A DNA stretch of 64,000 bases from Artemia franciscana (Eukaryota; Arthropoda; Branchiopoda; Anostraca; Artemiidae), in contig NC_088867.1 in the NCBI RefSeq assembly GCF_032884065.1, positions 47,742,857-47,806,856 of the forward strand, read 5' to 3'. The translations under genes were made by a program, and so were the position numbers. How positions within the stretch are numbered: position 1 is the first letter of the stretch; each line of letters begins with the position of its first letter. A model generated the notes under the pieces. The model did not search any database and was not told the DNA's origin. It worked only from the letters and a program-made list of their open reading frames with translations. Shown here piece after piece: positions 1-64,000 of this stretch.

Positions 1-136
1 AGTAGGAAATTGGTTTATTTGATGTTGAACTGTTGACTCCAAGGGGCGTGCTGGCATTACTGGGTTTGTGGTGACCAGGTGACTTTGGTGATTGGTTTGA
101 AAAACAAATGACCCTGTCAGTTTATGAAATCCCCCC
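1..136 (+). other. 3' end of ITS2, inverted rDNA copy
   Basis: This is the reverse complement of 4347-4483, which lies directly upstream of the minus-strand 28S and is therefore ITS2. The two copies differ at only a few bases. The homology is still running at base 1, so the inverted copy extends beyond the left edge and its full length is unknown. Confidence 0.8.
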
Positions 137-1099
137 GGCCTCAGCTCAGGCGAGACGACCCGCTTGACTTAAGCATATTAGTCAGCGGAGGAAAAGAAAC
201 TAACAAGGATTCCCTTAGTAGCGGCGAGCGAAGAGGGAAAAGCCCAGCACTAAGGGTCAATTGTATCCTTCGGGAGGCAATTTCGACCGATGCAGTGTTT
301 GGGAGCCTCGTAAGACCGTCGCTTGTCCAGTCTAAAGTCCTCATGAATGTGGCCCGATTGCCCAGAGAGGGTGTCAGGCCCGTAGGACGGATGAGCGCTC
401 GGCATTCCGAGGTCTCTCTAGAGTCGTGTTGCTTGAGAATGCAGCGCTAATCAGGTGGTAAACTCCATCTAAGGCTAAATATGAATGTGAGACCAATAGA
501 AGACAAGTACCGCGAGGGAAAGTTGAAAAGAACTCTGAAGAGAGAGTTAAACATTGCGTGAAATCCTCCAGGGGTTTAAAACGGAAGGACTTTCGAAGTT
601 CGAGCCATCTTCGGGACCAGTGTCGTGGGTAGCGAGTGCTGATGTGATGGGTTGAGGGCAGCCTCGGCTGTTCTCTGGTCATGTTGGTCATCTGCGTTGC
701 TCACGGCGTGTATTCCCGGGTGGATTCGTAATCCGCAAGTGGCTGGAACGGTGTCAAAGGACCCAGTGCTTTTGTTGCTTCGGCTTCAAGACGCTGGATT
801 CCCGGCAACGATTCGGCCCGGCTTCTGTTGCTGGGAGCCCTTTTGTGGGTCTCCTGGGTGAGCGGAGAGTAGGCGAGTTCCTTCCGACCCGTCTTGAAAC
901 ACGGACCAAGGAGTCTAACTTGTGTGCGAGTCGTAGGTCGATGAGAAGACAGATGGCGGAATGAAAGTTAAGGTATTGCTTGCAATGCTGATGGGAGATC
1001 CTTCTCCACTGGAGAGGGCGCATCCCAGGGGCGTCGTGATCCCGTTGCGGATGCGACGCATATAGAGCACACATGATGGGACCCCAAAGAAGAACTATG
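137..1099 (+). rRNA. 28S rRNA 5' fragment (inverted partial copy)
   Basis: The sequence has the conserved start of the large-subunit rRNA: the CGACCCGCT / TTAAGCATATTAGTCAGC block, GGAGGAAAAGAAACTAACAA, then GGTGGTAAACTCCATC and GGGAAAGTTGAAAAGAAC. It covers about the first 960 bases of 28S. It matches the minus-strand copy at 3385-4346 almost base for base, with small clusters of differences near 1060 and 1085-1095. Homology stops at GAACTATG (1092-1099), and the next base belongs to the opposite-strand copy. A 28S cut at this point lacks the peptidyl-transferase half, so it cannot be functional. Confidence 0.9.
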
Positions 1100-1154
1100 A
1101 AGAGAGTCATAGTTACTCCCGCCATTTACCCGCGCTTCGTTGAATTTCTTCACT

Positions 1155-1188
<34 letters not shown>

Positions 1189-1212
1189 CGTCAACACGCG
1201 ATGGCGCCTTCG

Positions 1213-1246
<34 letters not shown>

Positions 1247-2178
1247 CTGGATCGTGCCAGTTCTGAGTTGGTCGTTCATTGGGCGCTGAGGCTCCGCACC
1301 AAGCCGAAGCAAGGCACTAAGAGCACTGCTTGGGCCGTCCACGACCAGCTTGAGAAGGGATCGAGCACCCTTGCGAGATCCCAAGCCCAACTCGGTAGCC
1401 AGTCGCATCTTGCTCCAAGCCCGACACCCTTAACCTTCAGAGCCAATCCTTATCCCGAAGTTAAGGATCCAATTTGCCGATTTCCCTTACCTACATTCAT
1501 CTATCGCCTAGAGGCTGTTCACCTTGGGGACCTGATGCGGTTATCGGTACGGTCTGGTGGGAGGAGTAGACGTGGCCCTCACCATGGTTTTCAAGGACCG
1601 ACAAGAATGCACGGACGTCGCTCAAGTGCAACGCTCTTCGGAACATTAACCCTATCTCTCCGCGGAGGAATTCCAGGGTTTGTATCTCACTTACACAGAA
1701 AAGAAAACTCTTCCCGGCACTCCCGCCAGCTTCCCATGGCCAATTCTCGTTGCCGAGACGGATACGAGGATCCGAACGTTACCCCAACCAGGTTCCCGAA
1801 TAAAAACGGGATTCCCTTTCGCCCTTGCCACGAGCCTCACGCTTTGCGATCAACACTTCGTGTCTCTTTCGTTCAACGCTCGTCTTGTGCTACCATTTCA
1901 GGTTGGGCTTAGGACCGACTGACCCATGTCCAACCACTGTTCACATGGAACCCTTCCCCACGTCAGGCCTCAAGGCTCTCTCTCGAGTATTTGCTACTAC
2001 CACCAAGATCTGCACCACTGGCCGCTCCAGGCAGGCTCACGCCCAAACCCTTCAACGCAACCAGTGCGACCTCCCTACTCACCGGCGCGTCAGCGACGAT
2101 CACCAAGGATCGACGAGCTCTGCGACCGGCGGTCCGGTATCAGCACAATGCTAAAGCGCCTCCCATTTTAAGGGCTAG

Positions 2179-2210
<32 letters not shown>

Positions 2211-2535
2211 AAGCGGTTTCCGACCTCCATGGCCACCGTCCTGCTGTCTGGAGCAACCAACTCCTTTCCATGGGATCGGGAATATGCATTGGTTTTGGCG
2301 CTTTAACCGGACATTTGGTTCATCCCACAACGCCAGTTCTGCTTACCAAAAGTGGCCCACTGGGCACTCGGATCCGAAATCCTTGCCGCTAACAACACCA
2401 CGGTCGGCAAGGCATCTCACCCATTGAAAGTTTGAGAATAGGTTGAGGCCGTTACGGCCCCAAGGATCGACGAGCTCTGCGACCGGCGGTCCGGTATCAG
2501 CACAATGCTAAAGCGCCTCCCATTTTAAGGGCTAG

Positions 2536-2567
<32 letters not shown>

Positions 2568-2892
2568 AAGCGGTTTCCGACCTCCATGGCCACCGTCCTG
2601 CTGTCTGGAGCAACCAACTCCTTTCCATGGGATCGGGAATATGCATTGGTTTTGGCGCTTTAACCGGACATTTGGTTCATCCCACAACGCCAGTTCTGCT
2701 TACCAAAAGTGGCCCACTGGGCACTCGGATCCGAAATCCTTGCCGCTAACAACACCACGGTCGGCAAGGCATCTCACCCATTGAAAGTTTGAGAATAGGT
2801 TGAGGCCGTTACGGCCCCAAGGATCGACGAGCTCTGCGACCGGCGGTCCGGTATCAGCACAATGCTAAAGCGCCTCCCATTTTAAGGGCTAG

Positions 2893-2924
<32 letters not shown>

Positions 2925-3335
2925 AAGCGGTTTCCGACCTCCATGGCCACCGTCCTGCTGTCTGGAGCAACCAACTCCTTTCCATGGGATCGGGAATATG
3001 CATTGGTTTTGGCGCTTTAACCGGACATTTGGTTCATCCCACAACGCCAGTTCTGCTTACCAAAAGTGGCCCACTGGGCACTCGGATCCGAAATCCTTTC
3101 CGCTAACAACACCACGGTCGGCAAGGCATCTCACCCATTGAAAGTTTGAGAATAGGTTGAGGCCGTTACGGCCCCAAGGCCTCTAATCATTCGCTTTACC
3201 GGATGAGACTCCCGTCTCCTTTGCTTGAGTGCCAGCTATCCTGAGGGAAACTTCGGGAGGAAGCAGCTACTAGATGGTTCGATTAGTCTTTCGCCCCTAT
3301 ACCAAGCTCCGACAATCGATTTGCACGTCAGAATC

Positions 3336-3368
<33 letters not shown>

Positions 3369-4346
3369 TGACCTGGCCAGGCATAGGTCACCATCTTTTG
3401 GGTCCCATCATGTGTGCTCTAGGTGCGTCGCATCCGCAACGGGATCACGACGCCCCTGGGATGCGCCCTCTCCAGTGGAGAAGGATCTCCCATCAGCATT
3501 GCAAACAATACCTTAACTTTCATTCCGCCATCGGTCTTCTCATCGACCTACGACTCGCACACAAGTTAGACTCCTTGGTCCGTGTTTCAAGACGGGTCGG
3601 AAGGAACTCGCCTACTCTCCGCTCACCCAGGAGACCCACAAAAGGGCTCCCAGCAACAGAAGCCGGGCCGAATCGTTGCCGGGAATCCAGCGTCTTGAAG
3701 CCGAAGCAACAAAAGCACTGGGTCCTTTGACACCGTTCCAGCCGCGTGCGGATTACGAATCCACCCGGGAATACACGCCGTGAGCAACGCAGATGACCAA
3801 CATGACCAGAGAACAGCCGAGGCTGCCCTCAACCCATCATATCAGCACTCGCTACCCACGACACTGATCCCGAAGATGGCTCGAACTTCGAAAGTCCTTC
3901 CGTTTTAAACCCCTGGAGGATTTCACGCAATGTTTAACTCTCTCTTCAGAGTTCTTTTCAACTTTCCCTCGCGGTACTTGTCTTCTATTGGTCTCACATT
4001 CATATTTAGCCTTAGATGGAGTTTACCACCTGATTAGCGCTGCATTCTCAAGCAACACGACTCTAGAGAGACCTCGGAATGCCGAGCGCTCATCCGTCCT
4101 ACGGGCCTGACACCCTCTCTGGGCAATCGGGCCACATTCATGAGGACTTTAGACTGGACAAGCGACGGTCTTACGAGGCTCCCAAACACTGCATCGGTCG
4201 AAATTGCCTCCCGAAGGATACAATTGACCCTTAGTGCTGGGCTTTTCCCTCTTCGCTCGCCGCTACTAAGGGAATCCTTGTTAGTTTCTTTTCCTCCGCT
4301 GACTAATATGCTTAAGTCAAGCGGGTCGTCTCGCCTGAGCTGAGAC
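1100..4346 (-). rRNA. 28S rRNA, 3'-truncated, internal triplication
   Basis: On the minus strand this is 28S rRNA from its 5' end (about 4346) towards the 3' half. Landmarks are the reverse complements of TTAAGCATATTAGTCAGC near 4310, the CTAATCGAACCATC block near 3280, and the domain around 1110-1260 with CATAGTTACTCCCGCC and GTTTTAATTAGACAGTC. It ends at ...GACTCTCTT (1100-1106), two bases before the conserved R2/I-PpoI cut in CTCTCTTAAGGTAGC, so roughly the last third of the gene is missing. A 357-bp internal block is present three times. It sits downstream of ITS2 in normal rDNA order. Truncation plus triplication mark it as non-functional or mis-assembled. Confidence 0.9.
2105..3175 (-). 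repeat. 357-bp tandem triplication inside 28S
   Basis: Three head-to-tail units (about 2105-2461, 2462-2818 and 2819-3175) begin at GGATCGACGAGCTCTGCG and end at GAGGCCGTTACGGCCCCAA. The exact 357-bp period is seen in repeated landmarks such as GGCAGGTGAGTTGTTACAC. The units are almost identical; the third has CCTTTCCGC where the others have CCTTGCCGC near 3098. Normal 28S carries this segment once, followed by GGCCTCTAATCATTCGC as at 3177. Confidence 0.95.
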
Positions 4347-4957
4347 CGGGGGGATTTCATAAACTGACAGGGTCATTTGTTTTTCAAACCAATCACCAAA
4401 GTCACCTGGTCACCACAAACCCAGTAATGCCAGCATGCCCCTTGGAGTCAACAGTTCAACATCAAATAAACCAATTTCCTACTACCAAAGTCATAGTAGT
4501 CCATTCCTGTGACAAAAGGCTGTCAGTCAAAGTGTTTTAGCCAAGAAGAATTGGATTTTCATCCTCATTGGGCCCTTATACACTCTGTACACCCAATAAT
4601 GTGTAACACCTCCTCTAAGTTCCACCAAAAAGGAGCTCAGTTACCATTACCCAGTTGGGTGACAAGTAAAAGAATGATCCACAAGAGGCTTAGCCCTGGG
4701 CCTTGTCTTACTTGATGAGATCACTTGCACCCCTTGTACTATTGATTCCCCTAAACCAATAGCCCACAACAAAGAGGGAAATGAGACCAGTAAGCGAGAC
4801 CAAATTTACCTCTCACCAAATCCTCTCAACATAAACAGTTGACACAAAACTTGACGAGATCGTTTGCAATCTCTATAGGCGTTGACATCAACGGCCCTAT
4901 AGAAGCAAGGAGCCTCGCAGTGACGGTATACCCAGATGACCGTATGATAAAAACATC
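4347..4957 (-). other. ITS2
   Basis: This spacer of about 610 bp lies between the 5.8S (minus strand, ending near 4958) and the 28S start near 4346. Short open frames in it have no coding features. Its last 137 bases recur inverted at the left window edge. Confidence 0.8.
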
Positions 4958-5115
4958 CGTCTCTCAGCCAGACGTAGTCCAAGCTCAAAGGCTGGACATG
5001 CAATTTGCGTTCAAAATATAGACGTTCCATGTGTCCTGCAGTTCGCATGGAATCACGCGTCTAGCTGCGTTTGTCTTCGTAATGTGAGCCAAGTGATCCA
5101 TCCTCCAGGGTCGTT
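4958..5115 (-). pseudogene. 5.8S rRNA, probably degraded copy
   Basis: On the minus strand the order GGATCACTTGGCTC, ACGCAGCTAG, GAACTGCAGGACACATG and TTTTGAACGCAAATTGC identifies 5.8S rRNA of about 158 nt. Blocks that are almost invariant in eukaryotes are damaged here. GAAGAACGCAGC reads GAAGACAAACGCAGC, the usual GGTCGATG before it reads ACATTACG, and an extra base or more lies between CACATG and the AACAT-like stretch. This suggests a decayed pseudogene, though an error-prone assembly is possible. It lies between ITS1 and ITS2 in normal order. Confidence 0.8.
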
Positions 5116-6213
5116 CTAATGAATGTTTCAAATTCTCCCTTAAACAAGGCCAATGCAATTGCACCCTTGCACACCTCAAGCCATGCTCTGTTGGGGCAAG
5201 CTCACCTTCACTCCCTTTAGTCTCGCGGAGTGGTATCCATGATCCTTGAATCACAGAGCCACTCTAGTCCCCAATATGACTATTTTTCACTATGATTTCA
5301 CACGTAGAAAATATACATCGAGATGTCAAGAGCATGTTGGCATATTGCTTGCAAAATCGATGCTACATTAGTGCAGTCGCAGTGCAAGACTTTGGCTCAC
5401 CTGAGGACTTCCGCGCCTCTCTTTTGACCAAGCCAATCCCTTCGTCTCGCACCACTTGGAAACTCAGGAAGGGTAAAGAGTGCTTCCCGGGCCCCACCAA
5501 AATGTTGCTGGGGCAGCAACTACCACAGTGTTAGTAATCTAATGTCCATTATTTTTCAGATGGCATGACTTTGTGGCCCTCGTACACAACTCAAGATGTG
5601 TCACAAGCTTTGCAGGCTCTCGTTTCCTCACAAGAGCCCCCGTCTGCAAAAGCAAGGTCCCAATCTAATTGTGCTGCGAAAAATCCCACTACCATCCTAG
5701 AATAATCGGCCACAGATACCAAGACCTCGAGACAAATAACCCAGTATATCATCTCGAGATCCCCCACACAAACATAGGCAGCAACACTCACCTCAGTGTT
5801 GGGTTTGTCTCAACAGGGACGTCAAAGTAATTCCATTGACTTGGCTACCTTCACAAGCTTTGCATGCTCCCACTCCTCTGAGAGCCCCCACTACAGAGCT
5901 AGTTCAAGTCCTCAAAGTCAGTCAATGGTCTCACCGATTCTCCATTAAATCAACAAACCAAACTTTTTAGGCCAATCCACCACAATGGATTGCCGTCAAA
6001 GCCCACCATTCCTCAAGACTCCGTTGAGCACTCCATTGTTCAACGAATGGCCCCCATGAATGATGCTGCACAAGGGTACCACCCCCTCACAATAGGCAAA
6101 ACCGACTTGTGCACCTCAAACATCAAACACGGGGACGTGTATCAATAACAACGATTCGGAAAAAACTACTGACCACACATGGCCAAGAAGTCTCCTTCTC
6201 GTTTATCAAACGC
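5116..6213 (-). other. ITS1 (about 1.1 kb)
   Basis: This is the spacer between the 18S 3' end (6214) and the 5.8S 5' end (about 5115) on the minus strand. The length is unusually long for an arthropod ITS1 and is one reason to suspect a brine shrimp. No coding feature is seen. Confidence 0.8.
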
Positions 6214-6271
<58 letters not shown>

Positions 6272-6359
6272 AAGGATCAAGTTTGAACAACTTTCAACCA
6301 CACCACGAGCAGCCCGGAGGCTGCCCTGGCGAGTCGTCCGAAGTTCTCACTAAATCATT

Positions 6360-6405
<46 letters not shown>

Positions 6406-6837
6406 ATCGACGCAAGCTAATGACTTGCACCTACTAGGGATTCCTGGTTCATGGGGATCCTTGCAGTCCCCAATCCCAACCACGGAAGAGGTTCAGCGGT
6501 TACCCGGTCCTCTCGGACAGGGAGGACGCGCTGATTCTTCCAGTGTAGCGCGCGTGCGGCCCAGGACATCTAAGGGCGTCACAGACCTGTTATTGCTCAC
6601 TCTCATATGGCTAGACGCCACTTGTCCCTCTAAGAAGAGCGATCCACCACTAGGATCCATCGTCTATTTAGCAGGCTAGAGTCTCGTTCGTTATCGGAAT
6701 TAACCAGACAAATCGCTCCACCAACTAAGAACGGCCATGCACCACCACCCACTGAATCAAGAAAGAGCTCTCAATCTGTCAATCCTTCCAGTGTCCGGGC
6801 CTGGTGAGGTTTCCCGTGTTGAGTCAAATTAAGCCGC

Positions 6838-6886
<49 letters not shown>

Positions 6887-7057
6887 TTTGCAACCATACT
6901 TCCCCCGGAACCCAAACACTGGTTTCCCGGAAGCTGCCCGCGGAGTCATTCAAGTAACGTTCGCGGATCGCTGGTTGGCATCGTTTATGGTTAGAACTAG
7001 GGCGGTATCTGATCGCCTTCGAACCTCTAACTTTCGTTCTTGATTAATGAAAACATT

Positions 7058-7088
<31 letters not shown>

Positions 7089-7144
7089 GCGACGGTCCAA
7101 GAATTTCACCTCTAGCGTCGCAGTACGAATACCCCCGTCTGTCT
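6214..7144 (-). rRNA. 18S rRNA, 3' half only
   Basis: The minus strand carries the 18S 3' end (reverse complement of TAATGATCCTTCCGCAGG at 6214), the universal GTACACACCGCCCGTCG region near 6385, the CAATTCCTTTAAGTTTCAGC complement near 6870, and the stem near 6980-7040. It is recognisable up to CGAATACCCCCGTCTGTC (about 7127-7144), then stops abruptly in non-rDNA sequence. About 930 of the usual ~1800 bases are present. With no 5' half and no visible promoter or external spacer, this is a truncated orphon copy. Confidence 0.9.
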
Positions 7145-7542
7145 TTCAAGTTTCATTTAAATCTGGCACTCCATTCACTACTATGCTATCAAACAAAACT
7201 TAAAACCATATCTCCCTCTCCCTTTTTGACCTGGGATTTGCTGAAGGCACCATCTGTTTCTCTTTTTCTAAGGACTGGTCTGACCCACCACCTCCGTGTA
7301 GCTTGTTTTGCACTTCCATATAGCTGCTCCTATAAGAAACAAAGAATATAAACATAGGTCTCTATTAAAAGAAAGCTGGAATAGGTCTTTGATAGTGAAC
7401 ATTTTCAAGCCCTTGACAAGCATAGTGAAATAGGAAACACTTATAATTGTTGCAAAATAGCAAAGGGCAAACTACAATTTTTTTTTAATCCATTATTTTT
7501 CTTGGCTGTTTTTCTGTAGATGAGGTTATTATGAGCCTTTTG
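7145..7542. other. AT-rich unique flank of the rDNA fragment
   Basis: Ordinary AT-rich sequence follows the abrupt end of 18S homology. No gene, promoter or repeat boundary is recognised. Confidence 0.5.
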
Positions 7543-7815
7543 TAGCATAGCCTGTACCCAGCTTTGTTTAGTGATTTATACCGGGATGTAAAGCAGTAAC
7601 TTACTTTCAAGACTTAAGAGACTTTCATACATTTAGCATAGCCTGTACCCAGCTTTGTTTAGTGATTTATACCGGGATGTAAAGCAGTAATTTACTTTCA
7701 AGACTTAAGAGACATTCATACATTTAGCATAGCCTGTACCCAGCTTTGCTTAGTGATTTATACCGGGATGTAAAGCAGTAGCTTACTTTCAAGACTTAAG
7801 AGACTTACATACATT
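7543..7815 (+). repeat. 91-bp tandem repeat, three copies
   Basis: Units start at TAGCATAGCCTGTACCCAGC (7543, 7634 and 7725), a constant 91-bp period. Each contains GTGATTTATACCGGGATGTA and ends in CATACATTTAG. The units differ by a few substitutions. The array abuts the first copy of the large duplication at 7812, whose first bases, CATTTAG, match the end of each unit. Confidence 0.95.
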
Positions 7816-10360
7816 TAGAAAAAGCTACATGCAACCTGATCTAAATAAAGATGCTATTGTAGAGTATCAAAGAGACGCCTACAAGTATATCCCAATTGCA
7901 GTAAAGGCACATTACAAAGAACAAGAACCTACAGGAACAGGTTCATAGTATACCGTTGGAGTGGTAAAGAAACTAGAAAATTGCAAAAATTAAGATAAAG
8001 AACTAAGAAGAAGATTAAAAAGAAACTTTGAAAATTGCAAGTACAGTACTAAGTACATACAGCAAGTAATATTAGCAAATTAATGAGATCATAGCTGCAC
8101 TTTTTTTTCTCTCATGCTTGTTAAACTAACACATCCATTTTGCAACAGTTGTGCACCAGGCTCTTTGGATGATTCTTCTGCCCAGGGAAATCCCATAGAG
8201 GAGTAAATAATTACTGTCTAGGAGAATCTGATTTTGGAAGGAAAACCTTCGAATATCTCTGTCTAGAAAACTGTAAGTCCTGTTACCTATTCTATTGAAC
8301 TATAAGAAGGTCAGGGAGGTGTCACTGATCAAGTTAATACTTTCTCAGGTCTGTAGAACCAGTGGGGTCCAGAAGGTTTTCTGGATGACCACTTTTTTGA
8401 TAGGTGATAATTCCAGGGGCTGATGGCCTGCTCTAGGTGACCTCTCTGTGAACTGATAACCCAGACAGGGTCATCGGTCCATAGAGATGTTACCCAGATT
8501 TAGAAAATTGGCCATCACTCTATAGACTGATCACCCATATTCCAGACTAGGTCAACACTTTATAGAGAGATCACCCAGACTTCAAGAATGAGCCACCAAT
8601 CCCTAAAATAATGACCTGTTAAATGAGTGGTTACCCAGAAAAACTTGTGGACCCCACTGTCTAGAACAAATATTTCTATTTTCCAGCTTCATTCATCTCT
8701 GTCATACAAGATTCTCAAAAAAAAAAAAATGGTGACCCAGCTTTAGCTATATATCCTACGTAATCCTAAAAGCAACAGCTTGCCTGCTTTCTTCGTTTAC
8801 TCAGTAGATAAAGTGCAATAGCCTTTTCTGAATTTGGCTTAACACTCTCATTGCTTTAGCTTGGTGATTTGAACTCTTCTAGAGTTTTAAATTATTCTAA
8901 GGAGCTATGTTAATATTCTTCTTGCTGATCATTATAATTTTTTTTTTTTTTTAATTCCTTCTGTTTAAAGCATTTTAGAGAGATTCTAAGCCATCCATGG
9001 GCATATTGCTGCCACAAATAATTTTGCTCAAATGAGTTGGTGGAAAACAGATAGAACATAAAAATTTTCTTTTTTTTATTATTTCAAGACTAGAATATCT
9101 CAAAACTAAGCATTAATATTGCTGATTGTGTCTTAAGTAAGTACAATCCCTGATGGAGTTTTGTTGATACCTGTCTTAAAATTAATTTGTCTAAATAAAA
9201 TAAACGTTGTTTATGGGACAACAGTGAAAATGGCAGAAAAATATGATTTGAGTTTTTTTTCAATATTTACTTTTTTCAAATAATTGTTGTTCTCTGGTCA
9301 CATTTGTGTTCCTTCCTAACGTGGCTAGCACTTTAGTTTGAGAATCCTTAGTCCAAGGGGCGCATGTTGAATTCCTGGCATTACCAGTTTATTTGGTTTG
9401 GGACAGGGGTCAGTGATGTGACTCCCTAAGCTCAGCCAGAATTGGCCCAACTTTAAAAGGGTACCTAGAGAAATCTGGGGACAGTAAGCAGGAAGGGCAT
9501 GCAAAAGCATAGAATGGCTGGCACCTAGCTTCCTATTGTACTTCCTGGCTAAAGGAACACCTGGTCCTTTACTGGCCTACTGACTTAGCCATAGAAGCTT
9601 TCTTTTAAACCCATTAAATATATGTACAAAGGAAGAAATGCCTGTACAGAGGTCTTCCTTTCCAATGAATTGTTGATGAGTAGACAAGAGTGTGGGTCAT
9701 GAGAGATGGCTGGTGAATGTAATGGGGGGTGAGTGTTTTGCAAGGTCTAAAAATTTAGAGCATTGCTCAGGTTGGCAACTGATCACAAAAGTAAAATTTT
9801 GTGGATGGTTTTTCTTTGTGACTGTTATACTTATATAATGTCAAGTATTTTCAAGTTGATCTTCATTGTTTTGTTTTTATTGCCATGGCCCTAGGACTTT
9901 AGTGTAGTAAAACTTTTTTATGTCCATCCATTTTCTTTAAACAGACAGGAGTTCTATGTTTCCTTGCTTCAATAAATTTATGTGCAAGTTTGAGACCACG
10001 GGTTACAAATTAGGTCAAAACTTGCAAATGGAACTATGATATGACTAATTAATTTTTAAGGAATGTATATCAATTTAAAGATTAAAAAAAAAAATCATGC
10101 AGAAAACAACTTGAGAAATACATAAAAGTATCCCTTTACAATCATTTAATGAATTGTCACAAATGTAGGTCACAATTAAGATTGAAATGAACAAAGCTGC
10201 AATTATGAATCTTTTTCTTTAAAGAAACTGAAGGGGGAAACCTCGAAGCTTTGACAAATTCAATCTGACTTTTGGGCTCTTTTCAATGGGAACTTTCTTT
10301 GGATTTTTTCCAACCAAGTAAAAACAGCAGAGACAGCATAAGGTATAAGTGACTTGCTAA
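7812..10360 (+). repeat. segmental duplication, copy A (about 2.5 kb)
   Basis: The unit begins CATTTAGAAAAAGCTACATG and ends near GGTATAAGTGACTTGCTA. It is followed directly by a second copy in the same orientation. Shared landmarks are CAACAGTTGTGCACCAGG, GATCACCCA motifs around 8520-8580, TCCCTGATGGAGTTTTGTTG (9149), and CTGAAGGGG followed by AAACCTC (about 10228). No intact coding region or transposon protein is seen. It is probably an old non-coding segment, possibly transposon-derived. Confidence 0.85.
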
Positions 10361-11324
10361 CATTTAGAAAAAGCTACATGCAACCTGATCTGAATAAGGA
10401 TGCTATTGTACAGTATCAAAGAGAAGCTGACAGGTATATCCAAAATGCAGTAAAGGCATATTACAAAGACAAAGAACAGGTTCATAGAATTCCATTGCAG
10501 TGGTAAAGTAACAAGAAAATTACAAAAATTAAGGTAAAAAAGAACTGAGAAGCAGATTAACAAGAAACTATGAAAATTGCAAGTACAGTACTAAGTGCAT
10601 ACAGCAAGTAATATTAGTAAATTAAGATCATAGCTGCACTTCTTTTCTCTCTTGCTTGTTAAACTGACTTATCCATCTACCAACAGTTGTGCACCAGGTT
10701 CTTTGGATGATTCGTCTGCCCAGGGAAAATCCCTAGAGGATTAAATAATTACTGTCTAGGATAATTTTATTTTGGAAGAAAAACTTTCTCGATGACCACT
10801 TTTTTGATAGGTAATAATTCCAAGGACTGATAGCCCATCCTTCAATTGTCCAAATCTAAGGTGACCTCTCTAAGAACTGGTGACCTGGACTAGGTGACCT
10901 CTATGTGAGCTGATAACCCAACCTGGGGCATCAGTCCATAGAGAGGATTTAGAGAATAGGCAATCACTCTATAGACTGATCACCCACATTCCAAACTAGG
11001 TCATCAGTCCATAGAGAGATCACCCAGATTTTAAGAATAGGCCATCAACCATTAGAATAATGGCCAGTCAAGAGAGTGGTTACCCAAAAAAAACTTGTGG
11101 ACCCCACTGTCGAGAGCTGAAATATTTCTATTTTCCAGCTTCAGTCATCCCTGTCTTACAGGATTCTCCAAAAAACTGGAGACCCAACTTTAGCTATATA
11201 TCCTATGTAAACCTAAAAGCAACAGCTTGCCTGCTTTCTTCGCTTACTCAGTAGATACGCTGTAATAGCCTTCTTCTGGATTTGGCTTAATGCTCTCACT
11301 GCTTCAGTTTGAAAATCTGATTTG

Positions 11325-11486
11325 AAAAATCGTGTCCGATTTGACGCAGCAGTGGGAACTATGGAATAGAGCTTGTCGCAGCGACGCAAAAGTCTGCGTT
11401 TCAGTGTGAACACTCCATCCGATTCTGTCGTACGTCTCTTCTGACAGACAAAAAATCGTGTCGGGATTGACGCAGCAGTGTGAACT
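11325..11486. repeat. MITE-like repeat in copy B
   Basis: A block with two direct copies, about 124 bp apart, of a sequence like AATCGTGTC, a GATTGACGCAGCAG core and GTG(G/T)GAAC (near 11328 and 11452). It is missing from copy A at the matching place and is richer in CpG than its surroundings, so it looks inserted. Its class is not determined. Confidence 0.45.
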
Positions 11487-11786
11487 AAGGGTCAGTCAAC
11501 TTTTACAAATCGAACTCTAAAAGTTAACTTGGAATCGCAAATAAAACGTCAGAATGCTGGTTTCAGTCAACTTGAAAAGTGAATTAAACGCAACTTAGGT
11601 AGTATGATAGAAATTTTACAGTGATTTAGTCATTGGAGAATAGATTAGCTGGGCAAGCAGGGTAGACTAAAGTGTCTTTCCATGCATGATGCCCGCAATT
11701 GGGAGCCTACTGTTATTGTACAGGAAATAGACATTTCCTAAATTTTGAAAAAAAAAACATTGATATGGCTCAGAATTCTACTCAAG

Positions 11787-12450
11787 AACTGCATTTTCAG
11801 AACTAAAGGCAGAGAAAAAGCAGTAAAATCGGTGCAAACAGTATTACTTGCTTTCATATAAAGTGAATATACCACTCAATGCCTTTTTTTATGCTCTTTA
11901 CAAATATAATAATTGCTTCTACTGCAAATTCAGATTTAAGCACTTTTTGACCTCTTAATAATGATCTATATATGGGGTCATTACAAATCTGTAATAGTTT
12001 TTGCACATTTGGGGGGCGGGTGGGGGTAAAGCATAGTATATATTAAATACATAAACTAAGCGTTGCTGTATTTTTTTTTGTGTGTGTGTGTTTGTGCACA
12101 TTGAATTTTAATGAGAAGAGAAATCACCAGTGCAACAGCACAAACACATAAAAAAATACAGCAATGGTTAGTTTATGTATTTAATATATGCTATGCTTTA
12201 CCCCCCCCCCCTGATGTGCAAATATATAGCCCAAATTTGTTTCTAAACTATTACAGATTTGTAATGACCCCATATATAGGTCATTTTTAAGAGGTCAAAA
12301 GTGCTTAAATCTGAATTTGCAGTAGAAGCGATTATTATATTTGTAAACAGCATTAAAAAAGGCATCAAGTGGTGTATTCACTTTACATGAAAGCCAGTAA
12401 TACTGTTTGCACCAATTTTACTGAAAAAGCACCTGGTATCTGAAAATTAA
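11787..12450. mobile_element. fold-back element with ~300-bp inverted arms
   Basis: The left arm (about 11787-12097) and right arm (about 12138-12450) are imperfect reverse complements. Paired landmarks are CAGTAAAATCGGTGCAAAC with its complement ending at 12423, ATGGGGTCATTACAAATCTG (about 11973) with its complement near 12260, and TGTGTTTGTGC (12087) with GCACAAACACA (12138). The loop is about 40 bp. It has no coding capacity. A diverged single arm recurs at 16243-16350, so the family is dispersed. Confidence 0.85.
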
Positions 12451-12573
12451 GGTAAAATGTTGTTTTGTCAAAATTTCAATAGGTATACCTGTTGTGAAGG
12501 TAAATTTCATGGCCCTCTAGAGAGAGAAGAAGTAGAGGTGGGTTCTTTAAAATACCTTCCCAGGATATACTTT

Positions 12574-14983
12574 GGGTGTGTTCCAGCTGACGATTTTTCA
12601 GTAACTGCGCGGTAACTGTCCATTTCTAACTGCGGTAGAGCCAGTGGGAACGGCACAGTAAGCTGACTAGCAGTAGCGTCATTTTCGAATTAAACGCACG
12701 TGTTTAAATTTAAGGGACAGTTTAATGCTGATTAGTATAATTTTTTATTCCTTCTGTTTCAGAGCATTTTGAGAGGTTCTAAGCCACCCATGGGCATTTG
12801 GCTGTCACAAATGATTTTGCTCAAATCAGCTGGTGAAAAATAAATAGATCATATACTTTTTCTCTTTTTTATTATTTGAAGACTAGAATATCACATAACT
12901 AAGCATCCAAATAGCTTGATTGTATCTTAAGCATATACAATCCCTGATGGAGTTTTGTTGATACCTGTCTTAAATTGATTTGTCTAAATAAAATGGGCCT
13001 ATAGCATTTACAGGATAGTAGTGGGACAACTATAGCAAGTTTTTTTTTCAATATTCTACTTTTTTTTAAATAATTATTGTTCTCTGGTCAAATTTGTTTT
13101 CCTTCCTAAGTGGTAGGCACTTTGGGCTGGAATGCTTTGTCCAAGGGGTACAGGTTTAATTCCTGGCATTGTCAGTTTGTTTTGGATAGGGGTTGGTGAT
13201 ATGACTAACCTCAGCTAGAATTGGCCTAACTTTAAATGAGTACAGATGGAAATCTAGGGACAGTAGGAAGGAAGGGCATGCAAGAGCATGGGCTGGCTGG
13301 TCCCTAGCTTCCTATTGCACTACCTGGCTAAAGAACCACCAGGTCCTTTACTGGCCTACTGACTTAGCCATAGAAACTTTCTTTCAAACCCATTATTTAT
13401 AAGTAAAAATGAAGAATACCAGTATGATGGTCCTTCTATTTCCCTGAAATGTGGATGTATGGACAAGAGTGTGGGTCATGAGAGATAGCTTGTGAATATA
13501 ATTGGGGTGAATGTTCTGCAAGATTAAAAAAATTTATGACTGTTGCTCAGGTTGGCAACTGAACACAGAAGTATAATTTTGTTATTTGTTTTTCTTTGTG
13601 ACTATCATGCTTATTTAATGTCCAGTATTTTAAAGTTAATCTTCTTTAATTTGTCTTTAATTGCCATGGCCCTAGGGCTTAAATACAATAAAACCTACTT
13701 ATATCCATTTTTCTTTAAACAGACTGAAGGGGCAAACCTCCAAGCTTTGACAAATTCAATCTCACTTTTGGGCATTCTCACCTTTCCTTTTCAAAGGAAA
13801 CTTTCTTTGGATGTTTCCCATCCAACTAAAAACAAAACGGACGGCATCAGGTACAAGTGACCTTCTACTTAGCCTACATACCAAAGGGAAAAGCATGCAT
13901 CTCTATACTATAATTTACCTCCAACCTGCCTAATGTGCAAATATATAGCCAAAATTATGTAGTTCCAATGTATTCTGTCACCTGTTACCTTTTCCCCCAT
14001 TCTTGCTTTGTTTACAGTTGCTTCAATTAACAGGGAGTTAAAGTCTGAGGGATAGATTGGCAGAATCAATGGGAAACATGTAACTTCTGCTATAAATATT
14101 TTTGAAGGTCATCAAAGATCAAGGCCCTCTAGAGCAAGAATGAGTAGAGATGTGTACCTTGAAATACCTTCCCAGGACATACTTTAGCCTGTAGACCCAT
14201 CCCTGAAAGTTTCATTTTCCTAACCTAACCCATTTCAGTGATAGCAAGAAGTCAATCAACTAGAATTTTACTGGATAAAATTACCATCCTTTGGAATAGA
14301 CTCTGAATAGTCTACCCTAGCCTACTTCTTCAATAGGATTAAAGACAGTCTCAGAATAATGATTTGGCAGCCCATAAATCCTCAACTTATCTGTAATACT
14401 TCACCTAGGCCTGTTTACAGAGCCTAAAAGGAGTTAATGCTTAAAATGCTACCATGTGACAACTTAATGGAGCCTCAATGTTACCTGGAAGAAGTCAATC
14501 CTTAGAATGATTCCAAATGGCAATTTAAGGTAATAATTTTGCCTGGATATGCCAGAAAACATCGAAAACTTTAAATTAAATAATAAGTTTTTCATTGATT
14601 TAACCTACTTCCTAATAGATAGCCTACTACTCAGGGTGTCCTTTAATGTTGATCCCAAAATATGGTGATTTACTAACCTGGCTCATATCCCTCTTTCTTT
14701 TGCAAAATCACTGTCCCACCTTCTTCCAAGCAAATAACTTCATATTCCATTACTTCATTCTTGTCCATATTTATTTTTTGTTGAATGAGATTTTTATTGA
14801 AGAAGGTGAATTATGTACTTACTGCGCTAACCATTCTTTTGAGCACGATAAGAAAATCACTTACTGCGGTTACTGCCGGCAGTAACTATTCTCGTTCCCA
14901 GTGGGTTGGGCAGTAACCATTTTCCCGCTAGGAACGGAAATAGTAACCATTCGGTTACTACAGTAAGTCCCTGGAACACACCC
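12574..14983. mobile_element. 2.4-kb block with 13-bp TIRs and TTT target duplication
   Basis: The ends are perfect inverted repeats: GGGTGTGTTCCAG at 12574-12586 and CTGGAACACACCC at 14971-14983. TTT flanks both sides (12571-12573 and 14984-14986). The outside flanks, CTTCCCAGGATATACTTT and TTTAGCCTGTAGACCC, are joined without insertion in a paralogue at about 14165-14200, which acts as an empty site. TIR form and a 3-bp duplication would suit a PIF/Harbinger-like non-autonomous element. No transposase is seen. The interior includes the second half of copy B and the empty-site paralogue itself, so the history is complex. Confidence 0.6.
13925..14290 (+). repeat. paralogue of the 12200-12573 / 14984-15080 sequence
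   Basis: Shared text includes ATGTGCAAATATATAGCC, GGCCCTCTAGAG, ATACCTTCCCAGGA and TAGCCTGTAGACCCAT, then AAAGTTTCATTTTCCTAA and AGCAAGAAGTCA. Here it is uninterrupted, while the sister copy is split by the TIR-bounded block. Confidence 0.8.
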
Positions 14984-15191
14984 TTTAGCCTGTAGACCCA
15001 TTGCCAAAAGTTTCATTTTCCTAAACTAACCCCTTTCCAAAATAGCAAGAAGTCACTAAACTAGAGTTTTATTGGGAAATGAGATAAATTGTATTTCTTC
15101 TTATTCAATACTTGTCTACCTCTGATATTTCCAGCAATACATGTCTAATGAAGATTGGTCCCCTGATTGGCTTATCAACATTTAGAGCATT

Positions 15192-15903
15192 GGTAATTGT
15201 TTAGTTTCATCTCAAGCTGTCTAAAGTGGAAACTATGCTGTAAAGCAGCATTGTTTTGATACTATAGAGCTTAGAAATGCTAATTATAGAAGTACATCCA
15301 TTTCTGGTGGACCTTCCTCCTCTGTGAGGCAAACTAAAAATGCATAAGTGGGCAGGGTTTGAAGCCAAGGGAAAAGTTAAGGATGTACAATGTAAATGAA
15401 ACTATATTTTAAATACTAATTCCAGTTATCACAGGTAGTTTCTGTATAGTAGGCAGCAGGAAGACAATTAAGTACCTCACATATCCTTTGAAGTTAATAT
15501 GCAAGATGTTTAACTTTCACTTATGAGTTTAAACTAGCCAGTTGTTTCTGAACAAAACAAATGTCTGATTTTGCTTACAGGTAACATTACCTCTAGAGCA
15601 AAGTGTATTAGTCCATGAGCCCTCTGGGCAGCAGAGCAAGGTCTGTATTCTATATTTATTAAGTAAATACAGAATACACACCTTGCCCTGCTGCCTGCAA
15701 GGCTTGTGTACTAATTTACCTCTAATGTTATCTCTAAGCAAGCTCACTTTTCACATTTTTAGTTTGCCCCATGAAGGAGGAGGGTCAACCAGAAATGGAT
15801 ACAATTGTAGAATTAGCATGTCTAAGTGGTATAGTATAGAAAGTATGCTGCTTTCAGCATAGTTTCCAGTTTAAACAGCTTTTAAGGAAACTAAACAATT
15901 ACC
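15192..15903. mobile_element. fold-back element with 150-bp arms
   Basis: Arms at 15192-15342 and 15754-15903 are reverse complements. Examples are GGTAATTGTTTAGTTTC with its complement ending at 15903, and TTTCTGGTGGACCTTCCTCC (15301) with its complement near 15770-15790. The 411-bp interior holds a second hairpin. It encodes no protein. Confidence 0.85.
15582..15730. repeat. nested hairpin inside the fold-back element
   Basis: TAACATTACCTCTAGAG at 15582 pairs with the complement ending at 15730, and CAGCAGAGCAAGGTCTGTAT pairs with ATACACACCTTGCCCTGCTG. The arms are about 74 bp with almost no loop (centre about 15656). Confidence 0.85.
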
Positions 15904-18700
15904 AGAGTCTTTTTCTCTAAATCATCAGCTTGGTTACCAGTTAGCCTTTAACTGAGTGGCTTGGACCATACTGAAGGTATGTTCTTATGTCTCTTGAGGC
16001 AAGAATATCAATACTAAGGTAATATAATGTGTCTATACTGGTCTTATATTAAGAAACCAAATAGATTACAGCGGCAGTAGGCTTGACAAAGAGTTGGAAT
16101 AAACTGTATTATTTTTCAAATTGGGAATGAAAGGTTTAAGGTCTTTAGTTGAATACACTATTAGGCCTAGGGTTAAATTAATAACTTTTATTTTTAGGTG
16201 AGACTCTGTGATAAATATAGAGCAGACCATATTTTACACCTACAAATAAAGTGAATATACCTTTAATGCCTTTTTTATGCTCTTTCTGAATAAAGTAACT
16301 GCTTTTGTTACAAATTGAATTTTAAGCCTCTTTTGCACTCTTGTAATTGGTAATTTCTCTCTATCTACAAGCATTGATTTGTCACAATTAAGTTGGATAA
16401 ACAAATTCAAAACAATTTTGTCATTTTAACATCCTCTATGCTTCTTTTGTTGGCTTTGATATTTTTGAAATTTTGTCAAAAAGGGACTATTTGAGTGGCC
16501 CAACAGAACAGGAAGAAAACATTATAGAATTGTTCTGAATTTTTTCTAGCTTAATCATGACAAACTGATTCTTATGGATTGTATAACAAAATCGATCTAT
16601 TTTCAAATAGCAAGTTTTAAACCAATATTTTAACTCTTTTTTATTCCCAAAAGCTAGGGTAAGGCACCAATGGTTCAACAGTACAATTTTGGAAACACTA
16701 TCAAAATTTTCATTTAGAACAGCATAACCCTGCTTAATCATCACATGGAACAACATTTATTGAAGCCATCATTATATTTTGACAGTGTGAAATGTGAACA
16801 CTATATCTGATATACCCAGACAAGAAAAGAATAGTCAGTTTCCTGCTTTTACAATAAATGAGCTCCTGATAAGTTTTTAGCTATGCAATGTTGAAACTGT
16901 CCCTTGGTTATTTTTTGTAAACAAAACTGGAATGAGCACCAATATGTCAAGAAAAATCTGATCTTCTCTAAAATAAGCAACATTGGTCTTCTCTTGGTGA
17001 AATTAAATAAAATTTAAAGCAAATATTATATTGACAAAACTATATTCCAAGTGTTGAAGATTATTAATTGATGTAGTAGAACATCTACTCAACTAAAGAT
17101 GTTCTTTCTGCTGAACTCAAATGTAGATATTGGCATCTGTCATGAGAATCATTTCTTTTGAGAATATCTTATAGTAACCTTGTCAAAATTTTTGACAGGC
17201 TGTGTCAAAATATAGGTGACTGTTCAAGCTTCACTGAGCATCTAAAACCAATAAGAAACAATTGGTGTCAAAATTCAAGGGTCCTCTGACAAAAATATAG
17301 TTGTCAAATTTATGGTTACTTTTGGTAATTATTATTTCTAATAATGTTTTGCATGAAAAAACATAAAAATGTTTTTTTTTATTGTAGTTCTACTTATTTG
17401 ATGCTAGATTTTTTCTTCATCTGAGCACTGTTGCTTGGCCTAATACCATTTTGATTTTTTAAAACATTAAAAATCAATTAAAGAATAAAAATAAATTGAA
17501 AAAAGGATTTAGTAAAAGTAAAAAAAATAATATATAGATGACCAGCTGATCCTTGAAGTATATCATAGAAACATCAGAAGTGACCCCTTCAAAACCCTAC
17601 CCACATTTTAGATGAAGCTAAGAATTTACACATAAAAGTAAATTCCACTAAGTCAAATATAATGACAATAAACTTCTTGAAATCTACTTTTAGTTTCCTA
17701 GACCCTATTGCACCCACAATGCTAATGTGACATTTTGAACTCCTTGGTGTTGCAAATTTTTAATAATCTTAATTAGGATATATATATTTCAAGGATTTTG
17801 GACTTTCTAGACAAAATATAAACAAAACTAAAATTTTGAAAGTGGGTTAAAATGGTAGATATACTTTGAGATGCACAAATGATGACATTTTCACAGTGAA
17901 TAACAAAGAAATCTTTGCTGTACTATTAAAGCATAGAGGAAGTAGGCTATTCCAGATAACATTTGGTAGTTCCCATTCTTGTAGCATAAATGCAACTCTG
18001 TGAAAAAAGGAAAAGAGACATATGACCTAGGTCAAATGATTACACTCCATTTGATTGTCCAATTTTGTTCCTATACTTGAAACAATTTTTTCAATTATTT
18101 GCTTCAATTATCTGAATAGTGTTTTATATGTTTATACAATAAACAAAGCTGAAGAAAAATGAAGGAATAAAGTAAAAAGAATAGACTTGTCAAATGTACC
18201 AGGATTGGTCAACTAACATTCCCCCAGTATTTCAACACATGTCAAATTAGGGTTCAACTTGGATTGAAAACAGGTAATTTTTGTTGTTTTGTCAAATTTG
18301 TAGGTGAAAGCATTCCAATTCTAGAAAATCAGAGTGTTGTACTCTTTTTTGGTTCAAACTTCTAATCAAACACGTGGAATCCTAGGTGCTCTTCCTACAT
18401 AGTGAAACCCTTTTCAATCAAAAAGTCTTTAAATTGAGCCTCCCAGGGCACAAAACGTGTTTTTTTTTACAAAACTCTCTAAACATTGTTGCCTTTACCA
18501 TATAGAAAAAAATTGTAAGGCAAGACTGCAAAAAGGGCTTAAAATGACTTAGCAACAAAAGCAATTACTATATTCAGAAAGTGCATTAATACAATTTAAT
18601 GACCTAGACTACCTACAAAATAAAGCAACACATAAGCAAGGTAAAAGCATGGTACAAACACAAGTATTATGTAAGCACAAGCATAGCAGGATGCTGTATC
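15904..18700. other. AT-rich region without recognised genes
   Basis: Low-complexity AT-rich sequence. The only item recognised is a single diverged arm of the 11787-12450 fold-back family at about 16243-16350, recognised by AAAGTGAATATACC and TTTTATGCTCTTT. The open frames here are short and show no domain. Confidence 0.5.
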
Positions 18701-20687
18701 TTCTTTCTCTTATTCTTTGAAAAAGACCCACACTTCTTTCAGGCAAACACTAAGCAATCACAAAGGCCAAGCTCAGCAGGCTTACACAATTTTATTGACT
18801 AGCTTTACAAAGATATACATAAGAAGATGCAAGGCTTACTTCTTGTATGCACTAATACTCACTTCCTTTATGCACTACTACTCACTTTCTTTATATACTA
18901 CTACCTACATAACTACTACTTCTTTATATTGTCTAAGAAATTAACTACCTATATAAGGCATCCATAAAAAGGCGCTAGGCTTGCTTCTTGTATGCATTAC
19001 TACTCACTAACTATTTTCATTAATAATTCATGCTGTCATCTTACATAAACTCTGCCTTTAGGTTGAGCCCTTTAGGTTGCCTGATAGCTCTTCCAATTTG
19101 TGTTTTGGTTGGTTCAGGAAAACCACTATCCATAGCACATGTACTGGTGCTGGGTGTTATATTTATTGCTATTGGTGCTAGTGGCATTTTGAATACAGAG
19201 GAGCTGCACCATTTGTGATGTGATCCTGCTGAGTTCATGGAATCACTTCCAGCGAGCTTAGTGGGAGATCCTAAAATACACTTCAGGACTTGAACATTGC
19301 CTGCTTTTAGTCATCCATTTTGTAAAAAGAACTTGATTTGGAAGTAAATTCATTGTAGCATTTTTTTTATTTCTGAACTTAATAAATGTTACCATAACAG
19401 CCTTGCATATTGAAATAGCCACATTTGTCATATTGTACATATGTTATTTTTCATTTCTTTTTAAAGCATCAATTACAAGTAAAAAAAAAAATGGTTTTTA
19501 ACACTGATGGCCTTAATTAACTAAACAATGGATCATAATAGCAGAATATTCAGTCACTTTCAGTCATTAAGATCATTTTCAACAAGATCTACTGGCAGAT
19601 GTAGCTCCTCTCCTTCAGACTCATATTCTGATGACTATGTCTGTTCTAAAGCCACCCCCCCAACAAAATTCTTGGATACGGCTCTGAGGATTATATATAA
19701 ATTTTACATCCAACCTCTCTTCATCTCTCCATTAAAACTAATTCTGTTATTATATGCAAACTGTTTCAGAACCACTGCTGAAATACAAAGGGTGTCAAAC
19801 TAGAAAAAGAATATTTAAAAATACAGTAGTCAGAAACAACACATTTGGTTGCAATTGGTTGAAAAACAGGCTAAATCCTATACAAGAATATTGGAACTTT
19901 TGCTTTCCATTCAACTGAGCCTCCACTTTTATTTGATTGACTGAGCCTCCACAAAAATTTATTCAACCACCCATTCCACATGAAAAACTGGTATATATTT
20001 GCCTCTAACTTAAATAGGAGAGTAGAGATTTTGATTTCCCTTCTAATTAAGATCTGAAATTATCCAGAAAAAATGGGTGATTTCCATGGAGGATATTTTT
20101 TGGAGGGTAGGGTGATTGTCAGCTCCTGGAGAAAAACAGCAGAAACTTAGTATTTCCTATTAATATGAAAATTAAAATAAAATGAGGATACTGATCCTGC
20201 TTTAGTCCTGTACATCATTGCAAATCAAGATCATTTGGTTCTTAATGACAAGGCAACTTTAATATCTGAAGCAAATGATTTACCACATTCTCTTAGAAAG
20301 GCAATTGAAATTAAAAAAAGATAAATAGAGACCTTGTTTTAAATAGAGATACTGGAGATATTCCAATAAACCCAATTTACAATAACTCAAAATTAAAGGA
20401 TTCAAATAACATTGTTTCTTCACTTTAGTTAAGATCATCTGACCATACTTTTAGTTAAAATTAGGTCAGTAGACAAGCTAAGTCAATCTCTAAGCAGATA
20501 GTTCTTGCCCAATCTAATTGGTAACTAGTCTTTTTTTTATTATGGCTTGGTTTGTTTGATTCAGTCTTTCTTCCACTGTGTTAACAGTTACTTTAAAAGG
20601 TTAGTTTTCCTTCTTTTTTTGGGTACTGAAGATGGCTAGGCAGAAGTCCCTGACAAAATATCTGCTTCTGCCATTTTTGCTTCTTTT
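18701..20687. other. AT-rich region with short coding-like islands
   Basis: Near 18800-19020 there is a loose repeat of TATGCACTACTACTCAC-like phrases. At 19030-19240 both strands are open for about 62-65 codons. The minus reading has a plausible soluble composition, the plus reading a hydrophobic one, and neither is recognised. At 19528-19803 a serine-rich 91-codon frame starts with Met. None has a supporting splice site or domain, so none is called as a gene. Confidence 0.35.
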
Positions 20688-21590
20688 CTAAAAATGTCAC
20701 TGAAGTGTTCTAGCTTACATATCATTTGCCAATAGAAAATGCTTACCAAAAAGATAACTACACAGGCAAGTAGCTATTAAGAAGAAAACACGGAGAAAAA
20801 TCTAGCATAATTTAGGGACTTCATAATATTTTAGAAAGTCTTTTTTTTTTTTTGACATCACCCTTGCTTTTCTTGGCTATTTAATCAAAAAAAAATTATT
20901 GTTTGTCATATGTCAATCTTGCCTGTAGTCCTTTCTGTCTTCAACAGCTCATAAAATTAGTATAGTTTTATTTTAGCTACTATTTCACCATTTCAAAATT
21001 ATAATTACCTTTACTACAATACGCTTTATAGTAGGGCTAATAAGAGACTGAAGTAAGAAAGACAGCCATTAAAACTAGGTAATACAGCTATACACAAAAC
21101 AAAATTATACCCAAACGTGTTTGGGTATAATTTTGTCAGTCTTTTCAATATAATACTCAGCCTTTTCATGCTTTTGTGCTGTAAAAATTGCAAATAAAAA
21201 TCGTAAAATGTTTCAGTAAAATATGTAAAAAAAAATGTGCTGCATAGTATATAAATTACATAAAATAGGTAAATTAGGTAAAATAGTTAAAATATCAATT
21301 TTTTTCACAGTAACTACATAAAATCAACGATTTTGCCATGACTAATATTATCAGTTGCAACGCTACTGAATGTAGGCTATGCTAAATAATTGTCACAAAA
21401 TTTATTGCAAATATCTTTTTAAGCCCTAAAAATGTCACTGAAGTGTTCTAGCTTACATATCATTTGCCAATAGAAAATGCTTACCAAAAAGATAACTACA
21501 CAGGCAAGTAGCTATTAAGAAGAAAACACGGAGAAAAATCTAGCATAGTTTAGGGACTTCATAATGTTTTAGAAAGTTTTTTTTTTATTA
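20688..21590 (+). repeat. direct repeat pair (20688-20850 and 21426-21590)
   Basis: Two copies of about 160 bp, both starting CTAAAAATGTCACTGAAGTG and ending in TTTAGAAAGT plus a T tract, lie 738 bp apart. They differ at only about three sites, so the duplication is recent compared with other repeats here. The 575 bp between hold a near-perfect palindrome but no gene. Confidence 0.9.
21099..21136. repeat. 18-bp-arm palindrome
   Basis: Arms AAAATTATACCCAAAC and GTTTGGGTATAATTTT, extended by matching outer bases, surround a 2-base GT centre. It lies between the two direct repeats and has no T-tract or gene context suggesting a terminator. Confidence 0.85.
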
Positions 21591-21960
21591 TTATTTTTTT
21601 TTTTAGATAAATGAAACTCAAGAATGTATTCAGACCCTTAAAGATCTAGTGGAAAGATATTATATTTAATGGAAGCATGCAGCTCAACTCCTCTCAGAGG
21701 GCAACTACCTTTGTTGACCTTTAACAATTTTTCAATGATAATTGTCAAGTCCTGTAAAATAGGCTTCCAGCTCATATGAGGTATTAGAAAAGTGTTTTGA
21801 ACATTGTACCTTTGCCCAATCCCAATTTAGAAAGTCCTAATGAGCTGTATTTCTTAGATTTAGAGGAAAGGCACTAATGTAGCTGAAAATTCTACTGGAA
21901 TAATAGGAATAATCTTTTTTAAAACTAAATACTATGAAAAAGACATCAAATTAGACATCT

Positions 21961-22653
21961 CCAGTTGCCTTCAGTAACTGTATCCTGAACGCCCAATCTA
22001 GCGCAGTTCCTTCGTGTAATTTAAAAGGGATTCATGTGTCACTTATTGCTTATGCAGATGATATTTTTAACCCCAGTTGAACAGTACAGTCGTTCGAAAG
22101 AAATTTTGCTATTTTAAGTAAAGAATATGCTAAGATTAACCTTACATTCAATAGAGAAAAATCAGACGTGGTTCTGTTCAGCTGGGGTGAAACTCGAGCA
22201 GGATTTACTATTAATCTCGACGGCGCGTCAGTTTCCCCAAAATCCCAAATGAAATATTTATGGCTTCCTATCAGTGACACTCTTAAAGCAACTAGAAGGA
22301 TCTTGATCCTTCATTTCCAACGTCGAACAACAACTGCATACAGAAGCTTGGTAGCAAACAAACTTCAACTCAACCGCAAACTGCTAGTGAAACTTTACAA
22401 TGCTTCTGCACTCCCGTATTTCCTATACCTTGCACCTCTTTGGCGTACGTTTACGATAGCCGAGACGAAGGAGCTTCGGCGAATCTATTTCCAGTATACC
22501 AAATACCTGCTTGCCCTTCCACCATGGTCAAGTAACTCCTGGGTCATTAAAAGATACGGCATCATGGACCCGAATGCTTCTATCAGAAAAAGCATAGAAG
22601 CTTATAATAGTAGAATTGGTTGGCATCCATGGAGCGCTATTTTCATTCAATGA
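21961..22653 (+). pseudogene. non-LTR retrotransposon reverse transcriptase fragment
   Basis: Translated from 21961 in one frame, the sequence reaches the reverse transcriptase palm motif C box as AYADDIF (22048-22068). An in-frame TGA at 22078 breaks it. The frame then reopens through a 161-codon stretch ending at 22653 with a typical RT thumb pattern (KLYNASALPYFLYLAPLW, then a KELRRIYF-like helix). The two catalytic aspartates are present, but everything 5' of the palm is missing, as expected for 5' truncation during target-primed reverse transcription. The family looks like a Jockey/CR1-type LINE; the exact clade is not determined. It is not functional. Confidence 0.8.
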
Positions 22654-22814
22654 ATGTTTGCTTTTGTTTTTGTATGTTTTAATTGTTTTTAAGTAAGGTG
22701 AAGTGTTGTTTAGTTTTTTAGGTCATTTTCTTTTTCCTCTTTTCTTTTATTAACATTATGCTCCGTTTTTCATGTGTATTATAACGGGTTATAAATAAAT
22801 TCAATTCAATTAAG
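22654..22814 (+). mobile_element. LINE 3' UTR and tail
   Basis: T-rich 3' sequence after the RT stop ends in GGGTTATAAATAAATTCAA and a short TTCAA-type repeat (to about 22812). This is a simple-repeat tail of the type several LINE clades carry instead of poly(A). Confidence 0.6.
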
Positions 22815-23561
22815 TTGAAATATTTTTTTCTGTCAGAATTCTGATATGCATAAACTTGTCATGTAAGGATTCTTCTAACATCTAGGTTAGACATGTTATG
22901 TTAAACCTTCCTAGTATATATATCTGGATTTTTGTTAATTCCTGAAAGTTTTATTCACCTTGATTAACTACTTCTAACATAGCAAGAATTTCTTGAATTT
23001 GAATTTTACCAAACATGTTGACATAAACAATAGTAAATATTTTTAGATTTCCCATTGATAATCTTTTGCTAATGCAATATTTTAATTCTTGAAAATGCCC
23101 ACAAATAGTCCAGTATTTTCACGTAATTTTTAATTGTTAGATTAGTAACTATAGTCTTCACCTCTGGTATCAAAAGCTTCAGATCCTTCCCATAGACTCT
23201 AGATAAATTGAATAAATAATCTGTTTATAGCATTGGTAATTATGGAAGAACCAAAACTATCTGATTAATAAGAATATACTGTATTTTATTAAGTGAGAAA
23301 TAATTTTTTTATATGCTATTGTTTGTATTGTTGTTTTTTCATATGTTGTTCATTTTGTCTCATATTTCATACAATATTTCATATTGTTTTTTCATATACT
23401 CAGCAGTATAACGTAAAAAAGTATTTCATGGGTGAATTTATCTGCTTGTATAGTGAACTGGTTTTCTAAACTAAATGGTTATTGATCAGTAGACTTGTTG
23501 TAGTGCAAACATTTGCTAGAATTGAACTGTGTAAAAAGTTATAAAGAATTTGCTTTTGACA
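22815..23561. other. AT-rich region, no gene seen
   Basis: Low-complexity DNA between the LINE tail and a possible exon. It contains repeated CATATTG / TTTCATA phrases near 23330-23400. Nothing else is recognised. Confidence 0.4.
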
Positions 23562-23564
23562 CAC

Positions 23565-23651
23565 AGGCAATTACAATTACTCAGGTGGGCTGTGCCATGG
23601 AAAGTTCAGTCATTAAGGAAGTTCCCATGAGGCATGGCCCTTACTTGAAGA
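23565..23651 (+). CDS. possible small internal exon (unrecognised)
   Basis: A TTTTGACACACAG acceptor-like sequence is followed by about 87 bases open in a single frame (AITITQVGCAMESSVIKEV and a short continuation), while the other two frames hold stops. The block ends ...TTGAAG followed by ATAAGT, which resembles a GTAAGT donor with A at the first position. The pogo-like element is inserted a few bases beyond. The base composition is more gene-like than the AT-rich flanks. No domain is recognised and no partner exon was found, so this is tentative. Confidence 0.25.
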
Positions 23652-24018
23652 TAAGTAGGGGTAAGTGGTATATGCAGGGACGGGGTATAAGGTGGGAGAC
23701 GGTACTTATCTGCCATCTAACTTTCTTTAAAAAATCCAAGCCACCTAGTATAGTTCATTCAATGGCGGACTTGACAGTTCTATCATTTTGGTAAGTTGCT
23801 ATTTTCGTTTTTGAGAAAATCGACTTCAAAGTTTCGGCTATACCCCCCAAAAAATATTTGGGCAATAGTTTTATTGTGCTTTATTTTGTAATGGTTTGCA
23901 GAAATTGTGTGTGTAAGATAGCAAACGAAAGCTAAAACATCAGGCCACGTCGTGTGGTCATCTGGTGGAAAAATATGCAACAGTAAAAAAAATTGGACAC
24001 AATTTGCAAGTAGAGGTC

Positions 24019-24086
24019 GCATGGTATATACTGGGACAAGGACATGTGGTATGTAGTGGGACATGTCCCAGTATATACCACATGAA
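24019..24086. repeat. subterminal hairpin of the pogo-like element
   Basis: CATGGTATATACTGGGACA and the complement in TGTCCCAGTATATACCACATG form a hairpin upstream of the transposase start. The same motif recurs inverted at 26283-26345. Repeated subterminal motifs of this kind are often transposase binding sites; that role is inferred. Confidence 0.7.
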
Positions 24087-24203
24087 TTCTTACAGTTTAG
24101 TCCATACATTGCGTCTTTTCTTATCTGTTTTTACTTGTATCCTAATGACAGAAATAGCTTATACATCTTTTTTTTATCAGATTTGACATCAGAATAGAAG
24201 AAA

Positions 24204-26176
24204 ATGTCACAATTTCCAAGAGCTAAGTGGGAGGAATATTCTGATTCGGTTGCTGAAAAGAAAGTTGACCAGTATTTCATGATTAAAGCAGCTATTGTAG
24301 ACCTAGAGGCTGGCTTACCAATTAGGGCAGTGGCGGAGAAACACGGAGTGTTACGTTCAGCCCTTCACAGACACTACCAAAAGTATTCAAAACTCAGTGA
24401 TGACGAAAAAGCGAATTACAGTGGTGCTCAAAAGTTCGGATTTGCTACTATTTTTACGCCCGAAGAAGAAGCATCGCTCTCTCAATACCTGCTGCAAGCG
24501 AGCAGAATGTGTTATGGTTTGACCAGTCGAGACAACAGAACCCTTGCTTACAACTACGCCGTTGCAAACAACAAGACTGTCCCAGACAGCTGGATAGACT
24601 CTAAAGAAGTCGGTATAGACTGGTTAGCTGGATTTCGGGCTCGAAACCCAGAGCTTTCGCTTAGAAAGCCAGAGGCAACAAGTTTGGGGCGTGCCACAAG
24701 CTTTAACAAGCACAATGTACAGGAGTTTTTCTCCAACTTGCAGTCAGTTTTAAAGAAAACTCCATTTACAGCAAGCGACATATTCAACTGTGATGAAACC
24801 TCAGTCACCACTGCTCATGTTCCTCCAAAGGTTTTTGCCGAGAAGGGTAGAAAAATAGTGGGCAAAGTAACCTCAGATGAGCGTGGCGTGCTTGTGACTA
24901 TGATTGGAACCATCTTTGCCAGCGGGCAATACCTTCCCCCCCTACCTTATATTCCCACGCAAGAAATTTCAGCCTCACATGCTGACTGGTGCTCCTGCTA
25001 ACTCTGCTGGAGGAGCCTCGCCTTCCAGATGGGTAAACCAAGAACTGTTTCTGGAATATCTCAAACATTTCAAGACTTACTCGCATGCTTCCCCTGAAAG
25101 CCCGAAGCTTCTGATAATGGACAACCACGAGTCCCACATCTGTTCTTCAGTTGTGCAGTTTGCGAAAGAGTCTGGTATCACTTTACTTACAATATCACCT
25201 CACTGCAGCCACAGGTTGCAGCCATTGGACATTTGCGTGTATTTTCCCTTCAAATGCCAATACAACAAGGCTATGGACAACTGGATGCTGTCCAACCCAG
25301 GGAAGACCGTGACGATATACGAGATTGCATCTCTTGTTGGCCAAAGCCTCCCCGTATCTTTCACGCCAAACAACATAATGAGGGGCTTCGAGAAGACAGG
25401 GATATGGCCTTACAATCCAGACATCTTTACAGAAAATGATTTTCTAACCTGTGCTGTAACTGACAGACCTGCACCTGATACTTTGGATCCAGTTGAACCT
25501 GGAAACAACCTGGCCGAAACCCCAAGTACAAGTGGGCCTGAACAATCCTCTACACCCGTTTCAGTTCCTGTGACGCCAGAACAAGTTCGGCCATACCCTA
25601 AAGCCAAGCCGCGTTTACTGAGTGGCAGAGGCAGGAAGAAAGGCTGTACAAAGATTCTTACTGACACTCCTGTGAAAAGACAGATTGAAGAACAAGAAGC
25701 CGAAAGAAAAGATAAGAAAGCACGGGGTGGCAGGGCTAGAGGGAAAAGTTGGGACTGTTGGAAGAGCTGGAAAAGCAAAAAAAGACCAGACAACAAAAAA
25801 GCTATTTGTGGATTCAGAAGGAAGTGATGATGAAAAAATGATTCTTGATGATGATAGTGATGACTCGATGAAACTAGGTGAATCGGAAGATGAAAGTGAG
25901 AAAGAGGAAGAGATCTTTGACAGTGTCTCTACAGGAGATTTTGTTAAAGTTGTTTACGAAGGAGAGTATTTTCCTGGGTCTGTCCAAGAGAAAAACGAGA
26001 ACAGTGTCAGAGTGAGTGTCATGTGCATGGCCGGTCTAAGAAAGTGGAAGTGGCCGGACCGAGAAGACTCAATATTTTATCCAAGGGAAGACATTTTGAA
26101 AAAGTTGTCGCCTCCTACCCCAGCACCCGGTACAGCTTCCAGAGCAGCGTCATACTTCGTGTTTGCTGACTGGTAG
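24204..26176 (+). pseudogene. pogo/Tigger-type DDD transposase, two frameshifts
   Basis: The protein begins at Met 24204, the first Met of a 265-codon frame. Residues ~9-60 resemble a Psq-type helix-turn-helix and ~84-180 a CENP-B-type DNA-binding domain. The DDE_1 catalytic core follows, with Asp in NCDET (residue 197), Asp in LLIMDNHESH and Asp in HRLQPLD, so the pogo DDD triad is visible. Reading shifts by one base in a run of seven C at 24936-24942 (six would restore the frame) and again near 25735. The C-terminus has an acidic linker and a domain ending in WKWPDREDSIFYPREDIL, known from related Tigger proteins. Its role would be cut-and-paste transposition in the nucleus. Both breaks could be mutations or homopolymer errors. 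Confidence 0.85.
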
Positions 26177-26529
26177 TCTAGTCTTGTGCCTAAGATATTT
26201 TTACTTTTAATGTCGAATTTTTAATGTAGTTTTTATATGATGAATAGTCGAAGTTTTCTACCAATACATGAATCTTTTTACTATGTCCCAGAGTATACCA
26301 CCCCGTGTCCCAAGATATACCACCCCCGGTACTTAGTGGGACAAATGGTATAAGCAGGGACACCCCCCTTTTTTTCTTCTAGCTATACAAGAAAAATCTG
26401 GAAAAATCACAGTTTATGCAGCAGTTCCGGGGCTTTCATTTGAGCCATAAACCATTTTTCTACTCCAATGTTAACCATGCATTTTGGAGGTTTTCCAAGA
26501 TACGCCCCTGCATATACCACTCTCCCCTA

Positions 26530-29343
26530 CTTTTTGGTTGGATTTTTACAATTTTGAAGGCTTGTTAACTAGCAGAAATGACTGATCATACAATAAAATT
26601 TTATGAACTTTTAACAGAAACGGCTATCAAAAATTTAGACCAAATAGGGGGAGACACAAGCATCATTAAATGAAATTAACAGATTCCAAGTAGCAGACAA
26701 GGTCTGAAAGATGACATGAAGTCTTTATGATTCTATATAAAACAGTATTCAGTTGCTTGGGTATGACAAAATTTTCTACTGAAGTCTAAATAATAAGATT
26801 AATATTGTTGTAAATGGCAAAGTTTATCAAAATAAAGATAAAAAATAACTCTCTTTTGTTGAAATATAGTTATTTCAGAATAAAGAATTTTGTGCTAAGA
26901 TATTTTGAATCTTGATACAATTCTTACATCAAAATCGGTTCTTCAGTGTCTGGATTGGGGCTCTTTGGACCTTAGATACCTCGTTGGCACCTTATAGGCA
27001 CCTGAAAAATAGAATACTAATTGTTAACTATGATGCTCAGGAAAATCAATAAAGTAATATAGATGGCATGCCAGTCTGACAGCAGACACCAATGGGATCA
27101 TCACATAGAAGGAAATATGGTTGTTTATCCATTGATTTAACTCCCATTCTCCACCACCCCATCAAGAGTCGCAAATTTAAAGTAATGGGAATTCAATGCT
27201 CAACAAATTTAAGAATGGTAGTGTAGATGGCTTGACGGTATGATGGTACGATGGCCATAGATACCAGTTGGATAATTACTTGCGAAAATCTTTGCAATAA
27301 AAAACCGAAGCCAATAGTCTGTAGACAGAAATATGAGATATTTGCCCATTTATTTACTTCTCCCCACTCCCACCAAGAGCTAGAAATGTAAAGTCATAAA
27401 TCAACCTTTGTCTACACATAAATCAGGGTGATATAAAAGATTGGCAAAGGTTTTAGTTGTAGCCTAACTAGTGTTTCATCTTTTGGAAGTTACCCTTTCG
27501 TTTTCTTCTGTTTTACTTTTTACATTTAAAAACTTTTTTTACATACTTTGTTTTATTGTTTTCTTTGTTTTATTTTGTAGTGTATTGTTCACTTTGTTTT
27601 TACATTGTACATTGTTTTACTATTTGCATTTTTCAATGCAAGCTTTTTTTCTAGAAAAACAGGCTGTTTTTAATATTTTACTGTCTTTTTTTAGATCAAA
27701 TAGAAATATAACTATGTTATAGTTTTTTAAACTATTTTCAGGTCATTTCCTCTCTGTCTTTTTGAAGATGTATTTATTCTGAGTCTGAGTATTTCTATTT
27801 GGAAAAGCAATTCTGCATCACTCATTTGATTTGTGAAATATGGAAACAACTTACCTTTTCAAATCCGCTGATGTTAAACAAGGTAGTATTTATTTCTATT
27901 AAACAATGCATAGATTTCTCCAATCTAGTTTTGGTACAATGACGTTATAACTTACTTTTGAGAATACATAGAAGAAGTTGTAAATTTCAGTATCACAATT
28001 GAAAACACAAAGTCAATTCAAGACAGGAAATAAAATTGCAAAACCCTCTCCTCTCTCTTTCTTGATTCAGTAAATGAAATGAATTTTTTTTAACAGTTTT
28101 GTACCCCATCCATATATCTCTATAGACAATTACAAATAAATGTAGTACTTATCTTTTTAATATAAATAAATCATAAAAGCTTATATTTACAGTTTTACGT
28201 TAAACAGATAATTTTGACTTGTTTTTTCTTAAAAACTCATAGTGGTTCCTCGGGGGGGGGGGTGTAGGGGAGCTAAACGTGATATTCTGCTATCAATGTA
28301 GGAAAATATAATTTTTTTCTTGTTTAATGTTTAAAACTACACTGTTTTCTCTTGGACTAAAATATCTTGATAAAGCATGATAATAGTTGAATGAAAAAAA
28401 AAAAATAAAAAGTAGAGAATAAAATTGTTAATGTTTTCATATTTTTTGACAGGATTAAATCTAACTAGACCTCAAATACCAACTTCTTATTAATAAATAT
28501 TATGGTGATAGGAATTTGTGGATAATTAATGAATAATTTCTGAGACCACACTGGCTAACCATGACAAATAAACTGTCAACCCATACTGGCTGTTAATTGT
28601 TTGTCAAAATTTTTTTCATTGGCTGTTAATTGTCCTCGTTCTTCTTTTCTTTGTGATTTTGTGTTTTGTCAGGAATTTATGGATTCGAATTAAGATTGTT
28701 GTGAGAAAGTTGGAAGCCCTTTACCTCTTTTTTTCTTATGAAAATATGATGACCCATATTTGTGATTATGACATTACTTTAGAATATCTATGTCAATCTT
28801 GTTGAGTGTTTAAAAAGATGATTTTGGAAATGAAGTTAAAGAATTAAGGGCAGTAAAAATAAAATTTAATTCTTAGATTTTATAAGTTGAAACTTTCATA
28901 TCTGCGTTAGTCATAAATAGAAGGAAAGCCCAAGAACTGAGTTTTCAATGAAATAGACCATTGACCGTTCATATCTAAATATATTCTTCAGCCACACTGG
29001 GTATACCCATTGTCTGACAGAAAAAGAAAAAATGTAATTAAAAAATTTTACGAAGAAAACAAAGGGGATTTTAAGCCAGCGGAAAAAGATAAACAAAATA
29101 CAAAAGCAGATACTTTGGTGAGGATACCTCCATCAATCTATTCTCAGTTAAAAAAAAAACAAAAAAAAAAAAAAAACACACAAACAAGCAAACTAAAACT
29201 TTGGAAATAAAATCTAGTAAGACAGGAGAAACTCTAAAACAAACAAACAAAACTAAGCCACAACAAATGATCTTCCATTAACAAATTAAATTGGCAAAGT
29301 ATCCTCTCTGTAATAATAACTTAACTTATCTGCAGACCATTTT
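26530..29343. other. AT-rich region without recognised genes
   Basis: Mostly AT-rich sequence with T-rich (27500-27700) and A-rich tracts. A G run lies at about 28253-28262. A lysine-rich 66-codon frame at 29010-29210 runs into an A tract and is probably low complexity rather than a gene. Confidence 0.4.
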
Positions 29344-30906
29344 TATGGCACATGGTATTAACCAAGTGACATATAGCAATCGCAAATTCTGTTGGTCTGT
29401 TGGTCCCGGTTTGCTACTTCAGGTACTTCTAGATAAGCCAGGACGATGAAATTTGGCAGGTGTATCAGGCGTTTTCCCGATTTGACCATCTGGGTGGGGG
29501 GGGGGGGGGTGGGGGGCCCGTTAATTTGGAAAAAAATAGAAAAATTGAAGTGTTTTTAAGTTACGAACGGTTGACCAGATCTTAATGAAATTTGATTTTT
29601 GGAAGGATATCGTGTCTCAGAGCTGTTATTTTAAATCCAGACCGGATCTGGTGACATTGGTGGGGGGGAGTTGGGAGGGGGAAACCTAAAATATTGGAAA
29701 ACACTTAGAGTGGAAGGATCGGGATGAGACTTGTTGGGAAAAATAAGCAGAAGTCTTAGATACGTGATTTACATAATTGGAAAGGATCCGCTCTATCGGG
29801 GGGGGGGATTAGTTCTGAAAAATTAGAAAAAATGACGTATTTTTAACTTACGAAGAAGTGATCGAATCTTCATGAAACTTCACATTTAGAAGGATCTCGT
29901 AACTCAGATCTCTTATTTTAAATCTCAACCTGATCCAGCGTCATTGGTGTGGGGCAGTTGGGGGGTACCGGAAATCTTAGAAAATACTTAAAGCGGAGAG
30001 ATCAGGATGAAACTGGATGGGAAGAATAAAACCTGTCTAAGATACATGACTGACATAACCGGACCGGATCTGCTCTCTGGTGGAGTTGGGGGGGGATTTG
30101 GAAAAATGAGCTATTTTTAACTTACGAAAGGGTGACCTGATCTTAAAGAATTTTGATATTTAGAAGGATCTTGTGCTTTAAAGCTCTAATTTTAAATTCT
30201 GACCAGTTCTTGTGACATCGGGGGGAGTTGGAGGGGGAAACCGGAATTCTTGGAAAACGTGGAAATTGGGGTATTTTTATCTTACGAATAGGTGATCGGA
30301 TCTTAATGAAATTTGATATTTAGAAGGAATTCATGTCTCAGAGCTCTTATTTCAAATCCCGACCAGATCTTTTGACATTGGGGGGAGTTGGAGGGGGAAA
30401 TCTGGAAAACACTTGGAGTGGAGGAATCGGGATGAAGCTTGGTGGATAGAATAAGCAAATGTCCTTGACACGTGATTGACGTAACCGTACTGGATTCGCT
30501 CTCTTTGGGGGAGTTGAGGGGAGGCTTTCGGTGATTTGGCGAGTTTGGTGCTTCTGGACGTGCTAGGATGATGAAAATTGGTAGGCGTGCCAGGGACCTG
30601 CATAAATTGACTTGATAAAGTCATTTTCCCAGATTCGACCATCTGAGGGGCGAAAGGGAGAGGAAAAATTAGAAAAAATTAGGTATTTATAACTTACGAG
30701 TGGGTGATCAGATCTTAATGAATTTTGATATTTAGAAGGGCATCGTGACTCAGAGCTCTTATTTTAAATCCTGACTGGCATTAAGCCTATGATTTTCCTT
30801 TTGAAATCAATCTATTGATTCTTAGAATTTTGTTAGAGCTCATACCATATGAGGTCTTGGCACTTAGCTCTTCTTGCCTCGTCACAAGTGCCATATGAGC
30901 TCTTGC
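29344..30906 (+). mobile_element. family R element, copy 1 (Helentron/HINE-like)
   Basis: The element starts TTTT-TATGGCAC with a short hairpin (ACCAAGTG near 29360) and ends near CACAAGTGCCATATGAGCTC. Thus an 11-base TATGGCACTTG-type motif appears inverted at the two ends (here with one mismatch at the left). The interior is a degenerate array. Units contain CTTACGAA, a GATC(A/G)GATCTTAATGAAATT block, GATATTTAGAAGGAT, TCTCAGAGCTCTTATTTTAAA and one or two G tracts. It encodes no protein. Subterminal inverted motifs plus a tandem core plus a 3' hairpin are the hallmark of Helitron-like non-autonomous elements; that classification is inference. Confidence 0.75.
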
Positions 30907-31020
30907 TAATAACTGAAGAAAGAGGGATGGATTCATTGTTTCCTTATTTTTTATTTTTAATATTATACTTGTAATATTTTCGAAAAGTTTAGTACAATTG
31001 TATAATTAGGAGATTACGTG

Positions 31021-31227
31021 AGTGTGTGCAAAAATTGTTAGGACGTGGTTGACCATAAAAACAACCAGGTTTGTTTCAAAGAAGCTGAGTGGTTTCACAA
31101 TAAATGCAGACAAATATCGTTAACAGTGGATTACTACATACAAAAAATTAACGATTTGGATTTAATTTTAGAATTAGAACAGCTAAAAAATGAAGATATT
31201 CCTCTTAAAAAAGGTTCATATCATTAA
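31021..31227 (+). pseudogene. PHD-finger-like remnant, probably from a retroelement
   Basis: One frame reads VCKNC, a TAG stop, then DVVDHKNNQVCFKEAEWFHN followed by KC. Two spaced Cys pairs with a WFHxKC motif resemble a PHD-type zinc finger, a domain often carried by ORF1 or the EN region of arthropod LINEs. It continues as a short charged helix to a stop at 31227. The in-frame stop and absence of neighbouring exons argue for a decayed fragment. Confidence 0.35.
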
Positions 31228-32606
31228 ATCTATACTTTGTAGAAAAAATTGTCTACTTCAAAATAAAAGGAAAATTTGTTGTTGAGGCAAACAAGGGTTA
31301 TCATAATGTTGGTTTTAAAGGCTTATAATCAGACCAGTCGAAATCATCCTGTTCACATTTGTTGACATCAGAAGAGATGTACATGGAAACTACATTGAAA
31401 CTGGCTAAGATAGTGTTTTCTGTGATACTTTTTTTTTTAACTTTTCAACAATGAAAACTGAGTTGTTTATAGAAGATTTAAATGCTCATGTAATAGACTT
31501 AAAATGGTGGCTATTTTCAGTAAAGCGTAAATAACGTTATAAGCTTTGGCAGCCTTAAGGGTATACCTATGCTTCTTTTCGATTTGATTTTAACGTAATT
31601 ATTTTTTTTTTCTATTTGGGTTTAGGTTTATTGATTTATTGGTGGCTGTTTATATTTTAGTCTTAAGCCTTAAGTGTCATTTTACTTTATTTCTGATTAA
31701 CTGGTGCATATTGCAGCTGTTTAATTTTAATTTGCAGCTGTTTAATGCAGCCTTCCTGGGATTTTTTTTTTTTTAATTGAAGTAAAGAAAAGGCAAGGTG
31801 TAATGAAAAAAGACATGAATAACACTGAAAATGAATTAAAAGTCTTTTATTTTACTTTCCCAAATACAAAATCGAACCCATCCGAGAAACGAAGATGTTT
31901 TTTGGGAGATAGTATCAAACAAAAATATGCACTGAGAGGGCTCTGAGGTTTGAATCTCCACCACTGCAGAAAATTATGTCTGTATAATTTATTATATTCT
32001 TATTGTAATATTATTTATTTTATTTTATATATTATATTGATACTATATTATGCTATAATTATTTTACTATTTACTATGCGTATAATTTATTATATTATCA
32101 CTTGATATATATTCTTTTCATAGAATTGCTGAAGCTAACTTTCCCCACTGTTGAAAGTAACGAGATGAGAAAAAAAATGATAAATCTGGCCAATAGTTGG
32201 AAATTTAAGTTTATATTCCAAGTTTGAATATCTTGATATCCATTGTTAATGGTGCATACAAATATTTAAAGATATTACATGGGACATGGACTACGTTAGT
32301 AAGATGTCGGGTTGTTAACAAAGAATCTTACATTCAATGCATCACCCATTAAAGAAGGAGGGGTGTAATCCTGTGTTAAAGTACATGAAAGATAGAAGAA
32401 AAGCAACAACAACAAGCCCCACAGACAATATTCAGTAATGAAATATAAAAGCTTCTCACTAATCTATAAACGAGTATATAAATAAACAAATTTAGTCTTT
32501 TTTGAGATGATATGTGTCACCCTGCCACCTTGATTTCATAATGCTTATTACTTTGTAGACCTTGTACACCACTGAAGTAATCTTCGAATTACCTTTTAGA
32601 TGTAAT
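31228..32606. other. AT-rich region, no gene seen
   Basis: Very AT-rich with TATA/ATTATATT stretches near 31990-32110. No repeat boundary or domain is recognised. Confidence 0.4.
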
Positions 32607-32818
32607 TCTTTTTAGAAATTGAAGATACGTTTCCAATTGATAGAAATGAGTTTTTTGGAAGGACAAATCCTATTTTTTCATCTGAACATGTTGGTAATCC
32701 TTTGGATGTTCTACCTACCCTACCTGATTCCGATCGGCATGAAGTGCAATCACGAATTGGGGAAAATAGAGGTATTATTTTGCCATATAAACCATTGTTC
32801 ATTCTCACATGAAAAACA
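32607..32818 (+). pseudogene. coding-like remnant, unrecognised
   Basis: A single open frame starts after TTCTTTTTAG and reads LEIEDTFPIDRNEFFGRT and onward for about 66 codons to TGA at 32816, with balanced protein-like composition. A diverged echo of part of it lies at about 33040-33160 (TCACAAATTAGGGAAAATGG against TCACGAATTGGGGAAAATAG). The repetition suggests a transposon-derived sequence. Neither family nor function is recognised. Confidence 0.3.
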
Positions 32819-32879
32819 ATCGACCATTTGCAGGAATAATTTTCCGCACTGGGCGATTCCACCATGACCTGAGAAACGA

Positions 32880-33010
32880 ACAGGAATTAAATAAAAACTG
32901 AAATTATTCTATATATTATTGGGCTGCCTCCTTTTCAGTACCCTGCTCCCTACGTAAAAGTACGGTCTTCTTTCCAAATTTAAGAACAATACCTTAAACA
33001 CAAGGGCCGT
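32880..33010. repeat. diverged piece of the 40519-42262 element family
   Basis: GAAACGAACAGGAATTAAAT, then GGGCTGCCTCC and CCCTGCTCCCTACGTAAAAG resemble AAACGAACAGAAATTACTCC, GGGTTGCCCCCTCC and CCCTCGCTCTTTACGCTAAAG in the nested element. The order and spacing agree, and divergence is high. Confidence 0.4.
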
Positions 33011-33339
33011 TTAAATAGAATAAGAGCTAAAACTTCCGACTTCCATTCAGATGAGCCCCATCTCCGTTTTCCCCAGTCACAAATTAGGGAAAATGGAGAT
33101 GGAGATTGTATAAGCCATTGGTCATTTTCGAGCCCAAAAATTAAGGATTGTGTCTCCTTTCTGTCCTTATTTTTTCTTATGTTGTATTGACCGTGAAATG
33201 CAGTCCACATATACGTGAAATATATCTGTTTTTCAATATTACGGTATAAATGCTTGCTTTTCTTCCTCTCTAGTGCTACTCTACAAGTCTTTGCCAAATA
33301 TAGATCTAGGTAATCAAGCATATTTACACCAGTTGCGAG

Positions 33340-35738
33340 TGTCTAAGGGTATTAAGTTGTAACTTTCTGTGGATATTCAGGGAAGAATTGACAAAATGGT
33401 CCGTCTCTAATAGTTCAAGAATTAAAATGGGTATTAAGTTTCAAATCTTGAGACACCTGTGGCGGATGGGTGTTAAACTATATCAAAAGAAACTATATGT
33501 ATCTGGGTGGTTAAATTAGCGCATCTGCAGTTTTTAAAAAGTTGCTAAAATACTAATTTAAAAGTTTTAAGGATTGTTGGAACGACTGTTACATTAAAAT
33601 GTTAATAAGAAGTTCTACCGTTTTAAGGTGTTTTATGAGAGACTAAAGGCATTGAGTTGAGCCTTTCATGGAGTGTCGAGGGTGACACTGAACAAAATTA
33701 ATATATATTTTAAGTATCAACGTTGGCCCAGAGTACTCACCTCCCACTCCCTGACGCCGCTCATTTCCCCAAACGCATCTAATAACTATTTTCATACAAC
33801 CATTCTGTTCAGCATAGTTGGAAGGTCCGGTATCTTAGTCTTTGGATAAGTCAACTTTCTCCTTCCTCCCTCCACTGCCCTCTAGGCAAGGGCATTAATT
33901 TATGCAATTTGTCGTCTGTTTACGTATATAATATGTTACATAGAAAAGTGGATATGTTTGACCTTTCCAAAACACGGAATAAGTTAGGTGAGCCTTTCAG
34001 AGAATGTTGAGGGGAGCATTGAAGTAAATCAATGCATATTATATGCATAGGAAATGTCAAAAGGGCGTAACTCTGGAATGGCTGAATATCTTAATTTAGA
34101 ACTCTGAGGAAATGATAGTGGACGTCATCAATTGACCAAAAAGACAGTATTACCACGCCAATACTGCTACTACTACAACTAGCAATACTTCTACTACCAC
34201 TTAAACTGCTGCTTCTGTAATGAGTACTAACAAGGCTGAGGATATTTAAATGAACAAATGACGAAATGATGAAGGGAAAGATTAAGTAAATAAAGACACG
34301 CTATGTTTATAGAGATTGTCAAAAAACCGTATCCGAAATATAGTTGGAATGGCTTACCGTATCAAGATGAAACTTTTGGGGCATCAAGATTGGGTGTTCA
34401 ACTGCGCAAAAGGAGACATGTTCTAATTAACGTTAATAATATTTGACTGTCTCGTAATAGTGCCACTATAAAGGCTAAGTGCATGGAGTTGTAAATTGGA
34501 AAGAATATTGAAGGGAAATCTGAATTAAATCAAAACAAACTATGGGCATGCAGATTGTCGAAAGGGTGTATATTAAGAATGGATTTGGGTATTAAGTTAG
34601 AACATTCAGAGAATTCTTAAAGGGGGAGGTCGATTGACGAACAGGACTGGACTTCTACTGTTACTACTGCTACTGAACTACTCTAACAACTACTTCAATC
34701 GTAACTTCTTGTTAGGCTAAAATTTCCAACATTAAAAAGAGGTTAAAAGGATATATCAGCAATAATTCTTGAACTGCTTACCGTATCAAGATGAAACTTC
34801 TGGAGTATCATGAGGGGGATGTTCAGCTGACCAAAATACATTATGTCAATACTACTACTAGTCCTAGAACTACTACTACTGCTACTGTGACTACTATTAT
34901 AACCATGCTCAAGAGTAGTAAGGTGAAATTTTAAAGAAATATGGAGAGAGAGAAATTGAAAGAAATCACAAAGGATTTTTGTTTCCAGGTGATCAAAAGG
35001 GCGTATCAGCAATATCTTTGGAACAGCTTGGTGTAAGAAATTGATTAGTATGTAATATTAGCATTTTAATGCTAGTGCTTCTACGAATTTATTTAAAAAA
35101 ATTTCCCACAAAACAAGTTTTTCAAAGAAAATTAAGGAACTCCATTAAGCGAAAATGAGCTGAAATAGAGGCAAATAATGTTCCAAGCGGAAAACTACCA
35201 CAAATGACTCAATAAGTAAATGAAATTCAAAACGGAAAGAAATTACAATAAATAGCCAAGTCAAACTCAAAACGAGAAAAAAATAACGTGAGTAGGGCTG
35301 ATAAACCCCATCCCTTCTCAATTCCAAAACATAATTTGTGCTTTACTCAAAAAAGAAATGACGGTGGATTGTCAGTTTAATTGACATATACGGAATTTAA
35401 TCTTTAAAATTTTGATAATTTGTTATTTATGAAAGTAAAAAAAGCGAATTTCTTTAAACGTATTTTGTTTTCAGTCAAGCGAAAACTATGTTCTGGTCTT
35501 GAAAAAACATCGGGGTTATCAGCTCTATTCATTTTTATTTTTGCTCGTTTTGAGTTTGACTACTACTATTGAAACTACTTGTAAGGCTAAGAGCATTGAG
35601 GTGAAAACTTTAGGAAGTATACGAACATACAGGTTATCAAAAAAAAATATCAGCTATGGTTAATAGCATTAAGTTTAAATCTCTACGGCTTGATGAGAGG
35701 GATGTTCTACTGACCAAAAGGCAATATTTTAATACTAC
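33340..35738 (+). repeat. (TAC)-core dispersed repeat family, left block
   Basis: Degenerate units of roughly 250-300 bp repeat the same order: a GGCTAAGGGCATTAAGGTGAAA-like phrase, a TTGAAC-AAATCAAAACAC-like phrase, GCAGATTGTCGAAAGGG, a GTATTAAGTTGAAACTTT-like phrase, GATGTTGAACTGACCAAAAG, then a trinucleotide run of TACTACTGC type (34155, 34660 and 34855). A non-repetitive tail at about 35085-35290 is homologous to 47560-47760. No coding frame survives. It is an unclassified transposable or satellite-like family. Confidence 0.7.
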
Positions 35739-38240
35739 CAGGGGTGTTAGAGGGGGGGGGGGGGTCTTTCATTTTGCCGACTGGCTGATCATTTACACCG
35801 ACTGTTTTCACCAATAATTAACATAATGCCCATTTCTAATACAAAACTTGGGATTGCAAGTTCAGACTAAAGAATCCTATAATCTGAAGAGAATAGCTTC
35901 TTAGTTTTTTTTCCATAAGAAGTGTCTGGACTACGACATGGCCACCTTGAGAAGAAATGGAGCAAAATATTAGGAGAAAAGGAATAATATGATTTATATA
36001 AAGAAGATCTCAGAAGTGAAAAATTAGCAAATTTAAATTAAGATACACAGGTTAAAGAAAAAATACAACTATGTATCTTCATTTAAAAATTCAAACGTCT
36101 TGGTATGGAAGACAGCCAGAATTTCAGCAATTCGTCGAGTTTCAGCTTGTCCGTAACGTTAGTCTCGCAACACATCAAGATAATGTAATCCAAACGGTCA
36201 TCGTCCGTCATTGTGCGTAAACATGTCATGACCAGTTTCAATTTGCTTAAACGTTTTTCTGCTGTGACTATTGTTGTTGGCGCTATCGCAAACCACTGAT
36301 AAACTAACCAGAGAGTCGAGAGAATTGATTTGACAGCATTAATTTCACGGAATAGGTGGTGCGATCTATGACTTTGTTGCTTTCAACCTCAGACCTAGCA
36401 AAAAAAGTGTTTGAAAGACTTTAGGTCTAACATTAGCTCTGCGGGATCTAAACCTTTTCCAGGAAACATCTTCATGAATTAGGAAGGGCTTTCGTAGCTG
36501 TCATCCATTTTTTCCTGTCAACTTTGATGTGCTACCCCAGAAAAGATGAGTTGTCGTAATTTGCATCATACAAGCCGTTCACTAGTGCTCTAACGACACC
36601 GCAGAGCTCCTTAGCATAGAACTATTTCCAGTTCTTTAGCGGGTGGGTCCAGAATAAGCTGCTGCCTTTGAATAATGATCAGGCCTCTAGGAGGCTGTTT
36701 AAGTTGGAACTCGTTGTTAGATAATGAACCAAATTCTTCCGCTACTGCTTCTACTGCCTTAATTTGCCTCCCTATATAATCCGAGTCATCGTGGAGAGAA
36801 TCTAAGATATGGCGTGTCACCCAAAATTTTTCGTTTGCAGCCATCAGATCTAAGTATTCAGTGTGCAGCTTTTCTGCAAGAACCTTCGCCCTGAACATGA
36901 CCTGGCGCATGAACGTAAGTGTCAGGATAAAGTCAAAACAGGTTATGCGCGCAACGGGTACCATGGCTAAAAGTCTCTCCTGGATGTTGTCGTCGCAGTT
37001 GACGCACCTGACACAAATTACAAGCCTTTCTTTGTGTGCACAGTCTGGAGGGGTATTTACGATATTCGAATACGCACCGCTATTATTCACCTCAGTTACA
37101 ATTGTGCCCTAGATGTCGTTACCCAGTTTCTCAATGAATTGGTTTTGCAAAACATCACTAAGATAGTTCACCGTATTCCTTATCGTCGTTTTTTCTCGCA
37201 ACCAGTTTCTGAACTATGGATCGCAGTGCAACAAGGTTAATAATTTGACGGAACCGTCGCTCTCATCAATAGCACCACAATTCGTTTGTTTTCCTCTGTT
37301 CTTACTATATCCATAAGAGCCTTGATTCCTCGTCAGTTTTCAATTTATTCCTAATCTTGCTGTCTTTTCAAGGCCTTAGTCTTTTCATCCAACATGTTTT
37401 TAATGCCGTGCTCGAGTTTTCTATAAACTGCCACATTAATTACTGCTGACCGATGAGCAGCACTTTCAAAATTCTCTTTCATCTCACCAGGGTTCTCCGT
37501 CCCTTGGCTTCACATCTTGTTTCAGGAGCACTCTCCATTTTCAAGCCACGTATCTTGTGTCTTTTAGTGTTTTGGCCCAGTCTGAAACAGCATGCATACA
37601 GAGCAGTGCACATGGTCCTTGCTGACGATACACTCGGGTTACTTGTATTGTTTTACCAACCAGTGTTCATTCTTTTTTGGTGTTTGTTGCTCTTCGATGC
37701 GTTTTTCTGGTCCAGAAAAGCGTCAAGATACGGCTGGTTAGGACCTATATTAAGCAAATAAAATTTCTGACCCTCCTTAAGCGGGATTGGTCTCGGTTCT
37801 GGGTCGTGATCTACACGACAATTTAGCTCTTTTGTCTTTCGAAAGAGGATAATTTTTTTGTCTTTTGTGTGAGTCAGCTGCTGACAAAACTTCAAGTTCT
37901 CTTAGGTTTTCACCTACATTTTGACACATACTGGTAATATCAATTTCCAGATTCTTTTTTTGATTACTTGATGTACTGTCAAAACGATGCTCAGCAATTA
38001 AACCATTTGCAACGTCAATCAAGGCCAAACACTTTGCCACAAAGACCTCACTGTACCCTGACATAGCACTACTTGATTTTTTTGTATCACTATCACTAAC
38101 AGATTGTCCCCTTAGACAGACGCTTTCATCCAAGTTCCTCTGCAGGCCGAAGTGGACAATTTTTTTTTGAGGAAATATGTTAACAGTACTGGTTCACTTG
38201 ACCATGCCGAAGCCACGTCTGTTGTATATTCTTTTGCATT
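35739..38240 (-). mobile_element. decayed hAT transposon
   Basis: A hAT transposase relic lies on the minus strand. CAGGGGTGTTAGAGGGG at 35739 interrupts the (TAC)-family unit and has the CAGGGGTG form of a hAT terminal repeat. A matching opposite end was not found, and no 8-bp target duplication could be confirmed, so the right limit is approximate. Confidence 0.55.
36105..38133 (-). pseudogene. hAT-family (ZMYM1-like) transposase remnant
   Basis: Read on the minus strand, fragments appear in the correct protein order. A Ser-rich start lies at 38133. NIGPNQPYLDAF at about 37755-37720 resembles the GPxQP motif before the TTF-type zinc finger of hAT/ZMYM1 proteins. A 159-codon frame at 37090-36611 contains CDDNIQERLLAMVP. 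The C-terminal dimerisation domain reads TAEKRLSKLKLV then DDDRLDYIIL (36285-36105). The pieces lie in different frames with stops between them, and much of the catalytic region between QERLLAM and the dimerisation domain is missing. It is inactive. Confidence 0.7.
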
Positions 38241-38772
38241 AACCGACCAATATTGAGATTCTGGTAGACGTCATGTCATTATTTTCATGTTCTTTATATA
38301 ACCGAATAGGAAAGAGTGGCACCGTCCGTAAAATCACTGCACGAGTTAGTCTAACTGCTAGATCTACCGACCGAGATTGAAATTATGGTACACATCATAT
38401 CATTGTTTTTATTTTGTTTATTTAACCAAACGAACAATTTTGGCACCGTCTGTAAATTTACGACACAAGTACCGCTAGATTTACCTATAGAGATTGAGAT
38501 TTCATTAGGTGTAATATCTGTATTTTCATGTTCTATATTCTGATGGAAAACTGTGGCACCAACCGTAAAATCACTGAACTGGTCTTTAAAACCGCTGCAT
38601 TTACCAACCGAGATAGATATTTCGGTATGTCATGTCAGTATCTTCATGCTCTTTATTTGACCAAAGGGAGAATTGTGGTACCATTCCGTAAAATCACGGC
38701 AGGAGTCGGTAATACTGCTGTGTTTGCCGACCAACTTCGAGATTCCTATAGATGACATGTCAATATTTTCCT
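38240..38772 (+). repeat. degenerate ~120-bp tandem repeat, about 4 units
   Basis: Units carry a (T)ATTTTCATGTTCTTTAT-like phrase (38275, 38401, 38518 and 38635), then GTGGCACC-GTCCGTAAAATC and a phrase like ACCGACCGAGATTG. The period is 117-126 bp. The array lies directly upstream (minus-strand sense) of the hAT relic and may be its subterminal region. Confidence 0.8.
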
Positions 38773-40518
38773 GGTTTTTATGGCACTTGGTATTAACCAA
38801 GTGACATATAGCGATCGCAAATTCTGTCAGTCTGTCTGTCGGTCCCGGTTTTGCTAGTTTAGGCACTTCCAGATAAGCTAGAACGATGAAATTTGGCAGG
38901 CATATCAGGGACCCGATCAGATTAATAAAGTCGACCATGGTCGACCAAATAGTCGTTTCCCTGATACGACCATCTGGGGGGGGAGTGGGGGACGGCTAAT
39001 TCAGAAAAAAATAGAAAAAAATGAGGTATTTTTAACTTACGAACAGGTGATCAGATCTTAATAAAATACGATATTTTGAAGGATATCCTGTCTCAGAGCT
39101 CTCATTTTAAATCCCGACCGGATCCGGTGACATTGGGGGGTGTTAGAGGGGGAATCCTAAAATCTTGGAAAACGCTTAGAGTGGAGGGATCGGGATGAAA
39201 CTTGGTTAGAAAAATAAGCACAAGTCCTAGATATGTGATTTACATACCCAAAACGTATCCGATCTCTTTGGGGGAGTTGGGAGGAGGGTTAATTCTGAAA
39301 AATTAGAAAAAATGAGGTATTTTTAAGTTACGAAGGAGTGATAGGATCTTAATGAAATTTCATATTTAGAAGGAGATCTCTTATTTTAAATCCCAACCGA
39401 ATCCAGTGTCATTGGGGGGAGTTGTGGGGGGTGACCAGAAATCTTGGAAAAGGCTTAGAGTGGAAAGATCAGGATGAAAATTGGTGGGAAGAATAAGCAC
39501 AAGTTAAAGATACGTCGCTGACATAACCGGACCAGGTACGCTCTGTTTGGGAGGGGGGGGGGGGTAGTTGGGAAAAATAAGAAAAAATGAGGTATTTGTA
39601 ACTTACGAACGGGTGATCACATCTTAATAAACTTCGATATTTAGAAGGATCTTGTACTTCAGAGCTCTTATTCTAGATCCCTACCAAATCTGGTGCCATT
39701 AGGGGGAGTCGGAGGGGAAAACCGGAAATCTTGGAAAACGTGAAAATTGCTGTATCTTTATCTTACGAATGGGTGATCGGATCTGAATGAAACTTGATAT
39801 ATAGAAAGATTTTATATTTCAGATGCTCTATTTTCAATTCAAATTGGATCCGTGGACACAGCGGTTTGGAGGGCGTGAAGAGAAATTTTGGAAACCGGAA
39901 ATCTTGGAAAACGCTTGGAGTGGAGAGATCCGGATGAAACTTGGTGGGAAGAATACACACAAGCTCTAGATACGTGATTGATATTTTTTAGAACGGATCT
40001 GCTCTCTTTGGGGGAGTTTGGGGGGGGGGGGTAATTCGAAAAAATTAGAAAAATTGAGGTATTTTTAACTTAAGAACGGGTGACCGGATCTTAATGAAAT
40101 TTGATATTCAGAAGGAAATCAGGTCTTAGAACTCTTATTTTTAATCAAGACCAGATCTGGTGACATTGGTGGGAGTTGGAGGGGTAACCAGTAATCTTGG
40201 AAAACGCTTAGAGTGGGGTATCGGGATGAAACGTGTTGGGTATCATAAGCAAATGTCGTAGATACTTGATTGACGTGACCGGGCTTGATCTGCTCTCTTT
40301 TGGGGAGTTAGGGGGTGGTGTCCAGTGCTTTGGTGAGTTTGGTGCTTCTGGACGTGCTAGGACGATGAAAATTGGTAGGTGTATCAGGGACCTGCACACA
40401 TTGACTTGATAAAGTCGTTTTCCCAGATTCGACCATCTGGGGGGCTGAAGGGAGAGGAAAAATTAGAAAAAATGAGGTATTTTTAACTTACAAGTGGGTG
40501 ATAGGATCTTAATGAATT

Positions 40519-42262
40519 AAATAAATAAAAACTAATTTTTTTAGCTGAAAGTAAGGAGCGACATTAAAACTTAAAACGAACAGAAATTACTCCGTATATG
40601 AAATGGGTTGCCCCCTCCGCAATCCCTCGCTCTTTACGCTAAAGCTTTTAATTGTTTTAAAAAGTAGAATTGTGGCAAAAAGTCAAACTTTAGCGTAAAG
40701 AGCGAGGGATTGCAGAGGGGACAACCCATTTCCTATACGGAGTAATTTCTGTTCGTTTTAAGTTTTAATGTCGCTCCTTACTTTCAGCTAAAAAAATTAG
40801 TTTTTTTTTATTTAATTTCTGAACGTTTTCGAATTAATGCATGTTTGGTTTTGGCTCTCCGCACATAAATTATTAAAATGAAATTTGCATATTAATTCCT
40901 TTTTTGGCTAAATGGCTTTCTCTTAGTTTTGATCAGACGATTTTGAGAAATAAGGGGTGAGGAAGGAGGCCTAGTTGCCCTGTAATTTTTTGGTTACTTA
41001 AAAAGGCAACTAGAACTTTTAATTTTAACGAACGTTTTTATTAGTAAAAAATATGCGTAACTTAAGAATTAACTTACGCAACAAACTTTCATAACCTTAT
41101 ATTTTTATTATGTATACGAGGGGGTTTGTACCCTCGTTAATACCTCGCTCTTTACACTAAATCGTAAGTTTTGTCCCAATTCTTTAAGAATGACCCCTGA
41201 ATCAGAAAGGCCGTAGAATAAATAGTTGAAATTACTAAAAATACTTTAGCATAAAGAGCAAGGTATTTATCTCCTCCTAAATACCTCGCTCTTTATGCTA
41301 AAGTAATTTTAGAACCCCTCATATGCGTAATAATCTCTGTTCGTTTTAAGTTTCAATGCTACTTCTTCCTTTCATTTGAAAAAACGTTTTCATGTTTATT
41401 TTTCATTGTTTTCTTATAGTAATGCTAGAGAATCCTGCGCCCTTTTCATTGAATTTTTCTTTCCCCATGACAGATTCCTCCAAGGAATGATCCTCCAACA
41501 TAGCCCCCTCTCCTCAGCCCCACCCCCAAACAAAATAAAATCCCCCTGAAAACGTCTGTACACTTCCCAATAACCATTACTATATGTAAACACTGGTCAA
41601 AGTTTGTAACTTGTAGCCCCTCCCCCAGGGATTGTGGGGGAGTAAGTCATCCCCAAAGACATAGTTATTATGGTTTTCGACTATGTTGAACAAAATGGCT
41701 ATCTCAAAATTTTGATCCGTTGACTTTGGGAAAAAAATGAGCGTGGGAGGGGGCCTAGATGCCCTCCAATTTTTTGGTCACTTAAAAAGGGCACTAGAAC
41801 TTTTTATTTCCGTTAGAATGAGCCCTCTTGCGAAATTCTAGGACCACTTGGTCGATACGATGACCCCTGGGAAAAAAAAACAAAAACAAACAAACAAATA
41901 AACACGCACCCGTGATTTGTCTTCTGGCAAAAAATACAAAATTCCACATTTTTGTAGATAGGAGCTTGAAACTTCTACAGTAGAGTTCTCTGATACGCTG
42001 AATCTGATGGTGTCATTTTCGTTAAGATCCTACGACTTTTAAGGGGTGGTTCCCCCTTTTTTCCTAAATAAGGCAAATTTTCTCAGGCTCGTAACTTTTG
42101 ATGGGTAAGACTAAACTTGATGAAACTTTTATATTTAAAATCAGCATTAAAATGCGATTCTTTTGATGTAGCTATTGATATCAAAATTTAATTTTTTAGA
42201 GTTTTGGTTACTATTGAGTCGGGTCGCTCCTTACTACAGTTTGTTACCACGAACTGTTTGAT
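40519..42262. mobile_element. nested Helentron-like element inside R copy 2
   Basis: GTAAGGAGCGAC at 40551-40562 recurs inverted as GTCGCTCCTTAC at 42223-42234, near the ends. The right end has a hairpin, ACAGTTTGT-TACC-ACGAACTGT (42236-42257), a few bases before the boundary. The left end holds a 280-bp palindrome. The middle contains one unit of the module that is tandemly repeated at 44740-46300 (ATGGCTATCTCAAAATTTTG, then CCTCCAATTTTTTGGTCAC). It encodes no protein. Subterminal inverted repeats plus a 3' hairpin are typical of Helitron-like non-autonomous elements; the class is inferred. Confidence 0.7.
40527..40806. repeat. long palindrome at the left end of the nested element
   Basis: Arms 40527-40646 and 40688-40806 are close reverse complements; one pair is CGCTCTTTACGCTAAAG with CTTTAGCGTAAAGAGCG. 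The loop is about 41 bp. A smaller hairpin with the same core lies at about 41248-41305. Confidence 0.9.
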
Positions 42263-42448
42263 ATTGATATTTAGAAGGACCTCGTGTCTCAGAGCTCTTA
42301 TTTTAAACCCCGACCGGATTAAGCCTCTGATTTTCCTTTTAAATCAATCTATTGATTCTTAGAATTTTGCTAGAGCTCATGCCATATGAGCTCTTGGCTC
42401 TTTGCTCTCCCGGCTTATTGACAAGTGGCATATGAGCTCTTAGTTATT

Positions 42449-44200
42449 GTTGTAAAATGGAATAAAAAGTTTATTATTAAACTACGGCTGCTAGTAGTAG
42501 TACCGCTATTCAATACTAATACTAATAATATCAATACTACCACTGTGACTACTATTACAACTATGCCTAAGGGCATGAAGGTGAAATTATCAAGGAATTT
42601 GAGGGGTAAGGTGAACTGAATCACAACACGCTGTCTTTATGCAGGTTGTCGAAAGGGTATAACAGTAATATCTTAGGAACAGTTTTGTATGTGAAGTTGA
42701 AACTAATAGGACTTAATGACGGACGTTGAACTAACCAAAAGAAAGCATTTGCATCTTAATGCTACTGCATCTACTCTTACTACTACTATTGCTGGTAATA
42801 TTACTACTACTATTAATTCCACTGCTACTACTACAATTGAAACTAAGGGCATTACAGTGAAAATTTGGGATATATAGAAAATGTATGGAACTAATTCAAA
42901 ACACACCATGCCCAAACTGGTTGTCAAGAAGTGCTTCACGTATCAGAATCACGCATCAGACATGCTTCAGGACCGGTTGATGGTATTAAGCTGAAACTTT
43001 CAGTGTGTGTTGAAGGGGATGTTGAAGAAACCAAAGGTTTCTATGCTTATACTGATATTTATACTAGTGCAACTATTGCTACTGTGCAAGCTATGAGTAT
43101 TAAGGTGAAGCTTTTAAGGAATATTTAGACAGATTTTGAACCAGTTTAAGACAAACTATGACCATTTCGGCTTTCAAAAAAGTGACAAGGCAATATGTAA
43201 TTATATTATTAAGTTAGACCTTTAAGGGTAAGTTGTGGGGGATTTTGAACTAGTCAGAAAGCATAATGTGTATTCTTCGAATACTATTACTACATTTACT
43301 ATAACTAATGACGCTAAGGGTATTTAGGTGAAACCTTTAGGGAACATTTAGAAAGAGTTCCAATTAAACCAAAAACTGTAGGTGTGCAGGTTTTCAAAAG
43401 GGCATATAAACAATAGCATAGGCAAGACCACTCTATAATAGCCATAAATATCATTGGAACTTTTTAAGGAGTTAATTCGATTCAAAATTAAAAGTTCTAG
43501 TGGCCTTTTCAAGAGTACAAAGAGATTGGAGGGCAAGCAGCCTATCTCTCAAGCCCATTCATTTTCCAAACGCATCCAGTCAAAAATTTTATACAGCCAT
43601 TTTGTTCAACAAAGTAGAACGGTATAGCGAACATGTGTCTAGGGATATTAGGCATGTCCACCCCCCACAATTACGCAATTAGTCTATTATACTTTAAAAC
43701 CAAATTTTGCTTTAAAATAAATCAAAATGCATTGTGTTTATGGTTGCCAATAAGACACTTCAGCAATATGTCGACAACGACTGGGGGTCTTGAGTTGAAG
43801 CTTTTGGGGCTATCATTACTATATCTGCTCTTACAATTTAGTTAGATAAAAAGAGTGTAATTGTATCCAGGTTGTCAAAGAGCATAGATAGTATCTTTTG
43901 GGAATGATATAAAATATTATTTTTCAGGTCGACTTCAGGAGTTATGAAATTTAATTTAAAAAATATTGTTTGTGTCAGGATTAAAAATTATTGAATAAGT
44001 TTTTTCAACATGCAAATAGTAACCCAATATGGATTTTTATAGAAAAAATGAAGAGATATAAAATATTATTCATCCAGGTTGTGGAAGTGTATCCAGGTTG
44101 TCAAAGAGCATGGATAGAATCTTTTGGAAACGACATTAAGTTTTGTTTTTCAGGTCGAATTCAGGATAAGTAGAAGTAGCAGTAACTGTGGCAGTAACAG
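42449..44200 (+). repeat. (TAC)-core repeat family, middle block
   Basis: Same unit order as in 33340-35738: GCCTAAGGGCATGAAGGTGA (42564), GCAGGTTGTCGAAAGGG (42644), CTAACCAAAAG, and trinucleotide runs near 42770-42840 and 43060. The units are more diverged towards 44000. No coding sequence is recognised. Confidence 0.65.
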
Positions 44201-44739
44201 TAAAATTAACATTAATATACACATATTGCCTGTTGGTGAAACGATCTTCCCCGTTAAGTAATCCTCGAAAGTTCTAACTCAAATTAATTTTTGAGATAAG
44301 CTATTTTGACAATGTGCATGCTGATAGCGTTTTTGGATTTAGTTAAAATTTCTCTTTGTGGAGTAGGTCAGTGTGGTAGTAGTAGTTGTGGTAGTTGTAA
44401 TGGTATTGGTACCATGCAGATATTGCGTGTTTGATCATCTTCATTATCATTTCCTAAATATTCTAAATTAATATACTCAGGTATTCCTGTGTTACAACCT
44501 TTTAACAAAATGTATTCACATAACATGTTATGATTTGGTTTAAAAATCCCCTAAGTATTTTCTCTGAAAGGCTTACCTGAATGCTTTTCATCGTTTTAGA
44601 AAGTAAAGGTCAAACAAGCATACGTTTCTCAGTAACATATACTATAAGCAAACAATGAACGAATTGTCTATCTTACAGTTCTTGTCTTGATGTCTTGAAG
44701 TACTGTGTGGAGGCAGACATTCTCAACGACATAATTGCT
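44201..44739. other. AT-rich repeat remnants
   Basis: GTAGTAGTAGTTGTGG at about 44375 looks like the (TAC) family in reverse orientation. The rest is not classified. Confidence 0.4.
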
Positions 44740-46300
44740 GGATCTTTCTACAAGGGTGAACAAAATAGCTCTCTTAGAATTTTTATCAGATGTATTTTGG
44801 GGAATGATACGCTTTGAGGGGCTAGTTGCTCTCCATCATGTTTGACTCTTGAAAGGGAACTAGAACTATACATTTCCAATCAAATGAGCCTCTAATAAAG
44901 TTCCACGATCACCCCTTCTATAAAAACCTTACATGCCCCTGGTGCATAACTTACAACCCTTACCCCCGATTCTTGGAGATTCTATGAACCCCAAAGGCTT
45001 TATTATATGATATTTGGGCTGTTATCGAACAAATGGCTGTCTCAAATTTTCTATCGGATGCATTTGGGGGAAATACAACGTGGTGGTGGCTGCTCCTTGA
45101 TCACTTTAACTCTTAAAAAGGGCAGTAGAACATCTGATGTACAATCCAATGAACCAACTCTGAAGTGTATATGACCACACATTCCTTAAAAAAATTTATA
45201 TGACCCTTGGGCATAACTTCCATTCTTTGTGCCGTGGGGGGGTCACCCTCAAAGACATGAGTTCCAGGTCTTTCAACGACACTGAACAAAATTGTTCTCT
45301 CGGAATTTTTATTAGGTGCGTTTTGGGAATTGATGGGCGTAGGGGGGGGGGAGGGCTTGATGCCCTCGAATCACTTCTGACTAATAGCCATTTCAAAGGA
45401 CACCAGTCATTTCAATATTTCTATCAGATGCATTTCGGGAAATACGTGTGGGGGGTTGCCCTTAGATCACTAACTCAAAAAACGGCATTAGGACTTCTGA
45501 TTTCCAATCAAATGTGCCCATTTCGGAGTTTTTATGACCATTCTTTCCACAAAAACTTCACATGCCTTCTGGGCATAACTTAGAACCCTTGTCCTAAGAG
45601 TTTTGAGGGTTTGTCATCCTCAAGGACATAATCTCCAGACCGTTTGAATCCGCTAAAAAATGGCTATCTCAAAATTTTGATTGGATGTGTTTGGGGTATT
45701 GAAGGGCCTCGGAAGGGTTTGGTCGCCCTCCAATCACTTTTGACTTAAAAAGGGCACTAGCCCTTTCAATTTTCGATCGAATGATCCCTATTGGAAGTTT
45801 CTGTGGCAAGAAATGACCTTCTCAAAATTTCTATCAGGTTCATTTTGCGAAAATAAGAGACAGAGTGAGGGAGGGGGAGTCATCCGCCCTCCTATCACTT
45901 CGAATCTTAAAAACGGCACTAGTACTTCTGATTACCAATCCAACGAGCCCCCTTCGAAGTTCCTATGACCACCCTTTCTCTAAAAGAAACTTATTAGCTC
46001 CCAAGGGACAGCCTACAACCCTTGTTCTGAGGACTGTTTGGGGATTATCACCCTCAAAGACATAATTTCCGGACCTTTAAACTTCGTTGAACAAAAGGGC
46101 CATCTTAAAATTTTGATTGGATGTGTGAGGGGAATTGGTGGTAGTTTGAGAGGGCTAGTTGCCCTAAAAAAAACTTCGACAGTTGAAAAGAGCACCAGCC
46201 TTCGATTTCCATTCGAATGAGCACTTTTTGAAGTTTTTACGACAGCTTCTTCGAAACGATGTGCCCTGGTTTAAAACCCCTCCAAAAACAAACATTGTGC
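44740..46300 (+). repeat. tandem array of a ~265-290-bp module, about six units
   Basis: Each unit has AACAAAATGGCTCTCT-AAATTTTTATC, GGGGCTAGTTGCCCTCCA-TCAC-type text, TTGACTCTTAAAAAGGGCAC, TTTCCAATCAAATGAGCC, a phrase like ATGACCACCCTTTCCATAAA, and ACATGCCCCTGGGCATAACT. The A-ATTTT(T/G)AT(C/T) landmark occurs near 44775, 45040, 45300, 45672, 45820 and 46108. A single unit sits inside the nested element at 41600-41860, linking the two. Confidence 0.8.
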
Positions 46301-47990
46301 CTAAATCGCCCTTGACTTAGGCAGCACTATTGCGCAGTCTATGGTACTGCTGCTACTATTACTACTGCTGCTACAAAAGTTAAGGCTACTACTATTAATT
46401 CTACTACTGTTGCTACTACTACTGCTTATTGTATTAAACCAAAATTTGGGGAATCACACTATGCACATTCAGGTTATCCAGAGGTCGTAACATTAATATT
46501 TCAAGAATGGTTTCGCGTATTCAGTTGAAACATACGGCGTGTGGGGGATGTTGAAAAAAAAAAATGTATTATTTGCATGCTGCTACTAATAATACTATAA
46601 TGTGCAAGCTAAGGGTATAAAGGGGAAACTTTCAATTTATATTTTAACGGATATTGATTTATATCAACGCAAACCATCAGCATGTAGGATGTTAAAAGGG
46701 GGATAAATCAATATCTTAGAAACGATTTTCATTGGTAAGTTGGGCCTTTCTGAGTGAGCTGCGTTGGATTCTGACCTAAATAGAAGGCAATATGTGTATA
46801 CTAATGTCAATACTACTGCTGCGATTACTGTAACTAATGACGCTCAGGCTATTAAGGGAACCTTTAGGGAAATTTCAACTAAATGGAAAGACTATATTCT
46901 CGAAGGTTTTCAAAAGGGCATATAAGCTATATCATAGACAGGGCAGTATTGTCATAGATAGCAATATCATAGAAACTTTTCACGGGACTCATTTGATCAT
47001 AATTGAAAAGTTTTAGTACTTTTTTTAAGAGCCAAAAGTAATTTAATCTCAAATCACATCCAGTCGAAATTTTGAGACAGTCATTCCGTTCGGCTTAGTT
47101 GGATGGTCTAGTAACTATGTCTCTTGGGATATTTTGTATTATAAATGCTTTAAAACTAAATCAAAAGACACTGTATATGCTGGTTACCAAGAAGATGTCT
47201 GAGCATATCCCAAAGACAACTGAGGGCATTGAGTTGAAACTTTCACGGTTACTACTATTACTGCTCTTGCTCTTACAATTGAACTAAATCAAAACAGTTT
47301 GTGTATCCACATTGTCAAAGTGCATAGATATATGTTTTAAGAATGGTATTAAGTTTCATTTTCAGGTCAAATTAAGAAGGTTTATAACTAACTCAAATCA
47401 TATTCTGTGTGTTCAGATTTTCAAAAAGGCGTGTGTTTTAAAAACTGTTGATAATTTTCCCCAACATATAAATATCAAGCCAAATTATGGAGACTTATAG
47501 ATAAAAAAAAACTTAAAATATGCTTTTCTTTTTCCATGAAAAAGTCAATGACAGCAAAAACGAGCAGAAATTAATTAAAAGAATATTTTCCAAAAAATAA
47601 GTTTGTCAAATAAAAGTAAAGAGCTACATTAAACCAAAAATGAGAAGAAATGAAATCAAATCATTTTCCAAGCATAAAAATACCACAAATCATCAATAAA
47701 TGTATGATACTCAAAAGAAACATATATTATAATAAATAACCGGGTCTAACTCAAGACGAGCATATTTAACAATTAAAAAAAAAATGAAAATTTTAGATGT
47801 GTTTTTGTTCTTTTTGGATATACAAGGGCAGGCAGGGACGCTGTATTGTGGCTTGGTATGAAGACTAGAGCTAAATCTAAAAGCAGTAATTGCAATCCTG
47901 GTTTACATAGTACCATATTTGTAATATCTAATGTATTAAATTTAACAGCTTAATTGTTAACTTTACCAAATTTAATTACCAAATAAAACC
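46301..47990 (+). repeat. (TAC)-core repeat family, right block
   Basis: TACTGCTGCTACTATTACTAC (46345), TTCTACTACTGTTGC, and unit phrases such as CAGGTTATCCAGAGGTCGTA, GGTATTAAGTTTCATTTTCAGG and CATATAAGCTATATC. The tail at about 47560-47760 (GAGCTACATTAAACCAAAAA, then ACCACAAATCATCAATAAA) matches 35130-35220, giving the family a consistent right-hand end. Confidence 0.6.
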
Positions 47991-48400
47991 CAATTGAAAG
48001 TTAGATAGAGTATTAGGCAAATTGGGCGGGATTGCTTCGAATTCAAGTTTCAGGTTGGGGGCTCATAGAAAGTTTGAACATTAGAGAGAATATTAGAAAA
48101 ATGGGGCAGGATCGTTTAGGGTTTAAGTCTGATTTTGTGGGCTCATAGGAAGTTTGATCGTTAGAGAGAATATTGAAGAATATACCTGTTATACGCAATT
48201 GAACGCTAGAAAGATTTTTAGATAAAAATGAGACGGGGTTGCATATAATTCAAGTTTGATTCTAGGGGCTCACAGAAATTTTGAATGTTAGAGATAATAT
48301 ACCGGTTATACCAAATTGAACGTTAGAAAGAATATTAGACAAATGAGGCAGGGATGCTTAGATTTCAAGCTTGATTTTGGGGGCTCATAGGAAATTTATC
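47991..48400 (+). repeat. degenerate tandem repeat (units ~80-127 bp)
   Basis: Four units repeat GAACGTTAGAGAGAATATTAG, then GGGGCAGGAT and TTCAAG-TT-GATTTTGGGGGCTCA, then TAGGAAATTT. The longer units gain an extra TATACC-GTTATAC-CAATTGAACG stretch. Confidence 0.85.
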
Positions 48401-48905
48401 AAGAACAATAAAGTTTTGAAGAATAAAAGGCCATGAACTTTTCAAGAATTGAAGGCATGAAAAAAATCCCAGATTATGTTTCAGAATCAGAAGAATATCA
48501 GATAAGAAACAGATTTTGTTGTGTTAAATCTTGATGTCATGTTTTTAATTTTGTTTTCGAAGCAAGAACATAACTCTGTAATAAATGAGCATGGACATGG
48601 ACACTTTTTTTTCTTTTTTTTTTGCAGAAATAGAAAAAATGAACAGGACTTGAATGAAACAGAACAGGACATCATGAAACAGGATATCTGTTTCTGCTCT
48701 TTTTCTTAGTGAGTGCAGGAAACAGCGACGCTTTGAACGCTTTAAAGTAGTGAAGCTGGTGATATCTTGCTTTCTTGCTATGCTAGACCACGGGTAGTAC
48801 GTTTAAGAAAATCGATTACTATCGTAGCACTTTCTGTAAAAACAGTACAGTTTTTATTTCAAGGGAAGGAAAAATTGTCTTTGCACACAAGTATTGCCAT
48901 CTTTT
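48401..48905. other. AT-rich sequence, no gene seen
   Basis: Contains a T-rich tract near 48606-48622 and the repeated phrase GAACAGGACTTGAATGAAAC / GAACAGGACATCATGAAAC. No gene is called. Confidence 0.4.
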
Positions 48906-50590
48906 TATGGCACTTGGTATTAACCAAGTTTGTATCAGGTGTATCAGGGACCGGACCAGATTAAATTAGAAATAGTCGTTTTCCCGATTTGACCATCTGG
49001 GGGGGGGGGAGCGGGGGGGCCCGTTAATTCTGAAAAATAGAAAAATTGAAGTATTTTTAACTTATGAATCGTTGATCAGATCTTAATGAAATTTGATGTT
49101 TGGAAGGATTTCGTGTCTCAGAGCTGTTATTTTAAATCCCGACCGGATCTGGTGACACTGGGGGGAGTTGGGAGGGGGAAACCTAAAATCTTGGAAAACA
49201 CTTAGAGTGGAGGAATTGGGATGAAACTTGGTGGGAAAAATAAGCACAAGTCCTAGATACATGATTGACATAAACAGAACGGATCTGATCTTTTTGGGGT
49301 AGTTGGGGGGGGGGGTGGTTAATTCTTAGTTATAGTTATTTTTAACTAACGAACGGGTGATCAGATCTCAATGAAATTTGATATTTAGAAGGATATCTTG
49401 TCTCAGAGCTCTTATTTTAAATCCCGACCAGATCTGGTGACATTGGGGGGGGGAGTTGGGAGGAGGAAACCTAAAACTTGGAAAACACTTAGAGTGGAGG
49501 GACGGGGATGAAACTTGGAGGAAAAAAAAAATCACAAGTCCTAGATACATGATTGACATAACCGGAACGGATCTGCTCTCTTTGGGGTAGTTGGGGGGGG
49601 GGGTAATTCTGGAAAATTAGAAAAATGAGGTATTTTTAACTTACGATCGGGCGATCGGATCTCAGTGAAATTTGATATTTAGAAGGATATCGTGTCTCAA
49701 AGCTCTTATTTTAAGTCCCGACCGGATCTGGTGACATTGGGGGAAGTTTGGGGTGTGGGAACCTAAAATGATGGAAAACGCTTAGATTGGCGGGATCGGG
49801 ATGAAACTTGGTAGGAAAAATAAGCAGAAGTCTTAGATATGCGGTTTACATAATTGGAACGGATCCGCTCTATTGGGGGGGGGGGTTAATTCTGAAAAAA
49901 TAGAAAAAATAACGTATTTTTAACTTGCGAAGGAGTGATTAGATCTTCATGAAACTTCATATTTAGAAGGACCTCGTAACTCAGATCTCTTATTTTAAAT
50001 CTCAACCGGATCCAGCGTAACTGGGGGGGTGGGCAGTTGGGAGTAACCGGAAATCTTAGAAAATACTTAAAGCGGTGAGACCAGGATGAACCTGGATGGG
50101 AAGAATACAAACATGTCTAAGATACGTGACTGACACAACCGGACCGGATCTGGTCTCTTTGGGGTACTTGAGGGGGGGGGGTTAATTTTGAAAATTGAGG
50201 TATTTGTAACTTGCGAAAGGGTGACCAGATCTTAATGAAATTTGATATTTAGAAGGATCTTGTGCCTTAAAGCTCTAATTTTAAATTCTGACCAGATCCT
50301 GTGACATTGGGGGGAGTTGGAGGGGGAAACCGGAATTCTTAGAAAACGTGAAAATCGGGGTATTTTTATCTTACGAATAGGTGATTGGATATTAATGAAA
50401 TTTGATATTTAGAAGGACGTCGTGACTCAGAGCTCTTATTTTAAATCCTGACCGGCATTAAGCCTGTTATTTTCTTTTTAAATCCATCTATTGATTCATA
50501 GAATTTTGTTAGAGCTCATACCATATGATCTCTTGGCTCTTAGCTCTTCTTGCCTCGTCACAAGTGCCATATGAGCTCTTAGCTCTTGTT
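48906..50590 (+). mobile_element. family R element, copy 3
   Basis: Starts TATGGCACTTGG, then TATTAACCAAG, and ends GTGCCATATGAGCTCTTAGC plus TCTTGTT. Just inside the left end about 40-130 bp, including the GACATATAGC block, is missing compared with copies 2 and 4. About six internal units follow, each with CGAACGGGTGATC-like text, GATATTTAGAAGGAT and a G tract. It encodes no protein. Confidence 0.8.
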
Positions 50591-53500
50591 ATTCTTTACG
50601 GCTATTTTCTTTCATTTCCTGTTCCTTTTTCCAAAAAATACACTATTGTTTTTATATAGTATCTCTTTGAACTTCCCAGGAATGTATTCTAGTTATTTTT
50701 AATATTTCGATAATATTGTTTTGTCATCAGTTTACGCAGTGGGCTCAAATTCATTTCTGTTTAAGTGGAGGTTATAGTTGCTTAGATGGACTGGAACACT
50801 CTCACCCCTCCCCTCATAGACCATGCTTTGCCCTTACCCCCCTCCTGATGTTTGGAAGCCATCTTAAACAAAAGTATGAAGGAAGAAAAATGTTTGGGAA
50901 AATGACATTTCTCTAGGTTTGATTGCAGATTTTTTATGATGCTTCGTTCCAGAAAATGCTATTCTTGACCGCCCACCAAGCTTATTCTTAAGCAAGTAAA
51001 TGAAATGAAATTACTAAAATTATAAATTTCAAAGAAACTCAAGACCCCTTTGCTATGCAATGTTTCTTCTAAGAATCCTTTTCTCTAAAATAGGGATGCA
51101 AATATTAAAAAAAATTACCTTTTGATAACTTATTTCTACAATGGAATCTGCTTGGTGGCAGATAATCCTTTTTCCTAACAATGCACTTCCTCTATTATTT
51201 ATATTTTTTGCCACTTCAATTTTTTTTAAGAATACGAGTGGTTATGCCTTTGATTTTACAGGCACGTTTTTTGGTCCCCAAGGAAATGGGGCATGGCATC
51301 CTTTGCATAACTAACAGTATGTACTTAATGAAAGAACATTAATTTTATTCCTTATCTGTAGACCCTCCTCCAACCAAAACTCTACACCTGTTTCTATTTC
51401 AAAAGTTGTAGCTCAAATATAAGATAACTACATTTTTTAGGTAGAAATTGAAGGTAATTCATTAAGCCCCTCCATAACTTCTCTGAATTTGTCGTGCTTC
51501 ATTTAACCAAATTAATGAAAAAAGAAAAAAACCTAACAGATTTTGATTCTACCTCAATTCTACGCCTGAAAGATAAAGCGGACTTACAAAAAGATTTTAA
51601 GGCATTTTCAGTAGAGTTGCGGACGCTGTATGGCTGTCTCATGATTTTGAAACACGTTGTGTCCAAAAATGACTTGTTCAAGTTTTCTACACTGGACCCC
51701 ACCATAGCCCCAAGGACTTTAGCTATGCGAAGGCAAGTTGGAGTAGGTACACTTGTGGTATCTGCAGTATTAACTAATCCGTCGTGCAGTAATGACGACA
51801 AAGATTGACGGGTGAAAGAAGAATCTGTGAGTGACGACCTTTCAAATGTATAGGGATCCAGATATGCTGTCTTTAGTTAAAGAGATAGCTCGAAATGTTG
51901 GTTTGTTTTAAATTTTTTTTACTGCATGGCTATGAGTCTTTTGAGGGATACGAGAATAGGGTCTTAAAAAATAAATAAATAGGGGGTCGTAATCAAAGAG
52001 TAAATAAATAAGAGAGTAAAAGTAAATAATTTAATTTGAAATGATCCGCGGTATGCGTTGTCGTGATCACTGGCTGTATTACTACAAAAGAACTGAAGCC
52101 GTTTTAGGACCCTGTATGCTTAATCGCAAGCTAGGAATATTAATAATTATATATGAGTACAATGACATCACGGAAGGGAGCAAGCCATGTAAAAGTAGCT
52201 TCTAGTGGAATACAATCGTTACATGAAAACTAGTGACTCCCAATAGAATCTTTGCCATCGTTGAATATAAAAAAAAAAAAAAATTCAAAGGCTCTACTTT
52301 TTTTGGGATACTCAGTTATTTCCAATAAGCTGCTTCATGGATAACTTATCAAATACATATTGTTGCAGTATCCTTAAGCACTGTCTTGCAATAGAGCTTC
52401 TGCGGTGAAGCATGTTCTGATCGATGAGAAATAAGAAATGATTGAATATTTGCTCTTGTGGTTCGGTATTTCATGAATACATTAATCTCTTTTTCACTTG
52501 CTTTGCTATTTCAAGCTTTGTTGAGGTGTTTGATATATTTTGATTTGTTTTGGGTTTCTTTTACCAGCTACGTATATTTTATCTCTGTGCACATTTATTG
52601 TTTGATTCTTTTTAAGGTTCCATTTATAGCAGTGTAGCCTTCCTTAACCTATTTGAGACATTTTTCAGAAGTCACACCTGAAACTTTCTTTGCCTATTTT
52701 TCTGTAGGGTGCTTATAGACATAACTTTAAGTTTTACTAGAAACGTCCGATTATTTATCAGCAGATGAGAGTATATTTTTCCTAAAACAAAGGTTGATTT
52801 AGGATTTTTCACGCAATTAGGATCCCCTTCCAGTAGCTTACCACTTATAAAATTGTACCCCTGTACCAAGATCTGACTTCTTTTGACTCATTGGCATAAC
52901 TAAGAGAAAGGAAGCAATTTTGTTTCCACATCTTGCCAAACAGTTTGTCTGAAAATGAAAGCAAAATGACATTTTCAAACTTTTTTTTCTGAAAAACCCT
53001 TTCCAGGACAATTTTGACTTTTATGGGTATTTGCTTGGATAGAAAGGTATTTAAGAGACAAATGTTAGCAACAATACGTTGTTTAATGATACATTTTTAA
53101 TATCAAGTAGAAAATACCTTATTCACCCGAAGATTGCTTTCTTACTGAATGAGAAAAGCATTTTGTCGCGACTTTATAGACCTTTGGCCCTTTCCGGGAA
53201 TCAGCGAGTTGCGTCACCACTCCTACTCTTTTGGCTTTTTTTTGGAAGGGTTACCATTTGATGCTATTTAGAGATGGTTCTATTAACAATAAAAAAGTAT
53301 ATTTTTAGAAGGCTAAAATCCATGATAACGACGGCAGGTAGTATGGCTATAAGGCTATATCTTTGGTACTTGTCTTTCACTGAAGCCTAGCTGAAAGCTT
53401 CAGGCAGAGGAATAGGTGCTAGTATTAGGTAAACCTAAAACAAGGGGTTAGAGAACCTTGTGCAAAGTACTAATAATATACCTGATTAGTTGGGAATGGT

Positions 53501-53947
53501 TTGTCCTCCAGGCGTATACCAGCCAAGGAAATACAGGATGAGGGATGATCCTTACTAACTAATGATTGTGTGTTGAAGACAAAAGTCTACTTCTCTGGAT
53601 CTGTAAATGTCAGGAATTGTGGGATTTGAAGAGAGGTTTTGAATGAAATGTTGTTTTAAATGAAAGTTAACGTAATATGTAATAATTTGTAATACTTAGA
53701 AATAATACGATGATTTGTAAGTAATAATAAGCAATAATGCTGAGTAATTATAAACAAATACTCAGGCTATAATAAAATATAGGTATAATCGCTAAAATGG
53801 AAGGATTCATTCTCTTTGTTAGTCTAGTTAATAAAAAGGGTGCATAACGTGAAAATATAAAAACAAAATACCCCAAAAAACAAAAGTCTTCTTCAATAAG
53901 ATGAGTGCTTGGAGGAGCAAAGAAAGATAGGCTAAATTTTTTAAGTT
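50591..53947. other. AT-rich region with one coding-like frame
   Basis: No repeat family is recognised. At 51494-51808 a 104-codon frame (starting MLHLTKLMKKEKNLTDFDST) has helical, balanced composition but is also open on the other strand. No domain, splice site or homologue is recognised, so I leave it as hypothetical only. Confidence 0.35.
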
Positions 53948-54350
53948 GTTGTCAAACTGTTCTTTTAAGGCACTCGTTTGATTGACCATATAATAAAATT
54001 GAACCTCTTCGAAAATCATTTTTCGACATCTGTCGAAAAATTTAAAGCTGTTGTCAAAGTGTTGTTTGAAGGCACGCGTTTTACTGGCCGTATGTTAAAA
54101 ACGAGCCTCTTCGAGAATCGTTGTTCAACATCTGTCGAAAAATTTACATGCTGTTGCCGAAGTGTTGTTTTAAAGCAAGCGTTTGGCTCACGGTATATTA
54201 AAAATGAGCCTCTTCGAAAATGCTTGTGTGACATCTGTCGAAAATTTTTCAAGCTGTTGTCGAAGCGTTGTTTTAAGGCAAGCGTTTGACTGGCCGTATG
54301 TTAAAGATGAGCCTCTACGAAAATTGTTGTTCGACGTCTGTTTCTAAGGC
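53948..54350 (+). repeat. 102-103-bp tandem repeat, four units
   Basis: GTTGTCAAACTG-type starts lie at 53948, 54050, 54153 and 54256. Each unit contains GGCA-GCGTTTGACTGGCCGTA-type text, GAGCCTCTTCGAAAAT and a perfect small hairpin TTCGACATCTGTCGAA (or a close variant). The open frames across it follow from the repeat and are not genes. Confidence 0.9.
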
Positions 54351-55991
54351 AATGATGAACACTAATGTCCTATATTTTACTGGTAAGGGATGATAGTTTG
54401 CTAATAATATGAGATTTTAATCATCCACTGGGTACCAATGAAAACCTGGTTATCCCTAAATCAGCTGGGAAGAAGTCCTTAATCGTTGGATTTTTGTGGA
54501 ATGGAGAAAATATGCAACCTATTTGTTATCATAAGTTTTTGGTAGTGGCAATAGATTGGTCATATATCTCGGTTTAAAAAGAAAAAAAAACCTAAGCTGA
54601 TGTTTTTTTCGGCTTTCCTATGAAGGTATTACGCCTCTTTAGTTAAAATAAATATGCCTCACTTCAGAAAATTTTAAAATCCAAATAAACCGAAAAAGTA
54701 GAAGATTTAATAGGATCATGCACTTTGTCAGTGCCTGAGTATAGGCAATTTCTGAATGTAGCATTTAAATTACTTTCAGAAATGGTTATTTTAATAAGTT
54801 TTGCTTTGTTAAGTCAATTGTAGTGAATAAGTATTTTAAAAATATTTTCATTGAATATTACATTATCATTACATTTATTTTGTTAAAAAAAAAACGAACT
54901 CAATAACACAATCAGAGATCCCACCTAGGCTCTGTGGCCTGTTAAGTGGGACAATCACGAAACAGAACTTACACATATTAACCTCTTAGTCGATTAAGCA
55001 CATAAACTTCCAAAACGAGTACTGACAAAAATAGAAAGAATAAAAAGAGCAGAAGAAAAAATAGAAAGAAAAAAAAGAGCAGAAGAAAAAAACGAGCAGA
55101 AGAAAAAAAGCATCAAAAAAGACAAAAAAAGAGGAAGTGACAAAAGGAAAGAGGGTTTTTCCACAAAGGACAAAATTGAAAACTGATACGCAAAGTTTAT
55201 GATATCATATTTGAATAACTCATCTTGGGGTCGTCCTCTACTTTTTCCAGCTAAGTAGAAGTCGATGACTTTTTCCTGCATGTTATATAAGACGCAATTT
55301 CATTATTTAAATAAATGAAAAATATAGCATCTGAAACATCAATAAATGTCTATACATGACACATATAAAAAATGTAGACATGATGAATAATATGAAAAGA
55401 TAAATAAATCAACTTTTAAATAAAAGACACAATGGAAGAACTAGATTAAATAACGTTGGATGACAATTAATCACAGTAAACAGCTCAAATTGAAAAAAGA
55501 TTCAACACAGTAATGAGCTTATAGGCATTGCCAAGGTGGGAAAGTTTAGCTCGCTTTATCACGGGTATTGGCTCACTTTACAGAAAAATTTCTACTCCAG
55601 AGAAGAATTTCAGTTTATACAACAAGCTTGAGTAAATTTTGTAAGATTTGGAAGACCTATACCCTAACCTTGTTCGTTTGAGGTCATACAGCTGGCTAAG
55701 CTGTTTTTATGGAAAAGATAACTGGCCCTAACAGTTCTTAAGCATGCACGATGCTGTCTTTCTGGTGGCTCCCTCTTCTCACTTAGACCGCTGTGGTTCA
55801 GTTTTTGGTTTCTCAAGTTTTATCGAAGGAGGGAAGGAGAATGCCTACTGTAACTTTTCCATCCTTTTGGATAAATTTTTGTTGACAAAGTTGTCTTCGT
55901 GACTAAATTTTGTTGCTAAATTTTTGTTTGTGCCTAAATTTGTTGGCTATTTGGGTTTGTAACTAAAATAAGCCTTAATTTTTTTTTCTAG
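54351..55991. other. intergenic or intronic AT-rich sequence
   Basis: A strongly purine-rich tract (AGAAGAAAAAA-type units with GAGCAGAAG) runs about 55028-55160. The remainder may be intron of the zinc-finger gene, since its exon begins with a splice acceptor at 55991. No upstream exon could be identified. Confidence 0.45.
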
Positions 55992-56941
55992 ATGATACTA
56001 TTGAGTCAATCTATGGAAATGGCCCGTCCAAACAAGAGCACGGAAAACAGTTTGTTCCTGGCTTTACAAGTGTATATCTTAAGCAAGAAACCGATTCAGA
56101 TTGTGAACCTGTGCTGGCTAGTGACTTGCACGTATTTTCTAACAACGATGTCACTGAAAAGGAGGACTGCAAACAAAATCCAGGTAGTTCATTAGAAATA
56201 TTACCCGGAGGAGATCTACATAAACACAAAAAAACTTATGAAGAAGAAAAAGTTTTTGTGTGTGATATATGTAAGAAAACATTCTCACAAAGATACCAAA
56301 TGTCGAATCATAGAAGAATTCATACTGGAGAGAAACCTTTCAAATGTGCTATGTGTGAGAAAGCATTCACCACCAGTTCAGTGCTATCGCGTCATCGAAG
56401 AGTTATTCATGAAGGGGAAAAACGTTTCAGCTGTGACACATGTAGAAAAGGCTTCTCTTCTAGTTACAATTTGTCTAAACATCAAAAAACTCATACTGGT
56501 GAAAAGCCTTTTGTGTGTAATATATGTGAAAAAAGTTTTACTTTTGAATTCAGTTTGTCTTCACATCGAAGACTTCACACGGGTGAGAAACCTTTTGAAT
56601 GTGAAAAATGTAATAGAAGCTTTCATTCTGCTTCCAGTTTATCAAAACACCGAAAAACTCATAGTGGAAAAAAACCCTTTGAGTGTGATATGTGTGAAAA
56701 AACTTTCACCTTTAGATTCAGTTTGTCGTCACATCGAAGAATTCACACTGGGGAAAAACCCTTCCAATGTGAGGTTTGTAAGAAATGTTTCTCCTCTAGC
56801 TCTAATTTATTAAAGCACCAAAAAACCCACACAGGGGAAAAACTCTTTGAGTGTTGGCTATGTAAGAAAACCTTTGTCTCTTGTTCTAGCTTAGAGAAAC
56901 ATGGAAGAGCTCACGATGAAGAAAATGTGTCTTGTAAATAA
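55992..56941 (+). CDS. C2H2 zinc-finger protein, terminal exon (8 fingers)
   Basis: The exon starts after a strong acceptor (TTTTTTTTTCTAG, AG at 55990-55991), because the frame is open back to exactly that point, upstream of Met 56111. It enters in phase 1. About 88 residues of acidic leader are followed by eight tandem C2H2 fingers (about 56255-56928), mostly C-x2-C-x12-H-x3-H with TGEKP-type linkers. Finger 2 has H-x4-H and linker HEGEKR; linker 5 is HSGKKP. All zinc ligands are present. Fingers 4 and 6 share a FSLSSHRR helix. The TAA stop (56939-56941) overlaps AATAAA. The likely role is nuclear DNA binding and transcription control; the target is unknown. Upstream exons were not found, so the true N-terminus is missing. 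An active gene is likely; an isolated retained exon is possible. Confidence 0.85.
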
Positions 56942-59020
56942 AACAATTTTGATGAAAGTGGTAGCACAGCACTTATGTTTGGCATTTTGTGTTTGTCTTC
57001 AGGTTGAGTCCACTCCTCTTTGTAGTTTTTTTTTTAACCTTTTTACTTTATTTGTTTATCAAAGGAAATTCTGATTGTTGTAACCTTGGTATTTTTGTAA
57101 ATTTGCTCTATACTTTTGTGAAAAACTTTTTTCTGTATTTATTTTGAAATTGGCCGGGTATTTTTATTTATCAGTGCTTGTTTATTAAACAGCATTGGTT
57201 AATAGAGGTAATTTATGAAAAGTGTAAAAAATTTTTTTTTTTTTTAATTGGAAAAGCTATAGCACAAATATTTCAATAAGAATAATAATATGTATGAAAA
57301 GTTGTTTTGTGAAAGGGTATTTTAAAGTTAGGCGTCTTGAAGTAGTTAGAGAATAAAAAAAAAATCGTAAAAAAAATTTAAAGGATACAAAACTAGACTT
57401 TTCAAATTCCAAACACACAGTGCTGATCTCCATCTCAAGATCTTTAAGCCAGGACGGGCAATGGAGGGATGGGGCCAGACACCTTGTGCCTTTCAAACAC
57501 CCTTTCTGAGTGTGCGTAAGAAGGGAAACTCGTGACTGGATTATTTTTAGTTAGTTGTGGTAAAGACTCATAAAATAATTACCGCAGTGGGGGTAGTCAT
57601 TGTATTGGTGGTTTTAGAAGTGGTAGTTTAAGTATTAGAACAAGATCCTTTCTGCCTTGCAAACCGAGATAATTTCTTGAACCCTATTTCCCATTTGTTT
57701 GAAAATGACTCATATTCATGTGCAAGCATTTAAAACTTCTGGAAAAACGTAAAATTTAACTGTGAAGATAGTGATTGTTAAAACAAGACAAATTATAAGA
57801 CTTAAGTAACAAAGCTCGAATATTTCAGTTGCATCTGGGAATATTTATAAACAAAATAGAATAATATTGAAAGATGATTGAATTACATTGAATGATGTCT
57901 GTATAAGGTAAGATACTGCCTATTAAACCTTCCTGATAAATCTGTCGTTGTTTTGTGCTCTCAAAATTTGTTTATTAAGTGTCACTGCGTTGTAAATCAA
58001 AAGATAGTACCTTCATCTATACAGATTATATATATACGACTTTTTCAACGTCGTATATATGGGGATGATAGATATGGAAAATTTTATACCTATAAATTCA
58101 GCAACATTTCAATTACAATTAAAAGATGAAGATTGTGCCAACTCTGTTAAGAATTCAACAGAAACTTCAGCAAGATTAAGGAACTTATGACTTTGAATGA
58201 ATAGTTAATGAACTTTTTAAGGCAATGGACCGGTAATGTTTAGTGATCTGGAAGTTATTACATTTTTTTTATGCATAAATATACTTTGTATTGAGTATAA
58301 TACTTAGTATTTCTGCTGATGATGAATACGGACTGTGTCCTCAAAATGTTCAGAGCTTTTATATTTGTTTTTTCACTGTCTAATATGGATAAGTTCTTTA
58401 TTAGACAGTATGAAGCAAATATAAAAGTTCTGAATATTTCGAAGACATGGTCAGTCTTTTAAGACCTGTTATATAGTTGAAATATGTTTGAAAATTCACG
58501 TCTTCGGATGAGTCATCTTGCGGGCTCCACAATGATTTTTTTTTACTTTTGATGGTCTAAGGTTAGAAAGGTAAATATTTTCGTATAGGACTGGAGAAGG
58601 GTTGTTTCTCGCAAGGCCATTTGTGTCTAAGCTCAATTGCTTTAGTGTCTACAAAAAAAAATTGCAAGACAACGATTGATTGAATGGAATTTGATTATTT
58701 AGCATGATAATATTTACAATTAAAAGAACTTAAGCATCCAATGGAAGAATATTTAATATTTGAAAAAATTTTTTGTTGACAATTTACCAGGATAAGATTA
58801 CGGGCTTGGAAGTAAATTTCTCAACATACCCCGCTTTATTGTGCTACCTCTTAAGGGGTAGAATAATTTTTGAAGGCATTAGAAAAATCAAATGGCAATA
58901 ATTTATATATGAGTATACTAGAGAATGATAAAGAGATTTCAGGGTAAAATAAATGTCAGACGTTTCATCATTCCAATATTCCTTGGCAGTTTCATCCTAA
59001 TATAGATTGCATGGCAAAAT
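56942..59020 (+). other. 3' flank of the zinc-finger gene, AT-rich
   Basis: T-rich sequence after the stop probably includes the 3' UTR. Candidate AATAAA signals lie at 56937-56942 and about 57350. A palindrome-like TATATATACGAC / GTCGTATATAT pair is seen at about 58029-58057, and CTGTCTAATATGGATAAGTT / TTAGACAGTATGAAGC near 58376-58415. No other gene is seen. Confidence 0.45.
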
Positions 59021-59490
59021 TGGCCTGTCAAATAAAAATGAGTACAATGAATAAAAATTAGTTCATAAGAAAAAGTAAAACGTAAGTAACATAAAAAAAA
59101 ATGAATAAAAGTGAGTTGATAAGTATATTATAAAAACATACAGCGATGGACCCAACTGGCCTGTCAAATAAAAAGTTCATGTTAATGTCATGTCATGTCA
59201 TGTCCTGCCTGTCAAATAAACTGGCCTGGCCTATCAAATAAACTGTCAAACCCAACTGGCCTGTCAAATAAAAATGTCATGTTAATATGTAACCCCACTG
59301 GCCTATCAAATAAAATGAAACAAACACATTAACAATACACATGACACAAACATGTGCAAAAGTGGCCTGTCAAATAAAAATGAGTACATAAGTAAAATGT
59401 AAGTAACATAAGTAAAATGAATAAAAATGAGTATACAAGTACATTATAAAAACATCCAGCTATGGATCCAACTGGCCTGTCAAATAAAAT
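59021..59490 (+). repeat. minisatellite with (CT)GGCCTGTCAAATAAA core
   Basis: The core occurs about eight times (near 59021, 59155, 59208, 59225, 59250, 59300, 59363 and 59473), twice as GGCCTATCAAATAAA. Larger units of about 110-135 bp recur at 59021 and 59362, both with AATGAGTACA, GTAAGTAACATAA, ATTATAAAAACAT and CAGC-ATGGA-CCAAC. Spacing is irregular. Confidence 0.85.
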
Positions 59491-59789
59491 GAAACAAGCA
59501 AACTAACATATTAACATGTTACATTACAATTTTCATTTATATCTGATTTCAACGAATACTGGCATAAAGCTATTCCTGTAAAGCTCAGGTTTTGCATTAC
59601 TAGGATTTAGAACCGGGACTGTTTGTTCTTTTCATCGAGGTAAACGGGACTTTGAGGGGGCAATGAGGGGCTGGGAGTATGCATTGTGATTTACGACGCA
59701 GACTATTTCCGAAAATAGTGCAAAGGGTAACACGTGGGCCTGCCAAGGTTGTAACGTGGACTTCCTTAAGGAGGTGAATGTAAGGTACA
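59491..59789. other. flank between minisatellite and LINE relic
   Basis: No repeat or gene is recognised, although it may be the 3' end of the minus-strand LINE relic. A GGGACTTTGAGGGGGCAATG stretch near 59648 is richer in G than its neighbours. Confidence 0.35.
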
Positions 59790-60966
59790 TTACCCTGACC
59801 GAATTCTCACGGCTCTCTTCTGGATAATTTCTAGCTTATCGGACTTATCCACCGTAAGCCCAAAATGTCACACTGAACAAACATACTCAAGCTGTGGACG
59901 GGTAAAGATATATAAAGGTGGAGGATATGTTCTTTTGGGTATAAAAATTTTGCAAATAACTTAAGGAGAGACAGATGTGCACTAGTCTGTTTAACAATAG
60001 AGCAAATGTGGTTAACAAGCCCAATGCCACAGACAACCACTTTCCTAATTTTGCCACGGGTAATGAAAAAGTTGATACAATAGGATGGAAGGGGGACTCC
60101 CGTCTTATTAATTTTGGGTAGACCATAGATCTTGGGTGTGGAACAATTGGCCGCAGTCTTGTTTGAGTTTTTTTGTGGAGTCTTATCTCTCTTTGTTGTT
60201 TACTGTAGTTTCAGAGAACATTAAAGTCAACAGTTTTTACTATTTTACCACTGATTTTCTTAACCCTATTATATCACTGCTTTGGTCGTGCTTTAAAGAG
60301 TTCACTTACTCTGCTATGGCAATACTGGACTGAAGCTTTCCGAATCTGCTTTTTTTGTAGATTTCCTTAGTAGGTTAGCTTCTTCAGTTTTTCCTTGGCG
60401 AAACAGTCTTAATTTTTGTCGGATTAAATTTTTTGTTGCATGATTTATATACGGCTTATCATTAGAACATCTTCCCTTTTTGATCTTGGGAAAATTGTGT
60501 AGACAGTTATTTATAAGTTTTTCTTTGAAAAATTCGGCTCTCTTATTCGAATCGTCGGCAGCAAATACATCTTTCCATTGCTCTTCTGAAAGCCATGTTC
60601 CAAAATTGAACTGTCAGTAATTCGTTAATACTTAAGTTAATCAAATTTGTACATGTGGATGTGATCTTGCATCGGATTTAGTGAAAGCGTAAAATGGTAA
60701 CTGCGACCAAGGGGGGGGGGGGGGTAAGTGAATTGGGTCTTTGATGGAATTTATGCATGTTTGCACAAATAACGTCAAGGGAAGTACCACCTTTTGTTGT
60801 AGAGATATTAACAATTTGCTTTAAATTAGCTTCCAGACAGAAATTACTCGTGTTTAGTTCGTTTCCGTCACCGGTAAGTAGGATCCCAGCATCATACCCG
60901 TTTGTTCCTGGAACACATGCTTCCATTGGCAACATATTATCACGACAAAAATCATTACCCCTCCAC
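59790..60966 (-). pseudogene. decayed non-LTR retrotransposon (EN to RT thumb)
   Basis: On the minus strand, 60960-60690 gives part of an apurinic-type endonuclease: LLTGDGNELNTSNFCLEANL, then TSLDVICANMHKF. The expected GDFN is changed to GDGN. The linker at 60600-60200 reads FFKEKLINN, LRLFRQGKTEEANLLRK and a broken VSELFKARPKQ-YNRVKKISG. At 60010-59800 the RT thumb reads LLKLFAKFLYPKEHILHLYI and, in another frame, RPQLEYVCSV, then SDKLEIIQKRAVRI. The palm with the catalytic aspartates is missing. A PKIYGLPKINKTGVPL stretch (about 60126-60080) looks more like a Penelope-type RT. The 5' side ends where R copy 4 begins. Not functional. Confidence 0.65.
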
Positions 60967-60971
60967 CTTTT

Positions 60972-62848
60972 TATGGCACTTGGCATTAACCAAGTGACAT
61001 ATAGCAATCGCAAATTCTGTCGGTCTGTCCGTCTGTCGCTCCCGGTTTTCCTACTTTAGGCACTTCCAGGTAAGCTAGGACAATGCAATTTGGCAGGCGT
61101 ATCAGGGACCGGACCAGATTAAATTAGAAATAGTCATTTTCTCGATTTGACCATCTGGAGGGGGGGGTGAGTGGGGGCCCGTTAATTCGGAACAAATAGA
61201 AAAAATGAAGCATTTTTAACTTACGAACGGTTGATCAGATCTTAATGAAATTTGATGTTTGGAAGGATATCGTGTCTCAGAGCTGTTATTTTGAATCCCA
61301 ACCGGATCTGGTGACATTAGGAGGGAGTTGGGAGGGGTAAACCTAAAATCTTGGAAAACACTTAGAGTGGAGGGATCGGGATGAAACTTGGTGGGAAAAA
61401 TAAGCACAAGTCCTAGATACATGATTGACATAACCGGAATGGATCCTCTCTCTTTGGGGTAGTAAGAGGGGGGAGGTTAATTCTGAAAAATTAGAAAAAA
61501 TGAGGTATTTTTAACCTACATACGGGTGATTGGATCTCAATGAAATTTGATATTTAGAAAGATATCGTGTCTCAAAGCTCTTATTTTAAATCACGACCGG
61601 ATCTGGTGACAAGGGAGGAGTTTGGGGGGAGCCTAAAATCATAGAAAACGCTTAGATTGGAGGGATCGGGATGAAACTTGGTTGGGAAATATGAAGAAGT
61701 CTTAGATACGTCATTTACATAATTAGAACGGATCCGCTCTATTAGGGGGGGGGGGATGATTCTGAAAAATAAGAAAAAATGACGTATTTTTAACTTACGA
61801 AGGAGTTATTGGATCTTCATGAAACTTCATATTTAGAAGGACTTCGTAACTCAGATCTCTTATTTTAAATCTCAACCGGATCCAGGGTCATTGGGGGGGG
61901 GGGGCGAAAATCTTATAAAATACTTAAAGCGGAGAGATCAGGATGAAACTGGATGGGAAGAATAAAAACCTGTCTAAGATACGTCACTGACATAACCGGA
62001 CCGGATCTGCTCTCTTTGGTGGAGTTGGGGGGGGGTGTACTTTTGAAAATTGAGGTATTTGTAACTTACGAAAGGGTGACCTGATCTTAATGAAATTTGA
62101 TATTTAGAAGGATATAGTGCTTTAAAGCTCTAATTTTATATTCCGACCAGATCCTGTGATTTTGGGAGGAGTTGAAGGGGGAAACCGGAATTCTTGGAAA
62201 ACGTGAAAATTGGGGTGTTTTTATCTTACAAATAGGTGATCGGATCTTAATGCAATTTAATATTCAGAAGGAATTCATGTCTCAGAGCTTTTATTTCAAA
62301 TCCCGACCAGATCTTTTGACATTGGGAGGAGTTGGAGGGGGAAATCTTGGAAAACACTTGGAGTGGAGGAATCGGGATGAAGCTTGGTGGATAGAATAAG
62401 CAAATGTCCTTGATACGTGATTGACGTAACCGTACTGGATTTGTTCTCTTTGGGGGAGTTGGGGGGAGGGGTTCAGCGATTTGGCGCGTTTGGTGCTTCT
62501 GGACGTGCTAGGACGATGGAAATTGGTAGGCGTGTCAGGGAGCTGCATAAATTGACTTGATAAAGTCGTTTTCCCAAATTCGACGATCTGGGGGGCTAAA
62601 GGGACAGGAAAAATGAGGTATTTATAACTTACGAGTGGGCGATCGGATCTTAATGAATTTTGATATTTATAAGGACATCGTGACTCAGAGCTCATATTTT
62701 AAATCCCGACCGGCACTAAGTCTCCGATTTTCCTTTTAAATCAATCAATTGATTCTCAAAATTTTGTTAGAGCTCATACCATATGATCTCTTGGCTCTTA
62801 GCTCTTCTTACCTCGTCACAAGTGCCATATGAGCTCTTAGCTCTTGTT
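60972..62848 (+). mobile_element. family R element, copy 4
   Basis: The fullest copy. It starts TATGGCACTTGGC, then ATTAACCAAGTGACATATAG and a TCTGTCGGTCTGTC stretch, and ends CAAGTGCCATATGAGCTC plus TTAGCTCTTG. About seven degenerate units each hold CTTACGA..GGTGAT, TTTGATATTTAGAAGG, CTCAGAGCTCTTATTTTA, GGATC-GGTGACATTGGGG and CTTAGAGTGGAGGGATCGGG. Its left end abuts the LINE relic. It encodes no protein. Confidence 0.85.
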
Positions 62849-63060
62849 CACTAAGGTAATGATCATATGGGGAAAGTTTAACAAACTCATTAAATTAAGC
62901 CATCTTCAGAGTATCCAGGTTTTGGGACTGATCCTCAGTTATACAAATCAAATATGATACTAGGGTATTTGCCATAATTTCAAGCTCAATAAGTTATTTC
63001 AAAACTTAAGGCTTTCTGCATTATTTAATAACAACCTAGGGAGACGGTACTGTAATATAT
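62849..63060. other. AT-rich flank of R copy 4
   Basis: No gene or repeat is recognised in this stretch. Confidence 0.35.
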
Positions 63061-64000
63061 TATTCTTGTGTTTGCTGATGGGTACTAGAAATACCCGTCT
63101 TATCTGTCAAACGACTTAAAAAAGGAGTTGGGATTGTCTTTGGACGATATCGAAGGATGGCTAGGGTTTAGAAGTGATGGGGTCACTATTGGTAGGCTCA
63201 TGAACAATTTGCCTAGTAGTAGGGTGACCAGAAGAGAGTACCAGGGACTATCGACTCGCTGTATTAGGAGTAGTAGCATCCCTTTACACAATATCATATT
63301 GAGGGTTTGACAGAAAGCGGGTAAATCTATTGGAAGTGAGGGTCAATACTTTGGGGGAAATTTGGCGAAAAGAAACAGCGGGGTACTCTCGACAAGAAGC
63401 CGAGAGCCACTTCGGTTGGCGAGGAAAGGCGTAAACTGTTACTTCTTGTGCCCGTACCGATTTCCATTGTAATTTCATGTCTTGTAATTTCAATAATAAA
63501 CGTTCACTAGATTGATGCAGATCAATAGACTGAAATGAAACCATCGAGACAGGCCTAGGTAAGTTTGTGTACCGGAACCGAATCCAGGATCGACTTGGAA
63601 AGCTTAGGCCCAAGGGCACTTGACGGTGATATGATACCGATGGGGACGTAACGTGGCCCAAGGCTACGGCAGCTTTTCCGTTTTTTGTCGAAATTAAATT
63701 ATTAAGTGGGATCGAAGATCTAGAAACATGGGCCAAATTACAAGCACTGTCAAGACATAATAAATCTGCACATGAATTAAGATGATCGAAAGAACAGGTA
63801 CTAAACGATTAAGTGACTTAAATTAGAAATAAATGGCAGCAAAAGCGTGATGCTAGGTAACGGAAGATCGATGAAGCCGAAAGTTTTACTTGCCTGGGTA
63901 ATTAAAGATTGGTAAAGAGGGCAAATCCAGTAAAAGTATGAGAAGTAGAACAGGCCAGACCAAGTGTTTTTCACGGTAAAAAAAAATGGAAGAATAGTAA
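63061..64000. other. coding-like stretch at the right edge, unrecognised
   Basis: Base composition is more balanced than the surroundings, and long frames are open on both strands. The plus strand (63110-63310) reads NDLKKELGLSLDDIEGWLGF and onward to GLSTRC. The minus strand (63736-63284) is a 150-codon frame that continues openly towards lower coordinates with stops. I do not recognise either as a known domain. It could be a retroelement gag-like relic or a host exon. Which strand codes, if any, is unresolved. Confidence 0.3.

Follow-up and report, generated by a model that had tools for sequence, protein, structure and literature searches.

How did a ribosomal DNA (rDNA) unit of Artemia franciscana come to be joined to an inverted neighbour, with its 28S gene ending where R2 retrotransposons insert? 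The DNA analyzed here, called the window, is the whole stretch of 64,000 nucleotides at C5:47742857-47806856, and the features that bear on this question are collected in Table 1. At window position 1100 the minus-strand 28S ends ...GACTCTCTT and is fused there to an inverted ITS2/28S arm (1-1090); the 28S tracks the Rfam LSU consensus up to UGACUCUCUU and departs from it beyond. The inverted join was thereby confirmed as the preliminary description of this DNA had reported it. The two arms are 99% complementary, lie 2303 nt apart and, up to window 1089, differ in the arm alignment by 11 substitutions and 0 indels. The description had called the structure an rDNA palindrome; a simple palindrome does not fit, with 2.3 kb of 28S between the arms. 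The 8-bp fold-back with AGAGAG in its loop was found in the sequence as described.

Table 1. Features of the inverted rDNA join and of the fragment that carries it (window positions)
Feature	Position	Strand	Basis
End of ITS2 and 5' part of 28S, cut short within 28S	1..1089	+	Rfam LSU 159-904 +; inverted-repeat arm; array context from L024, L025, L044, L045
Ten filler bases AAGAACTATG (minus strand: CATAGTTCTT) between the arms	1090..1099	.	9/10 identical to 28S 528-537
8-bp fold-back: AACTATGA (1093-1100), loop AGAGAG (1101-1106), TCATAGTT (1107-1114)	1093..1114	.	Sequence
AAGAGAG (minus strand CTCTCTT), final seven 28S bases before the join; 7-nt microhomology with 28S 538-544	1100..1106	.	
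Inverted rDNA fragment: 28S to the R2 site, ITS2, 5.8S, ITS1, 3' part of 18S	1100..7144	-	
357-bp piece of 28S in three tandem, nearly identical copies joined at CCAAGG	2103..3179	-	
Second inverted-repeat arm	3394..4483	-	Inverted-repeat search

The inverted fragment has its right edge within 18S at ~7144, given that the L042 match begins at reference position 257, which is window 7144. The CCAAGG at which the 357-bp triplication is joined is a 6-base match, and it lies in the same fragment as the inverted join. Exact 26-mers over both joins were absent from L001-L043, the loci that these checks took in (L044-L053 stood outside them), except for L016, which is the window's own place.

The window's first base adjoins 5000 N on its left, beyond which there are spacer repeats of ~600 bp; the rDNA of L034 has these repeats next to it as well, in the same orientation and 97-98% identical in the best alignments. 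At several loci the N runs come in round sizes and look more like masked tiles than like gaps of the assembly. Comparison of the window with L034, each of which has 5000 N here, gives a shift of 295 in the phase of the repeats and of 296 in the rDNA coordinate, and because of this agreement the 5000-N block fits a normal rDNA unit, up to whole repeats. Since the left flank past the 5 kb of N consists of rDNA spacer repeats, the + arm appears to be the final unit of an rDNA array in plus orientation, and the stretch from 1100 to ~7144 an inverted fragment at its edge. Spacer repeats are also found on both sides of an R2-bearing rDNA unit ~21 kb left of the window, whose 28S ends at C5:47721586, with N runs between, and exactly 100 consecutive N at C5:47707757-47707856 (L045) look like a scaffold gap. 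Elsewhere in the window, two overlapping frames on the + strand at 24198-25827 belong to a DDE_1 transposase-like gene (Pfam match within 24904-25827), an open frame at 55979-56941, also +, carries C2H2 zinc fingers with eight Pfam zf-C2H2 stretches, and related tandem repeats of ~280-295 bp recur at 29531-30076, 38981-39649, 49025-50347 and 61183-62138.

The genome (1,270,528,402 bases in 6468 contigs, 1.27 Gb) was searched with the 121 bp that precede the R2 site, and all 19 of 19 candidate places were scored. The full 121-bp match extends to its last base at nine of the 19, the window included, and six of the eight copies besides the window run on into R2 (L025, L028, L029, L030, L031 and L043); the other two are L026, where 28S is uninterrupted through the site, and L032, which departs from 28S three bases past it. 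The L025 element has a frame that is open from a stop for ~990 codons over the readable letters, its product contains an RVT_1 reverse transcriptase domain (Pfam), and its best match among solved structures is named R2 retrotransposon protein (E 4.4e-79). The L028-L031 elements were assigned to R2 through DNA similarity to the L025-type element, and the L029 piece matches the C-terminal part of R2 chains (5.5e-21), with no Pfam endonuclease family reported for it. One R2 5' end follows the last 28S base in both L025 and L030, L043 shows a related 5' end (DNA similarity of 79-80% over 170 nt), and in L028, L029 and L031 a 5'-truncated R2 comes directly after 28S. The R2 3' ends abut TAGCCAAATGCC in L029 and L031, the two copies with a 3' end read, which places them at the fixed position in 28S ahead of TAGCC. 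No R2 was found at the junction of the window, as the R2 queries match the window only at 28S-like pieces of 80 bp and at repeats which, in the L029 query, are not part of R2. As a separate observation, a piece of ~80 bp in the R2 5' leader resembles an internal part of 28S in the same sense (88-91% identity; L030 6276-6355, L031 4073-4152), and the resemblance is weaker in the L025 element (77% to L032).

In five of the six R2 5' junctions 28S stops at CTCTCTT, the same base at which it stops in the window. The exception is L028, where 28S goes one to three bases beyond; in L029 the last T of CTCTCTT can be assigned to 28S or to R2, and in L031 nine extra, 28S-like bases follow CTCTCTT. The classical R2 top-strand cut lies two bases beyond the end of 28S in the window (PMC2718515), and the end is therefore placed as the preliminary description had it, with the addition that it is the usual last 28S base of the R2 5' junctions in this genome. 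I-PpoI, which we regard as no more than a landmark at this site, plays no part in the findings.

Several matches to this region of 28S stood outside the R2 count. L046, L050 and L051 are diverged copies in which the match ends 3-4 bases short of the site; R2 remnants are present in L046, whose 28S ends after GACTC, and by eye L050 resembles worn 28S and L051 departs from it. The match in L033 ends 12 nt short of the site. In L052 and L053 (C12, C13) only the last 36 and 33 bases match; on these different contigs there is a common repeat, with 33-36 nt of pre-site 28S ending in CTCTCTT and with similar flanks, and from this resemblance the two look like copies of one dispersed repeat. At four more of the 19 places the match ends before the site (C1:33515931, C2:12292842, C2905:337309 and C15:27033252). 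From L024 to L043, rDNA pieces with varied ends are scattered on many contigs; several of them start in non-rDNA and stop before they reach the R2 site. Past the site, 28S seems to stop near one place, after GACCCTGTTGAG, and to be followed by differing sequence in L026 (~5853), L029 (~3418) and L031 (~9245); 28S ordinarily continues differently beyond GACCCTGTTGAG, and this stop may mark a second place at which breaks or insertions are favoured. A search for 28S references gave 0 matches in viral contigs and 15 places in bacterial and archaeal genome records; the rDNA of the window matched the latter in pieces with 73.8-97.1% identity, the top value over only 35 bases, and no near relative was among them.

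The ten filler bases between the arms have a likely template in the rDNA unit. CTCTCTT with ten readable bases after it occurs at two sites of the unit, both in the inverted sense; at one of them the following ten bases, CAGAGTTCTT, are identical to the filler CATAGTTCTT at nine of ten positions, and at the other at one of ten. The probability of a 9/10 match behind any of the 49 TCTT sites is 0.0013 for random ten-mers and 0.002 for ten-mers drawn from the rDNA. What was found is thus a filler that matches nearby DNA behind a short match, as expected of microhomology-primed repair.

Taken together, it is rather probable that the junction is an old repair scar at the edge of an rDNA array on C5, derived from a break at the R2 target. 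An rDNA unit would have been broken at this target, most likely by the endonuclease of R2 itself in a failed insertion, which would leave a top-strand 3' end ...GACTCTCTT. The CTCTCTT of this end would have paired through its seven bases with AAGAGAG at 28S 538-544, copied about ten bases and been released; it would then have re-engaged ~540 nt further along, at GGGACCC-GAAAGA, and, by copying or by joining, been connected to an rDNA unit of the opposite orientation. An overlap of just one to four bases and perhaps a slip of CTT, as judged by eye, weakly suggest this second switch, from the filler into the arm. The repair route would be polymerase-theta-type end joining or microhomology-mediated break-induced replication. 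The junction is probably a scar without function.

The idea of a break at the R2 target gains support because R2 sits at the site and five of its six 5' junctions stop at the window's base; from this one junction we infer that R2 was the maker of the break. A random end in the 6045-nt inverted fragment would meet this base with a chance of ~1/6045, a figure that is not corrected for the fame of the site, which drew attention to it. Other points count against the account: there is a single junction, one base of the filler is mismatched, the six R2 junctions may be of common ancestry, and 5000 N hide the continuation of the arm. In addition, the commonest last 28S base in Drosophila is four bases further on than that of the window (PMC2718515).

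A break that owes nothing to R2, through fork collapse or at random, may have fallen beyond the site and been trimmed to CTCTCTT by pairing with the upstream AAGAGAG, in which case the coincidence with R2 would come from microhomology alone. The 7-nt match exists and could set the end equally well after an unrelated break, and microhomology also marks another rearrangement of the fragment, the 357-bp triplication, which is not known to be linked to R2; but the one useful heptamer would have to end exactly at the usual R2 junction base of this genome, and we hold such an origin to be rather unlikely.

An artefact of the assembly or the library, with chimeric or fold-back reads joining two ordinary rDNA units, appears less likely still. 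Nanopore sequencing of rDNA is known to yield artefactual palindromic reads (PMC8559705), and the junction has a single copy among the loci searched. However, a strand-switch read would give adjacent, near-identical arms, and these arms are separated by 2303 nt and 11 substitutions with no indel. In a comparison with 14-15 other copies, changes that are private or rare number 8 in the + arm and 4 in the minus arm, none of them common to both, and at position 1085 both arms differ from the other copies, each with a different base. A chimera should resemble the identical copies, whereas an old inherited join should have drifted. L025, L026 and L028 are mutually identical over 1366 or 871 bases, while the 28S body of the window shows 16 differences in 1360 positions from L025 and L026 and 12 in 871 from L028; differences from less uniform copies amount to 45/1360 for L029, 18/521 for L030 and 66/1361 for L031. 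The drift of both arms, with other copies identical, thus argues against a chimera of ordinary units. Of the 8 changes of the + arm, 3 crowd into the final 30 of its 1090 bases, next to the join (P 0.001), in a post hoc test that is not used as proof. The arm alignment omitted the own-locus match in L024, the matches of <500 bases in L040 and L043, and for L031 and L033 the second, shorter piece.

The preliminary description had explained the junction by snap-back or microhomology repair after a break at the R2 target. If the R2 break had been repaired by snap-back at the nearby AACTATGA, a perfect 8-bp inverted repeat with a 6-nt loop would have served; yet this accounts for 8 of the 10 filler bases behind one primer base, one of >2600 such sites in the unit, and the rival template accounts for nine behind seven. 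Because the 9/10 match comes immediately after the same CTCTCTT, template switching primed by microhomology is a better fit than the 8-bp snap-back, which we consider very improbable. AACTATG, said to be carried by both joined 28S sites, is not common to them in this genome: in the 28S stretch of the + arm the other copies read GACCTATG, with C as the differing base in 12 of 14, A in one and T in one, unlike the Rfam consensus, which has AACUAUG there. These bases of the other copies in the arm alignment also ruled out the + arm's own sequence as the source of AACTATG. The earlier interpretation as a whole is therefore partly supported: the observation stands except for the common AACTATG, the R2 part is strengthened by R2 at the site and the shared end base, and the repair detail is altered, as neither the snap-back primer AACTATGA nor the AACTATG homology is favoured.

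RNA-templated twin priming, an idea that comes from LINE-1, was rejected, as on the side of the arm one comes, across 5 kb of N, to spacer repeats that are not transcribed with the unit. In Daphnia the piggyBac element Pokey targets TTAA at this place, but a cut by such an element is extremely improbable here. Although the bases preferred by Pokey (PMC3849761) fit CTCTC-TTAA-GGTAGCC in our own placement of them on 28S, a piggyBac cut would leave CTCTC or CTCTCTTAA, the 28S of the window ends after TT, inside TTAA, and beside the site each of the eight full-length copies has R2, 28S or spacer-like DNA.

A repair scar of an R2-target break has partial counterparts in known systems. Upstream 28S deletions, extra bases (some from 28S) and microhomology are described at R2 5' junctions of Drosophila (PMC2718515); the window junction is like these in its 28S cut at the R2 site, small upstream deletion, microhomology and extra bases, and unlike them, since they lead into R2, it leads into inverted rDNA. 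In the fly germline, R2 double-strand breaks are reported to start the recovery of rDNA copy number (PMC10266012); the break at an R2 target within the rDNA array is shared, but the repair in flies is a homology-dependent exchange and the join of the window is inverted, with microhomology. Templated inverted insertions through fold-back at breaks are described for yeast (PMC11724301), and there too inverted copying is primed by microhomology beside the break; the yeast insertions are mostly of 5-34 bp, whereas in the window a long inverted unit follows the ten bases. In human cells, rDNA units that are palindromic or inverted were reported by Caburet et al. 2005, as cited in PMC8559705, and resemble the window in having neighbouring units in opposite orientation; PMC8559705 finds true palindromes to be rare, and its passages on them make no link to R2, whereas the join of the window lies at the R2 site. 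Among the titles and abstract openings listed in searches of the open-licence literature, none concerned an inverted rDNA junction at an R2 site, a result that applies to those texts and implies no absence from print at large.

Two further copies hint that the site is a recurrent end. In L032 spacer-like repeats (75-84% identical) appear ~160 bp past the end of 28S, and in L033 inverted 28S begins 12 nt short of the site; the queries that found both favour this region. We suggest, tentatively and as possible rather than probable, that R2 cutting is a recurrent source of inverted or truncated rDNA in this genome, in which ends of failed insertions at CTCTCTT would be captured by inverted units, as in the window, or by spacer-like DNA, as in L032. 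The boldest form of this suggestion is that the top-strand end which normally primes R2 second-strand synthesis would itself be extended on a wrong rDNA template.

A base-exact, inherited junction of this kind would show an error-prone outcome of an R2 break, and its signature, that is, a 28S end at the R2 junction base, a templated filler and an inverted unit, can be counted in other genomes. If R2 cutting is recurrent, the array edges and the scattered rDNA pieces would keep a readable record of R2 breaks.
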